DNA of 64,000 nt. Origin: Halobacillus massiliensis (GTDB taxonomy: Bacteria; Bacillota; Bacilli; Bacillales; Halobacillaceae). Both the position numbers and the translations under genes were made by a program. Below, in pieces: positions 1-64,000 of this stretch. How positions within the stretch are numbered: the stretch's first letter is position 1; each line of letters begins with the position of its first letter. The stretch spans positions 248,001 through 312,000 of the forward strand of contig NZ_LT800499.1 of the NCBI RefSeq assembly GCF_900166625.1, read 5' to 3'. The notes beneath the pieces were generated by a model. It made no database searches and was not told the DNA's origin. It saw only the letters and a program-made list of their open reading frames with translations.

Positions 1-111
1 CTCGATGCTGACAACTGTTTGGCCTCCTTAGAGAAGAATGAACTCAACTTCGTAAGGATAGTATACGGAGGGGGGACACCAGGTAGAACTGCTGGTATTT
101 CCACTTTCTAA
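1..111 (+). CDS. possible 3' end of an unidentified gene (partial)
   Basis: Frame 1 is open from the window edge for 36 codons and stops at TAA 109-111. The tail is glycine-rich (IVYGGGTPGRTAGISTF). I do not recognise the family. No terminator follows before the next gene. It could be chance open frame, since only 36 codons are visible. Confidence 0.3.
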   Translation, partial: LDADNCLASLEKNELNFVRIVYGGGTPGRTAGISTF

Positions 112-210
112 ATGAGGGGTTATTTTCCTGATTGTGGATAAAAGGATATTGAATTAAATCTTAATCCCTATTACCATGGACTCAGCTGTAATAATAAAGG
201 AGGAAGGCTG

Positions 211-756
211 TTGAAAGGAATCGGGATCGGCTTATCGATTGTTATTTGCTTAGGCGTTTTCGGCGCTATAGGCTATATGGCATTTGATATTATAACAGGC
301 GACGTAAAAGAGACGACACAGACTGAAGAAAGCACGAGTACAGAGACTCAAGAACAGAAAGTAGAAGAGTTATCCCGAAAAAAATTTGCAGAAGGAGACG
401 AAGAGGATTTAAACCCTTTTGGTGACTCAAAGAAGCAGATGGATTTAACAAGTTCGGACTATCAGGAATACATACACCAGATGTCTCACCAGAAAGTAAA
501 GGCAGATAAAAAGTGGGGCTTTTATTTAATTACAGAGGAACGGATTGACTGGCTGATTGAAGGATTGGAAGTTGTAAATCTAAAGCAGAAAGACCGATAC
601 TCCAAGATACTAAGTACCTGGCAGAATGGAGACTTTTCAGCAGCTGATGACCATCACAATGAGATGTGGAGACTGCAGGGGGGTACTGTAGGAAAAGCAT
701 TCGGTATATTATCAGAGGCAGAAGAAGAAGCATATATTGAAAAAAGCAGACATTAA
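211..756 (+). CDS. membrane-anchored DUF6241 domain protein
   Basis: A 181-residue protein of unknown function. It starts at TTG 211, supported by the ribosome binding site AAAGGAGG about 8 bases upstream. Residues 1-28 form one hydrophobic segment (signal anchor), followed by a Thr/Glu/Gln-rich linker (about residues 33-60). The conserved C-terminal domain holds the segments YQEYIHQMSHQKV and KKWGFY, which I recognise as DUF6241 of Bacillaceae. The predicted topology places the domain outside the membrane. A terminator follows directly, so it is probably transcribed alone. No function is known to me for the family. Confidence 0.75.
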   Translation: MKGIGIGLSIVICLGVFGAIGYMAFDIITGDVKETTQTEESTSTETQEQKVEELSRKKFAEGDEEDLNPFGDSKKQMDLTSSDYQEYIHQMSHQKVKADKKWGFYLITEERIDWLIEGLEVVNLKQKDRYSKILSTWQNGDFSAADDHHNEMWRLQGGTVGKAFGILSEAEEEAYIEKSRH

Positions 757-757
757 G

Positions 758-789
758 AAATCCCGAAGGCCGCTCTTCGGGATTTTTTT
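758..789 (+). terminator. rho-independent terminator after the DUF6241 gene
   Basis: The inverted repeat AAATCCCGAAG / CTTCGGGATTT with a 6-base loop is followed by a run of seven T. It starts one base after the stop codon of the preceding gene. Confidence 0.9.
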
Positions 790-847
790 GAGGTAACATA
801 ATTTTCTCCTTTAGCATTTTCAGGAGAGTCCTTTAAAAAATTCCTTG

Positions 848-991
848 TTATTTGTAAAAAGACGCTCCAATAATAACAAGAAGAATAAACAACACAACGA
901 TGAGCGCGAAGCCTCCGCCTCGGCCGTAACCGCCATAACCGCCGCAGCCCCAGCCGCCATAGCCGCCCCAGCCACCAAATCCGTAGCCCAT
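848..991 (-). CDS. YjcZ-family small glycine-rich membrane protein
   Basis: A 47-residue protein. The first half is a Gly/Tyr/Trp-rich stretch ([20 protein letters not shown]) and the second half a single hydrophobic segment ([19 protein letters not shown]). This is the layout of the YjcZ family of Bacillaceae, often linked to sporulation. The start at 991 is chosen because AAAGGTGG lies about 8 bases upstream; an upstream in-frame extension has no ribosome binding site and no family resemblance. It is a monocistronic gene facing its neighbour. Confidence 0.85.
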
Positions 992-1134
992 ATTGTTCAC
1001 CACCTTTATTTGCATTTGTAGCATCTTATGAAGAAGAGGATACATATGGAAAGGCTATTGTCGGATATGTATAAAAAAACACTAAAATACGGGATTGGAA
1101 TATAGATATTTAAAAAGCTGCGGGAGTGAGAAGA

Positions 1135-1830
1135 TTGAGGAGTGATCCAACTAAAACAGCGAGAGGCTTTATCGAGGAATACTTTCCACATTGTGAAGCT
1201 GCCTTGTTATCGGGAAGTGTTGTCCGGGGAGAACACACCTCTTCATCAGATTTAGATATCGTCATACTGGAAAAAGATACTTATCGAAAATCGTTTGTCT
1301 ATCAAGAATGGCCTATTGAAGCATTTGTATATAATGAAGACTCCTTAGATTATACTTTTTTTATTGAAAAACAGCATGGAGTTCCACTCCTCACACGCCT
1401 CTGTGCAGAGGGTGTCATCATCAAAGGGGGAATGAGAGCAGATGCGTTAATTGAGGAGGGGAAGAAAAGCCTATTAGAAGGGCCCAATCCTCTGCCTGCT
1501 TATAAATTAGACCAATGCCGGTACATGATCTCTGACCTTCTTGATGATTTAGAAGGATCTGCCTGCAAAGCGGAGGATATCTTTACAGTTTCTGCTCTGA
1601 TCGGCCAGCTGCATTCCTTTATTTTAAGGGCTGAGCAAAAATGGACGGGTGAAGGGAAATGGATGTATCGTTCTCTAAAAAAACATAATCCACTGATCGC
1701 CAGGAGGCTCGCTGAATGTACAGAGACCTTTTACAAAAGCCATCAAAAAGAGGACATCATCCAGCTGGCTGATGAACTGCTCAAACCTTTTGGAGGCAGG
1801 CTCTTTCATGATTTTATGTCACGGCACTAG
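1135..1830 (+). CDS. nucleotidyltransferase-domain protein
   Basis: A protein of about 231 residues whose N-terminal third carries the DNA polymerase beta-like nucleotidyltransferase signature GSVVRGEHTSSSDLDIVI: the GS motif followed by D-x-D for metal-bound nucleotide transfer. The C-terminal part is helical without a motif I recognise. The natural substrate (protein, small molecule or antibiotic) cannot be told from sequence. TTG 1135 is preferred over GTG 1126 because GGGAG lies about 8 bases before the TTG and no such site precedes the GTG. It stands alone, 70 bases before the cupin gene. Confidence 0.75.
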   Translation: MRSDPTKTARGFIEEYFPHCEAALLSGSVVRGEHTSSSDLDIVILEKDTYRKSFVYQEWPIEAFVYNEDSLDYTFFIEKQHGVPLLTRLCAEGVIIKGGMRADALIEEGKKSLLEGPNPLPAYKLDQCRYMISDLLDDLEGSACKAEDIFTVSALIGQLHSFILRAEQKWTGEGKWMYRSLKKHNPLIARRLAECTETFYKSHQKEDIIQLADELLKPFGGRLFHDFMSRH

Positions 1831-1900
1831 CGGAAGAGTGAAATGAGGGAATGAAAAAGTGATATAATTTTTAAAATTGCTTAATGAAGGAGGTAAAGCG

Positions 1901-2389
1901 ATGAACAGCAAGGATCTCATAGACCATCTAGGGTTAATACCTCATCCAGAAGGAGGTTTCTATAAACAAACCTATCATTCAACATTGGGGACAAATACAC
2001 CCAGGGGACAAAGGAGCTTATATACAAGCATTTATTTTCTGCTGCGCTCAGAAGATGTTTCCCACTTTCACAGGCTTCAATCGGACGAACTATGGTACTA
2101 TCACGGCGGCAGCACGCTAACCGTCCATATGATTACTCCAGAAGGGGAATACAAGCAAATAAAACTGGGATTGAATGTCGCTAGAGGAGAGGTGCCTCAG
2201 TTTGTTGTGCCAAGGTATACAATTTTCGGCTCGTCTGTTGATGAGGAGGATACGTTCTCTTTCGTAGGATGCATGGTTTCTCCTGGGTTTGATTTTAAAG
2301 ACTTTGAACTATTTGATAAACAAGAACTTCTGGATAAATATCCGGAGCATCGTGATGTTATAGAAAGGCTCGCCATTGAGGGTAAATAA
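1901..2389 (+). CDS. DUF985-type cupin protein
   Basis: A 162-residue protein with the RmlC-like cupin fold of the DUF985 family. Visible family features are the opening LGLIPHPEGGFYKQTYHS, the segment SVYFLL-like STYIFLL followed by SHFHRLQSDELWYYHGG, and FVVPRYTIFGSSV. The histidines of the HFHR and WYYH segments fit a cupin metal or sugar pocket. ATG 1901 is preceded by AAGGAGG at ideal spacing; the frame extends eight codons upstream but without a ribosome binding site. The substrate is unknown. The gene is followed by dispersed repeats rather than by a terminator. Confidence 0.8.
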   Translation: MNSKDLIDHLGLIPHPEGGFYKQTYHSTLGTNTPRGQRSLYTSIYFLLRSEDVSHFHRLQSDELWYYHGGSTLTVHMITPEGEYKQIKLGLNVARGEVPQFVVPRYTIFGSSVDEEDTFSFVGCMVSPGFDFKDFELFDKQELLDKYPEHRDVIERLAIEGK

Positions 2390-2453
2390 CATGCTCAAGT
2401 GGAACTCCTTCCCTAACCTTTCCCCATTTACCATTTTGAGGAAGTATAAAGAC

Positions 2454-2865
2454 TGTTCCGTTTACTGTAGTAAGAGAAAAGCGGCTGGAAATGACTCCCT
2501 TTCCGCGGGGAGCCGGTGAGCTAGCTCGTTCCACTTGCGGATCTCACCCTGGCTCTATCTCCCTGCAGGAGTCTCACCATTTCCCAGCCTCTTTACCGGC
2601 GATGGCGTAAACGGAACTCTATGTTTGTAAGAAAATCCTCTACTTTAGTTCTCTTACTAAATGTTCCGTTACTCTAAAAAACATAAAGGGCCGGGGGAAA
2701 CGGCGAGACTCCTATGGGAGAAAAGAACAGGGTAAGATCCCGGAGGGCTAAAAGGCCGAGGAAGCTTACCGTTCGCCCATGGAAAGCGAGTGGTTTCCCC
2801 AGGCCCGGTCCTCTTTATCAAGGTAAACGGACCAAGGAAATCTCCTTCAACTATCTATCGGAGGA
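2454..2865. repeat. composite intergenic repeat, unit I (A copy minus, B copy plus)
   Basis: Two related structured repeats lie back to back. The A copy (2454-2617, reading on minus) has ends GTTCCGTTTA and TAAACGGAAC. The B copy (2663-2865, reading on plus) contains helix halves GGGGAAAC (2694-2701) and GTTTCCCC (2793-2800). The 45-base spacer between them resembles, in reverse complement, the spacer of the unit at 52184. There is no coding content: an open frame crossing the B copy is also produced by other copies and is an artefact. This fills the gap between the cupin and SpoIIAA-like genes. Confidence 0.85.
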
Positions 2866-3034
2866 GCATAAAACAGGGGAAAGTGGTTTGCCTTTTTAAA
2901 TAAATCATTCGTCATTCGCATCCCCTAATAAATTTAGACATTGTGATTACAAACATGAAAAAAATGGGGTTTATGTCAATGATTCCAGGGAATTCTACCT
3001 GTAAGAAGTTGTTTGATGAAGGAGGTATTTCAAG

Positions 3035-3397
3035 GTGTTCACCATTCTTCCAAGCCGGGATACGTCCACGGTGGCTGTGGAAATTGAAGGAAAAGCAACA
3101 GGTGAGGATGCCAGGAAACTTAACGAGCATATCGAGAAACACTTTGGTGAAGAGAAAAAATTTAACGTCCTTGCAGTTATTCATGAGCTGGAAGGAACGA
3201 CAGCAAAAGGAATAATGGACGGGATAAAGGTGGATGCCAAAAGGTGGGACCAGTTTAATAAATTCGCCGTCCTTAGTGATAAAAAGTCGATTAACGTGTC
3301 TGCAAAGGCAGGCAGCTACCTGCCTGGAGTGAAAGCAAAAGACTTTGATAAAGATGAGATAGAAAGCGCTTGGAATTGGATTCAGGAAAAAAATTAA
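3035..3397 (+). CDS. SpoIIAA-like (STAS-fold) protein
   Basis: A 120-residue protein starting at GTG 3035, with GGAGG 9 bases upstream. The pattern of alternating strands and helices, with VAVEIEGKATGEDARKL near the N-terminus, VLAVIHELEG in the middle and FAVLSDKK later, fits the SpoIIAA-like family of STAS/CRAL-TRIO-like domains. Such proteins occur in many non-sporulation contexts and their ligand is unknown. It stands alone. The hairpin at 3418 lies just downstream, shared with the convergent YqjF gene. Confidence 0.75.
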   Translation: MFTILPSRDTSTVAVEIEGKATGEDARKLNEHIEKHFGEEKKFNVLAVIHELEGTTAKGIMDGIKVDAKRWDQFNKFAVLSDKKSINVSAKAGSYLPGVKAKDFDKDEIESAWNWIQEKN

Positions 3398-3417
3398 ATG
3401 TCTTTTCGATTCTCGAC

Positions 3418-3454
3418 AGTAAAGGAGCCTCCTGGAAAGGAAGGCTCCTTTACT
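3418..3454. terminator. hairpin between convergent genes
   Basis: AGTAAAGGAGCC (3418-3429) pairs perfectly with GGCTCCTTTACT (3443-3454). There is no strong T-run on either side, so termination is inferred mainly from its position between two converging genes. Confidence 0.6.
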
Positions 3455-4190
3455 ATGATTTCTGCAGCGGCCAAAACACCACTCTTCTGGATTCTGCATA
3501 ATGAAAAAGCATTTGCCCTCCCGACAAGGAAGAAGGAGACACAGGAAGCAGGTTATGAGTTTCAAAATGACCCTCTGCATCTTGAAGACTCCAAGGAAGA
3601 TGATGCACACCTACTGTATATATTTCATTTCGAATCGGTGTAAACAAATAGTAGCGTTCCACCAGCCAGCTTGCGAGACTGCCTTTTTCAGGATAATATG
3701 CCTCTGCACCAATCTGCCAGCTTCCTTCCAGGAAAGCTCCTGACTTTCCTCTGCGCCTGCTGTAATAATGGAAGCTGTCTTCGTTACGATGCATTCTCAT
3801 ATCAGCATAGTAATAAGGGAGGGTGGTCATTCGCGCACCAAGTACGTCCAATAATTTTTCAGCATCAAGGCTGAAGAAATAGATGCCGGGAAGACCGTTG
3901 CGCTTTACATATGTACGGACATTCAGCTCTAAAAAATGATGAAGGTAAGGGATTTTGGGGGTCAGGCGAAAATGCATGCCGCTTACAAGAAACGGCAGGA
4001 CGGTAATCCATGCCTTTCCGTTATATGTATCCAATTCGAGGCCTTCTGGTAATAGAGGAGTAAGGGCCTCATTTTTAACAGAATGATGCATAAATAATGT
4101 ATGATCCCATCTTTGTGAAAAAATCCACGGTCCTTTAGGAAGAGGAGAATCACGATGCTCTGTTGTTGACAGGATTTCTTTATATCTCAT
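3453..4190 (-). CDS. YqjF family protein (DUF2071)
   Basis: A 245-residue protein of the YqjF/DUF2071 family. The N-terminus has the family pattern of a Trp-rich opening, then LLPEGLELDTYNGKAWITVLPF, followed by LNVRTYVKRNGLPGIYFFSLDA. The function is unknown; the fold is related to acetoacetate decarboxylase-like proteins in my recollection. ATG 4190 is preceded by AGGAGAG at 7-base spacing. It is separated from the upstream CBS gene by that gene's terminator, so it is likely its own transcription unit. Confidence 0.85.
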   Translation of the reverse strand: MRYKEILSTTEHRDSPLPKGPWIFSQRWDHTLFMHHSVKNEALTPLLPEGLELDTYNGKAWITVLPFLVSGMHFRLTPKIPYLHHFLELNVRTYVKRNGLPGIYFFSLDAEKLLDVLGARMTTLPYYYADMRMHRNEDSFHYYSRRRGKSGAFLEGSWQIGAEAYYPEKGSLASWLVERYYLFTPIRNEIYTVGVHHLPWSLQDAEGHFETHNLLPVSPSSLSGGQMLFHYAESRRVVFWPLQKS

Positions 4191-4212
4191 TTATGTTCTC
4201 TCCTAAAACAAG

Positions 4213-4256
4213 CAGGTACGGCCGGGAGAGGGGGAGGTTCAACCTGGCCGTACCTG
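4213..4256 (-). terminator. rho-independent terminator after the CBS gene
   Basis: CAGGTACGGCC and GGCCGTACCTG form an 11-bp perfect stem. On the minus strand it is followed by GCTTGTTTT, a moderate T-rich tail. Confidence 0.8.
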
Positions 4257-4288
4257 TGTTTATAAATTCACTTTACCCGCATTGGGCA

Positions 4289-4711
4289 TTAATTATTCCC
4301 TTTTCCTTTAGAAACTTCACTTACGATATCAGCTGCTACTTCATTAGCACCTTCAATGCCGATATCTCCAAGGCTTACAACCCCTTGAATAGAATCATTC
4401 TCAATGACAAGCAGACGCTTGATCTGATGATCCTGCATAAGTCTTGCTGCTTCTTGAACATCCATATCAGGATATCCTGTCACTACATTCTCTGTCATAA
4501 CATCGGATGCTTTAATATTATCAGGAGAACCTTTTGCGAGTCCTTTAACGACAATGTCGCGATCAGTGACTACACCGACGTATCTGTCATTCTCAACGAG
4601 CGGAATGAAACCAACATCTTGTTCTTTCATGTGTTTCGCTAAAGTCTGTAAATCATCGGACGCATTGCAAGAGGCTAGATTACTTGTCATATAGTCTTTT
4701 ACGACACTCAT
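4289..4711 (-). CDS. tandem CBS-domain protein
   Basis: A 140-residue protein made only of two CBS motifs (about residues 8-60 and 70-125), with VVTDRDIVVKGLA and VVSLGDIGI as the typical second-strand segments. Two CBS motifs form one Bateman module that binds adenine nucleotides or other ligands. Stand-alone proteins of this type are common in bacilli (YhcV-like) and are often stress-induced, though I see no convincing SigB promoter here. ATG 4711 has AAAGGTGG 9 bases upstream. The partner is unknown. Confidence 0.85.
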   Translation of the reverse strand: MSVVKDYMTSNLASCNASDDLQTLAKHMKEQDVGFIPLVENDRYVGVVTDRDIVVKGLAKGSPDNIKASDVMTENVVTGYPDMDVQEAARLMQDHQIKRLLVIENDSIQGVVSLGDIGIEGANEVAADIVSEVSKGKGNN

Positions 4712-4941
4712 TAGTTATCCACCTTTCAAATATTGATGTTATTTTGATATATATTTCTGTTTCCGTATTCCAGAAAATTTAAACATAAAAAATTCGACAA
4801 ATGTTGATAACACAGGGGTTTAGTGAGCGGTGGAAGAAACATTTTAGTTTAGTGATATAAAAAGTATGGGAAGGGTTTCATGGTAAAAAAGACAGTATGA
4901 TAAAATATAATGAAACCGCTGCCATAAAGGAGCTGAGTCTT

Positions 4942-6300
4942 ATGCTGTCGATAATTAATAAATATAAAGATGGAATTTTTGAAACACTGTTTGAAAATGT
5001 GAATCAATGTATCGTGATCGTTGATAAAAAAGGCTATATTACTTATATGAATGAAGGCTATTGTGAGTTTTTACAAGTAGATAAAGCAGAAGTTAAAGGG
5101 AAACACGTCACGGAAGTGATTCATAATACTAGAATGCATATTGTCGTTGAAACCGGAAAAGAAGAAATGGCGGACATTCAGTACATCCGCGGCAATTATA
5201 TGATTGCCAACCGTGTACCGCTGCGCTCTGAAGGTGAAATTGTCGGTGCCCTTGGGATGGTTTTATTTCGTGATACAGAGGAATGGCTGAAGATGAACAG
5301 CCATATTAAAACACTCCTCCTGGAACTTGAAAATTACCGTAATCAAATGAATAAACAGAACGGTACAAGCTACTCACTTCACGACATTATAACGGCTTCC
5401 CCTAAAATACAGGAAGTTAAGGACAAAGTGAAAAAGCTGGCAGCCGGGGAGGTTTCTGTACTGTTAAGGGGAGAAAGCGGGACAGGTAAGGAGCTTTTTG
5501 CCCACAGTATTCATCAGCTAAGTGAACGCCATATGAAACCTTTTGTAAAGGTGAACTGTGCGGCTATACCGGAAAATTTATTCGAGTCCGAGCTCTTTGG
5601 TTACCAGGAAGGGGCTTTTACCGGAGCTAAAAAAGGCGGCAAGCCGGGGAAATTCCAGCTTGCCGATGGAGGTACTATTTTTCTAGATGAAATCGGTGAC
5701 ATGCCATTACATGCCCAGGTGAAAATTTTAAGAGTGCTGCAGGAGGGTGAGGTTGAAGCGATCGGTGCTGTAAAACCGAAGAAAATCGATGTGAGGGTGG
5801 TGGCGGCAACCAATCAGTCGCTCGAAGATTTAATCGAGAAGCAGGAATTCCGAAAGGACTTATTTTACCGAATAAATGCCATGCAGGTGTTTATCCCTCC
5901 ATTAAGGGAACGTTCAGAGGATTTGCGGGTGCTATCCAAATACCTGTTACAGAAGCTGACCGATCGAATCGGGAAACGGGTCACTGACTTTTCAGCAGAA
6001 GTTTACAGCTGTTTTCAACGCTATAACTGGCCGGGAAATGTAAGGGAGCTTGAGAATGTAATAGAGTCAGCAGTTTATTTAACGAATGATGAAACGATCC
6101 AGCTTGGCGACTTGCCTGATCATATGCAAAGAGAATTCCAGCCGGCCCCGAAAACTTTAAAGGGGATTCTCGAAGATACAGAAAAGAAGGCACTGGAACA
6201 GGCTTTAAAAAGGTTCAAGAATGACAAAGCGGCTGCCGCTAAATCGCTGGGAATCGGAAAAACCAGCTTTTATGACAAACTGAAAAAATACAGGCTGTGA
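4942..6300 (+). CDS. sigma-54-dependent PAS/AAA+/Fis-type activator
   Basis: A 452-residue enhancer-binding activator. Residues about 13-115 form a PAS sensor. The AAA+ domain has Walker A GESGTGKE (177-184), the sigma-54-contacting GAFTGA loop (224-229) and Walker B GTIFLDEIGD (244-253). The C-terminal Fis-type helix-turn-helix ends in KAAAAKSLGIGKTSFYDKL. ATG 4942 is preferred because AAAGGAG lies 8 bases upstream; an in-frame ATG at 4897 has no clear site. It is immediately upstream of an operon with a sigma-54 promoter and three matching inverted repeats, so it very likely activates 3-hydroxybutyrate use. The PAS ligand is unknown. There is no response-regulator receiver domain, so control is probably by direct ligand sensing. 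Confidence 0.93.
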   Translation: MLSIINKYKDGIFETLFENVNQCIVIVDKKGYITYMNEGYCEFLQVDKAEVKGKHVTEVIHNTRMHIVVETGKEEMADIQYIRGNYMIANRVPLRSEGEIVGALGMVLFRDTEEWLKMNSHIKTLLLELENYRNQMNKQNGTSYSLHDIITASPKIQEVKDKVKKLAAGEVSVLLRGESGTGKELFAHSIHQLSERHMKPFVKVNCAAIPENLFESELFGYQEGAFTGAKKGGKPGKFQLADGGTIFLDEIGDMPLHAQVKILRVLQEGEVEAIGAVKPKKIDVRVVAATNQSLEDLIEKQEFRKDLFYRINAMQVFIPPLRERSEDLRVLSKYLLQKLTDRIGKRVTDFSAEVYSCFQRYNWPGNVRELENVIESAVYLTNDETIQLGDLPDHMQREFQPAPKTLKGILEDTEKKALEQALKRFKNDKAAAAKSLGIGKTSFYDKLKKYRL

Positions 6301-6301
6301 G

Positions 6302-6351
6302 TCATTCCGTGAATCCGGAAGTTTATTCCGGGTAAGCGGAATGATTTTTTT
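6302..6351 (+). terminator. terminator of the activator gene, overlapping two activator-site candidates
   Basis: TCATTCCG (6302-6309) pairs with CGGAATGA (6337-6344), followed by seven T. The two arms are also parts of the inverted repeats at 6305-6320 and 6326-6341, so one stretch seems to serve both as terminator and as protein-binding DNA. Confidence 0.75.
6305..6341. promoter_or_regulatory. two upstream activator sites (TTCCG-N6-CGGAA)
   Basis: Two 16-bp inverted repeats of exactly TTCCG-N6-CGGAA lie at 6305-6320 and 6326-6341. Their starts are 21 bp apart, two helical turns, so both would face the same side of the DNA. They sit about 165 bp before the expected transcription start, a normal place for sigma-54 enhancer sites. 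Binding by the upstream activator is inferred. Confidence 0.7.
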
Positions 6352-6404
6352 ATGCCTTCAATGTAAGGGTTTTCATGAATGTAGTAAATGAACATAATAA
6401 CCAA

Positions 6405-6420
6405 TTCCGGATTTCCGGAA
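6405..6420. promoter_or_regulatory. third upstream activator site (TTCCG-N6-CGGAA)
   Basis: TTCCG-GATTTC-CGGAA, the same 16-bp pattern as the two sites upstream and embedded in the 20-bp palindrome AATTCCGG-N4-CCGGAATT. It is centred about 76 bp before the expected start. Confidence 0.7.
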
Positions 6421-6461
6421 TTAAATGATGACGAACCCTGGCGAATCCTTAGTTTAATTGT

Positions 6462-6477
6462 TGGCACGAATCTTGCA
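6462..6477 (+). promoter_or_regulatory. sigma-54 (-24/-12) promoter
   Basis: TGGCACG-AATC-TTGCA matches the sigma-54 consensus TGGCACG-N4-TTGCW at every position. The GG (6463-6464) and GC (6475-6476) have the required spacing. The expected start is near 6488, 19 bases before scoA. Confidence 0.93.
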
Positions 6478-6506
6478 TATAAAAGGGTGAAGGGAGTGTT
6501 AGGAAG

Positions 6507-7199
6507 ATGAAAACGATATATTCATCATTTGAACAAGCTGTTAAAGAAATAAAAGACGGATCAACGATTATGGTTGGTGGCTTCGGACTTGTAGGAATAC
6601 CGGAGAACCTGATTCTTGCATTAGTAGATTCAAAAGTGAAGCACCTGACCGTTATCTCTAACAACTGCGGGGTAGACGACTGGGGTCTTGGACTGCTTCT
6701 TAAAAATAAGCAGATTGATAAAATGGTAGGATCCTATGTTGGAGAAAATAAAGAGTTCGAACGTCAGGTTCTTTCAGGGGAGCTTGAAGTCGAGCTGACG
6801 CCTCAGGGCACCCTTGCGGAAAGAATACGTGCCGGCGGAGCAGGAATCCCGGCCTTTTATACACCAGCAGGGGTAGGAACGCCAATCGCAGAAAACGGTG
6901 AAGTCAGAAACTTTGATGGAAAAGACTATCTTCTTCAAACCGGCCTTCGCGCAGATTTCAGCCTTGTGCGTGCGGTTAAAGGAGATAGACAGGGGAACCT
7001 TGTCTACAACAAAACGGCCCGTAATTTCAACCCGATGATGGCGGCTGCGGGCAAAGTAACAATAGCTGAAGTTGAGGAGCTTGTGGAAACAGGAGAGCTT
7101 TTTGCAGATGAAATCCATACTCCCGGTATTTATGTTCAAGGACTGATTGAAGGAGAACAGGAAAAGCGGATTGAACGACTGACGCTTGCTCAAGCATAA
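6507..7199 (+). CDS. scoA: 3-oxoacid CoA-transferase, subunit A
   Basis: The 230-residue alpha subunit of a family I CoA-transferase, which moves CoA from succinyl-CoA (or another acyl-CoA) to acetoacetate. Family features are the opening [22 protein letters not shown] and the later [12 protein letters not shown] segment. It is the first gene behind the sigma-54 promoter, with a RBS of the AGGGAG/TAGGAAG type. The partner subunit follows 18 bases downstream. Whether the donor is succinyl-CoA or acetyl-CoA cannot be decided from sequence; the dehydrogenase and thiolase next to it favour ketone-body degradation. Confidence 0.92.
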
Positions 7200-7217
7200 C
7201 TATAGGAGGGGAAAATA

Positions 7218-7883
7218 ATGAAATTAGATAGAGCTAAAGTGAGGGAGCAGATTGCCCGTCGAGCTGAACAGGAAATTGAAAGCGGTTACTATGTGAACCT
7301 GGGCATTGGTATGCCGACAATGGTTGCGAATTATATTCAGGGTGATAAAGAAGTTGTCCTGCAGTCAGAAAATGGCCTGCTCGGGATTGGACGGTCTCCT
7401 TATGAAGAAGAGGTTGATCCTGATTTAATCAACGCCGGAAAAGAAACCGTAACAGAAGCGATAGGAGCGTCCTATTGTGACAGTGCAGAATCTTTTGCCA
7501 TGATCCGCGGAGAACACCTCGACCTGGCCATACTCGGAGGAATGGAAGTTTCTGAAACAGGAGATCTTGCCAACTGGATGATTCCCGGAAAAATGATTAA
7601 AGGCATGGGTGGAGCAATGGATATCGTTCACGGAGCGAAAAAGATTGTTATCATCATGGATCATGTCAATAAACACGGGGAGCCGAAGATTTTAAAGGCC
7701 TGCAGCCTGCCGTTAACCGGTCAAGGAGTAGTAGACCGTATTATTACCGATCGGGCAGTGATTGATGTCACGTCAGAAGGCCTAGAATTGATCGAAGTGC
7801 TCAATGGTTTTTCAATAGAAGGAGTAAAAGCTTCGACTGAAGCTGAATTGCACGTCAGCGAAAAGTTACTGACTAATAATTAG
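7218..7883 (+). CDS. scoB: 3-oxoacid CoA-transferase, subunit B
   Basis: The 221-residue beta subunit. The catalytic glutamate is expected to be Glu51 in SENGLLGIG, the conserved motif that forms the glutamyl-CoA thioester. Glycine-rich NLGIGMPT precedes it, as in the family. The RBS is AGGAGG, 18 bases separate it from scoA and 12 from the dehydrogenase gene, so it is clearly one operon. Confidence 0.93.
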   Translation: MKLDRAKVREQIARRAEQEIESGYYVNLGIGMPTMVANYIQGDKEVVLQSENGLLGIGRSPYEEEVDPDLINAGKETVTEAIGASYCDSAESFAMIRGEHLDLAILGGMEVSETGDLANWMIPGKMIKGMGGAMDIVHGAKKIVIIMDHVNKHGEPKILKACSLPLTGQGVVDRIITDRAVIDVTSEGLELIEVLNGFSIEGVKASTEAELHVSEKLLTNN

Positions 7884-7895
7884 GAGGTTTTACAG

Positions 7896-8666
7896 ATGAG
7901 TCAAGTTGTTTTTATTACAGGTGCTGCCAGCGGAATTGGTTATCAAATTGGTACGGCTTTTGCAAAGGAAGGAGCAAAGGTGGTTCTTAGCGATGTAAAT
8001 GAAGAGAAAGTCAAAGAGGCAGCCGAAACTCTAAAGAAAAAAGGCTGTGAATGTATCGGTCTTAAGTGTGATGTCACAAAGGAAGAAGAGCTGAAGAATT
8101 GCATTGATGAAACGATCACAACTTATGGACGTCTTGACGTGTTAATTAACAATGCCGGCCTGCAGCATGTCGCTTCAATTGAAGAGTTTCCTACCGAGAA
8201 GTTCCGTTTTATTACAGATGTGATGCTGGTCGCCCCATTTATGGCGATAAAGCACGCTTTTCCAATTATGAAGAAGCAGGGATTTGGGCGGATTATTAAT
8301 ATGGCATCTATTAACGGGTTAATTGGTTTTGCCGGGAAGGCAGCCTATAACAGTTCCAAGCATGGTGTAATCGGCTTAACAAAAGTGGCAGCGTTGGAAG
8401 GAGCCGAACATGGGGTTACGGTTAATGCGATCTGCCCTGGCTATGTCGACACACCATTAGTTAGAAACCAGTTGGAAGATTTAGCGTCCAACCGCGGGGT
8501 TTCCCTTGAAAAAGTTTTAGAAGAGGTTATTTATCCGCTAGTTCCTCAGAAACGGCTGCTTTCTGTTGAGGAAATTGCCGACTATACGATGTTTTTAGCA
8601 AGTGAAAAAGCAAGAGGTGTTACAGGCCAGGCAGTCGTTCTAGATGGCGGTTATACAGCCCAATAA
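7896..8666 (+). CDS. 3-hydroxybutyrate dehydrogenase (SDR family)
   Basis: A 256-residue classical short-chain dehydrogenase. It shows the NAD-binding motif TGAASGIG (8-14), NNAG (85-88), catalytic Ser138, and YNSSK with Tyr151 and Lys155. QHVASIEEFPTEKF after NNAG and the C-terminal VLDGGYTAQ are typical of D-3-hydroxybutyrate dehydrogenases. It oxidises 3-hydroxybutyrate to acetoacetate, the substrate of the adjacent CoA-transferase. The start has a TAGGAGG site. The context agrees with the B. subtilis yxjC-scoA-scoB-yxjF operon, though the gene order differs. Confidence 0.9.
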   Translation: MSQVVFITGAASGIGYQIGTAFAKEGAKVVLSDVNEEKVKEAAETLKKKGCECIGLKCDVTKEEELKNCIDETITTYGRLDVLINNAGLQHVASIEEFPTEKFRFITDVMLVAPFMAIKHAFPIMKKQGFGRIINMASINGLIGFAGKAAYNSSKHGVIGLTKVAALEGAEHGVTVNAICPGYVDTPLVRNQLEDLASNRGVSLEKVLEEVIYPLVPQKRLLSVEEIADYTMFLASEKARGVTGQAVVLDGGYTAQ

Positions 8667-8682
8667 TAAAGGAGGATGTTCA

Positions 8683-9861
8683 ATGAGAGAAGTATATATT
8701 TTAGAAGGCGCCCGCACCCCGTTTGGCAGTTTTGGAGGCAAGTTAAAAGATTTAGATCCAACGACGCTTGGGGTGACGGCAAGTAAAGAAGCCATCAGAA
8801 GAAGCGGAATTTCTCCTGAGCAGATAGACTTTTCTGTAATTGGAAATGTGATTCACTCCGCTAAGAATGCTCCCTATCTTTCAAGGCATATTGCCTTAAA
8901 CACCGGAGTCCCTCAAAGCAGCCCGGCGCTTACAGTTAACCGGCTGTGCGGGTCAGGCCTCCAGGCTGTTGTTTCAGCTGCCCAGTCGATTCAATTAGGC
9001 GAAGGTGAAGCGGCATTAGCCGGAGGGGTGGAAAACATGAGCCTTTCACCTTATGCCCTAAGAGGGAGCCGTTTTGGAACAAAACTTGGCACACCGAAGA
9101 TGGACGATATGCTGTGGGCGGCCTTAACCGATGAATACATAGGCTGCGGAATGGGGGTAACAGCGGAAAACCTTGCAGAGAAATACGAAATCAGCCGTGA
9201 AGAACAGGATGCCTATGCCGCTATAAGCCATAAGCGGGCGGCAGCGGCAAGAAGAGAAGGAAGGCTGGCTGAGGAAATTACAGCCGTAGAAATCAAAAGC
9301 CGTAAAGGGACATTGGAAGTAACGGAAGATGAGCATATCCGTGAAGATACAACGCCAGAAGGGCTTTCGGCTTTAAAGCCTGCTTTTAAAAAGGACGGCA
9401 GTGTAACCGGAGGAAACGCGAGTGGAATTAACGACGGAGCTGGTGCAGTCGTTGCAGCAAGTGAAGATTTTGTCAGAGCTAATAACAGCACCCCGATCGC
9501 GAGAATCATTTCCTGGGGAGTAGCAGGGGTAGATCCAGCTTATATGGGCATCGGACCAGTCTCCGCCATTAAGAAAGCTTTACAGTCAGCAGCTCTTACG
9601 CTTGAGGATATGGATTTAATTGAAGTAAACGAAGCGTTTGCTTCCCAGTACTTAGCCGTAGAAAAAGAGCTGGGGCTTGATCGTGAGAAAGTGAACGTTA
9701 ACGGCGGAGCAGTCGCACTCGGACACCCGATTGGTGCAAGCGGTACACGAGTATTGTATTCATTAATTAAAGAGCTGAAACGCCGTAACAATAAATATGG
9801 TGCAGCTTCGCTTTGTATTGGCGGCGGACAGGGAATCGCCATGATCGTTGAAGCTTTATAA
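8683..9861 (+). CDS. acetyl-CoA C-acetyltransferase (thiolase)
   Basis: A 392-residue thiolase. Cys89 in NRLCGSGLQA is the acyl-accepting cysteine; the His of GHPIG and the second Cys of LCIGGGQG near the C-terminus complete the active site. It would split acetoacetyl-CoA, made by ScoAB, into two acetyl-CoA. ATG 8683 is chosen because GGAGG lies 7 bases before it; the frame extends into the end of the dehydrogenase gene but without a RBS. Confidence 0.93.
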   Translation: MREVYILEGARTPFGSFGGKLKDLDPTTLGVTASKEAIRRSGISPEQIDFSVIGNVIHSAKNAPYLSRHIALNTGVPQSSPALTVNRLCGSGLQAVVSAAQSIQLGEGEAALAGGVENMSLSPYALRGSRFGTKLGTPKMDDMLWAALTDEYIGCGMGVTAENLAEKYEISREEQDAYAAISHKRAAAARREGRLAEEITAVEIKSRKGTLEVTEDEHIREDTTPEGLSALKPAFKKDGSVTGGNASGINDGAGAVVAASEDFVRANNSTPIARIISWGVAGVDPAYMGIGPVSAIKKALQSAALTLEDMDLIEVNEAFASQYLAVEKELGLDREKVNVNGGAVALGHPIGASGTRVLYSLIKELKRRNNKYGAASLCIGGGQGIAMIVEAL

Positions 9862-9882
9862 AAATAAAGGGGGAGATTATCT

Positions 9883-11166
9883 ATGCTTGGCATATTACTA
9901 GGACTTGTTGTCTTAATGGCTCTGGCTTATTTAGGATGGTCGATCATCTGGGTCGCACCGATTGCAGCCGGAGTTGTTGCGGTAACCGGGGGACTCGATC
10001 TTCTCGATGCCTATAAAAATACGTACATGGAAGGATTCGTCGGCTTTGCGAAAGACTGGTTTCCAGTCTTTATGCTCGGTGCCATCTTCGGAAAACTCAT
10101 GGAGGATACGGGCATGGCCCGAACGGTTGCTGTTGCTTTAACTAAGCTGGTCGGTACGAAACGGGCGATTTTAGGAGTACTCGTTTCAGCTGCGGTTTTA
10201 ACATACGGGGGAGTAAGTTTATTCGTTGTCGTATTCGCCGTATATCCTTTAGCATTATCACTTTTTAGAGAAGCCAATATCAGCCGCCGGTTAATCCCGG
10301 CGACTGTAGCACTGGGCGCCTTTACATTCACAATGACGGCTATTCCAGGGACACCACAGATTCAAAACCTGATCCCGATGGAATACTTCAAAACAGACGC
10401 CGCAGCAGCGCCTGTGATGGGAATTATTGCTGCTATTATCATGGCAGGAGGGGGCTATTTTTATCTCCGCTGGCGTGAGAAGCAGCTCACAGCAAAAGGA
10501 GAAAATTTCACCGAACCGAAGGATAATAAGATTACGAAAGAAAACGGGAAAGCTCCTAACTTTATTTTATCCTTACTGCCGCTGCTCACCGTTTTGATTA
10601 CGCTCAACCTGTTGAAGTGGGATATTGTTACAGCATTAATTTCAGGAATTGTACTCATTATGCTTCTTAACGTACAACAGTTCAAAGGGTTTACAAAATC
10701 CCTTAACAGTGGAGCAGGAGGATCAGTTATTGCGATTATTAATACAAGTGCAGCGGTTGGTTTTGGAACAGTCGTAAAAGCGGTGCCCGGTTTTGAACGC
10801 CTGACCGAGGTGTTAATGGGGATTAAGGGAAATCCGCTTATCTCAGAAGCTGTGGCCGTAAACGTGCTTGCTGGGGCGACAGGCTCTGCATCAGGCGGTA
10901 TGGGGATTGCCCTTGAGGCGCTTGGATCGAAATACTATGAAATTGCCATGAACAGTGGAATAAGTCCAGAGGCTTTCCATAGAGTAGCCTCATTATCTTC
11001 AGGAGGACTCGATGCCCTGCCTCATAATGGAGCTGTTTTAACGCTCCTTACGATTACAGGCATGTCACATAAAGACAGCTATAAGGATATCTTCGTTGTC
11101 GCTGTCTTAATTCCAGTAATTTCTGTTGCCGTTGTAATCTTACTTTCTTCTATTGGTATTTTATAA
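9883..11166 (+). CDS. GntP-family permease, probably 3-hydroxybutyrate or related acid uptake
   Basis: A 427-residue integral membrane protein with about 12 hydrophobic segments, belonging to the GntP/gluconate-H+ symporter family (motifs GGVSLFVVVFAVYPLALSLFREANISRRL and GATGSASGGMGIALEALG). Its place as the last gene of the ketone-body operon suggests uptake of 3-hydroxybutyrate or acetoacetate instead of gluconate, as inferred for B. subtilis YxjC. The RBS is a run of five G. No terminator directly follows; structured repeats begin 20 bases downstream. Confidence 0.85.
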   Translation: MLGILLGLVVLMALAYLGWSIIWVAPIAAGVVAVTGGLDLLDAYKNTYMEGFVGFAKDWFPVFMLGAIFGKLMEDTGMARTVAVALTKLVGTKRAILGVLVSAAVLTYGGVSLFVVVFAVYPLALSLFREANISRRLIPATVALGAFTFTMTAIPGTPQIQNLIPMEYFKTDAAAAPVMGIIAAIIMAGGGYFYLRWREKQLTAKGENFTEPKDNKITKENGKAPNFILSLLPLLTVLITLNLLKWDIVTALISGIVLIMLLNVQQFKGFTKSLNSGAGGSVIAIINTSAAVGFGTVVKAVPGFERLTEVLMGIKGNPLISEAVAVNVLAGATGSASGGMGIALEALGSKYYEIAMNSGISPEAFHRVASLSSGGLDALPHNGAVLTLLTITGMSHKDSYKDIFVVAVLIPVISVAVVILLSSIGIL

Positions 11167-11187
11167 GGTTTATAAATGCTGGAAATT

Positions 11188-11382
11188 TGATAGAAAGCTG
11201 GAGGGAATTCCCTTGTTCCGTTTCCCTTGATAAAGAGGGGCGGGCCAGGGGAAATAACTCGCTTTCCATGGGCGAACGGTAAGCTTCCTCGGGCTTTGCC
11301 CTCCGGGATCTCACCTTGTTCTATCCTCCCATAGGAAGTCTCGCCGTTTCCTCCGGCACTTTATGATTATTAAAGTAAAGAA
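11188..11382 (-). repeat. intergenic repeat, B copy
   Basis: A B-type copy reading on minus, nearly identical to the next one at 11407. It contains the TTCCGTTT segment, the invariant loop sequences and a decayed far end. Confidence 0.8.
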
Positions 11383-11406
11383 ACATTGGAATAGCGAGGA
11401 AAAAAT

Positions 11407-11814
11407 CCGATAGAAAGTTGGAGGGAATTCCCTTGTTCCGTTTCCCTTGATAAAGAGAATCGGACCTGGGGAAAGACTCGCTTTCCATGGGCGAACGGTG
11501 AGCTTCCTCGGGCTTTTAGCCCTCCGGGATCTCACCCTATTCTATCCTCCCATAGGAGTCTTGCCGTTTCCCTGGTCCTTTATGTTTTTTGGAGTAACGG
11601 AACGTTAACGTAAAAGGAGTAAGGTAGAGAATGTTCCTCCAACCTTTGGGTTCCGTTTACACCATCAACGTTAAATAGGCTGGGAAATGGTGAGACTCCT
11701 GCAGGGAGATAGAGCCATGGTGAGATCCGCGAGTGTAACGAGCTAGCTCACCGGCTCCCCGCGGAAAGGGGAGCTATTTATCAGCCGCTTTTCTACGTAC
11801 TTGATAAACGGAAC
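11407..11814. repeat. composite intergenic repeat, unit II (B copy minus, A copy plus)
   Basis: The B copy (11407-11602, minus) and A copy (11650-11814, plus) flank a 47-base spacer, the same order as unit III at 52184 and the inverse of unit I at 2454. The A copy has ends GTTCCGTTTA and TAAACGGAAC. An open frame on the minus strand of the B copy is not a gene. Together with the copy at 11188 this fills most of the 870-base gap between the permease and ilvE. Confidence 0.85.
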
Positions 11815-11870
11815 AGGCTGCTTTCGAACAGTCTATCTGTATTATAAAATTTACCATATAACACTAAATT

Positions 11871-11902
11871 AAAGGATTTCTATAATTGGAAATCCTTTTT
11901 TT
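11871..11902 (+). terminator. rho-independent terminator
   Basis: AAAGGATTTC / GAAATCCTTT with an 8-base loop and seven T. It lies beyond the repeats and may be the real end of the ketone-body operon transcript, or insulate ilvE. Confidence 0.8.
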
Positions 11903-12034
11903 CTGTACTGCTTAAACGTAAAACAGAATCTTAAGCCGGAAACCTTTAAAAAACCTTCACTTGGGCGTACAATAGTACTAATATTGCGTCTCTTTCACTT
12001 AGACGCTAATACAGACAAGAAGGAGCCAAGGAAG

Positions 12035-13111
12035 ATGATGACAGACCAAGAATTGACCATTGCAAAAAGCAACGATCGAAAACCAAAACCGACACAGGAC
12101 CAAATCCCATTTGGCACAACATTCACTGACCATATGTTTGTAATGGATTACGAAGAAGGAAAAGGCTGGTTCGAACCAAGAATCGTACCTTATGAGCCGA
12201 TCACCTTAGATCCGGCCGCGATGATTTTTCATTATGGCCAAACCGTTTTTGAAGGATTGAAGGCATACCGCGGGGACAACGATAACATTCTGCTTTTCCG
12301 TCCAAAGGAAAACTTCAAACGTTTAAATCAATCAAGCGACCGTTTAAGTATTCCGCCGATTGATGAAGACAAAGTTCTGAGTTATCTTACAGAACTAATC
12401 AATCTTGAAAAGGACTGGGTTCCGACAACAGAGGGAACCTCACTATATATTCGTCCATTTATTATAGCAACAGCTCCAAATCTTGCCGTTGCTCCATCAA
12501 AAACCTATAAGTTTATGATTATCCTTTCTCCGGTAGGTTCTTACTTTTCCGGCGGAATACATCCTGTGAAAATTAAAGTAGAGGATAAATTCACCCGTGC
12601 TGTCAAAGGCGGAACCGGTATGGCAAAGACAGCCGGTAACTATTCCTCGGGCTATCAGGCTCAAGCTAAAGCCTATCAAGAAGGAAGTGCAGACGTTCTT
12701 TGGCTTGATGGTATCGAAAAGCGGTACATAGAAGAAGTCGGCAGTATGAATATCTTCTTTAAAATTAACGGGGAAGTGATTACCCCAGAATTAAGCGGCA
12801 GTATCCTTAAAGGAATCACAAGAATGTCCATTTTAGAAGTTTTACGAGAATGGGGCGTTCCTGTCACAGAACGGAAGATTTCAATTGATGAAGTTTATGA
12901 AGCCTATGAAAGAGGGGAAGTAGAAGAAGCATTTGGGACGGGTACAGCTGCAGTCATTTCACCTGTTGGCGAATTGAACTGGCAGGGGCGTAAGATGACT
13001 ATTAATAATAACGTAATCGGAGAGCTGTCTCAAAAGCTTTATGACACGATCACAGGCATTCAAAAAGGAAAACTGGAAGATCGCTATGAATGGGTAGTAG
13101 AAGTGAAATAA
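12035..13111 (+). CDS. ilvE: branched-chain amino acid aminotransferase
   Basis: A 358-residue class IV, PLP-dependent aminotransferase for leucine, isoleucine and valine. It is of the longer (about 360-residue) type found in Firmicutes. Lys198 in GGTGMAKTAGNY is the expected PLP lysine; HYGQTVFEGLKAYRG and EEVGSMNIFF are family motifs. ATG 12035 is chosen because AAGGAG lies 9 bases upstream; the frame can be read from 11984 but there is no RBS. A small hairpin (GCGTCT/AGACGC, 11986-12006) lies in the leader. The gene is monocistronic and ends in a strong terminator. Confidence 0.95.
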   Translation: MMTDQELTIAKSNDRKPKPTQDQIPFGTTFTDHMFVMDYEEGKGWFEPRIVPYEPITLDPAAMIFHYGQTVFEGLKAYRGDNDNILLFRPKENFKRLNQSSDRLSIPPIDEDKVLSYLTELINLEKDWVPTTEGTSLYIRPFIIATAPNLAVAPSKTYKFMIILSPVGSYFSGGIHPVKIKVEDKFTRAVKGGTGMAKTAGNYSSGYQAQAKAYQEGSADVLWLDGIEKRYIEEVGSMNIFFKINGEVITPELSGSILKGITRMSILEVLREWGVPVTERKISIDEVYEAYERGEVEEAFGTGTAAVISPVGELNWQGRKMTINNNVIGELSQKLYDTITGIQKGKLEDRYEWVVEVK

Positions 13112-13117
13112 AAAGGT

Positions 13118-13149
13118 AAAACCAGGCTGAACTCCAGCCTGGTTTTTTT
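13118..13149 (+). terminator. rho-independent terminator after ilvE
   Basis: ACCAGGCT / AGCCTGGT with an 8-base loop and seven T. Confidence 0.92.
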
Positions 13150-13183
13150 GTAAAAGAAATTTATTTTGGTGCTATGATAAATG

Positions 13184-13340
13184 TATTCCGTTTCCCTATC
13201 AGTAGTAAAAAGTCTGGGAAATGGCGAGACTTACTGCAGGGAGGTAGAGCCAAGGTGAGATCCGCGATTGCAGCGAGCTAGCTCACCGGCTCCCCGCGGA
13301 AAGCGAGTGTTTTCCCAGCTATTTCTACAGTAATCGGAAC
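13184..13340 (+). repeat. intergenic repeat, solitary A copy
   Basis: An A-type copy with intact helices CTGGGAAA / TTTCCCAG and GTGAG / CTCAC and the GAGCTAGCTC core. Its ends (ATTCCGTTT and TAATCGGAAC) are slightly decayed. It sits between the ilvE terminator and the convergent abgT gene. Confidence 0.8.
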
Positions 13341-13357
13341 AGTCTACTTTTCTTACA

Positions 13358-14902
13358 CTAATTCATATACATATGAATTCCAGGACCAAACGGAATTCCA
13401 AGAACGGCAAAAGCAATCAGCAAAATAATCCAAATGACGAAGAAAATAATACTGTATGGCAGCATAAGAGAAATAAGCGTGCCTAATCCAGCCTTTTTGT
13501 TGTATTCTTTCATAAACGCCAGAACTACAATGATGTAAGGGTTCATTGGTGTAATGATATTCGTAGATGAGTCAGCAATACGGTAAGCCATCTGGATAAA
13601 AGCCGGATGATAGTCTAATAGATAAAACATCTGCAGGAAAATAGGAGCTTCCAGTGCCCATTGGGCAGAACCGCTGAAGATTAACAGGTTCATAAAAGCG
13701 GTTAGTATGGAAAAGCCAACGACAACGGGAAGGCCTGTCATATTCATAGCTTGCAGAGTGTCAGCCCCGCTGACCGCAATCCATGTACCTATATTGGTCC
13801 AGTCAAAGTACGCGATGAACTGAGCAGCGGCAAAGATAAGAACGATAAAACCGGACATATCCTTCATCGCTTCACCCATAAATCCAGAAATGTCACGTGT
13901 AGATTTGATCTTTTTTACTGTTACACCATAAACAATGCCAATGATAATGAAGAAGAAGAGAATAATAGGAACAATTCCATCAAGGAATGGAGAAGGAACC
14001 AGCCCTCCTTCTTCACCTCTAAGGGCAGAATTCGGCCAGGCAATGGCAGTTATAAGCAGAGCAATAAAGATAAAACCGGCAATTATAGAATTTCGGAAGC
14101 CCCTCATTTCCACAGCGGAACTGGCTTTTAGCTCGCTTCCAGCCTCGCCTTTATATTTCCCTAAGCGGGGTTCGATAATTTTTTCAGTGATCAGCGCACC
14201 AGTAATGGAGAGGACAATAACAGAGGCAATCATAAAGTACCAGTTGTCTACAGGGGTTACGACAATATTAGAATCCATGCTTTGCATAACTTCAGTAGAA
14301 ATTCCGGCTAACAGGGCATCTGTTCCTGTAATAATAAAATTTGCTGTGAAACCTGAACCTACACCAGCAAATCCGGCAGCTAACCCGGCAAGCGGGTGAC
14401 GACCAATCGTGTAAAATACCATGGCAGCTAAAGGGGGAATGATTACAAAGGCTGCATCTGAAGCGATGTTGCCAAGTATCCCTACAAGAATAATCGCATA
14501 TGTGACCAATGATTTAGGTGCTTTAAGAATCGTACTTTTAATAGCGGTTTCGAGTAAGCCGACTTTATCAGCCAGCCCTATCCCAAGCATCATGGCTAAT
14601 ACTAAACCGAGGGGAGCGAAGCCGGTAAAGTTGTCCAGCATAGAGGTGAGGATGAATTCTAATCCTTCTCCAGAAACTAAGCTTTTGATAGCAACTTCTT
14701 CTCCAGTGCCTGGTTCCTGAACGGTTACACCAAATTGAGAAATAATCCAGGAAAATAGAATTGTAAATCCTGCCAGGTAAACGAAGAGCATAAAAGGTTC
14801 GGGAAGCTTGTTTCCCACCTTTTCAATCCCATTAAGAAATTTTTCTAAAACTGAAGTTTTTTTCTCTTTGTGATGCATTTCCTCTTTCTTTAATTGACTC
14901 AT
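13358..14902 (-). CDS. AbgT-family transporter
   Basis: A protein of about 514 residues with roughly 12 hydrophobic segments. It belongs to the AbgT family, named for the E. coli p-aminobenzoyl-glutamate importer; some members are drug exporters. Family segments include GFGIGLADKVGLLE-like GIGLADKVGLLE and SSTNIITPMNPYIIVVLAF near the C-terminus. ATG 14902 is preferred over GTG 14911 for spacing to AGGGTGAGG. It is the last gene of the minus-strand hydrolase operon, 61 bases after the regulator, which supports a role in bringing in the amidated substrates that the M20 enzymes cut. Confidence 0.9.
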   Translation of the reverse strand: MSQLKKEEMHHKEKKTSVLEKFLNGIEKVGNKLPEPFMLFVYLAGFTILFSWIISQFGVTVQEPGTGEEVAIKSLVSGEGLEFILTSMLDNFTGFAPLGLVLAMMLGIGLADKVGLLETAIKSTILKAPKSLVTYAIILVGILGNIASDAAFVIIPPLAAMVFYTIGRHPLAGLAAGFAGVGSGFTANFIITGTDALLAGISTEVMQSMDSNIVVTPVDNWYFMIASVIVLSITGALITEKIIEPRLGKYKGEAGSELKASSAVEMRGFRNSIIAGFIFIALLITAIAWPNSALRGEEGGLVPSPFLDGIVPIILFFFIIIGIVYGVTVKKIKSTRDISGFMGEAMKDMSGFIVLIFAAAQFIAYFDWTNIGTWIAVSGADTLQAMNMTGLPVVVGFSILTAFMNLLIFSGSAQWALEAPIFLQMFYLLDYHPAFIQMAYRIADSSTNIITPMNPYIIVVLAFMKEYNKKAGLGTLISLMLPYSIIFFVIWIILLIAFAVLGIPFGPGIHMYMN

Positions 14903-14963
14903 ATTCCTCACCCTTTTCTTATTTTTGGAAATTTTCCTTTAACCTTCCGAATTAGAGTGTCAT

Positions 14964-16274
14964 TTATGATTCACCTGTTACAAATTGATAGACTTTCCTC
15001 GGACGTCCTCTCTCTCCGGATTGAGATTCTCCGGCCTGTTCAACGATACCAGCTCGCTCCATTTCAGTTAGAATTCTTCGTCCGTTTCTTTCCGAGCTTT
15101 TCAGCCAGCGGGCGAGATCCTGAGAAGAAAATCGGTCTCGTCCGTACTGTTTAGAATAAGCCGCTATTTTTGAAATAACTCCAGGACTCAAGTGAGCCTG
15201 TTTAATTCTTTCCTTCCAGGCGGAGCCTACTTCAGAAGTCTGGTAATTGATCTCTTTTCTTTGTTCCTTTAATGAAATGGACTGGTCTTCGTCTACGACG
15301 AGGATGACTGGTTTTTCATATTCTTTAATATGCCGGAACCCAAGCCTCACATTCTGCTCTGCCTGGAGGACGGTTTCCCCGTAGCCGACAGAGACTTTAG
15401 CCTGCAAGTTTGTCTGCATCCGAATTTCTTCGATTAAGGTAAAAATGTCTGAATCGGATTCTGCACTTAGTTCACCCCGCGTTGTAAAAATAAAGAATAA
15501 TCCGTCTCCCATCTGCATAACAGACCCATTTGTTTTTTCAGCAATAGCAAGGAGCTGACGTCTCACATCAAGTTCTTGATATTTCGTTTTAAACGAATAA
15601 TAGTTTTCGTCGAGCTGGTTTGGACTCATTTCAACCCGGCATCCGATTACAGCCACTTGGGAATTGCGGTAAAGTTTAGACTGGGCGCGCTCTTCAAGAA
15701 ACTGAATAATCATTTTAATAGAGAGATAGGAAGGTGTCACTCGAAATACAGGAATATTCTGACTCTTTAAAGTTTCATATACATCTTTAATGGATGTAAT
15801 CACTACTTCTGTTTTTCTTTCATTGAATAAATCGGCATGAAACTCAATAAGCTCCTCGGAACTTTTTCCACTTTCAAATGGATGATTATAATAGGATAGG
15901 TTTTCGAGCTGGTAGAAAGACAGAATTTTTTCAAACTCTTCATCTGCAATCGTATCGATACTGAATCGGCGGCAGACTTTATTTATAGCAAGCTGTGCTT
16001 CCAGCAGAATGCCGAAAAAGCTGGACCCGTGAAGGGGAGGAAACGCCCCCTCTTGCTCGGTAATCAGTTTGTTTTCCATTGCATACGTATGATTCAAAAC
16101 CCCTGAGAACAGCCACTGATCAACTTCATAACGATGATTGGTTAATATCGTGCGGACTTCCTCCAGCTGATTATAGGCATGGGGCACAAATGTGATATCT
16201 TCAAATTCTTTCGCCACATACATGATTCTCTCTAAGGAATCGTGGGGAGCAATGACACCAATTGTGGTTTTCAT
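14964..16274 (-). CDS. multidomain transcriptional regulator with C-terminal winged helix
   Basis: A 436-residue protein. The N-terminal ~150 residues (MKTTIGVIAPHDSLERI and following) look like a ligand-sensing domain. The middle (about 205-330, with QMGDGLFFIFTTRG and KVSVGYGETVLQAEQNVRLG) resembles a degenerate GGDEF/cyclase-like fold. The C-terminus has a winged-helix DNA-binding domain (SSQDLARWLKSSERNGRRILTEMERAGIV) ending in GERGRPRKVYQF. It overlaps the preceding hydrolase gene by ATGA and is encoded within the operon it presumably controls. I know no characterised homologue by name. The assignment as regulator rests on the C-terminal domain. Confidence 0.65.
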   Translation of the reverse strand: MKTTIGVIAPHDSLERIMYVAKEFEDITFVPHAYNQLEEVRTILTNHRYEVDQWLFSGVLNHTYAMENKLITEQEGAFPPLHGSSFFGILLEAQLAINKVCRRFSIDTIADEEFEKILSFYQLENLSYYNHPFESGKSSEELIEFHADLFNERKTEVVITSIKDVYETLKSQNIPVFRVTPSYLSIKMIIQFLEERAQSKLYRNSQVAVIGCRVEMSPNQLDENYYSFKTKYQELDVRRQLLAIAEKTNGSVMQMGDGLFFIFTTRGELSAESDSDIFTLIEEIRMQTNLQAKVSVGYGETVLQAEQNVRLGFRHIKEYEKPVILVVDEDQSISLKEQRKEINYQTSEVGSAWKERIKQAHLSPGVISKIAAYSKQYGRDRFSSQDLARWLKSSERNGRRILTEMERAGIVEQAGESQSGERGRPRKVYQFVTGES

Positions 16275-17518
16275 GATAATCCACCTGCTTCATTCTTAAG
16301 ATACTGAGCAAGGACCTGTGTTCCTTTCCAAAGATCATCTGTAGAGGCGAATTCTTTAGGGTGGTGACTGATCCCTTTTTCACAAGGGATAAAGAGAAGT
16401 CCTGAAGGCCATTTGTGGGTCATATTCATGACATCATGACCTGCTCCGCTGTCCAGCAGTAAATGTTCCATTCCTAACTGGCGGCTGGCAGCTGTTAACT
16501 TTCTTTGTACTTCATCATCAAGAAAAACAGAGGCGTTATCGACGAGCTTATCTAATTGAATGGAGACGCCTGGCCGGTCTTTCTCTGTTTCTTCACAAAA
16601 TTGCTGAATCTTTGCGGCCATTTTATTTTTTAAACGGTCGTCTACACTGCGAATATCTATGCCAAGCTCCACTTCTTCAGGAATAATGGTCAAGGCATTA
16701 GGGGAGAGGTGGATGGTACTCACAGTAGCAACTAAAGGGACCTTCTGTTCTTCGTTAATGATATGAGCTTGTTCCTCGACATAACGTATTAGCGGAGCAA
16801 TGGCGGCAAATGCGTCAGCCCGCCGGTTCATTGGAGTTGTACCTGTATGGTTGGCCATGCCGGAAGCTGTTACTTTTAAACGGATGGGACAGGCAATGCC
16901 GCGAACCACTCCAATATCTTTCGCTTGATCCTCAATCCGGGTCCCCTGTTCAATGTGCAGTTCGATAAAGCTCTCCAAGAAATTATGATCACGCTCGGCT
17001 TGCTCGATGTTTTCCCATGACAGGTCAAAAGATTCGACAGCCTCTCTTATAGAAATGCCGTTTGCATCTGTGATCTGTTCTAAGCTGGTTTTATCGAGCA
17101 GACCTGATACCGCTTTGCTTCCAATTGTAGAAATTCCAAACCGTGCAGATTCTTCTGAAGCAAAACAGACGACCGCTAGATTTTTCTTTGGGGAGAAACC
17201 TGAATCTTTTAAATGCTTGATTGCCGCTAATCCTGTGAGGACACCGGCAGCTCCGTCAAAACCTCCTCCTGAATGAACCGTATCCAGGTGGGAGCCTATA
17301 GCGATGAGCGGGGCTTGTTTCTCTACTTCCCAAACCGCCCAAAGATTGCCGGCAGCATCTCTTGTTACATTCAGATTTAAATCCTGAGCAATCTTTTTAA
17401 ATTCTTCGTGTGCCTGCATTTCTTCCGTACTGTAGCCCAGCCTTGTAAATCCTTTTTCAAAGTCCATTTGATTTACTACATTAAGTTGATTTAAATGCGT
17501 TTCCAGCCATTTATGCAA
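16271..17518 (-). CDS. Zn-dependent M20 hydrolase, allantoate/N-carbamoyl-amino-acid amidohydrolase type
   Basis: A 415-residue enzyme of the hydantoinase/carbamoylase branch of M20. SHLDTVHSGGGFDGAAGV and FASEESARFG hold the metal ligands; GHDVMNM comes later. It cuts N-carbamoyl or similar N-substituted L-amino acids, though the exact substrate is open. The start is taken as TTG 17518, with AAAGGAGG 8 bases upstream inside the end of the previous gene; a TTG 21 bases earlier would overlap the ribosome site. It overlaps the upstream gene by 8 bases, so translation is probably coupled. Confidence 0.85.
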   Translation of the reverse strand: MHKWLETHLNQLNVVNQMDFEKGFTRLGYSTEEMQAHEEFKKIAQDLNLNVTRDAAGNLWAVWEVEKQAPLIAIGSHLDTVHSGGGFDGAAGVLTGLAAIKHLKDSGFSPKKNLAVVCFASEESARFGISTIGSKAVSGLLDKTSLEQITDANGISIREAVESFDLSWENIEQAERDHNFLESFIELHIEQGTRIEDQAKDIGVVRGIACPIRLKVTASGMANHTGTTPMNRRADAFAAIAPLIRYVEEQAHIINEEQKVPLVATVSTIHLSPNALTIIPEEVELGIDIRSVDDRLKNKMAAKIQQFCEETEKDRPGVSIQLDKLVDNASVFLDDEVQRKLTAASRQLGMEHLLLDSGAGHDVMNMTHKWPSGLLFIPCEKGISHHPKEFASTDDLWKGTQVLAQYLKNEAGGLS

Positions 17519-18812
17519 CAGAGTGACCTCCTTTAACAATTTGTATATAGGTTTCCAGTGCGGTTACGAGCACATGTTCATCAAAATCAAACAGCGGAGC
17601 GTGGTGATTAGCGGGGAGAGGAGTGCCAAAAAGCATATATGTCGCCTGTCCGCCGTTTGATTGAACTTCATTTATCATAAAACTTGCATCTTCAGAACCG
17701 GAAACCTTAGCAAAATGATCTACCTTCTGAATATATCGGCTTTCTTCACAGGCGGTTGTAATGGAGGAGATCAGTTCCTCGCTGCATACTATTTCTTCGG
17801 TCTGACCTACGAATTCGATAGTTACATCTACATCGTGCATGTCAGCAGCTGACTGAAGGATACGCTTAGCCTGTGTTTGCATGTATTCATTGATGGCCTG
17901 TGTTTCTCCGCGGGTTTCAAGCTCCATATATCCTTTATCAGCAATGATGTTCCGTCCGCTTCCGGCTTGCAGCTTCCCTACATTGACGCGGTTTACACCT
18001 TCACTGTGTCTTGGGATGGCATAAACTTGAGTGGCTGCTGATGCAGCAGCCAGTAAAGCATTACGGCCATCTTCGGGCTTCATTCCAGCATGTGAGGATT
18101 GACCAGTAAAAGCAGCATTCAGCTTGGATGACGCCAGGAATCCCCTGGTTGAGGCTGCAATCGTGCCTACAGGGAGCTGCTGGATTCCAATATGGCCGGA
18201 ATAAAAGCGGTCGACATCACTTAGCCAGCCTTTGTCTGTCATTGCTTTTGCTCCACGTCCGCCTTCTTCAGCAGGCTGGAACAGCAGCGTAAATGTGCCG
18301 TTTAGCTGCGCGTGGTTTTCGGCAATGTAGTGAGCCAATCCTAAACCAGTCGCTGTGTGGCCATCATGTGCACAAGCATGCATGACACCTTTTCGCTGTG
18401 ATAAAAAGCTATGCTTAAAAGGGAAATGATTATCGGTCTCGGCTTCTTCAATAGGCAGGGCATCAATATCGAAGCGAAAGGCGCTATGTTTTCCATCCTT
18501 GTTCGTATCCCAAACAGCGACTAATCCGGTATGTCCGCCTTCCATTAGGTTCATTAATTGTTCTGAAACCCCGGCTTCTCGAGCGGATTGTTCTGCTTTC
18601 TTCAATTCTTCAGATGGTGGGACTCCATAACGGGACTCGCTCTCTACAGCATCTTTACCTGCATAAATTTGAAACCCCAGCTCATTTAGTGTTTCAGCAA
18701 GAAAAGCTGTCGTTTCATATTCCATAAAGCCAAGCTCCGGCTGTTCGTGTAGTTTACGGCGCCATTCAATAAGCCGGGGCTTCATATTGTCAAGAAATAG
18801 CTCGGAAGACAT
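17511..18812 (-). CDS. M20 amidohydrolase, AbgA-like (p-aminobenzoyl-glutamate hydrolase type)
   Basis: A 433-residue M20D peptidase. MHACAHDGHTATGLG and FQPAEEGGRGAKAM carry the dimetal ligands. The length, the insertion around residues 50-90 and the CAHDGHTA variant resemble E. coli AbgA. E. coli uses an AbgA/AbgB pair; here the other M20D member lies just upstream. Its start overlaps the previous stop by one base (TGATG), with AAGGGTG as RBS. Confidence 0.8.
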   Translation of the reverse strand: MSSELFLDNMKPRLIEWRRKLHEQPELGFMEYETTAFLAETLNELGFQIYAGKDAVESESRYGVPPSEELKKAEQSAREAGVSEQLMNLMEGGHTGLVAVWDTNKDGKHSAFRFDIDALPIEEAETDNHFPFKHSFLSQRKGVMHACAHDGHTATGLGLAHYIAENHAQLNGTFTLLFQPAEEGGRGAKAMTDKGWLSDVDRFYSGHIGIQQLPVGTIAASTRGFLASSKLNAAFTGQSSHAGMKPEDGRNALLAAASAATQVYAIPRHSEGVNRVNVGKLQAGSGRNIIADKGYMELETRGETQAINEYMQTQAKRILQSAADMHDVDVTIEFVGQTEEIVCSEELISSITTACEESRYIQKVDHFAKVSGSEDASFMINEVQSNGGQATYMLFGTPLPANHHAPLFDFDEHVLVTALETYIQIVKGGHSVA

Positions 18813-20014
18813 CAGGACACCCTTTCTTTATGAAGTTTGTTTAAAGTATCAATCGCTACCTGTGTTAAATAGCTGCTGCCGATAGGAAGAGCTTTTTCAT
18901 TAATCTTGAAGCCTGGATCATGTAAAGGCTTTTGATTCGGCTGATCCTCAATCTGTGTACCCAGCCAGATGAAAGCACCTGGATATTCCAGCAGAAAGCG
19001 GGAAAAATCTTCACCGGCTAGTGCCGGAGCGACTTCTGGTACAGAATCTTCTCCAAGCAGGTTTCTGGCTGAATCTCTTGCCAGCTGGGCCCATTTAGGT
19101 GTATTAATCGTGGCTGGATAACCGTCGTAATAATCAATCACTGCTTCACCGTTAAAAGCTTCCACTGTTTGTTTAATAATTGTATGAAACCTGTCTTTCA
19201 CAAGGTTTTTGACTTCTTTTTTGTAGGTTCTTACTGTTCCTTCAAAAGTCACTTGATCAGGAATAACGTTATAGCTGTAGCCGCCTTCGATTTTACCAAT
19301 TGTAACAACGGCCGATTCCAAAGGATTAACGTTTCTGCTGACAATTGTCTGCAGAGACGAAATCACCTGGTTTGTCATGATCAACGCATCATTTCCATCA
19401 TGAGGCATGCTGGCATGTCCGCCGCGGCCTTTAATTGTAACTTTAAAACGATCCGACGCTCCCATCATTTCTTTGTCGCGTATCCCCATCTGTCCCACAG
19501 GGAGGCTTGGCCAGACATGCTGTCCATAAATGACATCTGGCTTAAACTCGTCGAAAACGCCGGCATCCATCATAGGCTTAGCACCTCCATAAGGAGAAAC
19601 CTCTTCAGCTGGCTGAAACACTAAAAGAACCGTTCCTTTAATTTCATGTTTCAGTCGGCTGAGTGCATAGCCCGCGCCCAGCAGCATAGCTGTATGGGCA
19701 TCATGACCGCAAGCATGCATTTTGCCAGGCTGTTTTGAAGAAAATTCAAAACGATTAACTTCCTGAATCGGCAATGCATCCATGTCTGCACGCAGTGCTA
19801 CTGTTTGGCCCGGGTGATCCCCATGAATAATTCCGAGCACCCCGGTTTTTGCAAATCCATCCCTCCATTGGATGCCAAATTCCGTTAATTTTTCTTTAAT
19901 GAGAGAGGAGGTCTGATATTCTTCATTACTTAATTCTGGATGTTGATGTAATGTTCTTCTAATATTTATAATTTCATTTTCAATTGTTGAGATTAGTTCT
20001 TTGATGGCAGTCAA
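18812..20014 (-). CDS. M20D amidohydrolase (N-acyl-amino-acid/hippurate hydrolase type)
   Basis: A 400-residue metallopeptidase. RADMDALPIQE, MHACGHDAHTAMLLGAG and FQPAEE are the M20D metal and catalytic motifs; APALAGEDFS near the C-terminus is also typical. Homologues cut N-acetyl, benzoyl (hippurate) or indole-acetyl amino acids, so the substrate is not fixed by sequence. It is the first gene of the five-gene minus-strand operon. Upstream are an extended -10 promoter and a perfect 15-bp palindrome. Confidence 0.88.
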   Translation of the reverse strand: MTAIKELISTIENEIINIRRTLHQHPELSNEEYQTSSLIKEKLTEFGIQWRDGFAKTGVLGIIHGDHPGQTVALRADMDALPIQEVNRFEFSSKQPGKMHACGHDAHTAMLLGAGYALSRLKHEIKGTVLLVFQPAEEVSPYGGAKPMMDAGVFDEFKPDVIYGQHVWPSLPVGQMGIRDKEMMGASDRFKVTIKGRGGHASMPHDGNDALIMTNQVISSLQTIVSRNVNPLESAVVTIGKIEGGYSYNVIPDQVTFEGTVRTYKKEVKNLVKDRFHTIIKQTVEAFNGEAVIDYYDGYPATINTPKWAQLARDSARNLLGEDSVPEVAPALAGEDFSRFLLEYPGAFIWLGTQIEDQPNQKPLHDPGFKINEKALPIGSSYLTQVAIDTLNKLHKERVS

Positions 20015-20034
20015 AAATGATCCTCCTGTTATTT

Positions 20035-20075
20035 AAGGACATTGTCCTTTAATATTCCGTTAATTAAGATTATAA
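20035..20075 (-). promoter_or_regulatory. promoter and palindromic operator of the hydrolase operon
   Basis: On the minus strand TGTTATAAT (extended -10; TATAAT at 20069-20074) is followed about 20 bases later by the perfect palindrome AAGGACA-T-TGTCCTT (20035-20049). The palindrome lies just after the predicted start, where a repressor would block transcription. The protein bound is unknown; the regulator in this operon is the obvious candidate. Confidence 0.55.
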
Positions 20076-20194
20076 CAGAAGATAAAAGAAAATCATCCCT
20101 TATTAGACAAAATGTTGTGAAAATTAACAAATCTCCTCCTGGAAAAATTAAATGGAAGCTTGGTAATACACACTTTTGAAAAGAATAAAGAAAA

Positions 20195-20235
20195 TAAAAA
20201 AACTTCTTCCCGAATAAAAACGAAAAGAAGGTTTT
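20195..20235 (-). terminator. terminator after yuiD
   Basis: On the minus strand CTTCTT and GAAGAAG flank an A/T-rich loop and are followed by seven T. The stem is short, so confidence is moderate. Confidence 0.6.
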
Positions 20236-20246
20236 ACCATTTTATT

Positions 20247-20714
20247 CTATTTTCTATCCTCTAATTTGGCCGATATTAAGCCGTAAAGTATTCCGAAAAT
20301 ACCTCCCCCAAGAACCTCGATCGGCTGGTGACCGAGCTTTTCTTTCAGCTCTTTTTCCCGTTCTACAAAATCAAAATCAATACTTGGATACTTCTCTGAA
20401 ATTTCCCCAAAGTGGTCTTCCAAATCGTTAACGAGCTGTGCGATTTCTCCAGTATGCCGGCGGATTCCCTGGGCGTCATACATAACGATTGACCCAAACA
20501 CAACGGCAAGAGCAGTTTCAATATGCCCTGTTCCCCGATTGGCGGCTATGTACGTGGCGAGCGAAGCCACTCCAGCAGAGTGAGAGCTCGGCATTCCACC
20601 GGTCTGAATGATCGGCCGCCAATCCCATTTCCCAGTCAGCCGTTTGTTCGTAATTATTTTAAGTCCTTGTGCGATTCCTATTGCTGATATAGCTGTAACA
20701 ATTCCTCTATTCAT
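20247..20714 (-). CDS. yuiD: YuiD-family membrane protein (DUF212, divergent PAP2)
   Basis: A 155-residue membrane protein of the DUF212 family, remotely related to PAP2 acid phosphatases. GGMPSSHSAGVASLA corresponds to the PSGH-like motif of PAP2, and YDAQGIRRHTGEIA is the second conserved block. Four hydrophobic segments are visible. The function is not established; a lipid phosphatase role is only suggested by the fold. It is monocistronic. Confidence 0.9.
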   Translation of the reverse strand: MNRGIVTAISAIGIAQGLKIITNKRLTGKWDWRPIIQTGGMPSSHSAGVASLATYIAANRGTGHIETALAVVFGSIVMYDAQGIRRHTGEIAQLVNDLEDHFGEISEKYPSIDFDFVEREKELKEKLGHQPIEVLGGGIFGILYGLISAKLEDRK

Positions 20715-20832
20715 TATCTGGCCCCTTCCATAAAAAATCTATTATAGATTCTTTCCCTAACGGAAGGTTTTTTATTCCTTCTAATGACCTTGGAGGAGGG
20801 GGAATTGTTAAAGAGACTAAACGGAGTTGCTG

Positions 20833-21180
20833 GAAGTTTCATTAGAGCTCAAAAGCGCCGAAAGGGATAGCAGGACCTCCAATAAAGCTTCTCGAAGCAT
20901 CGAAAGGAGAAGGGGAACGGTCAAAAGAGCTTAGAAGCGCTGAAAGAGAGCGCAGGACCGCGGATAAAGTATCGCGAAGCGTCAAAAGGAGAAGGGGAAC
21001 GGTCAAAAGAGCTTAGAAGCGCCGAAAGAGAGCGCAGGACCGCCGATAAAGTATCTCTAAGCGTCAAAACGCGAGGAAGAATGGTCGAAAGAGCCGAGAA
21101 TAGCTGAAAGGGAGAGCGGTCCCGCCGATAAAGACTCTCGAAACATCGAAAGGCGAAGAAGCACCACCGATAGAGACCAA
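20833..21180. repeat. 82-bp tandem repeat, four units plus a fragment
   Basis: Units begin at 20833, 20915, 20997 and 21079, a constant 82-bp period, with a broken fifth start near 21158. Units 2 and 3 are almost identical; units 1 and 4 are more diverged. Each unit looks like two diverged halves of about 41 bp, sharing patterns such as AAAG-N6-GAAGCG. It occupies most of the 580-base gap between yuiD and dapA. An open frame on the minus strand through it is not a credible gene. Confidence 0.85.
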
Positions 21181-21257
21181 AAGAAGCGCAAACCTCCCGC
21201 TATCTTCAAAAAGCTGTCTGGATCCCTCCAGCCCGATTCGCCTAATATCAGCAAAAT

Positions 21258-21290
21258 AAAAAGAGAGCCGTATTTCGGCTCTCTTTCAAA
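21258..21290 (-). terminator. rho-independent terminator after dapA
   Basis: GAGAGCCG (21263-21270) and CGGCTCTC (21276-21283) form the stem; on the minus strand five T follow. Confidence 0.9.
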
Positions 21291-21292
21291 AA

Positions 21293-22180
21293 TTATATGG
21301 CGTACTCTTTATGTCCGTGAGGAATAAATTGGGCGAGTGCATGTCTCTCTTCAGCCGTCAGTTCAACGAGCGGAAGACGGACACCGCCGACAGGAACGCC
21401 TGTCATGTTAAGTGCTGCTTTCACCGGGGCAGGACTTGGCTGGGCAAATAAAGCTTTCATGGCTGGCAGAAGTTTTCCATGCAGGTTAGCTGCATATTGA
21501 ACATCGCCTTCAAGGAAGCTGTTCACCATATGTTTCATTTCGTTACCAAGCACGTGGGAGGAAACAGATACGATGCCAGCTCCTCCAACTGCCATCATTG
21601 GCAAAGTGAGGCTGTCATCTCCGCTGTAGACAGAAAAGTCATTCGGTGTCTGGCTGATAATGTGTGTAACAGCATCCAGGTCGCCGCTTGATTCTTTTAC
21701 TGATACGATGTTTTCAATCTGGGAAAGCCGGATAATGGTTTCCGGAGCCATATTTACGGCGCTGCGGCTTGGTATGTTATAAAGCATGACAGGCAGGGAA
21801 GTAGCTGCTGCAATCGTTTGGAAATGCTGATATAAACCTTCCTGTGAAGGTTTATTATAATAAGGAGTGACGAGCATAATTGCATCGACTCCTGTTTTTT
21901 CAGCCTGCTGGGTAAGTTCAATAGATGCTCTCGTATTGTTAGAGCCGGTACCGGCAATAACAGGGACACGATTATTCGCGACTTGAACGACATATTGAAA
22001 GAGCTGAATTTTCTCTTCCTTTGTCAGTGTAGGAGATTCTCCTGTCGTTCCACCGACTACTAAACCGTCCGAACCGTTTGTAATTAAATGATTGACTAAT
22101 GCCCTCGTTGCGTTGAAATCAATTTCGCCGTTTGCATCAAACGGAGTCACCATGGCTGTTAACACTTGGCCAAAGTTCAT
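21293..22180 (-). CDS. dapA: 4-hydroxy-tetrahydrodipicolinate synthase
   Basis: The 295-residue first committed enzyme of lysine/diaminopimelate synthesis, condensing pyruvate with aspartate semialdehyde. Lys162 in SVKESSGD is the Schiff-base lysine; Tyr134 in LYNIPSR and the GGTTGESPTL loop (Thr45/Thr46) complete the active site. The RBS is AAAGGGTG. The gene stands alone behind a lysine riboswitch with its own terminator, so it is controlled by lysine rather than by an operon of dap genes. It may be one of several dapA paralogues in the genome. Confidence 0.97.
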   Translation of the reverse strand: MNFGQVLTAMVTPFDANGEIDFNATRALVNHLITNGSDGLVVGGTTGESPTLTKEEKIQLFQYVVQVANNRVPVIAGTGSNNTRASIELTQQAEKTGVDAIMLVTPYYNKPSQEGLYQHFQTIAAATSLPVMLYNIPSRSAVNMAPETIIRLSQIENIVSVKESSGDLDAVTHIISQTPNDFSVYSGDDSLTLPMMAVGGAGIVSVSSHVLGNEMKHMVNSFLEGDVQYAANLHGKLLPAMKALFAQPSPAPVKAALNMTGVPVGGVRLPLVELTAEERHALAQFIPHGHKEYAI

Positions 22181-22253
22181 AATTACACACCCTTTTGTAA
22201 AATTTTTTGTTCTTAATATGAAGGTGACAGGCCATTAACGTTAAGGTATAACC

Positions 22254-22492
22254 ACAAAAAAGCAACAGCGAGGGTACGCTGCTGCTGAGAAACAACTTCT
22301 TATAATCGTTTCCGCGTCAGATAGCCCTCCATATAGTCTCCTATATGACAGTCCTGTACTTATTCAATAACAGAACCAGCCTTATGAGATTATGAGACTC
22401 TCTCCAGCTTCGGCAAATCCCCCTTTTCACAATGGTCCCAGGGTCTCATCCCCTCGCATTGTGTACTAATGGTCTTCGCACCTCTATCCTCT
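22254..22492 (-). promoter_or_regulatory. lysine riboswitch (L-box) with terminator
   Basis: On the minus strand the conserved L-box blocks appear in order: GAGGTGCGAAGAC, AGTAC, GAGGGGATGA, AAGGGGGATTTGCCGAAG, GGCTGGTTC, GGACTGTCAT and GGAGGGCTATCTG (aptamer about 22312-22492). The expression platform CAGCAGCG/CGCTGTTG with six T lies at 22254-22287. High lysine should favour this terminator and switch dapA off. The dapA start is 74 bases further on. Confidence 0.95.
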
Positions 22493-22721
22493 CTTCATAT
22501 TTGAAGAAAGAAATATTTAGTTGCCTGAACTATATCAAAAATTAAGCGTAACTACAAGGGGTAAATCGTACTTTTTTTGAATATAATGGGAAAAGTTTAT
22601 GTTCCTGGGCTTTTCCCTATAATAGGAAAAGAAGAAAGAAATAAATTCTCATTTATTTCGATCTAGTTTACTATAGGTATAGGAAAGAAAATCCCATAGA
22701 TGTTCAAAAGGAAGGGTATAG

Positions 22722-23894
22722 ATGTCGATTAGTGAAGAGAACATTACAAGGATTCATTTAAACGATAAAGAACTGATTTTAATAGGAACCGCCCATGTGT
22801 CCCGCCAGAGCGCGGAGCAGGTGAAGGAGGTTATTGAATATGAACGACCGGATTCTGTCTGTGTTGAGCTGGATCAACAGCGTTATGAATCAATTAAAGA
22901 AGGCAACAGCTGGAGAGAGACAGATATTTTTAAAATCATTAAAGATAAAAAAGCTACGCTTCTGCTCATGAACCTGGCCATTTCTTCCTTTCAAAAGCGA
23001 ATGGCCAAACAGCTTGGCATTCAGGCCGGCCAGGAGATGATTCAAGGGATTGAATCAGCTGATGAAATTGGAGCTGAGCTCGTACTCGCTGACCGAAATA
23101 TCCAGATAACGTTCGCGCGGATCTGGGGGAATTTAGGCATGGGTGGACGTGCCAAGCTTCTCACTCAGGTGATGCTTAGTATTTTCAGTAATGAGAAGAT
23201 CTCTGAAGAAGAACTCGAAAAGCTGAAGACACAGGATATGCTGAATTCTATTTTGCAGGATTTCTCTGATAACTTCCCTCGTCTTAAGAAACCACTAATT
23301 GATGAGCGTGATCAGTATTTATCACAAAAAATTAAAGATGCGCCAGGGAAAAAAGTTGTCGCTGTGTTAGGAGCTGCTCACGTCCCGGGCATCAAGGAAG
23401 AAATTCATAAAGAGCATGATTTAAAGAAACTGAATCAAAGGCCGCCAAAGTCAAAAGCACCGAAGATTATTGGCTGGACCATCCCGGTTATTATTCTGGC
23501 GATTATCGCTTATACCTTTTATACAAATCCGGCAGCAGGAACACAGCAGACGATTAGCTGGATTCTTTGGAATGGTTCGTTTTCCGCGTTAGGAGCTGCC
23601 ATTGCACTTGGACACCCGCTTGCTGTATTAACGGCATTTGTAGCGGCGCCGATTACATCCTTAAACCCGCTGCTTGCAGCAGGGTGGTTTGCCGGAATTG
23701 TCCAGGCCTATTTCAAACGCCCGAATGTGCGTGATTTTGAAACACTTGCCGAGGATGTTACAAGTGTGAAAGGGTTTTGGAATAACAAAGTTACCCGAAT
23801 TTTATTAATTGTAGTTTTAGCTAATCTTGGAAGCTCATTGGGAACGATGATCGGAGGAGCAGATGTGCTTCGGGTATTTTTCGAAAATCTTTAA
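22722..23894 (+). CDS. TraB/PrgY-family membrane protein
   Basis: A 390-residue protein. The N-terminal ~230 residues form a TraB domain, opening with ELILIGTAHVS, then DSVCVELDQQRY, and closing with VVAVLGAAHVPGI, the conserved family blocks. The C-terminus has 3-4 membrane segments (from about residue 250). In enterococci, homologues limit pheromone activity, but most bacterial members have no known role; the domain is related to GumN/EreA-type hydrolases. It is monocistronic and divergent from dapA. Confidence 0.88.
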   Translation: MSISEENITRIHLNDKELILIGTAHVSRQSAEQVKEVIEYERPDSVCVELDQQRYESIKEGNSWRETDIFKIIKDKKATLLLMNLAISSFQKRMAKQLGIQAGQEMIQGIESADEIGAELVLADRNIQITFARIWGNLGMGGRAKLLTQVMLSIFSNEKISEEELEKLKTQDMLNSILQDFSDNFPRLKKPLIDERDQYLSQKIKDAPGKKVVAVLGAAHVPGIKEEIHKEHDLKKLNQRPPKSKAPKIIGWTIPVIILAIIAYTFYTNPAAGTQQTISWILWNGSFSALGAAIALGHPLAVLTAFVAAPITSLNPLLAAGWFAGIVQAYFKRPNVRDFETLAEDVTSVKGFWNNKVTRILLIVVLANLGSSLGTMIGGADVLRVFFENL

Positions 23895-23896
23895 AG

Positions 23897-23934
23897 CAAA
23901 GAAGCTCCCGAAAACCGGGAGCTTCTTTGTTTTC
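23897..23934. terminator. bidirectional terminator between traB-like gene and pulA
   Basis: AAAGAAGCTCCCG (23898-23910) and CGGGAGCTTCTTT (23916-23928) form a 13-bp perfect stem with a 5-base loop. It lies just before the pulA stop codon and serves both convergent genes. Confidence 0.88.
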
Positions 23935-26698
23935 ATTTTCTTCTTGGCTTTTCACACGGACTGCTGGCTTTTTGATCACATTTTACTACGATTGTCGTCA
24001 GCGGTTCCACTTTAATTTCCTTGGCATTTTTTCTGAAACCAGAAGGGGAGCTTACCCTGTCTGATCCTGCTTCATCTTCATCAACTATAACTTTTCCAGG
24101 CGCTAAGTTATAGTCATTCATCGTAAATGTTCTTTCTTTGCTATCTGCATTAATAAAGACAAAGTAGTCTCCTGTGTTATCTGTAGATTCAGCTTTAAAA
24201 GCAAGGGCCAGATCATTCTCTTTAATTTCAGGTATGTTAAGCCGTTTAATATTTGAATCTACTTCTTCTTTTGTACCTAACCGGAAAGCGTTCGTTGATC
24301 TGCGGAGTTCAACAAGTCCGGCTGTGTACTTTCGAGTAACATTATGAATAGGGTACATTTTTTCGTTCGTGGCTTTTTGCCAGTCTATCTTGTTGATTGC
24401 ATCCGAAGAATCATAAGAATCATGGATAAAGTAAGGGAAGGTGAATGGATTTCCTTGTTCATCTTCCATATACGTTGACTTATAAGGAGCTTCGTTTGTC
24501 ACTTCTCTAAATTGCTTTGTCCTTCCATATTCCTGACCGGCATGAAGAAAAGCAGTTCCTTGAGAAGTTAATACCATTGAATTGCCGAGGCGAATTCGCT
24601 TATGGATTTCTTCAGCGTCCTTATCAGGATCTTTCTTAATGGATTGGGCGATCACGTCATGCAGCGTTAAATTATCGTGGGCTGCGATGTAAGTAACGAC
24701 ATCTCCCGGGTCAGACGTTTTAAAGTTATAAGGCTGGGCTTTCATATTATTGAAAATTTGCTCGATACTGCGCGCGCCTCCTGTAATAAAGCGAGGCTGC
24801 CCTTCAATTCCAAAGCCGGATTTTAGTTCATTTCTAAAATCGTCAGAAAAAACTCCGACACTGTCCGTATCGGTCATCCAGTCTTGATCGGCAGGCTGTA
24901 CATCGCTGCTGATCTCATCACCGGCATATGTTCTCCACCCTTCTCCAATCATCAGGATATTTGGGTTTAGCTTCACTGCTTCATCATAGGCCCTCTGTAT
25001 ACTTTTTGCGTCATGGTCGCCCATCATATCAAATCGGAATCCATCTACTTTGTATTCATCTACCCAGTATTTAATAGAATCTACCAGGATTTTTCGCGAC
25101 ATTTCATGAGTAGTCCCTAAGCGTCCTCCGCCAAAGCTTGTGCGAGGTGTGCCGTCAGCATTCATAAAGTGATAATAATTAGGAACTAAATCTTCAAAGA
25201 TATTTACATCGGCAGTATGGTTATAAACGACATCTAAAATAACTCCCATATCCCGCTTATGGATTTCATTGATTAAACGTTTGAGCTCCTTTATACGAAG
25301 TTCCGGGTCAGCGGGGTTCTCGGAATACATACCGGTTGGAGAAAAATAACTCTGTGGATCATACCCCCAATTATAGTTATTATCTTGCGAATCGTAGTTT
25401 AACATTCTCTCTCCATTTGCAGTTTCATCTGCGAAGAAATAGCTCATAACTGGTAGCAGCTGGATATGTGTCACACCAAGGTCTTCAATATAATCTAACT
25501 TTTCGATAAAAGCTTCAAATGTACCAAACTGTGAAGAGAGTTCCCCCTCTATACTGGGATCTGAAGTGAAGTCACGGACATGAACTTCGTAAATGATGGC
25601 ATCTTCACGTTTTTCATAGGCTGTAATATCAGCATAATTGAGTTCGGGTCCTATAGAAGAAGGGTCAACAATCGCGGCTTTTCCAATGGAGTCCCCTTTG
25701 CTGCTATTCCAGGAAGCCATCGATTTAGCATAAGGATCAAGGCCAATCTTTGTTTCACCATCACGTTCAATCTCGAGATGGTAGTAATAACCGGTTAAAT
25801 CATGGATCCCTGTAGTATTTTCATCTAGAGTCACAGACCATACCCCGCGGTCCCCGGGCTGCATATCTACATTGGCTATTACTTTATCCTGGTCGGCTTT
25901 ATCATAGAGCTTAATAGACGTACGCTCAGCTCCGGGTGACCAGAATTTCATATCTGCACTTCCGTCGCTGTTTAGTTTCATACCGAGGTCTCCATCGTAA
26001 CCGTATGTATCATCGATATAGCGCCAGCTGACATTGGCTGTAACAGATTTTTCCTTAAAGGTAATACGGTAAGGGGAGTTTTTCATATCAAATGGACCTG
26101 TAACTTTTATTGTTCCGTCATTGGATAGTTCAATTTCATTAAAAGAGATTGCCTTATCTTCCTTGTCTCTAATCTTTAACTCTTTACGAATCAAGTCTTT
26201 ATTAAGTCCATCCTCTGAAGAGAAGTGAATTTCTATGGTTTTTTCATTAACCAGCTGGGCTGATTGAAGTACTATTTCTGGAAGGTATTCTGGGTTTGTG
26301 TATACCGTATCATCACCCTCACGAATATAGAGGTTTTTATATTCACTGACGTTAGTAAATACCTTGTCATTTCCGTCTTTGCTTCCATTTTCCGTATTAA
26401 CAACTACCATACCCAGGTCTTTTGCATTCTCCTTTAACTCTACATCTAAGTAAGCTCCCTGTCCGCCTGATTGGTCTTTAGAAAAATTGGAAGCCCCTGT
26501 CGGCCATGGCCCTGACTGTTCGGATGGCACAGCTACATCTTCAAACAACCATAACCCCCAGTCTTTATAGTTAGCATCATCCCTGTCGTAGTGGATACGG
26601 ACCGTATTTTCTCCAGTTTCTGCCTTTGTTGACTCAGGTGAGAAAATACTAAAACCAAGTAATGCAGCCAATAAAAGATAAACATTTCTTTTAACCAA
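23933..26698 (-). CDS. pulA: secreted type I pullulanase
   Basis: A 921-residue extracellular enzyme that splits alpha-1,6 branches of pullulan, amylopectin and glycogen. A signal peptide covers about residues 1-26 (ending TKAETG). Then follow a pullulanase-associated carbohydrate-binding domain (about 30-115), linker domains, a CBM48-like module (about 240-340), and the GH13_14 catalytic barrel. YNWGYDPQSYF is the pullulanase marker. Catalytic candidates are Asp of DGFRFDMM, Glu of MIGEGW and Asp of AHDNLTLHD. The start is TTG 26698 behind AAAGGAGAGG. The upstream region has a promoter overlapped by a LacI-family type operator. It feeds maltodextrins to the GH13/glg enzymes elsewhere in the window. 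Confidence 0.93.
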   Translation of the reverse strand: MVKRNVYLLLAALLGFSIFSPESTKAETGENTVRIHYDRDDANYKDWGLWLFEDVAVPSEQSGPWPTGASNFSKDQSGGQGAYLDVELKENAKDLGMVVVNTENGSKDGNDKVFTNVSEYKNLYIREGDDTVYTNPEYLPEIVLQSAQLVNEKTIEIHFSSEDGLNKDLIRKELKIRDKEDKAISFNEIELSNDGTIKVTGPFDMKNSPYRITFKEKSVTANVSWRYIDDTYGYDGDLGMKLNSDGSADMKFWSPGAERTSIKLYDKADQDKVIANVDMQPGDRGVWSVTLDENTTGIHDLTGYYYHLEIERDGETKIGLDPYAKSMASWNSSKGDSIGKAAIVDPSSIGPELNYADITAYEKREDAIIYEVHVRDFTSDPSIEGELSSQFGTFEAFIEKLDYIEDLGVTHIQLLPVMSYFFADETANGERMLNYDSQDNNYNWGYDPQSYFSPTGMYSENPADPELRIKELKRLINEIHKRDMGVILDVVYNHTADVNIFEDLVPNYYHFMNADGTPRTSFGGGRLGTTHEMSRKILVDSIKYWVDEYKVDGFRFDMMGDHDAKSIQRAYDEAVKLNPNILMIGEGWRTYAGDEISSDVQPADQDWMTDTDSVGVFSDDFRNELKSGFGIEGQPRFITGGARSIEQIFNNMKAQPYNFKTSDPGDVVTYIAAHDNLTLHDVIAQSIKKDPDKDAEEIHKRIRLGNSMVLTSQGTAFLHAGQEYGRTKQFREVTNEAPYKSTYMEDEQGNPFTFPYFIHDSYDSSDAINKIDWQKATNEKMYPIHNVTRKYTAGLVELRRSTNAFRLGTKEEVDSNIKRLNIPEIKENDLALAFKAESTDNTGDYFVFINADSKERTFTMNDYNLAPGKVIVDEDEAGSDRVSSPSGFRKNAKEIKVEPLTTIVVKCDQKASSPCEKPRRK

Positions 26699-26723
26699 TA
26701 AAACCTCTCCTTTATGAATTTTA

Positions 26724-26770
26724 TGAAACCGCTTGCATTAATTATAATGTGAATTGTAATTAAATAACAA
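26724..26770 (-). promoter_or_regulatory. pulA promoter with cre-like operator
   Basis: On the minus strand TTGTTA (26765-26770), 18 bases and TATAAT (26741-26746) form a SigA promoter. Immediately after it lies a sequence matching the cre consensus TGWAANCGNTNWCA at 13 of 14 positions (26724-26737 on plus: TGAAACCGCTTGCA). Its placement at the start point implies repression by CcpA or a MalR-like LacI-family protein. Confidence 0.65.
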
Positions 26771-26815
26771 TAGGTTTTGGTAAGATAGAACTTAAGTTGT
26801 GCGTGTAATTCGGAC

Positions 26816-26826
26816 AACCGTTTGCA
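26816..26826. promoter_or_regulatory. second LacI-type half operator upstream of pulA
   Basis: AACCGTTTGCA repeats the core AACCGCTTGCA found in the promoter-overlapping site 89 bp away. The other half of the palindrome is poor, so it may be an auxiliary site or chance. Confidence 0.35.
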
Positions 26827-26939
26827 CAAATTTCCGCGGAACTTCTTTACATAAGGAGAAAATTAAAAAAATACTCTACCAGCACTCGATTTGATAGCAA
26901 GGGGCAAAGAGTTAAATTGCCGTTTACAGATGTATAAAA

Positions 26940-26982
26940 AAAGATGGTCTTCCACAAAAGGGTGGAAGGCCATCTTTTTTGA
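26940..26982. terminator. bidirectional terminator
   Basis: AAGATGG-N-CTTCCAC and GTGGAAG-N-CCATCTT form a long stem with T-runs on both strands. It ends the DUF4395 gene on minus. Confidence 0.88.
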
Positions 26983-26991
26983 ATGAAGACT

Positions 26992-27399
26992 TTAAGCATG
27001 TTTACGTTTATATTTCCACATCATATACCGGTAGCGAATCGTACAGCCGATGCAATATCCGAGCAGAGCGGTACCTGCAGCAGCAATGACCATTATACCG
27101 AAGATGGTCCCGATAACGGACCAGCCTGTAAAAATAAACAACATGGAAAGTCCAATGCAGATTGTAGCGATCCACTGATTAAAGAGCTGTTGGTCTTTGT
27201 CTTCTGCCTGATATTGATTTAGCGGCTTATTTAGAAAGTTTTTCCCGAGCATAATAACAGGATTTTTCCTTGAAATCAGAGTATAAACTCCATTGATAAA
27301 AGGAAGCAGCAGCAGGGCCGGATAAAAAAGCAGTCCTGCGCCGACAGTTAAGATAATAAACGATTGATTCAGCTGTACGAGCGGTTTTGGAATACTCAT
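26992..27399 (-). CDS. DUF4395 membrane protein
   Basis: A 135-residue membrane protein with four hydrophobic segments. The family is recognised from the opening IPKPLVQLNQ, the block LFNQWIATICIGLSML, and the C-terminal GYCIGCTIRYRYM, where two cysteines are conserved as CxxxC-like GYCIGC. Family members are sometimes next to thioredoxin-like or DoxX genes; none is here. The function is unknown. Monocistronic. Confidence 0.85.
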   Translation of the reverse strand: MSIPKPLVQLNQSFIILTVGAGLLFYPALLLLPFINGVYTLISRKNPVIMLGKNFLNKPLNQYQAEDKDQQLFNQWIATICIGLSMLFIFTGWSVIGTIFGIMVIAAAGTALLGYCIGCTIRYRYMMWKYKRKHA

Positions 27400-27551
27400 A
27401 GGGGCACTCCTTTTTTAATGTTTATTATATAGGGTGATTTACTCGGAATAAAGATTTCAGCTCATTTATTTTTTAAAAAAAAGAGGAAAAGGTTACAAAT
27501 GGAGGAAATTCGGGGATAGAAAAGTACAACTGTAGAGGAGGCTTCTGATTC

Positions 27552-28385
27552 ATGAAGAAGATTATTAATTATGTGAAAGGTATAGTGTCAGAGTTTCAAA
27601 AAGATAATGTACCATTACTCGGTGCAGCCCAGGCTTATTATTATTTATTGGCTATCTTTCCACTGGCAATTTTATTGTTATCCATTTTGCCCTATTTAAA
27701 TATCAGTCCTCAAGAAGCGATGAAGTTTATGAACAGTACCCTGCCTTCAGAGACAGCAAGTCTGATAGAGGATAATATTCTTGAACTGATTCAGACGCCG
27801 AATGGAGGACTTCTAACCGTAGGTATACTCGGTACTCTCTGGTCCGCTTCAAACGGTGTTAATGCTTTTATCCAATCTTCCAATATCGCTTATGATGTGG
27901 AAGAAACCCGTTCATTTATTAAGGTTCGTTTACTGTCAATGCTTCTGACAATAGGAATGATTGTCACTATTGCTGTAGCGCTTGCACTGCCAATTTTTGG
28001 GGAAGTCATTATATCGACAATCAGCAGCTTTTTAAATCTTCCGGAGCAGACTGTTGTTCTATTCCAGGTGCTTCGCTGGGTTATTAGTATTGTAGTCATG
28101 ACTCTTAGTTTAATGGCTCTTTATCATTTTGCTCCTAATAAGACGTTTCCTTTTAAAGAGATTATTCCTGGAGCCATAATTACAGCCGTTCTTTGGCAGG
28201 TCGCTTCTCTTGGGTTTTCCTTTTATATAGGTAATTTCTCCAACTATTCCGCAACATACGGAAGTCTTGGAGGAGTGATTATCCTTATGCTGTGGTTCTT
28301 TATCACAGGCATTATTTTAATGGTCGGAGCCGAAATAAACGTCATCCGCCACCGCAGGAAGCAGAGAAGGGCACGTGCAGCATAG
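27552..28385 (+). CDS. YihY/BrkB-family membrane protein
   Basis: A 277-residue integral membrane protein with about six segments. The opening FQKDNVPLLGAAQAYYYLLAIFPLAILLLS, the block LWSASNGVNAFIQSSNIAYDVEETRSFIKVR and the C-terminal GSLGGVIILMLWFFITGIILMVGAEINV are YihY family signatures. The older name ribonuclease BN is wrong for this family; the role is not settled. The RBS is GGAGG at moderate spacing. The gene is alone; a repeat remnant and a terminator follow. Confidence 0.9.
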   Translation: MKKIINYVKGIVSEFQKDNVPLLGAAQAYYYLLAIFPLAILLLSILPYLNISPQEAMKFMNSTLPSETASLIEDNILELIQTPNGGLLTVGILGTLWSASNGVNAFIQSSNIAYDVEETRSFIKVRLLSMLLTIGMIVTIAVALALPIFGEVIISTISSFLNLPEQTVVLFQVLRWVISIVVMTLSLMALYHFAPNKTFPFKEIIPGAIITAVLWQVASLGFSFYIGNFSNYSATYGSLGGVIILMLWFFITGIILMVGAEINVIRHRRKQRRARAA

Positions 28386-28395
28386 ATGGGATCAT

Positions 28396-28460
28396 GACGG
28401 GAATGAGTTTCCCGGCTTGAAGAAGCTCACCGTTACCCCGTGAAAAGCGAGTGCGGCTAT
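28396..28460 (+). repeat. decayed remnant of the intergenic repeat (3' half)
   Basis: GAAGCTCACCGTT, CCCCGTG and AAAAGCGAGT match, in order, the right arm of the A/B repeats. The left arm is nearly lost. Confidence 0.55.
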
Positions 28461-28480
28461 CTTAATTCATTCAGCCGCAT

Positions 28481-28510
28481 AAAAGAGAGGTACCATACCT
28501 CTCTTTTTTT
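28481..28510 (+). terminator. rho-independent terminator after the yihY-like gene
   Basis: AAAAGAGAGG / CCTCTCTTTT with a 7-base loop and a T-run. Confidence 0.88.
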
Positions 28511-28606
28511 ATGTTCCCAGATCAAAATTTATAAAAAGTGGTATAAATAAGTAGAGAACTCGTACAAGTAATAGTAAGCGGTAAAAAGGGTTTAGGGGGA
28601 AGGCGA

Positions 28607-29866
28607 ATGAAAAAGCGGTTAATGATCGGTTTGTTTATCTTATTTCCTATATATATTCTAGTTGTTTATTTATATTTGTTTCAATGGACAACACCTGGAG
28701 TACCGGAAGCCTATCAGGGTTCGGCGGCTGATCCAGCGACCTTTATGACAGCACAGGAAATGTCTCTGAGTGAAGAATATTCACGATACAGAAACCTTTT
28801 GTTCTTCATAGGTCTTCCTCTCGAGTTGCTTATATATATAGCCATTCTCGTTTTCGGCTGGTCGCCTGTTTTTAAACAGTTTGGTGAAAAGGTCTCTCGC
28901 TTTTCTATTGTTAACATTCCGATTTTTGTTCTGCTGCTCTCTACCGTCGTTTACATGATCAGCTTTCCGCTTGATTTTGTGGGATACCGGCTGTCATCTG
29001 CTTATGGAATTTCTACTCAAACCTTTTCAAGCTGGATGAAAGATGAGCTGATCAGCTTCTGGATAGGTTTTGTTATGATGGCACTTTTAGTAACCGTGTT
29101 ATATATGCTGATTCGAAAAGCACCAAAGCGCTGGTGGCTGTATGGGTGGGGGCTGTTAATACCTTTTTTGGCTTTCATGATGTACATCCAGCCTGTAGTT
29201 ATCGATCCGCTTTATAACGAATTTTCCGAGCTGAAGGATGCCGAGCTGGAAACTAAAATTTTATCACTGGCAGAAGAAGCCAATGTGCCGGCTGATCATG
29301 TGTATGAAGTAGATATGTCAGAAAAGACTAACAGCATGAACGCGTATGTCAACGGTATCGGTGATAATCTGCGGATTGTACTATGGGATACGACACTGAA
29401 CCGTTTAGATGATACAGAAACACTTTTTATCATGGCTCATGAAATCGGCCACTATGTGATGAATCATCTGTATATGAACTTAGCAGGGGTTATTTTCGCA
29501 AGCTTCATCGGTCTCTATTTAACGTATAAACTGCTCATAAAGGTTATCACAAAGTGGGGAAGGGACTTTGGAGTTAAAAGTATTTCTGATATATCATCAC
29601 TGCCTGTTCTTCTAGTACTGCTGACGGCGCTTTCGATTGCGTCCACTCCAATTGAGCTGCTGGTTTCCCGGCAGGCAGAAAAGGCAGCAGATGAATATGC
29701 TATTGAAATGACGCAGGACAAGGAAGCTGCCATCGGATCATTTCAGGAGTTGACCGTTAACGGCCTCAGTGAGGTAAACCCTCCGCTGCTCGTCAAGTGG
29801 TTCCGTTACAGCCACCCTACAATGATGGAGCGTATTCATATGCTTGAAGATTATGAAGAGGAATAA
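28607..29866 (+). CDS. M48 (Ste24-like) membrane metallopeptidase
   Basis: A 419-residue membrane protease. About five hydrophobic segments precede the Zn site HEIGH (278-282); the third ligand is expected in EKAADEYA. TNSMNAYVNGIGDNLRIVLWDTTL is the typical block before the Zn site. This is the Ste24/CAAX-protease branch, similar to B. subtilis YhfN. Bacteria lack prenylated a-factor, so the role is more likely membrane protein quality control. Monocistronic and ended by a strong terminator. Confidence 0.9.
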   Translation: MKKRLMIGLFILFPIYILVVYLYLFQWTTPGVPEAYQGSAADPATFMTAQEMSLSEEYSRYRNLLFFIGLPLELLIYIAILVFGWSPVFKQFGEKVSRFSIVNIPIFVLLLSTVVYMISFPLDFVGYRLSSAYGISTQTFSSWMKDELISFWIGFVMMALLVTVLYMLIRKAPKRWWLYGWGLLIPFLAFMMYIQPVVIDPLYNEFSELKDAELETKILSLAEEANVPADHVYEVDMSEKTNSMNAYVNGIGDNLRIVLWDTTLNRLDDTETLFIMAHEIGHYVMNHLYMNLAGVIFASFIGLYLTYKLLIKVITKWGRDFGVKSISDISSLPVLLVLLTALSIASTPIELLVSRQAEKAADEYAIEMTQDKEAAIGSFQELTVNGLSEVNPPLLVKWFRYSHPTMMERIHMLEDYEEE

Positions 29867-29867
29867 G

Positions 29868-29910
29868 AAAAGGCAAAGAGCACACAGGCTCTTTGCCTTC
29901 TTTTTTATTT
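29868..29910. terminator. terminator between convergent M48 and desR genes
   Basis: AAGGCAAAGAGC (29870-29881) and GCTCTTTGCCTT (29888-29899) with a 6-base loop and CTTTTTTATTT. It overlaps the desR stop codon. Confidence 0.9.
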
Positions 29911-30504
29911 AAACCAGCCTTTGTCCCGGAAGCGGGAAATCGCTTCAATTCGATTGGAAACTTCGAGCTTGTCTAAAATGACTGAAATATAGTTTCTTAC
30001 CGTCCCTGTTGTAATGTATAACTGTTTGGATATTTCTTTCGTCGTTTTTCCATCGGCCATCAGCTGGATCACCTGTTTTTCACGTTCGGTTAACGGATTT
30101 TCTTCAGCAAAGGCGACATCGATCAGTTCAGGAGCAAATACTTTCTGTCCCTCCATAATCTTACGAATTGAATGGGCAAGCTCCTCACTCGGACTGTCTT
30201 TGAGCAGATAGCCAGTGACACCCGCCTTCTGGGCGCGTTCAAAATATCCGGCCCTCGCGAAAGTAGTCAATATGATCACCTTGCATTTATGATCTTTCAG
30301 TTCTTCTGCTGCATCAAGACCATTTTTGATAGGCATTTCAATATCCATAATGCAGACATCAGGGTTTAGATCATTGACTAAATCGCAGGCTTCTTTCCCG
30401 TTTTTTGCTGTTCCGATAACTTCCATGTCCTCTTCCAGATCAAGCAGAGAACCGAGCGCCCCCAGCAGCATTCGCTGATCTTCGGCAATAATAATACGAA
30501 TCAT
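29905..30504 (-). CDS. desR: DesR-like NarL/LuxR-family response regulator
   Basis: A 199-residue response regulator. The receiver domain has the phosphoacceptor Asp54 in CIMDIEMP and conserved Lys in YLLKDSP; the C-terminal LuxR-type helix-turn-helix is NPLTEREKQVIQLMADGKTTKEISKQLYI. Length, Asp54 and pairing with a DesK-like kinase and a desaturase identify it as DesR, the activator of des when membranes become too rigid. Its ATG overlaps the kinase stop (ATGA), so they are co-translated. Confidence 0.9.
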   Translation of the reverse strand: MIRIIIAEDQRMLLGALGSLLDLEEDMEVIGTAKNGKEACDLVNDLNPDVCIMDIEMPIKNGLDAAEELKDHKCKVIILTTFARAGYFERAQKAGVTGYLLKDSPSEELAHSIRKIMEGQKVFAPELIDVAFAEENPLTEREKQVIQLMADGKTTKEISKQLYITTGTVRNYISVILDKLEVSNRIEAISRFRDKGWFK

Positions 30505-31634
30505 AGCATTTCCTCCTGTTTCGGACTTTGATTGAGGTAAGGAACACTAATGGTAATTCTTGTCCCGTTATGAGAAGCAATTTCCAGACTGCCATTTACG
30601 AATTCCAGACGTTCTTTCATTCCTTGAATCCCGTGGCCGTCGAGTGAAACCTGAAGTTTACTAAAGCCAATACCATTATCCTGTACACGCATTTCAAAAT
30701 CTTCTGGTGTTAATTGAAAACTCAGCCAGCACTCCGTCGCGTCACTATGCTTTACGACATTATTGACCGATTCCCGCAGGCACATACTCAGTACATTCTC
30801 CACGAGAGGAGGCAGGGGAGAATAGTGAAGCTGTTCAACGGAAAATTTGATTCCGGCTGCTTCCAGCACCTGCCGGACTCGCAGTATTTCTTCTTCCAGT
30901 TTTACACGTCTCATACTTGAGACCATTTCTCGGACTTCATTTAAGGCTGTCCGTGCTGTCTGGTTAATATCATGGATTTCTTTTTGGGCCGCTTCTGGTT
31001 TCTTTTCCACAAGCTTGCCGGCAAGATCGCTTTTTAACCCAATCAATGACAGCTTTTGTCCAAGGGTATCGTGAAGATCCCTGGCGATTCGTTCTCTTTC
31101 CTCAACCACCATCAGCTGGGCAATTTTTTTATTCGCATCCTCAAGCTGCCCTTCCAGCTTCTCCCGCTTAATCCGGTAATACACGGTGAATGGAAGCAGG
31201 ATCACTCCGATCACACAAATAATAATGAAAGGAAGCTGTGGAAACAGGGCTTCATTTTGAGTAAGAAAAACAGTGGTGATTGCGGCAAGCGTTGTGACAA
31301 GGTTAACAATGTATAGTGTCAGAAATCCTGACAGCCGCGGGATATTTCCGATGAAAAAGGCAAGAAAAAGGGCAAAGTAAATGTAACCATAAAGCAGGGT
31401 CATCGTAACGCTGATCACCATTTTGAGGCTGACCCATACATAGACACTTTTGCTATGGGATATAAAGGACAGTCGATAAGCCAGGAAAAACACCAGGATC
31501 ATCGAAACTCCAAAGAAAATTTCAAGGAGTGATGATGAACGGACTATGAAAAAGAAAGGAAGTAAACAAAAGATAATCCATATATATGTGCTGAGTCCCG
31601 TATTCTTAGGGATAATTTGAAACCAGTTTTGCAT
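30501..31634 (-). CDS. desK: DesK-like sensor histidine kinase
   Basis: A 377-residue membrane thermosensor kinase. The N-terminal ~150 residues form 4-5 membrane segments, then a coiled linker, the HisKA_3 motif ERERIARDLHDTLGQKLSLIG with His188 (the same number as the phosphorylated His of B. subtilis DesK), and an HATPase domain (RESVNNVVKHSDA, DNGIGF, GHGIQGMKERL). It senses membrane thickness/fluidity in the known family and works with DesR. The desaturase gene lies upstream on the same strand beyond a hairpin. Confidence 0.92.
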   Translation of the reverse strand: MQNWFQIIPKNTGLSTYIWIIFCLLPFFFIVRSSSLLEIFFGVSMILVFFLAYRLSFISHSKSVYVWVSLKMVISVTMTLLYGYIYFALFLAFFIGNIPRLSGFLTLYIVNLVTTLAAITTVFLTQNEALFPQLPFIIICVIGVILLPFTVYYRIKREKLEGQLEDANKKIAQLMVVEERERIARDLHDTLGQKLSLIGLKSDLAGKLVEKKPEAAQKEIHDINQTARTALNEVREMVSSMRRVKLEEEILRVRQVLEAAGIKFSVEQLHYSPLPPLVENVLSMCLRESVNNVVKHSDATECWLSFQLTPEDFEMRVQDNGIGFSKLQVSLDGHGIQGMKERLEFVNGSLEIASHNGTRITISVPYLNQSPKQEEML

Positions 31635-31671
31635 AATGTTCTCCTTTGCTTGTAGGTCTCTTTATTTTAAC

Positions 31672-31712
31672 AAAAGAAGCCCTATTCCTGGAATAGGAAT
31701 AGGGCTTTCTCT
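31672..31712 (-). terminator. terminator between des and desK
   Basis: GAAGCCCTATTCC and GGAATAGGGCTTTC form a long stem; on minus the tail is TTCTTTTG. The weak tail may allow some read-through into desKR. Confidence 0.75.
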
Positions 31713-31714
31713 AT

Positions 31715-32746
31715 TTATTTCTCAAAACTCGGATTCTTAATCGATACTTTCTGATTACGTTTTTTTACCTCTCTAAAGCTGACAAATGATTTGTTTTTCG
31801 TATCATACAGCCTGAAACGAAGTGACTTCAGGCTTGAGGCGAGCGTAATCGTCGTTGCTTTCTGCAGAGGAGGTGTCGATTCGTGAGCTTCTTCAAGCTT
31901 ATAGTTTGGAACTCTTGGGCTTAAGTGATGAACATGGTGATAGCCGATACTTCCGGAGATCCACTGCAGGATTTTCGGAAGCTTATAATAGGAGCTTCCA
32001 TCAACAGCTGCTTTAACAAAATCCCACTCTTTTTCATCTTCAAAGTAAGAATCCTCAAATTGGTGCTGTACATAAAAAAGCCAGATGCCAAGAAAGCCGG
32101 ATATATACAAAATCGGAACATTAATCAGTAAGAATGCCTTCCAGCCGACAATGAAAATAAGAAGGCTGTAAAGTATGGCGACCGCTGCGTTTGTAAAATA
32201 AGTGTTCAGGCGCTCTTTCCTCTTTGGTCCTTTACGATTAAAGCGGTTGGTAAGACAGAACAGATAAAGAGGTCCTAAACCAAACATAACGAGCGGATTG
32301 CGGTAGAAACGGTAAGTGAGACGTTCTTTAAGAGAAGCTTTTTTATACTCCTCTACCGTCATAATCCAAATGTCCCCGGTTCCGCGTTTATCTAAATTAC
32401 TGCTTGTTGCGTGGTGAATCGAATGTTCTCTTTTCCATTTTTCAAAAGGAAAGAGGGTAATGATGCCGGTAATATTTCCGATGATTCGGTTCGCTTTTTG
32501 ATTTTTAAAAAAGGACATATGTGTACAATCGTGAAAGATGATAAAGATTCTGACGACAAAGGCTCCGGCTGCAAGTGAAAATGGCAGGGACAGCCACACA
32601 GAAACCGATAAGCTCTGATAAGCAAGAATCCAAAGAATCACAAAAGGCACGATTGTATTAATTAGTTGAAGAATGCCGGCTTTATTATCTGCCTTGGCAA
32701 AGGATGAGACGTCTTTTTTTAATTGTGCCTGTTTACGTTGGCTCAT
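31715..32746 (-). CDS. des: membrane acyl-lipid desaturase
   Basis: A 343-residue membrane di-iron desaturase. The three histidine boxes are HDCTH, HSIHH and HHVHH, spaced as in acyl-lipid delta-5 desaturase Des of B. subtilis. Four or more hydrophobic segments flank them. It makes unsaturated phospholipid acyl chains to restore fluidity on cooling or salt stress. ATG 32746 is chosen: AAAAGGGG lies 8 bases before it, and the 23-codon upstream extension is not conserved-looking and has no RBS. Confidence 0.9.
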   Translation of the reverse strand: MSQRKQAQLKKDVSSFAKADNKAGILQLINTIVPFVILWILAYQSLSVSVWLSLPFSLAAGAFVVRIFIIFHDCTHMSFFKNQKANRIIGNITGIITLFPFEKWKREHSIHHATSSNLDKRGTGDIWIMTVEEYKKASLKERLTYRFYRNPLVMFGLGPLYLFCLTNRFNRKGPKRKERLNTYFTNAAVAILYSLLIFIVGWKAFLLINVPILYISGFLGIWLFYVQHQFEDSYFEDEKEWDFVKAAVDGSSYYKLPKILQWISGSIGYHHVHHLSPRVPNYKLEEAHESTPPLQKATTITLASSLKSLRFRLYDTKNKSFVSFREVKKRNQKVSIKNPSFEK

Positions 32747-32819
32747 TTGATAACCCCTTTTTTGCTCTTTATTGTCTTCTAAGCATATTAAAAATATGTA
32801 AGTAATGTAAGACATAAAC

Positions 32820-32849
32820 GTCAGGTGACAGGTATGACATTTATCATGG
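32820..32849 (-). promoter_or_regulatory. candidate DesR operator upstream of des
   Basis: The dyad ATGACA-TT-TATCAT (32834-32847), with a preceding GGTGACAGG resembling another half site, lies about 90 bases before the des start. The position fits an activator site. The assignment to DesR is inferred from the neighbouring genes. Confidence 0.45.
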
Positions 32850-32861
32850 GTGTGAAGAGTT

Positions 32862-32890
32862 TTGACTTAATTTTTAAAATATTCCATAAT
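32862..32890 (+). promoter_or_regulatory. SigA promoter of the YfcC gene
   Basis: TTGACT (32862-32867), 17 bases, CATAAT (32885-32890). It is 36 bases before the start codon and divergent from des. Confidence 0.55.
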
Positions 32891-32925
32891 TGACACTATC
32901 TTTTTTAGAAGGGAATGGATAGAGA

Positions 32926-34344
32926 TTGGGATTAGAAAAAGAAGATTCACAGCCTGAGAGCCAACCGCGGAAAAAATGGGAAATGCCTGACACTTATGTC
33001 ATTCTATTTCTTGTATTATTACTGGCTGTTGCCGCTACATATTTTGTTCCTTCAGGTACATTTGATCGAGAGACGGTTGATGGGGTGGAGCGGGTCATTC
33101 CGGACACCTTTTCATCAGTAGATGGTGAACCGACTGGATTTATGGAAATATTCCTTGCTTTGCAGGGAGGGATGGTAGAGTCCGCCGGCTTAATTTTCCT
33201 CGTCTTGTTTGCCGGTGGTGCCTTTGAAGTGATTGAAAGGTCGGGAGCCATAAAAGGCGGGATATTAAAAGCTGTACATAAGACGAAAGGGAAAGAATTC
33301 TTTTTAATCGGCGTTGTTTCCCTGCTTTTTGCTATAGGAGGAGCGGTCGGGGCAATCGCTAATGCCGTTATTCCATTTGTAGCCATTGGTGTAATCATCG
33401 CCCGGGCTCTGAAGCTTGATGCAATTGTGGCCGTCGCTATCACATTTGGCGCGACCTTTGCAGGGTTTAATGTTGGATTTATGAATCCTTATACGATCGG
33501 AATTGCTCAGTCAATTGCAGATCTGCCGTTGTTTTCCGGAATGGCGCTTCGACTGGCAGCATTTGTCGTAATTGTAGGGGTTACCATCTGGTACACGTGG
33601 CGTTATGCGAAAGGGATATTGAATGACCCATCGAGAAGCTTGATTGGCGTATTAGATAAAAGTGGCTCTTCAACGGAAGATTTAAAGGCCCCTTTTACGA
33701 TGAGGCATAAACTGATGCTCAGCTTTGTCGGGCTGGCTTTAGCTTTCTTTATTTTTGCCACCATTCAATTCGAGTGGACGACAGACCATATGGCTGCTTT
33801 CTTTATTATTATCGGTTTAGTATGCGGCATAATTGCCGGGATGAATTACAATAAGATCGCTTTAACGTTTCTTGATGGCTGTCAAAAGCTTGTCTATGGT
33901 GCGCTTATTATCGGTGTGGCCCGGGCTATTTTAATTGTTATGGAAAATGCCCAGATTCTCGATACTGCTGTAAATGCTTTAGCAGTGCCGCTTGAAAGCA
34001 TGACACCTATAATGGCAGCTATGGGGATGTTTGCCGCCAATGGAGTGATGAACTTCCTCGTCCCATCGGGAAGCGGCCAGGCGATGATTGCCATGCCTAT
34101 TTTGACTCCACTGGCAGATATGGTGGGAGTAACCCGCCAGGTAGCCGTGCAGGCATATCAGTTCGGTGATGGATTTACAAACAGTATCTTTCCGACATCC
34201 GGCCCACTAATGGCCAGTCTGGCTGTTGCCGGTGTACCGTGGCTTAAATGGGCAAAGTGGATGCTTCCGCTCCTGCTTATATGGATGGTTATTGCTGTGG
34301 TTATGTTAAGCATTGCTGTTCTGATTAACTGGGGCCCTGTTTAA
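32926..34344 (+). CDS. YfcC-family membrane transporter
   Basis: A 472-residue protein with about 12 hydrophobic segments and a charged N-terminal tail. The opening PDTYVILFLVLLLAVAATYFVPSGTFDR, the middle GAVGAIANAVIPFV and the late FLVPSGSGQAMIAMPILTPLADM belong to the YfcC (DcuC superfamily, ArcD-like) transporters. The substrate is probably an amino acid, peptide or C4-type acid but cannot be told. It starts at TTG 32926, with AAGGGAATGG upstream. A moderate hairpin follows. Confidence 0.85.
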   Translation: MGLEKEDSQPESQPRKKWEMPDTYVILFLVLLLAVAATYFVPSGTFDRETVDGVERVIPDTFSSVDGEPTGFMEIFLALQGGMVESAGLIFLVLFAGGAFEVIERSGAIKGGILKAVHKTKGKEFFLIGVVSLLFAIGGAVGAIANAVIPFVAIGVIIARALKLDAIVAVAITFGATFAGFNVGFMNPYTIGIAQSIADLPLFSGMALRLAAFVVIVGVTIWYTWRYAKGILNDPSRSLIGVLDKSGSSTEDLKAPFTMRHKLMLSFVGLALAFFIFATIQFEWTTDHMAAFFIIIGLVCGIIAGMNYNKIALTFLDGCQKLVYGALIIGVARAILIVMENAQILDTAVNALAVPLESMTPIMAAMGMFAANGVMNFLVPSGSGQAMIAMPILTPLADMVGVTRQVAVQAYQFGDGFTNSIFPTSGPLMASLAVAGVPWLKWAKWMLPLLLIWMVIAVVMLSIAVLINWGPV

Positions 34345-34354
34345 GAGATGGAGG

Positions 34355-34395
34355 GGCAGTTCCTGTATAAATAGGAGCTGTCTTGTTTAATTTGT
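34355..34395 (+). terminator. probable terminator after the YfcC gene
   Basis: CAGTTCCT and AGGAGCTG pair over 8 bp, followed by TCTTGTTTAATTT. The tail is weak. Confidence 0.55.
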
Positions 34396-34453
34396 AAGGG
34401 TTTTCATTATGTGTGATATTATGGATGTAGAACAATAATGGAGGAGGAATACG

Positions 34454-35617
34454 GTGGGAAATCACGGAAACCAAGTTCAATTTCAAGTGTATCAAACGAT
34501 GCATAACCCTGACCCTGACAGGCTGCCTGTTATTTTTGAAGAGTGGGAAGAGAAAGCACGTGAAGTATTAGCTGATGGGCCTTATTATTATGTAGCCGGA
34601 GGAGCCGGCGGAGAAAGTACGATAAAAGCCAATGTTCAGGCTTTTGATGAATGGAAAATAATTCCTCGTATGCTCCGTAATGTAGAAAAACGGGACCTGT
34701 CGATTGAACTTCTTGGCCATTCGCTTAAGTTTCCTATTTTACAAGCCCCGATAGGCGTTCAGTCGATTATTCATCCAGATGGAGAACTAGCTTCAGCCCA
34801 AGCTTCCGCAGAGATGGGTATCCCTTACATAACGAGCTCAGCAGCTACGGTGCCTATGGAGCAGATTTCAACAACTATCGGTGAAGCACCTCGCTGGTTC
34901 CAGCTCTACTGGAATAAAGACCCCGAGGTGACTGCAAGCTTTCTAAAACGGGCGGAGAATGCCGGTTACTCAGCGATCGTTATTACGTTAGATACCCCGA
35001 TGATGGCATGGCGGGAGAATGATTTAAAAAATGTATATCTGCCGTTTTTAGCAGGCGAAGGTGTAGGCAATTATTTTACAGATCCTGTTTTTTGCTCCCG
35101 CCTTTCACAGTCGCCAAAGGAAGATCCCACAGCTGCTATTACGCAGTGGACCCAGACCTTCGGAAATCCTGGCCTAACGTGGGAGGAGCTTTCTTTTATT
35201 CGTAAACATACCACTCTTCCGATTCTGTTAAAAGGCATCCTTCACCCTGAAGATGCACAGCTCGCTTTAGAACATGGGGTGGATGGAGTCATCGTATCTA
35301 ATCATGGGGGCCGCCAGGTAGATGGGGCAATTAGTGCCTTACATGCTCTGCCATTAATTCAGGAAGTTATTCAAGATCAAATCCCCGTGTTAATGGACAG
35401 CGGGATCCGGCGCGGGGCTGATGTGATCAAGGCGCTGGCACTCGGAGCGAAAGCGGTGCTTGTCGGGCGCCCTTGTATGTATGGCTTAGCAGTGGCAGGG
35501 CAGCGCGGTGTCCGGGAAGTGCTGAGAAATTTAACAGCAGATCTGGATATTACGCTTGCTTTAACAGGAGAAAGTACGGTAAGAAATTTAGATGCTTCTC
35601 ATTTATATAAAATGTAA
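34454..35617 (+). CDS. FMN-dependent alpha-hydroxyacid oxidase (lactate oxidase/monooxygenase-like)
   Basis: A 387-residue TIM-barrel flavoenzyme. The active-site histidine is in VSNHGGRQVDGA; MDSGIRRGADVIKALALGA and VGRPCMYGLAVAGQRGV bind FMN phosphate. PYYYVAGGAGGESTIKAN near the N-terminus and DTPMMAWRENDLKNVYLPF point to the lactate 2-monooxygenase/lactate oxidase branch instead of LldD. It should oxidise lactate or another short 2-hydroxyacid with oxygen. GTG 34454 follows GGAGG. It is flanked by terminators, so monocistronic. Confidence 0.85.
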   Translation: MGNHGNQVQFQVYQTMHNPDPDRLPVIFEEWEEKAREVLADGPYYYVAGGAGGESTIKANVQAFDEWKIIPRMLRNVEKRDLSIELLGHSLKFPILQAPIGVQSIIHPDGELASAQASAEMGIPYITSSAATVPMEQISTTIGEAPRWFQLYWNKDPEVTASFLKRAENAGYSAIVITLDTPMMAWRENDLKNVYLPFLAGEGVGNYFTDPVFCSRLSQSPKEDPTAAITQWTQTFGNPGLTWEELSFIRKHTTLPILLKGILHPEDAQLALEHGVDGVIVSNHGGRQVDGAISALHALPLIQEVIQDQIPVLMDSGIRRGADVIKALALGAKAVLVGRPCMYGLAVAGQRGVREVLRNLTADLDITLALTGESTVRNLDASHLYKM

Positions 35618-35626
35618 CATTGGGTA

Positions 35627-35664
35627 AGATCCTGATAAAAAGCATCAGGGTCTTTTTATTTTTG
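35627..35664 (+). terminator. rho-independent terminator
   Basis: AAGATCCTGAT and ATCAGGGTCTT with loop AAAAAGC, followed by TTTATTTTT. Confidence 0.88.
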
Positions 35665-35713
35665 AGCTTTTTCGACATAATAAGAGGGACTTATTATTCG
35701 GGGAGGTCGATTT

Positions 35714-36573
35714 ATGAAAAAACCAGCTATTACAGTCGTAGGAAGCCTCAATATGGATCTCCTTACAACGGCTTCGAGAATACCGGATCAGGGGGAGACG
35801 AATTTCGGTGAGTCTTTTTCCATGAAGCCCGGGGGAAAAGGAGCAAATCAGGCCGTAGCAGCGGCCCGTCTTGGTGCTGACGTTTCATTAATAGGCAAGG
35901 TCGGAAATGATTCTATCGGGGAACAATTAATCCAGCATATGAAGCAGGAAAACATAAATACAGAGTTTATTGGGTCTTCAAATACACAGGCAACGGGTGT
36001 GGCCAACATCCTGCTCACGAACAAGGATAACCGGATAATGGTTATATCCGGTGCAAATAAGGAAGTAACTCCTGATTTGTGCACTCTTTTAAAGAAAAAC
36101 TGCTGAAAAGCGATGTTGTCCTGAGTCAGCTTGAGGTACCGATTGAAACGGTAGAATGGACGGCGGATTACTGTCATAAGCATGGGGTTCCATTTATTTT
36201 AAATCCTGCACCCGCTGTGCCTCTTGCTAAGACTGTATGGGAGAAGTGCAGCTATATCACACCAAATGAGCCGGAAGCTTCTCTATTATTTTCTAAGTGC
36301 TCTTATGACCAGCTGATTATGACCTTAGGTCCGATCGGGGCAAAATTTAAGGAGCTGATTATTCCGGGATATCCTGCAAAAGTAGTGGATACAACAGGAG
36401 CGGGCGATACCTTCAACGGGGCTCTTGCCTTTTCATTGGGGGCGGGCTATGCTGTAGAGCAGGCGATCGGGTTTGCGAATGCAGCTGCTGCTTTTTGTGT
36501 AGAGAGTTTTGGGGCACAGTCTGGCATGCCGACTTTTGAACAAGTCGAAGAGCGGATGAGACTTAACGCCTAA
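35714..36573 (+). pseudogene. rbsK: ribokinase, frameshifted
   Basis: Two overlapping frames together give a PfkB-family ribokinase. The first frame (35714-36106) begins VVGSLNMDLLTTASRIP and has the substrate motif MKPGGKGANQAVAAARLGA. The second (about 36079-36573) carries LNPAPAVP and the catalytic DTTGAGDTFNGALA. The frame is lost near 36080, best explained by loss of one base before TGCACTC. The combined length is about 286 codons, a little short of usual (290-310), and the region between FSKCSYDQLIMTLG and the GAGDTF motif looks trimmed. It is either a true pseudogene or a sequencing error. No ribose transport genes are next to it. Confidence 0.8.
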
Positions 36574-36631
36574 AGATTAAATTTCCTTTTATTTCCCAGG
36601 GGAAATTTGATACGATAGAAACTACAATTTA

Positions 36632-36794
36632 ATCTCTTATCAAGAGAGGTCGAGGGTATGGCCCGCAGACGCCTCAGCAACCTGTGTTTTTAACGCAAGG
36701 TGCTAATTCCTCCAGGTGATTGGACCTGAAAGATAAGAAGAGTCATACGTACATAAAACGGTCTCTTCTTATTTATAAAGAAGAGATTTTTTTG
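36632..36794 (+). promoter_or_regulatory. SAM-I riboswitch (S-box) with terminator
   Basis: CTCTTATCAAGAGAGG, then GACGCCTCAGCAACC, AAGGTGCTAATTCC and GAAAGATAAGAAG are the S-box landmarks in order (aptamer about 36632-36741). The expression platform is TCTCTTCTT / AAGAAGAGA with seven T (36761-36794). Bound SAM should end transcription before the MetE-like gene 30 bases downstream. Confidence 0.96.
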
Positions 36795-36823
36795 TGGAAA
36801 ATCATTCAGAGGAGAGGATAGAC

Positions 36824-37927
36824 ATGATTAAGACAGAACAGGCACCGTTTAAAGCAGACCACGTGGGAAGCCTTCTTCGCCCGAATCGAATAAAGGAAGC
36901 GAGAAATCAGAAAGAGCAGGGAGAGATATCTGCAGAAGAATTGCGTAAAATAGAAGATGAAGAAATTATTAAGCTTGTTGAAAAACAAAAGCAGACAGGC
37001 CTCCAGTCAATTACTGATGGTGATTTACGCCGTTCATGGTGGCACTTTGACTTCCTTGAAGGATTAAAAGGGGTAGAAGGATTCACACCTGAAGAAGGAA
37101 TAAAGTTTAAAGGGGTAGAAACGAAAGCTCATTCCGTCCGGGTAATTGATAAAGTAGACTTTGACAGGCACCCGATGCTGGAAGATTTTAAATTTCTGCA
37201 TTCTGTAGTTGGACCGGATCATGTCGCGAAATTTACAATTCCGAGCCCGAATATGCTCGTTTTCCGGGGCGAAATCGACAGAAACGTTTACTCAGATGAT
37301 GAATCGCTCCTAAAAGATCTTACGAAAGCTTATCGAAAAGCGATTCAGGCTTTTTATGACGAAGGCTGCCGCTACCTTCAGCTTGACGATACTTCCTGGG
37401 CTGCCTTTTTCTCAGAGGAAGGACGTCAGAAGATAAAAGACCGCGGGCAGGAACCTGAGCGGCTTTTACAGCTTTTTATTCAAGCGATTAATGAATCAAT
37501 AGCTGAAAAACCCGAAGACATGGTTATTACGATGCATATCTGCCGCGGGAACTTCCGCTCAACCTATACAGCGGCAGGAGGCTATGACACGATTTCAGAG
37601 ACATTGTTTAATGAACTGAATGTTGATGGGTTATTCCTTGAATACGATACGGAACGTTCAGGCGGATTAGAGCCGCTCAAGCAAGTAAAACGGGACGATT
37701 TAAAAGTGGTGCTTGGATTTGTTACTTCAAAATTTCCCGAGCTTGAAGATAAGGAGAAAATCAAAGCTCGATTGAGAGAAGCCGCTCAGCTTGTACCTAA
37801 AGAACAGCTTTGTTTAAGCCCTCAATGCGGATTTGCATCAACCGAAGAAGGGAATATTATAACGGAAGAGGAGCAGTGGGCAAAACTGCGCCATGTTGTA
37901 GAAATTGCTGATGAGGTGTGGAACTAG
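36824..37927 (+). CDS. MetE C-terminal-like cobalamin-independent methionine synthase family protein
   Basis: A 367-residue protein of the UROD/MetE-like superfamily, matching the B. subtilis YxjG/YxjH type. Expected Zn ligands are His and Cys in MHICRGN, a Glu, and Cys in SPQCGFAS. KADHVGSLLRP at the N-terminus and DGDLRRSWWHFDF are family blocks. It probably transfers a methyl group to homocysteine or a related thiol; the methyl donor is uncertain because the N-terminal folate half of MetE is absent. ATG 36824 follows AGAGGAGAGG. The SAM riboswitch places it firmly in methionine metabolism. Confidence 0.9.
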   Translation: MIKTEQAPFKADHVGSLLRPNRIKEARNQKEQGEISAEELRKIEDEEIIKLVEKQKQTGLQSITDGDLRRSWWHFDFLEGLKGVEGFTPEEGIKFKGVETKAHSVRVIDKVDFDRHPMLEDFKFLHSVVGPDHVAKFTIPSPNMLVFRGEIDRNVYSDDESLLKDLTKAYRKAIQAFYDEGCRYLQLDDTSWAAFFSEEGRQKIKDRGQEPERLLQLFIQAINESIAEKPEDMVITMHICRGNFRSTYTAAGGYDTISETLFNELNVDGLFLEYDTERSGGLEPLKQVKRDDLKVVLGFVTSKFPELEDKEKIKARLREAAQLVPKEQLCLSPQCGFASTEEGNIITEEEQWAKLRHVVEIADEVWN

Positions 37928-37955
37928 AAGCAAGCAGGAATAGGAGTGAAAGCCG

Positions 37956-38975
37956 ATGGATTCTTTTTTGAAACGGGTAGAGCCTTACTGGAATACAAGT
38001 GATGAAACAGTCTTGAAAATTATTATGCTTTCATTAAGGGGACAGGCAGGTATACCTGACCGACTAATCGCCGAAAGTTTAAGAAATAGCAGGCAGAACG
38101 GCTGGTTTCCTTATATATCCTGGTTAAATGGAATCACTCTTAAAGAAGAAGCTGTACAGGAACTCACAGTATCCCTGAAGGCTTCAGAAAATCCTCATTT
38201 TTTTCAGCCGCTGATAGAGAAGATAGACATTGGGGTTCTAGCCCGGTATAAAGATGAGCTTTACTCCTTTATAACGAATGACGTGTGGGATTACTATGAA
38301 AAAATCCTCTCTTGTAATACAAAAAACGAACTTTATCCACTTTATACGGAAATTATTCGAAAGCTCGATGAGAATTATGAACCGCAATTTTTAATTTCAG
38401 CTAAAATGGCTGTTGATTATATGGTGAAGAAAAACTGGATGGATGGAGAAGAAGCGGTTGGTGAGTTAGAAGAAGCTCTTCAATCGCCTTCCACTTCCTT
38501 TCATACTGCAATGAACGCCTATGCGCTTAGTTACTTCCCTGATGATCGATATGTATATCCATTAGTAAAAGCCTTGACCAGTGAAGATATTCTTCTCCGG
38601 GGTATGGCTGCCCAAACACTGTGTACTTATCATTCAAGTGCCGTTATAGAAGAACTTTATCCACTTTGCCAGATGGAAGAGGAAACACTCCCTCTTCAAG
38701 TTCTTATCCAGATAAAAACGGATGAAGCTTTACAGGCTCTGCGGCAGCTGTATTCAGAATCGAAGGATTTGGAGTACAGGGAAGCAATTGTGGAAGGGAT
38801 GTGTCTCCACTTTTCCGAGGATACACTGCATGAAATTGAGGAGTTTATGGAACAGGGACAATTTACAGGGCTAATTGATCTCGATGAAGTAACCTATGTT
38901 TATTACAAAGTTGTAGATTTAGACCGGATCCGGCTTTTGCTTTGGAAGGATCATGAAGAACAGGAAAGCTCGTAG
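37956..38975 (+). CDS. HEAT-like helical repeat protein of unknown function
   Basis: A 339-residue, all-helical acidic protein. Segments such as YVYPLVKALTSEDILLRGMAAQTLCTYHSSAVIEELYPL and LQVLIQIKTDEALQALRQLY repeat at about 30-40 residues, the look of HEAT/PBS-lyase-like repeats, which usually bind proteins. No catalytic motif, signal peptide or membrane segment is seen. It begins 28 bases after the MetE-like gene with no terminator between, so it should be under the same SAM riboswitch. I do not recognise a named family. Confidence 0.7.
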   Translation: MDSFLKRVEPYWNTSDETVLKIIMLSLRGQAGIPDRLIAESLRNSRQNGWFPYISWLNGITLKEEAVQELTVSLKASENPHFFQPLIEKIDIGVLARYKDELYSFITNDVWDYYEKILSCNTKNELYPLYTEIIRKLDENYEPQFLISAKMAVDYMVKKNWMDGEEAVGELEEALQSPSTSFHTAMNAYALSYFPDDRYVYPLVKALTSEDILLRGMAAQTLCTYHSSAVIEELYPLCQMEEETLPLQVLIQIKTDEALQALRQLYSESKDLEYREAIVEGMCLHFSEDTLHEIEEFMEQGQFTGLIDLDEVTYVYYKVVDLDRIRLLLWKDHEEQESS

Positions 38976-39008
38976 AGGACGATTTAGACATTTCTAATTC
39001 GTCCTCTG
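38973..39008. terminator. hairpin between convergent genes
   Basis: AGAGGACGA (38974-38982) and TCGTCCTCT (38999-39007) form a 9-bp stem, extended by TTAGA/TCTAA in the loop. There is no T-run. Confidence 0.5.
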
Positions 39009-39024
39009 CCTGTGTTATAAGATA

Positions 39025-39570
39025 TTAAGTGTGGCTGAGTTTTTCTTTTAATGCGGAAGCAGTGTGTAAAGCGGCTTTATCATTATGGATTTCGCCAGGC
39101 TTATTGGCTTCTCCTAATATGTAACCATTTAATGTGGTTCCAAAGAATTGAAGAATATATTCAAACTGCTGAATGAGCGGAAGCCCTTTGACAGAAGGCT
39201 GATCCCCGCCAACAGCAATTACATATACCCACTTTGACTGCATCTTCTCTTTAAAATCTTTATATTTTTCTTCACGCAGTGATTGTGAAAAGCGGTCAAT
39301 AAAGGTTTTCATCACACATGTCATGCTGTACCAGTAAATCGGTGTAGCAAATATAATGACTTCATGTTCTAACAGCTGGTCAAAAATATCGCTGAAATCA
39401 TCAGTGATTGGCTCAAATCCTTCTGCTGAATGACGACCATCCTTAATAGGGGTAATCTGATGATCCCTTAAAAAAACATGAGTAGTTTCATCAGGAGGAA
39501 CCGCGAGCATGGCTAGTGTTTCCGTATTTCCATTCGGTCTTGTTGATCCGTGAATCACTAAAATCTTCAT
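39025..39570 (-). CDS. NAD(P)H-dependent FMN reductase, flavodoxin fold
   Basis: A 181-residue flavodoxin-like protein. ILVIHGSTRPNGNTETLAM is the FMN phosphate-binding loop; IIFATPIYWYSMTCVMKTFIDRFS is the second flavin-contact block of the NADPH-dependent FMN reductase family. It probably reduces quinones, azo compounds or iron-flavin substrates; the exact one is unknown. ATG 39570 follows AAGGAGG. Monocistronic. Confidence 0.88.
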   Translation of the reverse strand: MKILVIHGSTRPNGNTETLAMLAVPPDETTHVFLRDHQITPIKDGRHSAEGFEPITDDFSDIFDQLLEHEVIIFATPIYWYSMTCVMKTFIDRFSQSLREEKYKDFKEKMQSKWVYVIAVGGDQPSVKGLPLIQQFEYILQFFGTTLNGYILGEANKPGEIHNDKAALHTASALKEKLSHT

Positions 39571-39767
39571 TGTTCTCCCTCCTTTTCACTAGATATTAAT
39601 ACCATATACTAATTCTTTATTTCGTTCCATAGCCAGTGTGTAAACTTTTTCTTGAATAATATAGTTAGTGGGTTCTATCAGCTGTAAAAGGGTATATGGA
39701 AAATGAGGTGTTCTGTGAATAGCTTTTTGTTCATTTAGTTTAAAAGCTTCCTATTTAAATGAAGCTT

Positions 39768-39870
39768 ACGGAAAATGACTCCCTTTTTGAGCGGCGAGCT
39801 AGCTTGATTCGCTTGCGTGTCCCGCCATTTCTCAGCCTCTTTAACGATAATAGTGGTAACAGAATGTTAA
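39768..39870 (-). repeat. decayed A copy of the intergenic repeat
   Basis: It reads on minus. GGAAAATGACTCCC, GGCGAGCTAGCT, GATTCGCTTGCG and CGCCATTTCTCAGCC match the A family in order but with internal deletions. Together with the copy at 39936 it fills much of the 615-base gap between divergent genes; nothing else was recognised there. Confidence 0.65.
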
Positions 39871-39935
39871 ATTTTCGTAAAGTTCATGGGGAGAAGCACG
39901 AGAAATTTTAAAAGACCGTTTATACTTATAATCAT

Positions 39936-40090
39936 AGCCGGGGAACGGTGATAATCCTATCGGAAAGAAGAACAGGGCAAGATTCCGGAAGGCTTTAACC
40001 TGAGAAAGCTCACCATTTGCCTATGGAAAGCGAGTCTTTCCCCGGCCCCGGTTTTCAAAAAGCAAACAGAACCTCTTTTCCGATAATGGA
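39936..40090 (+). repeat. diverged B copy of the intergenic repeat
   Basis: GCCGGGGAACGGTGA, CCTAT, GGCAAGATTCCGGAAGGC, GAAAGCTCACC, CCTATGGAAAGCGAG and CTTTCCCCGGCCCC follow the B-family order. It is the only B copy near a promoter rather than downstream of a gene. Confidence 0.7.
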
Positions 40091-40185
40091 ACAAAAAGAA
40101 GTCTTCAAATATTTTCCTTTTGATGCTGAAACCCGCAGCTGGTTTCGTTCGTATTATAAGAAAACCTGTCACGGAGGAAACCAAA

Positions 40186-40884
40186 ATGAGTAATCAATCC
40201 GTACTCCGCGTAAACCAGTGTCATGTCTATATACGGGAGGAAAAAATTCTTTCAGACATTTCTTTTGAGGTCCCTAAAGGTGTCATAACAGCGCTTGTCG
40301 GTCATAATGGTGCTGGAAAATCGACTCTAATGAAAGCTATCATCGGCAGTCTGGAACGTTCTGAAGGAAGCATTAAAATTAATGACATGGATCAGGATGA
40401 AAACTATGCAGATTACAAATATCAATACAGTTATATCCCGGAAGAACCGCTTCTTCTGCCTGAACTGACTGTATTTCAGCACTTTCAGCTTTATCAGAAA
40501 AGTTATGACATTCCAGATGAAATTTTTATTCCCCGTGCCAATCATTACGCGGAGACTTTTGAACTGATTGATAAACTCGATGAATACCCGGAGGCACTGT
40601 CTAAAGGAATGAGACAGAAAACACAGGCTATTTGCGCGCTTCTCCCTGATGTTCCCCTCCTTTTAATAGATGAACCGTTTATGGGGCTGGATGTATACGC
40701 AGGAGCCTCTCTTATTGAAGTTCTCCAAGATAGAAAAAATGACGGGACAAGTATATTGCTTACAACTCACCAGCTTGACAAAGTACGAAATCTGGCTGAT
40801 GAATTTGTTATGCTGACGGGCGGGTCTGTTTCTGATTCAGGAGCCATTGAAAATTTTGAGACACTGGATCGGAGGGAATCTTGA
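40186..40884 (+). CDS. ABC transporter ATP-binding protein (EcsA-like)
   Basis: A 232-residue ATPase. Walker A is GHNGAGKST, the signature is ALSKGMRQK (a variant of LSGGQ), Walker B is LLLIDEP, and the switch His is in LLTTHQLDK. The KGMRQK-type signature and the partner permease resemble EcsAB and B. subtilis YthPQ. ATG 40186 follows CGGAGG; 22 upstream in-frame codons lack a RBS. It is coupled to the permease gene by TGATG. Confidence 0.88.
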   Translation: MSNQSVLRVNQCHVYIREEKILSDISFEVPKGVITALVGHNGAGKSTLMKAIIGSLERSEGSIKINDMDQDENYADYKYQYSYIPEEPLLLPELTVFQHFQLYQKSYDIPDEIFIPRANHYAETFELIDKLDEYPEALSKGMRQKTQAICALLPDVPLLLIDEPFMGLDVYAGASLIEVLQDRKNDGTSILLTTHQLDKVRNLADEFVMLTGGSVSDSGAIENFETLDRRES

Positions 40885-42293
40885 TGAACCTTTCGACATG
40901 GGAAGTGTACAGATGGGTCCGTGGTCAACGTATTAAAAAAAAGTTTGATCTTTATAAACAAGGGTTCAGGCTTGTCTTTGATTGGACGGTTTTTATTTAC
41001 ATGGTGGTCTTCGGAATGGTGTTTCTCATTATGCTGGCCGATTGGCTGACACATTTTCTCCCTGTTATTGCAAGCTGGGAGATGAGAGTGGAACAGTGGC
41101 TGTGGATTCTTCCTTCAGCACTGCTCGTAAAAGCCGTTCTCCAGTCATTCACACACTCAGGTTTAACTTTTACCTCTTCTGAATTAAAGCTCAGCATGCT
41201 TCCTCATACTCGGAAAGATATGCTTTGGCACATGGCTTTAGTATATGGGTTCTGGCAGCTCCTGGCTGTTTTTGGGCTGGCGGCCATTATCGGGATCATG
41301 ACGCCTTTTACTAATTCATTTACATTTCGAATGGCTGCCGTTTATTTTCTCTTTTTTACTTTAACGATCGTTGTTCAATGGAAATTGTATTCTGTTTCAA
41401 AATGGAAAAAGCTGTTGTGGGTGGTTTTCATACTGGCTTTTGTAGCCGGGATGAGAGGAATGACAGAGTCCTTTCAGTGGGATAAGGCATGGATCGGCTT
41501 ATGCCTGGGTTTAATTCTATTAGCGGTAAATGTTTACCTGCTTCCGCGTCTTCTTCATGGGGTAAATTGGGGAAGAGTCGTTGAGGTGAATGATGCAAGG
41601 GTTTGGAATATACGCTTAATCAGCCAGATGACAAGTGTAAATATCAGACCGCCGAAAAGGTATGGAATAGTCCAGACTTATTTCAGAAGCCGTAGTGCCA
41701 AACAGAGGTTTACCACCATTTACCAGCTGTATCACAGAATGTGGCGGCGTTATTTTCTGCAGAATTTCGGTTATATATGGAAAACAATGGGCATCTGCCT
41801 TCTTGTAATCGGCCTTTTTCCACATCAGGCGTCGTGGCTGATTTACTTTGCATGTCCCATAGCGTTATTTGTGTATGTTGAGATTTCTGGAAGCTTATTC
41901 ATCAATCATTTTACTGAACATCCTTTATTGTCTGTTGTACCTATTGAAGAGAAAGGCTGGCAGGAAAGCTACTTTCGGTGGGGAGCATGGGGGCTTGTTC
42001 CTTTGCTGTTTGTCTTCTTTATTACAGGGTGGAGTATTAAAGAAATAAGTTTGTTTTTAATTATTCAAACAGGATGTATGGCAGTATGGGGATTAATTGA
42101 CCTGAAGCAGATCCTGTTGATTCGAACACAGATTTATCTTAGAAAAAGAACAAGACAGCAAAACTGGCTGCGCCTGTTTGGATATCTCGTGATAGGAGCA
42201 GGGATTTATTTTCCGCCTGCCCTTTTAGGATTGCTCGTACCTTTTTATGTAAACCGGCAGATTCATCTTCTCTTTTTGCGACCTAAAGTTTAA
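40884..42293 (+). CDS. EcsB-like ABC transporter permease
   Basis: A 469-residue membrane protein with an EcsB-type layout: basic N-terminus (VYRWVRGQRIKKKFDLYKQGF), several membrane segments around residues 30-220, a long cytoplasmic loop, and a second set of segments. ATG 40884 shares a base with the ATPase stop, with GGAGGG as RBS. EcsAB of B. subtilis affects intramembrane proteolysis, competence and secretion; the transported substrate is not known. It is followed by 223 bases with no gene, containing a GGTACTAGGTACTAG direct repeat, ahead of pgsB. Confidence 0.82.
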   Translation: MNLSTWEVYRWVRGQRIKKKFDLYKQGFRLVFDWTVFIYMVVFGMVFLIMLADWLTHFLPVIASWEMRVEQWLWILPSALLVKAVLQSFTHSGLTFTSSELKLSMLPHTRKDMLWHMALVYGFWQLLAVFGLAAIIGIMTPFTNSFTFRMAAVYFLFFTLTIVVQWKLYSVSKWKKLLWVVFILAFVAGMRGMTESFQWDKAWIGLCLGLILLAVNVYLLPRLLHGVNWGRVVEVNDARVWNIRLISQMTSVNIRPPKRYGIVQTYFRSRSAKQRFTTIYQLYHRMWRRYFLQNFGYIWKTMGICLLVIGLFPHQASWLIYFACPIALFVYVEISGSLFINHFTEHPLLSVVPIEEKGWQESYFRWGAWGLVPLLFVFFITGWSIKEISLFLIIQTGCMAVWGLIDLKQILLIRTQIYLRKRTRQQNWLRLFGYLVIGAGIYFPPALLGLLVPFYVNRQIHLLFLRPKV

Positions 42294-42516
42294 TATATCT
42301 GAGATTTTTATTTTTTTCATATAATTTAAATATTTAATTTTTTGTAAACTGCCCCTAAAACCGACAAAAACCGGCAAGCGGGGCGGAATGTTATATAGTT
42401 GGAAAAATATTGGTTGTTTGTGAAATTTATAGGGTACTAGGTACTAGATATTATGTTACGATAGAATGGCGAGCGTTTTTTCAAGACAGCTCATCTTTAT
42501 CTGGGAGGAAAGTTCT

Positions 42517-43794
42517 ATGAGTGAATTAGTATATCTGATGATCTTTGCGGTTTTGGTCATTGTTTTCGGGCTTCGGGAGAGACAGTCATTGGACCGCCGG
42601 TTAAAAAGGATTCCCACCCGGATTCTAGTGAACGGTATTCGAGGGAAATCAACGGTTACCAGACTCGTAATGGGGATTTTAAAAGAGAACGGTGATAGAG
42701 TAGTTGGTAAGACGACCGGAACTTCTGCCCGTATGTTTTATTGGGATAAGGAAGAAGAAGAGCCTATTGTTAGAAGTCTTCAAGGTCCGAACATCAGCGA
42801 GCAGATGCATATGGTCAAGAAGGTTGTAAGGAAGAGAGCCGACGCTTTTGTGAGTGAGTGTATGGCGGTAAATCCTACATACCAGGAAGTATTTCAGGAA
42901 AGACTTGTCAAATCAAATATTACTATTATTGCAAATGTGATAGAAGATCATCTCGATGTTATGGGTCCTACATTAGATGATATTGCTAAAGCGTTTAGTT
43001 CTACCATTCCGTACGATGGATATGTAGTTATACCAGAAACACCCTACCAATCTTACTTTGAAAAGATTGCGAAAAAGCGGGGCAGTCAAGTGGTGGTGGC
43101 TGATGAAAGCTTGATAGATGAAGAGTATTTGAAGAAGTTCCCGTTTATGATCTTTCCTCAGAATGCTGCATTGGCATTAGCTGTAGCTGACATATTAGGG
43201 ATAGATCGAGACACGGCCATGCAGGGTATGCTCACAGCACCTGTTGATCCCGGAGCGATGAGGGTTCACCATTTAGGCGATCCACATGCTCCGAAATACT
43301 TTTTCAATGGATTTGCGGCTAATGATGTGACTTCAACTCTTAATATCTGGAATAGGATTAAAGAATTAGGTTACCCAACGGAAGACGTCACGGTTGTTGT
43401 AAACTGTCGTCATGACCGTGTAGAGAGAACCATCGAATTTGCTGAAAAAGTACTGCCGAAAATGGATATAGATCGTCTTGTTTTAATCGGACGAGAAGTT
43501 CATCCGATTTTAACGGCTTATGATGAAGGAAAGATTTTAACAAAATATATGGTGAATCTGGAGAAGCAGCCAGTAGAAGAAGCCTTGGATTACATTGAAG
43601 GCTTGCCTCCTCATGCCGTCATTTATGGTATTGGAAACATTCATGGAGGCGGGGATGAGCTGGCAGAAGCCATAGAAGCAAGAGAAAGCTCGCCTGCTCA
43701 AATCAAAGAAGTATTCATAGAGGAAGAGAAAGAAGAGAAATACTCTTACTCTGCCACTGGAGCTAAGAACAGCTTCCAGGCCAATAAGTATTAG
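42517..43794 (+). CDS. pgsB: poly-gamma-glutamate synthase PgsB/CapB
   Basis: A 425-residue ATP-dependent Mur-ligase-like amide ligase that joins glutamate through gamma-carboxyls at the membrane. An N-terminal membrane segment (about 3-20) is followed by the ATP loop VNGIRGKSTVTRLV, then NVIEDHLDVMGPT and VVVNCRHDRVERT. ATG 42517 follows GGGAGG. It carries an extra acidic C-terminal tail of about 30 residues beyond the usual ~395. It is the first gene of pgsBCA-capD. Confidence 0.95.
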   Translation: MSELVYLMIFAVLVIVFGLRERQSLDRRLKRIPTRILVNGIRGKSTVTRLVMGILKENGDRVVGKTTGTSARMFYWDKEEEEPIVRSLQGPNISEQMHMVKKVVRKRADAFVSECMAVNPTYQEVFQERLVKSNITIIANVIEDHLDVMGPTLDDIAKAFSSTIPYDGYVVIPETPYQSYFEKIAKKRGSQVVVADESLIDEEYLKKFPFMIFPQNAALALAVADILGIDRDTAMQGMLTAPVDPGAMRVHHLGDPHAPKYFFNGFAANDVTSTLNIWNRIKELGYPTEDVTVVVNCRHDRVERTIEFAEKVLPKMDIDRLVLIGREVHPILTAYDEGKILTKYMVNLEKQPVEEALDYIEGLPPHAVIYGIGNIHGGGDELAEAIEARESSPAQIKEVFIEEEKEEKYSYSATGAKNSFQANKY

Positions 43795-43815
43795 AATAAA
43801 GGGGTTGGACGTACA

Positions 43816-44265
43816 GTGTTCGGTACGGATTTATATATAGCCATTGTCATAGGGGTTTTACTAAGTTTATTATATGCAGAAAAAACAGGCATTGTCCCGG
43901 CAGGACTAGTTGTCCCCGGGTATATTGCCTTAATTTTTGACCAGGTCATGTATGTGCTTGTCGTAGCTTTAATCAGTGTAATTACATATTTGCTGGTGAC
44001 GCAGGTGCTTTCAAGGTTTACAGTTTTATACGGACGGAGAAAGTTTGCTGCTATGCTGACAGTAGGCGTACTGTTAAAGATGTCTATGGACTATCTCTAC
44101 CCACTAACCCCGTTTCCGGTAATGGAACTCAGGGGGATTGGAGTTATCGTGCCAGGATTGATTGCCAACTCCATTCAAAAGCAGGGTGTCATTCCTACGT
44201 TTAGTTCTACTTTCGTGATTGCCTTCTTTACCTTTGTTTGTATTACGGTCTATCACTTGATCTAG
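43816..44265 (+). CDS. pgsC: poly-gamma-glutamate synthase subunit PgsC/CapC
   Basis: A 149-residue membrane protein with four to five hydrophobic segments. TDLYIAIVIGVLLSLLYAEKTGIVPAGLVVPGYIAL is highly characteristic of PgsC/CapC. It forms the synthase complex with PgsB and PgsA. It starts at GTG 43816, 21 bases after pgsB, with a GGGG-type RBS. Confidence 0.95.
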   Translation: MFGTDLYIAIVIGVLLSLLYAEKTGIVPAGLVVPGYIALIFDQVMYVLVVALISVITYLLVTQVLSRFTVLYGRRKFAAMLTVGVLLKMSMDYLYPLTPFPVMELRGIGVIVPGLIANSIQKQGVIPTFSSTFVIAFFTFVCITVYHLI

Positions 44266-44277
44266 GGGAGTTTATTT

Positions 44278-45540
44278 ATGAAAGAATCAAAATTAAAGTC
44301 ATTTATGCAGGTGTGGGTTAAAAAACACCGGCAGAGAGCTTTACCGCATTCTATTATTCTAGCGGTGCTTTTGGCCATTCCTTTTTTTGCCCATGGGAAA
44401 ATTGATGAAGTCGAGCCGCCTTCTAATACGAGACCTGACAATGTAGATTACCGTGTCTCTATGGTTGGGGACATGATGCTCGGGCGGCACGTTCAGGAAG
44501 CAGCTGACAGAAGCGGTGAATCAATCGGTCGTGTTTTTGACTATGTAACACCATATTTTCAGGAATCTGATTATTCAACGGGAAACTTTGAATCACCTAT
44601 TATAGATGCAGAGAACCCGGAAATAGAAAGCCAGATGGAAGATTATGAGCTTCATAATAAAAACATTCATCTCTATTCAAATAAAGGAGCAGAGCAGGCA
44701 ATTGTGGATGCCGGCTTTAATTCCGTTAACATGGCGAACAACCATGCGATGGATTATGGAAACCTCTCTTTAACGGAAACGTTAAAGCACATGGAGACCG
44801 TTGATCTTGATTTGCTGGGGATTGGGGAAGTACTCGATTCCGGGGAGGCCCGGGGTGATGTAGAAAATCCTGAGCACCTGGAAGATGTTAAGGATGCTGG
44901 TGAAATCAAATATTTTGATATTAATGAGAACTATAAAGCCGCTATCCTGGGATTTACGGATGTCTATGTTAGTGGATACAGTGCCGGTGATTATGTAGGC
45001 GGCGTATTGACGAATGATGGATTAAATGTCCTCCAGGATAGAATTAGAGAAGCGAAAGAACAGGCTGATATCGTTATTGTTCACAGTCACTGGGGAGAAG
45101 AATATCAGGTGGGCTCCAGCCGTGAGCAGGAGAATTTAGCCTGGCTGATGACAGACATAGGCGCTGATATTATTATTGGACACCACTCCCACGTTCTTGA
45201 GCCGGTAAGTATTGTAGAAACAGCAAATAATAAGTCTCTTGTGATGAACAGTTTAGGGAATTTTGTTTTTGACCAGGGATGGTCACGGACGAAAGAATCA
45301 ACATTGGCACAGCTTGATTTCCTTGACGATGGAAGTGTCGATTTATCGTTTGTTCCAATGCAGATTTCAGATACAAGACCGAGAGAGACATCAGGAATTT
45401 TAAAACCATATCGTGATTACAGAATATACCGCACGCTCCGCAAAGAAATAGATAGAGATCTGTGGCGTGTGGAAGACGGCCGCTTAAAAATTGATGTAGA
45501 GAAAGCAGGCGTACTTGATTACGGGGGGTCTGCTTCATGA
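44278..45540 (+). CDS. pgsA: poly-gamma-glutamate export/synthesis protein PgsA/CapA
   Basis: A 420-residue protein with a membrane anchor near residues 20-40 and an extracellular calcineurin-like metallophosphoesterase fold: RVSMVGDMMLGRHVQ, NFESPI, NMANNHAMDYG, VIVHSHWGEEY and GHHSHVLEPV. PgsA/CapA is required for polymer release or transport. Its stop overlaps the capD start (ATGA). Confidence 0.94.
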   Translation: MKESKLKSFMQVWVKKHRQRALPHSIILAVLLAIPFFAHGKIDEVEPPSNTRPDNVDYRVSMVGDMMLGRHVQEAADRSGESIGRVFDYVTPYFQESDYSTGNFESPIIDAENPEIESQMEDYELHNKNIHLYSNKGAEQAIVDAGFNSVNMANNHAMDYGNLSLTETLKHMETVDLDLLGIGEVLDSGEARGDVENPEHLEDVKDAGEIKYFDINENYKAAILGFTDVYVSGYSAGDYVGGVLTNDGLNVLQDRIREAKEQADIVIVHSHWGEEYQVGSSREQENLAWLMTDIGADIIIGHHSHVLEPVSIVETANNKSLVMNSLGNFVFDQGWSRTKESTLAQLDFLDDGSVDLSFVPMQISDTRPRETSGILKPYRDYRIYRTLRKEIDRDLWRVEDGRLKIDVEKAGVLDYGGSAS

Positions 45541-47378
45541 AAAATTACAAAGTTTATTTAAGAATTACTAACATTACCGCTATCATAGTTTTTATCGGCC
45601 TGGTAGCGTGGAACTATTATTTCGAAGATGAATTTGATGCTTTTCGCGAGCCTTATCAGGACCAGCAGACCTCTGATACGATTCAAGTAGACACAGAGGA
45701 TGATAATGCATTCGTCTACGGGGTAAGTGCCCTTCACCCTCTTGCTGTTGAAGCAGGAATGGAAGTACTAAATAATGGCGGAAATGCTGCAGAAGCCGCG
45801 ATTGCAGTTTCCTTTACATTAGGTGTAGTTGAACCTTATGGGTCAGGAATCGGCGGAGGCGGACAGATGATTGTTCATGAACCAGGAAAACAAGCCATGA
45901 CATATGATTACCGTGAGGCAGCTCCAGTGAGCGGATCCTGGCCCGAACGGGGAGTGGCCATTCCTGGTTTTGTAAAAGGAATGGAAGCTCTCTATGAAGA
46001 CTATGGCGAAAATGTAAAGTGGGAAAGCTTGCTGGATCAGGCGGTTACTTACGGTGAAGAAGGGTTCGCCGTTGGACGGATTTTTAATGAGCAGATTCAG
46101 AGCTCAAACCGTTATCTGGATATGCCTCCAGCACAACAGGAATTGTATTATCCGCAGGGTCAGCCAATTGCGATGAATGAAACACTCGTTCAACAGGAGT
46201 TAGCTGATACCTTAAAGGTCATTCAGCAGCAGGGAGCGGACGGCTTCTACGGTGGGGAGCTCGGTGCACAATTGACAGCTGAACTTGGTCTGCAGGAAGG
46301 AGACCTGGCTTCCTATGAGGTAGCCAAACGAGAAGCCCCCTCCGGAACGTTTAAAGGACAGAAAGTATATGCTGGATCTTCACCGACATCAGGTATTATC
46401 GTCATCCAGGCGTTAAAAATGATAGAGGATTTAGAAGGAAATCTGGACGAGGTCATAAACCAGGAATTTGCTGATCAAAATGGCCAGCTCCCAGAATTTT
46501 TACAAAATGGGACTCCGGAAAATATGGAGGATTTAATAAATAATCCTCAATGGAGGCCTATTTACATCCATTTGATCAACAAAATGTCAGACGCGGTCTA
46601 CTCAGATCGAGTCAAGACACTGGGTGATCCTCAGTTTGTAGATGTCGATCAGCAGAAATTGACCTCTGATGCCTATGTGGACAGTCTTTTCCAGGAAGAG
46701 TTCCAGAATGGAGACGGATTGACCAGCTCTAACGATTGGTTCAGCAGTCCAAATGACTTCAAAGATTCTCGAAACACGACACACTTTGTAGTTGTAGATA
46801 AAGACGGCATGATGGCATCTGCGACAAACTCATTAGGAGAGTTTTTCGGTTCAGGCCGCTATTCTAACGGCTTCTTCTGGAATAATCAGCTGAATAACTT
46901 CGATACCGCAGAAGGATCGATGAACGAATATCAGCCGGGGAAACGTCCGCGTTCCTTTGTTTCACCAATGATATTTGAAGAAAATGGAGAAGCTGTGTTG
47001 GGACTTGGATCTCCAGGAGGTTCCAGAATCCCGGCAATGCTGTTCCAAACGATCCTTCAGTATGAATATGGTCTAACCGAAGATAATGAAAAGCTGTCAC
47101 TTCAGGATGCAATTATGAGATCACGCTTCTATACCGAAGATAATGTTGTTCATTTAGAAAATATGATCGCCCCTGAATCAGTGGATATTTTGCGAAATGA
47201 ACTGAATTATTCAGTAATTGAACATAACTCTCCGCTCTACTATGGAGGGGTTCAAGGTCTCGGTATTCGAACAGAAGGAAATACGAAAGAAATGTACGGC
47301 GGCGGTGACCGCAGACGTCTTGGGACATGGCAGATTGCCGACCAGGATGGCCTTGTAGAAGATGAAACAGAAGAATAA
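45537..47378 (+). CDS. capD: capsule gamma-glutamyltranspeptidase CapD-like
   Basis: A 613-residue N-terminal nucleophile hydrolase with a membrane anchor at about residues 8-28. Autocleavage is expected before Thr414 in RNTTHFVVVDKDG, and GSGIGGGGQM and GLGSPGGSRIPAML are further family blocks. In B. anthracis CapD attaches the poly-gamma-glutamate to peptidoglycan or trims it. Its position fused by overlap to pgsA argues for an anchored or length-controlled polymer rather than freely released one. No small capE/pgsE gene was seen between pgsA and capD or before the terminator. Confidence 0.92.
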   Translation: MKNYKVYLRITNITAIIVFIGLVAWNYYFEDEFDAFREPYQDQQTSDTIQVDTEDDNAFVYGVSALHPLAVEAGMEVLNNGGNAAEAAIAVSFTLGVVEPYGSGIGGGGQMIVHEPGKQAMTYDYREAAPVSGSWPERGVAIPGFVKGMEALYEDYGENVKWESLLDQAVTYGEEGFAVGRIFNEQIQSSNRYLDMPPAQQELYYPQGQPIAMNETLVQQELADTLKVIQQQGADGFYGGELGAQLTAELGLQEGDLASYEVAKREAPSGTFKGQKVYAGSSPTSGIIVIQALKMIEDLEGNLDEVINQEFADQNGQLPEFLQNGTPENMEDLINNPQWRPIYIHLINKMSDAVYSDRVKTLGDPQFVDVDQQKLTSDAYVDSLFQEEFQNGDGLTSSNDWFSSPNDFKDSRNTTHFVVVDKDGMMASATNSLGEFFGSGRYSNGFFWNNQLNNFDTAEGSMNEYQPGKRPRSFVSPMIFEENGEAVLGLGSPGGSRIPAMLFQTILQYEYGLTEDNEKLSLQDAIMRSRFYTEDNVVHLENMIAPESVDILRNELNYSVIEHNSPLYYGGVQGLGIRTEGNTKEMYGGGDRRRLGTWQIADQDGLVEDETEE

Positions 47379-47382
47379 AAAG

Positions 47383-47420
47383 GAAAGACTGTTGAGCGTT
47401 AGCTCGGCAGTCTTTTTTTC
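47383..47420 (+). terminator. rho-independent terminator after capD
   Basis: AAAGACTG-TTGAGC and AGCTCG-GCAGTCTTT form the stem, with seven T. Confidence 0.88.
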
Positions 47421-47472
47421 TATATACAAACCATATTTAGTGAAATAAAATTTCTAAATATGAAACATATTA

Positions 47473-47556
47473 TTGACAAAATAATTCAAAGGAAATATGA
47501 TAAAGATACCTTCATAATTGTCGCAATTTTTACAATACTATATTAAAGCGTTTACA
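47473..47556 (+). promoter_or_regulatory. SigA promoter with downstream cre site before murQ
   Basis: TTGACA (47473-47478), 17 bases, TATGAT (47496-47501). At 47543-47556 TTAAAGCGTTTACA matches the cre consensus TGWAANCGNTNWCA at 13 of 14 positions. It lies about 40 bases after the predicted start, where CcpA acts as a roadblock. Catabolite repression of murQ and the sugar importer is inferred. Confidence 0.75.
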
Positions 47557-47624
47557 TAGAGAACCATTATCTTCAATATATAAAACCAACCATAGATATT
47601 AAAGGTAAGGAGAAGATCGGGCGC

Positions 47625-48539
47625 ATGGAGTTATCGAAATTAACAACAGAGCAAAGAAACAAAAATAGTTACAGCCTGGATAAAATGACAATAATGGAAG
47701 CCTTACATACGATCAACAATGAAGACAAAAAAGTAGCCCAGGCCGTAGAAACCGTTCTTCCAAAACTTAATAAATCAATAGAGAAAATCTATGAATCTCT
47801 ATCTGCGGGAGGACGGCTGTTTTATGTAGGAGCCGGTACTAGTGGAAGATTGGGAGTGCTGGATGCTTCAGAATGCCCTCCCACTTTTATGACACCTCCA
47901 GGCATGGTTCAGGCCGTAATGGCCGGTGGAAGTGACGCCTTTTTCAACGCGGCAGAAGGATCTGAGGATAATGAGGAACAGGGTGCTGCTGACCTGAAAC
48001 AACGTGATCTTAAGGCTGGAGATGTAGTCATTGGGATTACAGCCAGCGGGCGGACACCATATCCAATCGGTGCCTTAAAATACGCTAAAAAGATCGGAGC
48101 GTACGCTATTTCACTTTCATGTAATGAAAATTCACTGATCAGCCAGTATGCGGATTGCGATATCGAAGTAGTGGTGGGGCCGGAGGTGCTGACAGGTTCT
48201 ACAAGGATGAAAGCAGCAACTGCCCATAAGATGATCCTAAACATGATCAGCACGACTACAATGGTTCAGCTTGGAAAAGTTCATGAAAATCTAATGGTCG
48301 ATGTTCACGCCAGTAATTACAAGCTGATGGAACGGGCTAAACATACGATCATGGAGATTACCAATGCAAGTTATGAACAAGCAGAGAATGCCCTTAAGCA
48401 AACAAATCATGAGGTAAAGCCGGCTGTAGTCATGATTGAAACAGGGGCAAGCTGTGAGAAAGCCGAGCAGGCGATTAAAGAAGCAAAGGGCTATGTAAGA
48501 GAAGCAATCGCTAAAATAGTAAATCAGCAGCGCACGTAA
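47625..48539 (+). CDS. murQ: N-acetylmuramic acid 6-phosphate etherase
   Basis: A 304-residue SIS-domain enzyme that removes D-lactate from MurNAc-6-phosphate to give GlcNAc-6-phosphate. VGAGTSGRLGVLDASECPPTF, AAEGSEDN, GITASGRTPY and EVLTGSTRMKAATAHKMILN are classic MurQ blocks. It is the first gene of a unit with a sugar ABC importer and begins cell-wall sugar recycling. No MurNAc kinase, MurP or MurR gene is adjacent. Confidence 0.96.
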   Translation: MELSKLTTEQRNKNSYSLDKMTIMEALHTINNEDKKVAQAVETVLPKLNKSIEKIYESLSAGGRLFYVGAGTSGRLGVLDASECPPTFMTPPGMVQAVMAGGSDAFFNAAEGSEDNEEQGAADLKQRDLKAGDVVIGITASGRTPYPIGALKYAKKIGAYAISLSCNENSLISQYADCDIEVVVGPEVLTGSTRMKAATAHKMILNMISTTTMVQLGKVHENLMVDVHASNYKLMERAKHTIMEITNASYEQAENALKQTNHEVKPAVVMIETGASCEKAEQAIKEAKGYVREAIAKIVNQQRT

Positions 48540-48623
48540 ACTTCAGAAACTACATCAGCAGCTCCTTTTTCAGCTATTGATGCGTTTCATATACTTAACA
48601 ATTATTTAAAAGGGGGAAGTATT

Positions 48624-49967
48624 TTGAAGAAGCTGTTTCAAGGGCCAAAGGCTTTATTATGGACAGGATTATTAATGTTGATTCTTGTCGTGGGCTGTTC
48701 ATCCAATGAATCCTCTTCTGAAGGTGAAGGAGGTTCATCCGAAGGGTCTGGAGAAGGAGGAGTCTCCGGGGAGCTTGAACTGCAATACTTTGTCGGTGGT
48801 TACGGCGATTCCTGGTGGAAAGAAGTCATTGCAGACTTTCAGAAAGAGTATCCTGATGTATCCGTCGTGGAACATGCAGGACCTAATATTAATGAGGAAA
48901 TGAGATCGCGCTGGGTCTCCGGCGATCCGCCTGATGTTGTTTATATCGATGGAGCAGGCTCGAGTGAAACGCAAATGGTGGAAGACGGTCAGTTAATGAA
49001 CTTAACCGATTGGGTGAAAGAACTGGAAGTCGAAGGCGACCCTCTTATGGATAGTTTTCTCGTAGAACCAGCTACTTATGATGGTGACATTTACTCCCTT
49101 CCTTTAGTGTTTGATACGTGGGGCACATGGTACAACAAAGCCATGTTTGAAGATAAGGGTTATGAAGTTCCATCAGACTTTGACAGCTTTATGAGTACGA
49201 TGGGCGAGATTCAGAAAGGTGAAGATATCGCACCTTTTGTTACAACAGGTCAGCATCCTTATTATTTCTTAAGAGGTGTATTATATCCGGCGTTTGGCGC
49301 AGCTGGAGGGGATGAGCTTCTTACAGATGTTATTACAGGAGCTGAAGGTGCATGGACGAGTGAGCCAGTCCTTGAAGTTATGAAAAAAGTAGAAGACATG
49401 CAGAAAGCGGGATACATTGATGATGGATTTGGCGCACTGAACCATACCCAGTCTCAAATGGACTTCCTGCTCGGAAAAAATGCTTTTATCCCAGTAGGAT
49501 TCTGGCTTCCAAATGAAATGAAGAATGATGTGCCTGAAGACTTTACATTTGGTTTTATTCCTTCTCCAATGCAGAACGAGGGCGAGCCGTTCTCTATCGT
49601 CCCTGACCTGCGTCCGCTGGCAATTGCGGAAGGAGCAGAAAACCCTGAAGCTGCAAAAGCTTTCGTGGAGTTCGTATTCACAAGAGAATATGCAAAATCA
49701 TTCTCTGAGCATACCGGAGCCATTATGAACTTAAATGGTGTGGATCTTGCAGAAAGTGAAGGAGTACCAGAGTACTTGATTGAAGCAAACGAAATGATCA
49801 ACGATCCTGAGAAAGTTCAGCTGAATAATAAGCCTCACCCAATGAGTGCAGATCTGGAAGAGCCGATCAGTAATGCACTTGTATCCTTAATGCTTGGAAA
49901 TATTAGCGCTGAAGAATTTACGGAAGAAGCAGAGAAAGCCGCAGAACAATACCGTAACAGCAACTAG
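48624..49967 (+). CDS. sugar ABC transporter substrate-binding lipoprotein
   Basis: A 447-residue type 1 extracellular solute-binding protein. A signal peptide ends in the lipobox LVVGC with Cys25 as lipid anchor, followed by a Ser/Gly/Glu-rich linker (26-48) and the binding lobes. It is highly acidic, as expected for an exported halophile protein. The start is TTG 48624 behind AGGGGG. Next to murQ it probably binds N-acetylmuramic acid or a muropeptide sugar. Other carbohydrates cannot be excluded. Confidence 0.88.
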   Translation: MKKLFQGPKALLWTGLLMLILVVGCSSNESSSEGEGGSSEGSGEGGVSGELELQYFVGGYGDSWWKEVIADFQKEYPDVSVVEHAGPNINEEMRSRWVSGDPPDVVYIDGAGSSETQMVEDGQLMNLTDWVKELEVEGDPLMDSFLVEPATYDGDIYSLPLVFDTWGTWYNKAMFEDKGYEVPSDFDSFMSTMGEIQKGEDIAPFVTTGQHPYYFLRGVLYPAFGAAGGDELLTDVITGAEGAWTSEPVLEVMKKVEDMQKAGYIDDGFGALNHTQSQMDFLLGKNAFIPVGFWLPNEMKNDVPEDFTFGFIPSPMQNEGEPFSIVPDLRPLAIAEGAENPEAAKAFVEFVFTREYAKSFSEHTGAIMNLNGVDLAESEGVPEYLIEANEMINDPEKVQLNNKPHPMSADLEEPISNALVSLMLGNISAEEFTEEAEKAAEQYRNSN

Positions 49968-49977
49968 GTGACTGATG

Positions 49978-50017
49978 GATATGGAATATAGAGGCAGCGC
50001 CTTTATATTCCATATCT
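49978..50017 (+). terminator. stable hairpin between binding-protein and permease genes
   Basis: GATATGGAATATA and TATATTCCATATC flank GAGGCAGCGCC. There is no T-run, so partial termination or transcript stabilisation that favours the binding protein is more likely than full stop. Confidence 0.6.
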
Positions 50018-50042
50018 TATTTCATAAAGAAAGAGTGATTGG

Positions 50043-50936
50043 GTGGTACAGTCTAAGAAACAAAAATATACGTTTTTAGCCTTTTGTTTAATTCCGACAT
50101 TCATTATGTTTTCAATCTTTACTCTCTATCCATTATTTAATGGATTATATTCTTCATTCTTTGATTGGTCAGGTGCCTCGCAAGCTAAAATCTTCGTTGG
50201 ATTTGACAACTACATAAGGCTGTTCAATGACAGTATAATTCCCCGCACAATCTACCACGATTACTTTTTAGTCATCACAAAGGTTGTAGGGATCATGATA
50301 CTGGCTCTTTTCTTTGCCGTAGCTTTAACACAGCTGAAGATAAAAGAAGCTCCGTTTTATCGGATTATCTTCTTCTTTCCCAATATCATGTCTGTAGTGG
50401 TTATCGGTATTTTATGGGCCTTTATTTATAACCCGAGCCTTGGATTAATTAACTCTGGTCTTGAAGCAATTGGACTTGAAAGCTGGACCCGCCCCTGGCT
50501 TGGAAGCGAAGATTGGGCCCTGCCAAGTCTAGTGCTGCCATCTGTGTGGGCAGGAATTGGCTTGTTTATGCTGATGCTGATGGGCGGCATTGCTAACGTA
50601 TCAAAAAGTTATTATGAAGCGGCGGAAATTGACGGTGCGAATGAATGGCAGCAGTTTTGGAAGGTTACATTGCCGCTCGTCTGGCCGCAAATTAAAATCT
50701 CTATTCTATATATTGTCATCACTACACTTAATGGCTCATTTATAATCGTCCAGGTTATGACTGGCGGCGGACCTAATAACTCCACTCATGTCATGGGCTC
50801 CTACTTGTACCAGCAGGCGTTTAAGCAATATAACTTCGGCTATGGTGCAACAATTGGAGTAATGATTCTCATTTTTTCATTAATCACTGTTCTCATTCTT
50901 CAATTCTTTATGAGACGTGAGCGTGTGGAATATTAG
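50043..50936 (+). CDS. sugar ABC transporter permease (MalF/UgpA type)
   Basis: A 297-residue permease with six membrane segments. The EAA loop is YYEAAEIDGANEWQQFWKVTLPLVWPQI, which contacts the ATPase. It starts at GTG 50043. Paired with the next permease; no ATPase gene is present, so a shared MsmX-type ATPase is expected. Confidence 0.9.
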   Translation: MVQSKKQKYTFLAFCLIPTFIMFSIFTLYPLFNGLYSSFFDWSGASQAKIFVGFDNYIRLFNDSIIPRTIYHDYFLVITKVVGIMILALFFAVALTQLKIKEAPFYRIIFFFPNIMSVVVIGILWAFIYNPSLGLINSGLEAIGLESWTRPWLGSEDWALPSLVLPSVWAGIGLFMLMLMGGIANVSKSYYEAAEIDGANEWQQFWKVTLPLVWPQIKISILYIVITTLNGSFIIVQVMTGGGPNNSTHVMGSYLYQQAFKQYNFGYGATIGVMILIFSLITVLILQFFMRRERVEY

Positions 50937-50952
50937 GAAGGAGGGAAAACCT

Positions 50953-51801
50953 GTGCATAAGAAAAGAAGTGTCAGTCAAATACTTGGCAGAGCAGGAATA
51001 CGAATCCCGCTCATCCTTTGGTCAATTGCTGTTTTATATCCGATTCTATGGATGTTTATTGGTTCATTTAAATCCAATGGTGAAATTTATGCTAACCCAT
51101 GGGGGCTGCCGGCAGAATTCAAGCTCGATAACTTTATTCAGGCCTGGTCCGATTTTAATATCGATACGAGCGTTTTTAACAGCTTGATCGTCACTGTGCT
51201 TGGAGCTGTTCTAACTTTAATGATGGCCATTCCAACGGCCTATGCAATAGAAAGAGTCCGATTTAAAGGGAGTCACATTCTCTTTATCATCTATGTGTCG
51301 GCGATGATGATTCCTATGGTGCTCGGATGGATCCCTTTATTTTTCTTGCTTCAGCAGATTAACCTGCTGAATAATATTTACGGTTTGGCCATTGTTTATG
51401 CAGTCAGTCAGCTGCCCTTTACCATTTTTGTGCTTACTAGCTTTATGGGGACTATTCCAAAATCACTGGAGGAGTCCGCGTCAATGGATGGCCTTTCCCC
51501 ATATGGCATTCTTTTAAAGATTATTACACCTTTATCTATGTCAGGGATTATTACAGTTACAATTATGAATGCTATTCAGTTTTGGAATGAATATTTTATG
51601 GCTCTTATCTTCCTGCAGACAGAAGAAAATTATACGCTCGCTTTAGCCATCGACTATATCAGCAATGAAGCCCAGTATACAAATGCCTGGGGAACGCTTT
51701 TTGCCAGTCTTGTTATTGCGATCGTACCTGTTATTATCTTATACGCCATTTTCCAGCAGCGGATTGCTAAAGGAATGACGGAAGGGGCAATTAAAGGTTA
51801 A
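50953..51801 (+). CDS. sugar ABC transporter permease (MalG/UgpE type)
   Basis: A 282-residue permease with six membrane segments and the EAA loop LEESASMDGLSPYGILLKIITPL. GTG 50953 is chosen since AAGGAGGG lies 7 bases before it; a longer in-frame reading would overlap the upstream gene. It is the last gene of the murQ unit and is followed by a strong terminator. Confidence 0.9.
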   Translation: MHKKRSVSQILGRAGIRIPLILWSIAVLYPILWMFIGSFKSNGEIYANPWGLPAEFKLDNFIQAWSDFNIDTSVFNSLIVTVLGAVLTLMMAIPTAYAIERVRFKGSHILFIIYVSAMMIPMVLGWIPLFFLLQQINLLNNIYGLAIVYAVSQLPFTIFVLTSFMGTIPKSLEESASMDGLSPYGILLKIITPLSMSGIITVTIMNAIQFWNEYFMALIFLQTEENYTLALAIDYISNEAQYTNAWGTLFASLVIAIVPVIILYAIFQQRIAKGMTEGAIKG

Positions 51802-51831
51802 TATGGAAAACTTCTATACCACCCTGCTGAT

Positions 51832-51860
51832 AGAAAGCCGATTTTGGCTTTCTTTTTTTT
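51832..51860 (+). terminator. rho-independent terminator of the murQ-ABC unit
   Basis: AGAAAGCC and GGCTTTCT with a 6-base loop and eight T. Confidence 0.92.
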
Positions 51861-51876
51861 GCTTTAAATAGATTGT

Positions 51877-52155
51877 CCTGTTTAACGTGGTAGAGAGAAC
51901 CGGGCCTTGGGAAACGGCTTCCTCCGGTTAGAATATTTCGGAACGAGCCCTGATCATTGTTTTCCATGGAGGGTACTTTGTTTCTCACTAAAGGGCAAAT
52001 GGTTCCGTTTAACATGGTAGAGAGAACCGGGCCTGGGGAAAGACTCGCTTTCCATGGGCGAACACTGAACTTTCTCAGGGAAAGCCTTCCGGGATCTCAC
52101 CCTATTCTTCCCTACCATAGGAGCCTCTCCACTTTCCCCGGCCCTTTGTGTTTAT
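51877..52155 (-). repeat. intergenic repeats: B fragment and full B copy
   Basis: A partial B copy (51877-52000) starts like the full one (52002-52155): both have CTGTTTAAC or CCGTTTAAC, GTGGTAGAGAGAACCGGGCC. The full copy retains GGGGAAAG, the CCATGGGCG helix and the distal ACTTTCCCCGGCCC arm. Open frames across them are artefacts. Confidence 0.75.
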
Positions 52156-52183
52156 AGTAAAAATACATTGGAATAGCGAGAAC

Positions 52184-52595
52184 ATATTCCATAGAAAGTT
52201 GAATTGGATTCCTTTGTTCCGTTTACCTTGATAAAGAGAAGCAGGCCAGGGGAAACAACTCGCTTTCCATGGGCGAACGGTGAGCTTCCTCGGGATTTAA
52301 CCCTCCGGTATCTCCCCCTGTTCTATCCTCCCATAGGAGTCTCGCCGTTTCCCCCGGCCCTTTATGTTTTCTTAGAGTAACGGAACATCAAGGTAAGAAA
52401 ACTAGAGAGAGGATTTTCCTCTAGATACAATGGTCTGTTTACACCATCACTGGTAAAGAGGCTGGGAAATGGCGAGACTCCTGCAGGGAGATAGAGCTAG
52501 GGTGAGATCCGCGAGTGCAACGAGCTAGCTCACCAGCTCCCCGCGGAAAGCGAGCTATTTCCCAGCCGCTTTTCTCCGTACTTGATAAACAGAAC
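52184..52595. repeat. composite intergenic repeat, unit III (B copy minus, A copy plus)
   Basis: The B copy (52184-52386) and A copy (52431-52595) flank a 45-base spacer whose sequence resembles the reverse complement of the unit I spacer at 2618-2662. The A copy shows all helices: GCTGGGAAAT (52461-52470) with ATTTCCCAGC (52557-52566), CTGCAGGGAG (52481-52490) with CTCCCCGCGG (52537-52546), GTGAG (52502-52506) with CTCAC (52529-52533). Confidence 0.88.
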
Positions 52596-52609
52596 AGCTC
52601 TTTCTCTTT

Positions 52610-52759
52610 CGCCATTGAGAAGAAAATGAAGCAATAACGAGGCTCCTACAGGGAGAAGAACCATGGTGAGATCTGCGAGTGCAACGAAATAGCTCCCCGG
52701 CTCCCCGCGGAAAGCGAGTTATTTCCCAGCCGCATTTATCTAAACATGATAAACGGAAC
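52610..52759 (+). repeat. intergenic repeat, extra A copy
   Basis: A further A-type copy directly after unit III. Its left arm is worn but CTCCCCGCGGAAAGCGAGT, TTTCCCAGC and the end TAAACGGAAC are intact. The 330 bases that follow up to glgB hold only the candidate promoter elements. Confidence 0.8.
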
Positions 52760-52956
52760 AGTTTCTGCTCTGTACGAAATCGTTGTAAGGATTATGCAGA
52801 GAGAGCTTAGTGATAGATTTAAGTGGGAATAAATGAATTTTTTTGATTAGTAAAAAAAGATCTTCCGAAATAGAAAAATTCTAAGAGACTGATAAATTAA
52901 TAAACCTTTTTCCATTAAAAGGTTTCAGACAATACAAATTAGGTAAAAAAAGTAAT

Positions 52957-53053
52957 ATAAAGCGCTTTCATTCATATCTCGACAAAACCAGACATAATTT
53001 TCAGATATTTTTAACAAAATTTAATTGATATCGTTACACTAACCTTTTATGCT
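52957..53053 (+). promoter_or_regulatory. candidate glgB promoter and cre-like site
   Basis: TTGATA (53025-53030), 17 bases, TATGCT (53048-53053) is a plausible SigA promoter. At 52957-52970 ATAAAGCGCTTTCA matches 12 of 14 cre positions, about 100 bases upstream of the predicted start, where CcpA would more often activate than repress. Both are weak predictions. Confidence 0.4.
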
Positions 53054-53086
53054 TAGTAATAAGCAAATGAAGCAGGAGGTGATGGC

Positions 53087-55000
53087 GTGTTAGACACAAC
53101 AGCATTTGAGCACGATATTTATTTATTCCACCAGGGAAATCTTCGATACAGTTATCAGCTCTTTGGAGCCCATCCTCATAAGAAGAATGGGAAAGAAGGG
53201 ATTCGGTTTGCCGTTTGGGCGCCGAATGCCAAACAGGTCAGTATAGTTGGAGACTTTAACCAGTGGGACGGCCGGGAACACCCCATGAAAAAGGTTAATG
53301 ATAATGGCATCTGGCAAGCGTTTATTCCAGAGCTTGAAAAAGGAACGATTTACAAATATGAAATATTAACCCCGCATGGGCATCTTCGATTAAAAGCTGA
53401 TCCTTACGGCTTTTCCAGTGAAGTAAGACCCAACACCGCCTCAGTTGTTTACCCTCTGACTGAATATGATTGGAGTGACAAGCAGTGGATGAAGAGACGG
53501 GAAAGCTTAAATATCTATGAAACTCCTATTTCGATATATGAGCTTCACCTCGGGTCGTGGAAGAATATCGAAGAGGAAGTGTACTATAACTACCGGGATT
53601 ACGCCGAAATGGTCATTCCGTATGTGAAGGAGCTTGGCTATACTCATATTGAATTGCTCCCAATCAGTGAGCATCCTTTCGACCGCTCCTGGGGGTACCA
53701 GGTGACGGGTTACTTTGCTCCTACTTCGAGATACGGCACTCCAGATGATTTTAAATATTTCGTGGATGAGTGTCATAAGAATGGACTTGGCGTAATTCTT
53801 GACTGGGTTCCCTCCCACTTTTGCAAAGACGAACATGGATTGCGAATGTTCGATGGCGAAGCGGTGTATGAATACAAGGATCCAAGAAAAGCGGAAAAGC
53901 CCCAATGGGGAACCTTAACATTTGATTTTGGCCGAAATGAAGTCCAAAGCTTTCTAATTTCCAACGCTATCTATTGGCTGAAAGAATTTCATCTGGATGG
54001 CTTGAGAGTAGATGCGGTCGCCAGTATGCTCTATCTCGATTTTGGGAAAGAAGATGGCCAGTGGGATTTAAATGAACATGGGGGCCGTGAGAATCTTGAA
54101 GCGGTTGCTTTTATTAAAAAACTGAATGAAGCAATTTTTGAAGAAGTACCGCACGTGTTAATGATGGCTGAAGAATCTACATCATGGCCGTTGGTCAGTG
54201 CTCCCACATACATAGGGGGGCTGGGTTTTAATTACAAATGGAATATGGGCTGGATGAATGACATGCTCAAGTATATTGAGATGGACCCTATATACAGAAA
54301 GCATCACCACCATCTCATTACATTTTCTCTGTTTTATGCGTTTTCTGAAAATTTTGTCCTGCCGATATCTCACGATGAAGTGGTTCATGGTAAGAAATCT
54401 CTTCTTAATAAAATGCCGGGGGACTACTGGAAAAAGTTTGCGAACTTAAGGGCGTTTCTTGCTTTTATGTACGCGCATCCAGGGAAGAAGCTGCTCATGA
54501 TGGGGACAGAATTCGGTCAATTTGATGAGTGGAAAGACTTAGAAGACCTCGACTGGGAACTGCTGGATTATGAAGCACATGCTTCCACCCTGGAATACAC
54601 AAAACAGCTTCATCAATTTTATCAGGATATGCCGGCATTGTGGGAGCTGGATCATAAACAGGAAGGTTTCTTCTGGATTGATCCTAATAATTTTGAGCAG
54701 AGCATCGTTTCCTTCGCCCGAAACAGCCGTAAATCTTCGGATCAGCTTATCGTAGTCTGTAACTTTACTCCGGAGGTTTACCACAATTATAAGGTGGGCG
54801 TTCCTGAAGAAGGAGAATACGAGGAAATTTTCAACAGTGATGCCACTCACTTTGGGGGATCTGGTCAGACCAACGCCCTCCCATTATCTACAATTAAACA
54901 ATCGTGGCAAGAACAAAGCCAGCATGTGGAAATGACGATTCCTCCACTTGCCGTCAGCTTCCTCAAACGAAAAACATCATCAAAGGAGGACAAACAATGA
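53087..55000 (+). CDS. glgB: 1,4-alpha-glucan branching enzyme
   Basis: A 637-residue GH13_9 enzyme that makes alpha-1,6 branches in glycogen. An N-terminal CBM48 (about 15-110, [22 protein letters not shown]) precedes the catalytic barrel. Asp in [15 protein letters not shown], Glu in [10 protein letters not shown] and Asp in [11 protein letters not shown] are the catalytic residues. The start is GTG 53087 after AGGAGG. Its end overlaps glgC by ATGA. First gene of the glycogen operon. Confidence 0.97.
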
Positions 55001-56166
55001 AAAGTAAAGAATGTGTAGCTATGCTCTTAGCGGGTGGGCAGGGAACACGATTAAAATCATTAACGAAAAAGATTGCCAAACCTGCCGTCTATTTTGGAGG
55101 AAAGTACCGAATCATAGACTTTCCACTTAGTAACTGCACGAATTCTGGTATCGATACCGTTGGTGTTCTTACTCAATATGAACCCCTCATTTTAAACAGT
55201 TATATTGGAATTGGATCATCATGGGATCTGGATAGAAGTTACGGGGGTGTATCGGTGCTTCCCCCTTATATGCAAGCTGAAGGAGGAGGATGGTATACAG
55301 GTACCGCAAATGCGATTTACAGAAATATAGATTTCCTTGACCGCTTTGATCCTGAACACGTTCTTATCCTTTCAGGAGATCATATCTACAAAATGGATTA
55401 TAACGATATGCTGGAAGATCATATTAACAAAGGAGCGGACGCTACCATCTCTGTTCTTGAAGTTCCATGGAACGAAGCAAGCCGATTTGGCATTATGAAC
55501 ACGAATGATAATGGAAGAATTATAGAATTTGATGAGAAGCCTGAGGTTCCGCTCAGTAATCTGGCGTCCATGGGTGTTTACATTTTTAAATGGGATGTAT
55601 TAAGACGCTACCTGATCGAGGATGAAGAAAATGAGCATTCCTCCCACGATTTCGGTAAAGATATTATTCCTGCCCTCCTTGGGGACGACAGATTACTAAA
55701 TGCTTATACGTTTGACGGTTACTGGAAGGACGTCGGAACAGTTGACAGCTTATGGGAAGCCAATATGGATTTATTACGTGAAGGCCGTGAAGAACCAGAG
55801 CTGAATTTAAGTGATAACAACTGGCGTATTTATTCTAAGAACCCTAATCAGCCGGCCCAGTATATTTCATCAAAAGCAACTATAAAGAATTCTCTTATTA
55901 ATGAAGGATGCCGCATCTACGGAAACATTGATACATCGGTTGTTTTTTATGGAGTACGTGTAGATGAAGGGGCGGAAGTGAAGGATTCCGTCATTATGCC
56001 GAATGTAAAGATCGGAAAGAATGCAAAAATTAACCGCGCGATTATTTCTGAGGGCAGTGTTATTGAAGACGGTGCTATTATCGGGGACGAGACACCAAAC
56101 AGCGCGATTACACTAATTGCAGAAGAAGGAAGCGTAATGGCTTCAAGCTATGCAACTATTAAATAA
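54997..56166 (+). CDS. glgC: glucose-1-phosphate adenylyltransferase, catalytic subunit
   Basis: A 389-residue enzyme making ADP-glucose from ATP and glucose-1-phosphate. [34 protein letters not shown] holds the nucleotide site, and [12 protein letters not shown] the catalytic metal Asp. A left-handed beta-helix forms the C-terminus. ATG 54997 lies in the glgB stop overlap, with AAAGGAGG upstream. It probably forms a heterotetramer with GlgD. Confidence 0.97.
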
Positions 56167-56177
56167 GGGGTGAAGGT

Positions 56178-57284
56178 ATGGACCGGATCGCAGGAATTAT
56201 TAACTTGGACCATGAACAAGACTTACTAGAAGAATTAACTTACTTTCGTTGCGGAGCGGCTGTCCCTTTTGCCGGACGTTATCGATTGATAGATTTCACA
56301 ATTTCTAACATGACCAATTCACGGATAGAATCTATCGCTGTATTTGCGAGAAGAAAGTACCGGTCGCTTATGGACCACTTAGAACAGGGGAAAGCCTGGG
56401 ATTTAGACCGTAAGCGCGGAGGATTATTTATCCTTCCGCCGGACTGGAATGATCCGACCGATATTTCACGGGGAGATCTCCAGCATTTTCATAACAACAT
56501 TGATTTTATTAACCGCACGTATGCGGATTATGTAGTCGTTTCTGGTTCACAGAATATATGTAATATAGATTACCGTGAAGTAGTGGAATCTCACAAACAA
56601 TCTGGAGCGGATGTCACGGTTGTCTATAAAAAGGTGAAAGAACTTTATCCAGAGTACAACCTCTCTCATAAACTAACCCTCGATGACAGCAACCGAGTGA
56701 TGGCGATTCACAATGATCAGCAGGGGACAAATGTTTATATGGATATGTATATCCTTTCAAAAGATTATCTCCATTATCTTGTAGAAAACTGCATTGCCCA
56801 CGGGTGCTCTCATTTGTTCCTTGACGGCATTAAGGGCAGGCTGCCTGACATAAACATTCATGCGTATGAGTATAAAGGGAATCATTCACTAGTGAACTCT
56901 GTGGAAAGCTACTTTAGAAATAGTAAAGAGCTGCTCAATGAACAAAATCATGATGAATTATTTAAAGAAGAATCCCCAATCTATACAAAGGTGAAGAATG
57001 AGCCTCCTTCTAAATATATGGCTTCTTCTAACGTAAATAATACCCTGGTAGCCAATGGCTGTATTATCAATGGAGAGGTCGAGGATAGTATTTTATTCAG
57101 AGGAGTCCGGGTAGGAAAAGGCGCTGTAATAAAGAATTCAATTATTATGCAGAGGTGTGATATTGAAGAAAATGCTGTGCTTGAAAACGTTATTTTAGAT
57201 AAGGATTGTTCAATCTCGCCTGGCCGCACCTTGATAGGGGCTCCTGAAAAACCTTTTGTCGTCGCCAAACGAAAAAAGATGTAA
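56178..57284 (+). CDS. glgD: GlgD, non-catalytic subunit of ADP-glucose pyrophosphorylase
   Basis: A 368-residue GlgC paralogue. Where GlgC has the GGQGTRL nucleotide loop, GlgD has only AGIINLDHEQDLLEEL, so the ATP-binding signature is missing. VVSGSQNICNIDY replaces the catalytic GDHIYKMDY block. As in other Firmicutes it should act as a regulatory or stabilising partner of GlgC. It starts 11 bases after glgC. Confidence 0.95.
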   Translation: MDRIAGIINLDHEQDLLEELTYFRCGAAVPFAGRYRLIDFTISNMTNSRIESIAVFARRKYRSLMDHLEQGKAWDLDRKRGGLFILPPDWNDPTDISRGDLQHFHNNIDFINRTYADYVVVSGSQNICNIDYREVVESHKQSGADVTVVYKKVKELYPEYNLSHKLTLDDSNRVMAIHNDQQGTNVYMDMYILSKDYLHYLVENCIAHGCSHLFLDGIKGRLPDINIHAYEYKGNHSLVNSVESYFRNSKELLNEQNHDELFKEESPIYTKVKNEPPSKYMASSNVNNTLVANGCIINGEVEDSILFRGVRVGKGAVIKNSIIMQRCDIEENAVLENVILDKDCSISPGRTLIGAPEKPFVVAKRKKM

Positions 57285-57292
57285 ATAGGATA

Positions 57293-57332
57293 AAAAAGGC
57301 TGTCTGAACGTCTGTGTCCAGCAGCCTTTTTT
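57293..57332 (+). terminator. internal terminator-like hairpin between glgD and glgA
   Basis: AAAAAAGGCTG and CAGCCTTTTTT flank a 19-base loop, with T-rich tail. It divides glgBCD from glgA-glgP and probably gives partial termination. Confidence 0.75.
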
Positions 57333-57363
57333 CATTATTTGATGAGTAAAGGAGTGGAAGTTA

Positions 57364-58794
57364 GTGAACGTGTTGATGATTGGTTCAGAATGTACCCCTT
57401 TTGTAAAAACTGGAGGATTAGCCGATGTACTCGGTTCCCTGCCTCACGCTTTAAAGGAGCAGGGACACGATGTACGTGTCGTTCTTCCCAAATATGAAAC
57501 TATGGATGATGAATGGAAAATGAAAATGGAAACATTGGATACGTTCGGTGTCGAACTTGGCTGGCGTAACCAGTACTGCGGAGTGCAATTCATAGAACAC
57601 GAAGGAATTCCTACTTACTTTGTTGACAATGAATATTACTTTAAGCGTTCCAATTTGTACGGATATGACGATGAAGCGGAACGATTTGTATTTTTTAATA
57701 AAGCGATTATGGAAATGGTAAGGAAAATGGATTGGAAGCCTGATGTGCTGCACTGCCATGACTGGCAGGCGGGACTGATTCCTGTGCTTCTTCATACGCA
57801 TTATGGTAACAATCCTTATTTTCACGATATGAAAACCGTTTTTACGATTCATAATTTAAAGTATCAGGGAATTTATCCAGATGCTGTGCTTTATGATCTG
57901 CTTGGCTTTGATGAAAACATGATGACAGCTGAGGGGATGGAGTTTTTCGGGAACATTAATTTCATGAAAGGCGGGCTTAATTACGCGGATCATATCACAA
58001 CAGTGAGCGAAACATACGCAAAAGAGATTCAAACACCTTATTATGGGGAAAACCTAGATGGAGTACTTAGAGAGCGCTCAGAAATTTTAACAGGAATTGT
58101 AAATGGGATCGATGATCAAGCATACAATCCTTTAAAAGACCAAAGTTTAGCTTTTCCTTATCGCAGTTCATTTGTGAAAAAATCTCTTAACAAAATGTGG
58201 CTTCAAGAGGAGTTAGGCTTACCCGTTCGGAAGGATGTCCCTATGATTGGGATCGTTTCCCGTCTTGTTGAACAAAAAGGCTTTGATTTAGTGGCAAGAG
58301 TCATCAGTGAATTACTGGAGACTGAAGATGTACAGATGGTTGTTTTAGGGACAGGGGAAACAGAGTATGAGGATTTGTTTCAATGGGCACAATCCAAGTA
58401 TCCGACAAAGTTGTCCGCGAATATTATGTTCAGTGACTCCCTCTCCCGTCAGATTTACGCAGCAAGTGATTTATTTTTAATGCCTTCACGCTTTGAGCCT
58501 TGCGGAATCGGCCAGCTGATCGCTCTCCGATATTTATCAGCGCCGATTGTACGCGAGACAGGTGGGCTGGCGGATACTGTTCAGCCATTTGATGAAACGA
58601 CTGGAGAAGGCAACGGATTTTCGTTTACCAACTATAACGCTCACGACATGTTGTTTACAATCCGCCGGGCGGTAGAAATATATAATGATCCAGCCGCCTG
58701 GAAGCAGCTTGTAAAAAACATGGGAAAAAGCCAGTTCCCATGGAAGTACTCTGCAGGCAGGTACAGCGAATTGTATGAGGCAACGTTAGAGTAG
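57364..58794 (+). CDS. glgA: glycogen synthase (ADP-glucose-dependent)
   Basis: A 476-residue GT5 enzyme extending alpha-1,4 chains. KTGGLADVLGSLPHAL is the ADP-glucose loop; HCHDWQAGL and SRFEPCGIGQLIALRYL are the conserved GT-B blocks. It starts at GTG 57364 after AAAGGAG. It follows the internal hairpin and precedes glgP by 25 bases. Confidence 0.97.
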   Translation: MNVLMIGSECTPFVKTGGLADVLGSLPHALKEQGHDVRVVLPKYETMDDEWKMKMETLDTFGVELGWRNQYCGVQFIEHEGIPTYFVDNEYYFKRSNLYGYDDEAERFVFFNKAIMEMVRKMDWKPDVLHCHDWQAGLIPVLLHTHYGNNPYFHDMKTVFTIHNLKYQGIYPDAVLYDLLGFDENMMTAEGMEFFGNINFMKGGLNYADHITTVSETYAKEIQTPYYGENLDGVLRERSEILTGIVNGIDDQAYNPLKDQSLAFPYRSSFVKKSLNKMWLQEELGLPVRKDVPMIGIVSRLVEQKGFDLVARVISELLETEDVQMVVLGTGETEYEDLFQWAQSKYPTKLSANIMFSDSLSRQIYAASDLFLMPSRFEPCGIGQLIALRYLSAPIVRETGGLADTVQPFDETTGEGNGFSFTNYNAHDMLFTIRRAVEIYNDPAAWKQLVKNMGKSQFPWKYSAGRYSELYEATLE

Positions 58795-58819
58795 TGAGGG
58801 AATGAATGGAGGAGACCGT

Positions 58820-61258
58820 ATGTTCAGCGGTAAAGAGGAATTTAAACAGTTATTTTCTGAAAAACTCGAAACAAGCTTAGGGAAAAAAGTAGAATCAGCA
58901 ACAGAGGACGATGCCTATCGGGCTCTTGGCTCATTGCTCTCAGACAAAATTAATAAGAATTGGCTGGAGACGAACAAGCAATATGAAGAGAACCAGGAGA
59001 AACAGGTGTATTACTTTTCCATGGAGTTCCTCATGGGGCGCTTACTTGGAAATAATCTTATCAATATGCAGCTGTACGATACCGTTCAAAATGGGCTGAA
59101 GGACCTCGGGTTTTCCATCACCGACCTTGAAGAGCAGGAATGCGACGCAGGTCTTGGGAATGGAGGATTGGGCCGATTGGCAGCATGTTTCCTAGACTCC
59201 CTGGCTTCCTTAAACATCGCTGGGCATGGATACGGCATCCGCTATAAGTATGGAATGTTTGACCAGAAAATTATCGATGGCTATCAAGTAGAACTTCCTG
59301 ATGGCTGGCTTTCTAAAGAGTATATATGGGAAGTCAAAAGGCCGGAAGAAGCCGTAAGTGTTAACTTTGGCGGAGAAGTAGATATGATTGCCGGAAAAGA
59401 CGGCAAGCTGGAATTTAAAATGAATAACTACGAGCAGGTACGAGCAATGCCGTATGATGTTCCGGTTGCGGGCTATAACAATACGACCGTTAACACGCTG
59501 CGTTTATGGTCGGCAGAGCCTACTGAAGTGGATACCCTTCTTAAATCCGCTCGTGATGAAAACTATGAAAACTTTCTCGACCACAAGCGCTCACTTGAGG
59601 AAATCTCGGGCTTTCTTTACCCTGATGATTCACATGAAGATGGCAAGAGACTTCGCTTGAAGCAGGAATATTTCCTTGTTTCTGCAGGAGTACAGGATGC
59701 CGTACGCCGTTTTGAGCGTCGAGGATTGCCGTGGAGCGATTTTCATAATCACGCCGCGCTTCATATCAATGACACGCACCCTGCCCTTGTCATTCCTGAA
59801 TTAATGAGGATACTGTTAGACGATAAGGGACTCGGATGGGAAGAAGCCTGGGAGATTACACAATCTTCGGTTTCGTATACAAATCATACAACATTGAGTG
59901 AAGCCCTTGAAGTATGGCCTGTAGATATGGTCCGCTCTCTGCTTCCAAGAGTTTTTATGATTATCGAGGAGATTAACGAACGCTTCTGTCAGTCTCTATG
60001 GGAAAAGCATCCTGGAGAGTTTGACAGAATTGCCAGCCTTGCGATCATAGCAGACGGTTATGTGAAAATGGCACACCTTTCCATCGTAGGAAGCCACAGC
60101 ATCAATGGGGTAGCTAAGCTTCATACAGAGATCTTGAAGAAACGGGAAATGAAAATCTTTTATGATACATTCCCGGAGCGGTTCAACAATAAGACGAACG
60201 GCATTACTCACAGGCGCTGGCTTATGCATGCAAACCGGCCGCTTTCGGATTTAATTACAGAATCGATTGGTGAACAGTGGAAGACACAGCCTGAACGTCT
60301 GCAGGACCTTTTGAGCTATCAGAATAGCTCAGCCTTCTTAAATGAATTAAAGCAAATTAAACTGAAGAAAAAGGAAGAGCTTGCTGAATTTATTAGAAGC
60401 TTCCACGGAATCGACATAGATCCGACTTCTATTTTTGATGTGCAGATTAAACGTCTGCATGGGTATAAGCGCCAGCTTCTTAACGCGCTTCATATCATGC
60501 ACTTATATAATCAATTAAAAGAAAACCCTAATCTTTCAATAACTCCTCGTACTTTTATATTTGGGGCCAAAGCAGCGCCAAGCTATCATTTTGCGAAGAA
60601 GGTCATTAAGCTGATTCACACGGTAGCCGATGTAGTGAATGCCGATCCCGCGGTGAATAAGACTTTGAAAGTAGTGTTTATGCCTAACTATTCCGTTTCT
60701 CTGGCCGAACGTATTATCCCGGCAACAGACGTTAGTGAACAAATTTCCACAGCTGGTAAAGAAGCCTCTGGGACAGGAAATATGAAGCTGATGATGAATG
60801 GGGCACTCACACTTGGCACAATGGATGGGGCGAATGTGGAGATTCATGACCTTGTTGGGGATGAGAATATTTACACATTTGGTCTGACTTCAGAGGAAGT
60901 ATTGGAATTCTACAATAATGGCGCGTATCGCTCCTATGAAGTATATGAGCAGGAGGAAAGCGTGAAGAAAGCAGTTAATCTCCTGGTGGGTGACGGCCCA
61001 TTTGCAAAAGGCGGCTATGAATTCCAGGATCTCTATGACCACTTGATCACATATAACGATGAGTATTTCCTTCTCAAAGATTTTCCAAGCTACATGGCTA
61101 CACATGAACAGATTGGCAGGGACTATCTGAAGACGGAAGAGTGGACGAAGCGGAGTCTGGTTAACATCGCAAAATCCGGAAAGTTTTCAAGTGACCGCAC
61201 GATTCAGGAGTATGCAACAGACATTTGGAATATTGAGTCATCCGGGGTGTTAAAGTAA
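58820..61258 (+). CDS. glgP: glycogen/maltodextrin phosphorylase
   Basis: An 812-residue GT35 enzyme releasing glucose-1-phosphate from glycogen. The PLP lysine is in EASGTGNMKLMMNGALTLGT; DAGLGNGGLGRLAACFLDSLAS is the N-terminal family block. ATG 58820 is chosen because GGAGGAG sits just before it; an ATG 18 bases upstream would overlap this site. It brings stored glycogen back to glycolysis. Confidence 0.96.
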   Translation: MFSGKEEFKQLFSEKLETSLGKKVESATEDDAYRALGSLLSDKINKNWLETNKQYEENQEKQVYYFSMEFLMGRLLGNNLINMQLYDTVQNGLKDLGFSITDLEEQECDAGLGNGGLGRLAACFLDSLASLNIAGHGYGIRYKYGMFDQKIIDGYQVELPDGWLSKEYIWEVKRPEEAVSVNFGGEVDMIAGKDGKLEFKMNNYEQVRAMPYDVPVAGYNNTTVNTLRLWSAEPTEVDTLLKSARDENYENFLDHKRSLEEISGFLYPDDSHEDGKRLRLKQEYFLVSAGVQDAVRRFERRGLPWSDFHNHAALHINDTHPALVIPELMRILLDDKGLGWEEAWEITQSSVSYTNHTTLSEALEVWPVDMVRSLLPRVFMIIEEINERFCQSLWEKHPGEFDRIASLAIIADGYVKMAHLSIVGSHSINGVAKLHTEILKKREMKIFYDTFPERFNNKTNGITHRRWLMHANRPLSDLITESIGEQWKTQPERLQDLLSYQNSSAFLNELKQIKLKKKEELAEFIRSFHGIDIDPTSIFDVQIKRLHGYKRQLLNALHIMHLYNQLKENPNLSITPRTFIFGAKAAPSYHFAKKVIKLIHTVADVVNADPAVNKTLKVVFMPNYSVSLAERIIPATDVSEQISTAGKEASGTGNMKLMMNGALTLGTMDGANVEIHDLVGDENIYTFGLTSEEVLEFYNNGAYRSYEVYEQEESVKKAVNLLVGDGPFAKGGYEFQDLYDHLITYNDEYFLLKDFPSYMATHEQIGRDYLKTEEWTKRSLVNIAKSGKFSSDRTIQEYATDIWNIESSGVLK

Positions 61259-61281
61259 ATAAGTGTGAAGGAGGACTGCAT

Positions 61282-63201
61282 GTGAAGCAGATGGATGTTT
61301 ATCATAACAGTTTCGACCCAAAATACAGAGAACCCTTTGGGGCTGCCCCAAAAGGATCCAATGTAACACTTACAATTGACGTGCCGAACCGTCAGAATGT
61401 TTCGCGTGTTGTGCTTCATTACATCTACGATAAAACTGATAAAGAACATACCATCGAAATGGATGTCTATAGTGAAGAACACCAGAACAATTCTTTTGAA
61501 GCTACAATCGAAATGCCTGAGGAGCCTCAGCTTGTTTGGTACTATTTTGAAATTGTGACAAAGGATAAGAGCTTTTATTATGGCAGGGTAAATATTGAAG
61601 AAAGCGGGGAAGGGACACTTTACGAGCAGGTGCCTCCTTCCTGGCAGATTACAGTCTATGATGCCGATTATGATACACCGTCATGGTGGCGTCATTCAAC
61701 GATGTATCAAATATTCCCCGACAGGTTTTACAGAGAGGGGCCGCCTGATTTAAGCAAGGCGCCGAAAACAAGCCTCATGCACTCCCACTGGGAAAATGAT
61801 CCCTACTATATCCGCGATGAAGACGGAGGAGTTGTACGCTGGGATTTTTTTGGAGGAACACTTCAGGGCATTATTCAAAAGCTTGATTATATTCAATCCC
61901 TGGGTACAACGGTTATATATTTGAATCCTATTTTTGAAGCAGAAAGCAATCACCGGTATGATACTGGCGATTACCATTCAATTGACCCCCTTCTTGGAAC
62001 GAAAGAAGACTTTGAAGAGCTGATTCGTAAAGCCGAAGGGCTTGGAATGGAAGTTATGCTTGATGGGGTATTCAATCACACAGGAAGCAACAGTATCTAC
62101 TTCAACCAAAAAGGAGAATATGATTCCCTGGGAGCCTATCAGTCACAAGACTCTCCTTATTATCCGTGGTACCAGTTTCATAGCTTTCCAGATGAATATG
62201 AAGCCTGGTGGGGAGTAGGTACACTGCCGACGATTAACAAGGATGAAAAAAGTTTTCAGAATTTTCTCATTCATGACAAAGACAGCGTCCTTAAAACATG
62301 GCAGAAATCCGGACTAAACCATTGGCGGCTTGATGTAGCCGATGAATTAACGGATGATATCATCCGTCAGATCTATCAGCAAATTAAGCAGAAGAATTCT
62401 TCAAGCGTGCTCCTCGGTGAAGTCTGGGAGGATGCTACTAACAAAATAGGACATGGAAAAAGACGGGAATACTTCCTTGGCGGGGTGCTTGATTCTGTAA
62501 TGAACTATCCCCTGCGTGATTTAATGCTAGGTTTTGTACAAGGAGAAGTGGATGCTCTCTATATTCATAGACGTCTGAAGACGTTGCAGGAACATTACCC
62601 AAAGGCGAACTTTTTCTCGCTTATGAATATGCTCTCCAGTCATGATGTGGAGAGAGTCCTAACGATGCTTGATAATTTTCTGCCTGAGGAAATGGAAGAG
62701 GAAGAGCGCAAAGAAACGATATACGCTCAAGTAAAAGCTCTTAGTCTATGGCTCTATGTTTTCCCAGGAGTTCCTTCTCTTTACTACGGCGATGAAGCGG
62801 GAGTAACCGGAGGGAGTGATCCGGATAATCGCAAACCTTACCCGTGGGGAAGAGAAGATGAAGAACTTCTCTCATGGTATAAAACCATAGGGTCCTGGAG
62901 AAAGGATCATCAAGCCTTGAGGACGGGAAGCTGGAATGCTTACGCCCCTCATCAGGACATCTATGCATTTGAACGCTCGATTGATAATAATGTAGATTAT
63001 TTCGGAGATGAAGCAGCGAATGAGCATCTGATTTACGTATTTAACCGAAATCTCCACGAATCCATTGAGTTTACCTTGCCTGCACGCAAGGGGAAATGGC
63101 AGCACCTGGAGAATAAAAAGCGGATTTTTAAAGCAAAAGACGACAAACTCACTCTATCGCTTCAACCCTCAGAATCCATGCTTCTGCGTCATATGCATTA
63201 A
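61282..63201 (+). CDS. GH13_20 alpha-glycosidase (cyclomaltodextrinase/neopullulanase/maltogenic amylase type)
   Basis: A 639-residue enzyme. An N-terminal beta-domain (about 1-125) precedes the barrel, as in GH13_20. Catalytic residues are Asp in WRLDVADEL, Glu in LLGEVWEDA and Asp in LSSHDVERV; YLNPIFEAESNHRYDTGDY is a subfamily marker. It has no signal peptide, so it acts on internal maltodextrins or debranched glycogen limit products. GTG 61282 follows AAGGAGG. It is the last gene of the operon. Confidence 0.93.
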   Translation: MKQMDVYHNSFDPKYREPFGAAPKGSNVTLTIDVPNRQNVSRVVLHYIYDKTDKEHTIEMDVYSEEHQNNSFEATIEMPEEPQLVWYYFEIVTKDKSFYYGRVNIEESGEGTLYEQVPPSWQITVYDADYDTPSWWRHSTMYQIFPDRFYREGPPDLSKAPKTSLMHSHWENDPYYIRDEDGGVVRWDFFGGTLQGIIQKLDYIQSLGTTVIYLNPIFEAESNHRYDTGDYHSIDPLLGTKEDFEELIRKAEGLGMEVMLDGVFNHTGSNSIYFNQKGEYDSLGAYQSQDSPYYPWYQFHSFPDEYEAWWGVGTLPTINKDEKSFQNFLIHDKDSVLKTWQKSGLNHWRLDVADELTDDIIRQIYQQIKQKNSSSVLLGEVWEDATNKIGHGKRREYFLGGVLDSVMNYPLRDLMLGFVQGEVDALYIHRRLKTLQEHYPKANFFSLMNMLSSHDVERVLTMLDNFLPEEMEEEERKETIYAQVKALSLWLYVFPGVPSLYYGDEAGVTGGSDPDNRKPYPWGREDEELLSWYKTIGSWRKDHQALRTGSWNAYAPHQDIYAFERSIDNNVDYFGDEAANEHLIYVFNRNLHESIEFTLPARKGKWQHLENKKRIFKAKDDKLTLSLQPSESMLLRHMH

Positions 63202-63205
63202 TAAT

Positions 63206-63236
63206 AAGGCCAGCCCGTTATGGGCTGGCCTTTTGA
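63206..63236 (+). terminator. rho-independent terminator of the glycogen operon
   Basis: AAGGCCAGCCC and GGGCTGGCCTT with a 5-base loop and a short T-run. Confidence 0.85.
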
Positions 63237-63297
63237 AGGTTTTAGAGAAAGGAGAAAAACAGTTCTGTTTACATGAATTTAAAGGAGCAAGGCCTTC

Positions 63298-64000
63298 TTA
63301 TTCGAATGTACCTGTAACCATTGGCTTTTTTTGTTGAACCATAATCTGTCCCATCGCGATAACTGTATCAATTTCAAGGGTAGTTTCATCTAATAGCACC
63401 ATATCTGCATCCTTACTTTCCTCAATTTTCCCTTTATTTTGCAGACCTAGAATACGAGCAGGGTTGGAAGTGATCAGCTTTAAGGCATCTGCTATATCAA
63501 TTCCATACTTGATGGTATCGAGAAAGGCTTCGTACAGAGAACTTATTTTTCCAACTTTCAACCCAATTAGTTCTCCTTTCTTATTAAAGTCAGGCAGGCT
63601 GCCCTGGGCATCAGAGGTAAACGTCATCTGCTCGATTGGAACACCGGCATTAAGCATTTCCCGTACAGCACGGCTGCACTTTACTTCCCCGTCCTCTAAA
63701 AATTTAGGAATTGTACTAGTCGTGAAATCTACATATCCTCCTTTCTTAGCAAATTGAATGCCAGCTTCAAAAAGTTCTTTTGTTCGGTTAATATGTGTTG
63801 GATAAAATTGAGTGATCGGTATATCTGTCTCTTCTACAATTCGTTCAATAAGTTTTAAATGGGATGGACTGTCGCCTATATGAATATTGACAATTCCTTT
63901 TTTGCCGGCGAGCATACCGCCAATCCGTGCCTGGGAAGCAATTCTGGCTAACTCCGAAATGCTTGGCTGTGAAGACCTGTGATCCGCAATGGCGATTTCC
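63298..64000 (-). CDS. iadA: beta-aspartyl (isoaspartyl) dipeptidase, 5' end outside window
   Basis: The C-terminal 233 residues of an amidohydrolase-fold dipeptidase that removes L-isoaspartyl from damaged peptides. The frame stays open from 63915 to the edge (EIAIADHRSSQPSISELARIA), so the gene starts beyond 64000. NIHIGD, THINRT and TSDAQGSLPDF carry the expected metal ligand His, His and catalytic Asp. It converges on the glycogen operon. Confidence 0.92.
   Translation of the reverse strand, partial: EIAIADHRSSQPSISELARIASQARIGGMLAGKKGIVNIHIGDSPSHLKLIERIVEETDIPITQFYPTHINRTKELFEAGIQFAKKGGYVDFTTSTIPKFLEDGEVKCSRAVREMLNAGVPIEQMTFTSDAQGSLPDFNKKGELIGLKVGKISSLYEAFLDTIKYGIDIADALKLITSNPARILGLQNKGKIEESKDADMVLLDETTLEIDTVIAMGQIMVQQKKPMVTGTFE

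Follow-up and report, generated by a model that had tools for sequence, protein, structure and literature searches.

Within the 64-kb window (the whole stretch of DNA that was analysed), the gene for a predicted sigma-54 activator, whose stop codon ends at position 6300, is followed on the same strand by scoA-scoB-bdh-thiolase-permease genes that, judged by their gene families, probably form an operon for the uptake and use of 3-hydroxybutyrate and acetoacetate. The intergenic region between activator and operon holds three 16-bp dyads, a T-tract, a cre-like element and a -24/-12 promoter (Table 1). The thiolase gene may actually start further downstream than position 8644, and the GntP-type permease is a candidate importer, by its presumed substrate, of hydroxybutyrate or ketobutyrate. 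No Rfam family reaches its gathering score in window positions 4700-7300. On the 3' side of the permease gene, GAGGGAATTCCCTTGTTCCGTTTC occurs twice, at 11201-11224 and 11421-11444, 220 bp apart.

Table 1. Genes and predicted regulatory features between the activator and the end of the operon (window coordinates)
Feature	Position	Strand	Evidence
Activator gene, PAS - AAA+ (Sigma54_activat) - Fis-type HTH bEBP, 467 aa	4897..6300	+	Pfam
Predicted intrinsic terminator of activator gene: sites 1 and 2 plus flanks as stem, then seven T	6302..6351	+	Fold, covariation
Predicted enhancer site 1, 16-bp dyad TTCCGTGAATCCGGAA	6305..6320	.	Exact TTCCG-N6-CGGAA
Predicted enhancer site 2, 16-bp dyad TTCCGGGTAAGCGGAA	6326..6341	.	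Exact TTCCG-N6-CGGAA; 21 bp from site 1, start to start
T-tract of seven T	6345-6351	+	Sequence
cre-like element ATGTAAGGGTTTTCAT	6361..6376	.	15/16 to cre consensus WTGWAARCGYTWWCAW; centre GG instead of CG
Predicted enhancer site 3, 16-bp dyad TTCCGGATTTCCGGAA, promoter-phased	6405..6420	.	Exact TTCCG-N6-CGGAA
Sigma-54 -24/-12 promoter TTGGCACgaatcTTGCAT	6461..6478	+	TGGCA-N6-TTGC; consensus
scoA-like 3-oxoacid CoA-transferase subunit A	6507..7199	+	TIGR02429, 258.6 bits (cut-off 128.5)
scoB-like 3-oxoacid CoA-transferase subunit B	7218..7883	+	TIGR02428, 316.4 bits (cut-off 243.55)
3-hydroxybutyrate dehydrogenase (bdh)	7896..8666	+	TIGR01963, 370.9 bits (cut-off 307.05)
Acetyl-CoA C-acyltransferase (thiolase)	8644..9861	+	TIGR01930, 470.5 bits (cut-off 240.55)
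GntP-type permease	9883..11166	+	PF02447, 51.8 bits (cut-off 22.5)

The activator is a bEBP by its domains: the translation matches PF00158 (E 1.5e-70, 236.7 bits), PAS_9, HTH_8 and the AAA lid in Pfam, a GAFTGA loop can be read in its Sigma54_activat domain, and a Fis-type HTH lies at residues 425-465 (PF02954, 42.5 bits). It fell short of the models for three named members of the class. The AtoC model (NCBIfam NF008469) gave 313.2 bits against a cut-off of 714, and the Pfam matches include PAS and no receiver domain; the NorR model (NF003451) gave 316.6 bits against 476; and the PrdR model (NF041552), which carries an N-terminal CBS part, gave 425.3 bits against 795 in a match that begins at model position 135.

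An earlier note on this DNA had described three TTCCG-N6-CGGAA dyads ahead of a -24/-12 promoter, a 21-bp interval between the first two dyads and seven T after a hairpin, and all of these are present where it placed them. The exact motif occurs three times in the window, always in this intergenic region, and six times in the 4.31-Mb genome (three of them here) compared with four matches to a reversed control pattern; the degenerate TTCCRN6YGGAA occurs 39 times compared with 15 for its reversed control. The three dyads thus exceed chance occurrence. The exact form put forward in that note holds for this genome but not for its relatives, where loci with a site pair have a family motif of TTCC-R-N6-Y-GGAA with an A/T-rich centre, and the G/C form is, on the sequences compared, a peculiarity of this genome. 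Its further proposal, that the 16-bp motif is the operator of this activator family, was borne out to the extent that the motif does precede the orthologous ketone-body operons in which the note had suggested looking for it, although it needs widening to TTCCR-N6-YGGAA. Among the other 36 degenerate sites of the genome, 14 were inspected and none had a -24/-12-like promoter within ~400 bp, which makes a local regulator more likely than one with a wider regulon and disfavours the latter in this genome.

Relatives were surveyed at two levels. Within the family, a search for the activator at E <= 1e-150 matched 37 of 44 genomes and left seven without a match, one of which (G018) was missed because its activator gene is split; there the ortholog lies in two overlapping frames (L235), and the sites and sigma-54 promoter before the operon are kept, with site 1 degraded. 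Across the order, 177 of 397 genomes had a match at E <= 1e-130. Beyond the family, one or a few loci per family were chosen from the matches listed for the 397 genomes, so closer orthologs are over-represented. Eleven duplicates, L101 (from the genome of L209) and L106-L108 (from the genomes of L190-L192) were dropped, leaving 98 loci. The 44 groups used in the comparisons are genera, except that one named contig, and the second copies present in two genera, are treated as groups of their own. The pair of sites 1 and 2 lies behind the orthologous activator in 82 of the 98 loci, from 24 families plus a Virgibacillus contig, with start-to-start spacings of 20 bp (55 loci), 21 bp (20), 22 bp (5) and 19 bp (2). 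Site 3, with at least 7 of 8 arm letters, is found in 78 of the 82 loci with a pair, and a strict TGGCA-N6-TTGC promoter likewise in 78 of 82, the other four having a looser pattern of little weight. The downstream operons vary in content and order (scoAB-bdh-thl-permease, scoAB-permease-bdh, bdh-permease or permease-bdh). Sixteen loci lack the pair. One site is left in each of two loci: site 2 in L209, where it can form a hairpin before a T-tract by itself (judged by eye on the twin locus L101), and a site close to the stop codon in L151; in L162, L168, L190, L191 and L192 there is no pair behind the activator and the operon is located elsewhere; and in the remaining nine (L155, L163, L186-L189, L021, L022 and L026) the pair is absent or the locus distant.

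Two features of these loci point to an enhancer. Of 75 loci, 71 have site 3 at 48-51, 59-63 or 71-74 bp from the GG of the -24 element and four have it at 91, 93, 140 and 150 bp, and over 56 distances, each counted once per group, the phase concentration R was 0.81 at 11.2 bp, the best of periods 9-13 (0.69 at 10.5), a value reached by none of 2000 jittered sets. Phasing between sites 2 and 3 is weaker (R 0.55). The array also stays with the operon when the activator does not: in two genomes of the window's genus (G004 and G005) the activator gene lies elsewhere and in a third (G006) it lies ~5 kb upstream, and in all three the operon retains the site array and promoter, with some sites one or two arm letters off. 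In G110 and G338, operons apart from the activator keep paired sites without a T-tract, and in G110 all six of the N6 positions still pair. The G338 locus (L233) has an unrelated 298-aa frame at 3347-4246, with three sites directly after its stop, ~24 kb from the activator. The spacing and phasing support the prediction that the sites form an enhancer array of a bEBP.

The RNA of positions 6298-6354 folds at -29.7 kcal/mol compared with -10.25 (sd 2.56) for 200 shuffles (z -7.6), and positions 6302-6351 have the make-up of an intrinsic terminator, a stable GC-containing stem directly before a T-tract. The earlier note had already read sites 1 and 2 as a terminator stem followed by a T-tract, which stands, but it had paired only one arm of each site, whereas most of both sites pair. 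An alignment of 34 sequences, one from every group whose pair is spaced at 20 bp (ten of the 44 groups fall outside it), gave a covariation score for the cross-site stem of 0.321 against 0.147 (sd 0.013) in shuffles, none of 500 of which reached it. Paired cells amounted to 82.5% compared with 71.3% in shuffles, and cells with both sides changed to 95 compared with 45.5. On four of five measures (score, paired cells, doubly changed cells and pair types) the true register exceeded all slid ones; the fifth, the number of cross-site pairs with both-sided change, showed no excess (13 compared with 12.3 in shuffles and 13 at slide -1). The dyads within the sites showed no covariation (0.156 against 0.146, sd 0.014, in shuffles). 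As a reading in which the sites answer to protein only predicts covariation within each dyad, its absence suggests that the sites carry two codes. The same is apparent at the outermost pair, between position 0 of site 1 and position 15 of site 2, which can form in 42 of the 44 group representatives (24.4, sd 2.1, in shuffles), and in several families where a site 1 beginning GTCC is matched by a site 2 ending GGAC, and ATCC by GGAT, though the dyad is thereby broken. Four loci (L160, L161, L167 and L170) have a site 2 that is perfectly reverse-complementary to site 1, even across the N6.

The surroundings of the stem point the same way. A T-tract, taken as at least five T of eight, lies behind site 2 in 74 of the 82 pair-bearing loci; of the 18 loci where an A-tract would fit before site 1, 4 have one. 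Four further pairs in the flanks outside the sites, counted without the ten loci that have fewer than 4 bases before site 1, averaged 3.44 of 4 where there is a T-tract (n=66) and 1.50 of 4 where there is none (n=6; p 8e-5, uncorrected for relatedness), as expected of a terminator, with the caveat that the T's of the T-tract can themselves be the pairing partners. Six of the eight pairs without a T-tract belong to groups f8 and f13, suggesting that the terminator role depends on lineage. The presence of a T-tract made only a weak difference to pairing within N6 (3.78 of 6 with it, 2.80 of 6 where it is missing, p 0.05; p 0.12 at group level). An RNA-strand asymmetry test, comparing G-U wobbles with A-C mismatches across the stem, gave no clear preference for G-U: within N6, A-C was the more depleted (13.0 against 24.7 in shuffles, compared with 20.0 against 24.2 for G-U), and at positions other than N6 the two were not clearly different. 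Relatedness is corrected only in part in these p values and shuffles. RNA polymerase outruns ribosomes in B. subtilis and other species, according to the available text of PMC13323073, from which we infer that a hairpin so near the stop codon could form. Overall, the comparison supports the view that sites 1 and 2 also form the terminator of the activator gene in most relatives, and these alignments lend good support to a predicted sigma-54 enhancer array that overlaps this terminator.

We therefore consider it probable that the region is a dual-use element, whose DNA dyads constitute the predicted enhancer array of a bEBP and whose RNA, over sites 1 and 2, constitutes the terminator of the activator gene, as suggested by the observed conservation of anatomy, the covariation of the stem, the helical phasing and the linkage of the sites to the operon. 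Under this mechanism the bEBP made from the gene directly upstream would contact the three dyads through its Fis-type HTH, and three dimers would presumably assemble an AAA+ hexamer, which would open sigma-54 RNA polymerase at the promoter in response to a putative ketone-body-type signal at the PAS domain. Once transcribed, the promoter-distal sites 1 and 2 would become the terminator of the activator's own transcript and, if termination is as efficient as we infer, would shield the operon from polymerase leaving the activator gene at no cost in additional DNA. Such a locus would offer a well-documented natural case of one sequence that has to satisfy two demands which can be told apart, a protein's need for DNA dyads and a terminator's need for an RNA stem, and in which this double constraint is visible as covariation across sites and not within them.

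The complementarity of sites 1 and 2 could instead have arisen wholly at the DNA level, with an inverted pair of asymmetric dyads seating two bEBP dimers symmetrically, the hairpin a by-product and the terminator an accident. Adjacent palindromes always yield complementary arms, GabR of B. thuringiensis binds a region with a 21-bp inverted repeat and a 5-bp gap (PMC4279683), and in G110 the N6 stays fully complementary although no T-tract follows, so that some of the symmetry may reflect a need of the DNA. Yet flank bases beyond the 16-bp sites pair above chance solely in loci with a T-tract (whose T's may be partners), the T-tract after site 2 is the rule and the A-tract before site 1 is not, and the within-site dyads do not covary, all of which leaves an exclusively DNA-level cause unlikely. 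In view of the ten pairs without a T-tract, the weak N6 difference, the wobbles and GabR, a DNA-level need for symmetry may nonetheless contribute beside the RNA cause. The opposite extreme, that the repeats are a terminator with chance palindromes and the enhancer lies elsewhere, draws on the strong hairpin and T-tract, but we regard it as extremely unlikely given that site 3, with the same motif and in phase with the promoter, is no part of the hairpin, that operons apart from the activator retain the sites, and that the 8 of 82 pairs without a T-tract still keep them.

Both roles might also be physically coupled. A bEBP seated on sites 1 and 2 could act on polymerase elongating through the end of its own gene, as a roadblock or by altering the folding of the hairpin and hence termination, and thereby decide where its own transcript ends and how much polymerase reads through into the operon; activator level, mRNA 3' end and basal operon read-through would then follow enhancer occupancy. 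Conservation of the overlap, and a site 1 that starts no more than 6 bases after the stop codon in 69 of the 82 loci, fit this coupling, but the comparison does not separate coupling from sequence economy, and no conserved site lies upstream of the activator gene. We consider such action on the elongating polymerase, and a switch built on it, quite unlikely; sequence economy is the simpler explanation. Finally, the sites could belong to another dyad-binding regulator and not to the neighbouring bEBP, an alternative that appears very unlikely. The assignment to the bEBP was made by sequence comparison, the sites of G338 follow an unrelated frame, and two orthologs with 56-60% identity (L163 and L021) precede permease-bdh genes without a pair as defined. 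These exceptions aside, however, the pair goes with orthologs of at least 53% identity before such operons; it was found neither behind the distant homologs L155, L187-L189, L022 and L026 (39-52%) nor, for perfect-arm sites sought within 600 bp of the gene, at Pseudomonas loci (37-38%).

The lack of a conserved upstream site also means that classical autoregulation is not indicated. A match at 4761, upstream of the activator, has 7 of 8 arm letters; matches of at least 7/8 within 250 bp upstream of the gene occur in 12 of 108 loci (10 distinct genomes, two of them counted twice) at scattered positions, and with the 4761 match not conserved we rejected autoregulation at the activator's own promoter. 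On the minus strand, a divergent gene for a CBS-pair protein (window 4289-4711) adjoins the activator; the idea that it serves the activator as the other half of a split sensor was likewise rejected, since among 108 loci only the window's own showed a homolog in that position, in a sample where most loci cover ~1.5 kb upstream.

The earlier note did not list the cre-like element, which in this genome has every other consensus position of a CcpA cre box but GG at its centre, where the strongly conserved central CG of B. subtilis cre boxes is reported in the available text of PMC3463425. Matches of at least 14/16 lie close behind site 2 in 44 of 82 loci (13 of 44 groups), 41 of the 44 at 32-36 bp from the start of site 2, with centres of GG in 30, CC in 9, CG in 3 and others in 2. 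The element may add catabolite control between sites 2 and 3; with GG replacing the conserved CG, control by CcpA is a guess.

Several known systems resemble parts of this arrangement. E. coli AtoC is a response regulator, and AtoC and atoDAEB stand for sigma-54 control of acetoacetate catabolism, a likeness to the window's operon from which the present activator departs in having no receiver domain. Acetoacetate catabolism is also named as a sigma-54 function in the consulted portion of PMC4428206. HbcR of Pseudomonas is a sigma-54 bEBP of (R)-3-hydroxybutyrate catabolism, activated by R-3-hydroxybutyrate (PMC10482368, available text), and the genes neighbouring the window's activator fit such a role. 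Pseudomonas homologs with 37-38% identity lie upstream of permease and bdh genes (L046, L048, L050 and L055) and are presumably HbcR, but no TTCC-N8-GGAA site with perfect arms lies within 600 bp of those genes. Three norVW enhancer sites scaffold a higher oligomer of NorR, most likely a hexamer (PMC2941729), a precedent that three sites, three dimers and a hexamer here would fit; NorR differs in having a GAF domain, and the accessible text of that paper mentions no terminator role. GabR, which acts at gabT, is a PAS-AAA+-HTH bEBP whose inverted-repeat binding region, like the array here, lies near a -24/-12 promoter, but its repeats are 21 bp long and 5 bp apart, and the main text of PMC4279683 does not mention a terminator. 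Sigma-54 control has been predicted for 3-oxoacid CoA-transferase genes as a class in Bacilli and Clostridia (PMC12316311), where the available text describes neither an activator nor an enhancer motif or an overlap with a terminator; the motif, its phasing and its overlap with the terminator are new beyond that text. In the literature searched, to which most subscription journals did not belong, we found no study of this activator or its motif, nor of any bEBP enhancer that lies within an activator's terminator. The three phased copies of TTCCR-N6-YGGAA would supply a predicted operator for a widespread bEBP.

The design may recur at other co-directional pairs of a bEBP and its target. In the same genome, directly after the stop codon of a bEBP that we call AcoR-like (L016; the label is a guess, as no NCBIfam match shown reached its cut-off), there are TGAGACA repeats and their inverse. 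Across the loci compared (L238-L245 and L246-L258), those of G000, G009 and G010 have, by eye, a TGAGACA hairpin and T-tract, with a cre-like element and a -24/-12 promoter beyond them; other relatives often retain the repeats, whose first TGAGACA copy in some genomes includes the stop codon's TGA, with a weaker hairpin or a missing T-tract, and some have neither. This locus resembles the present one in its repeats after the stop, hairpin, cre-like element and promoter and differs in its motif and in its sites being putative; we regard it as a possible second enhancer-terminator overlap, a lead and not a result.

Two further bEBP loci were noted along the way. A PrdR-like bEBP in the window's own genome, G000 (L009, contig C2, ~3564054-3567557), scored 474.5 bits, below the cut-off of 795; its frame stops before the HTH, an HTH-like coding stretch seems by eye to run on in another frame, and the gene looks frameshifted, through decay or sequencing error. 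In that genome too, at ~316.1 kb (L011), a bEBP gene has a divergent -24/-12-like element upstream, and the frame directly downstream of it reads, by eye, like RpoN.
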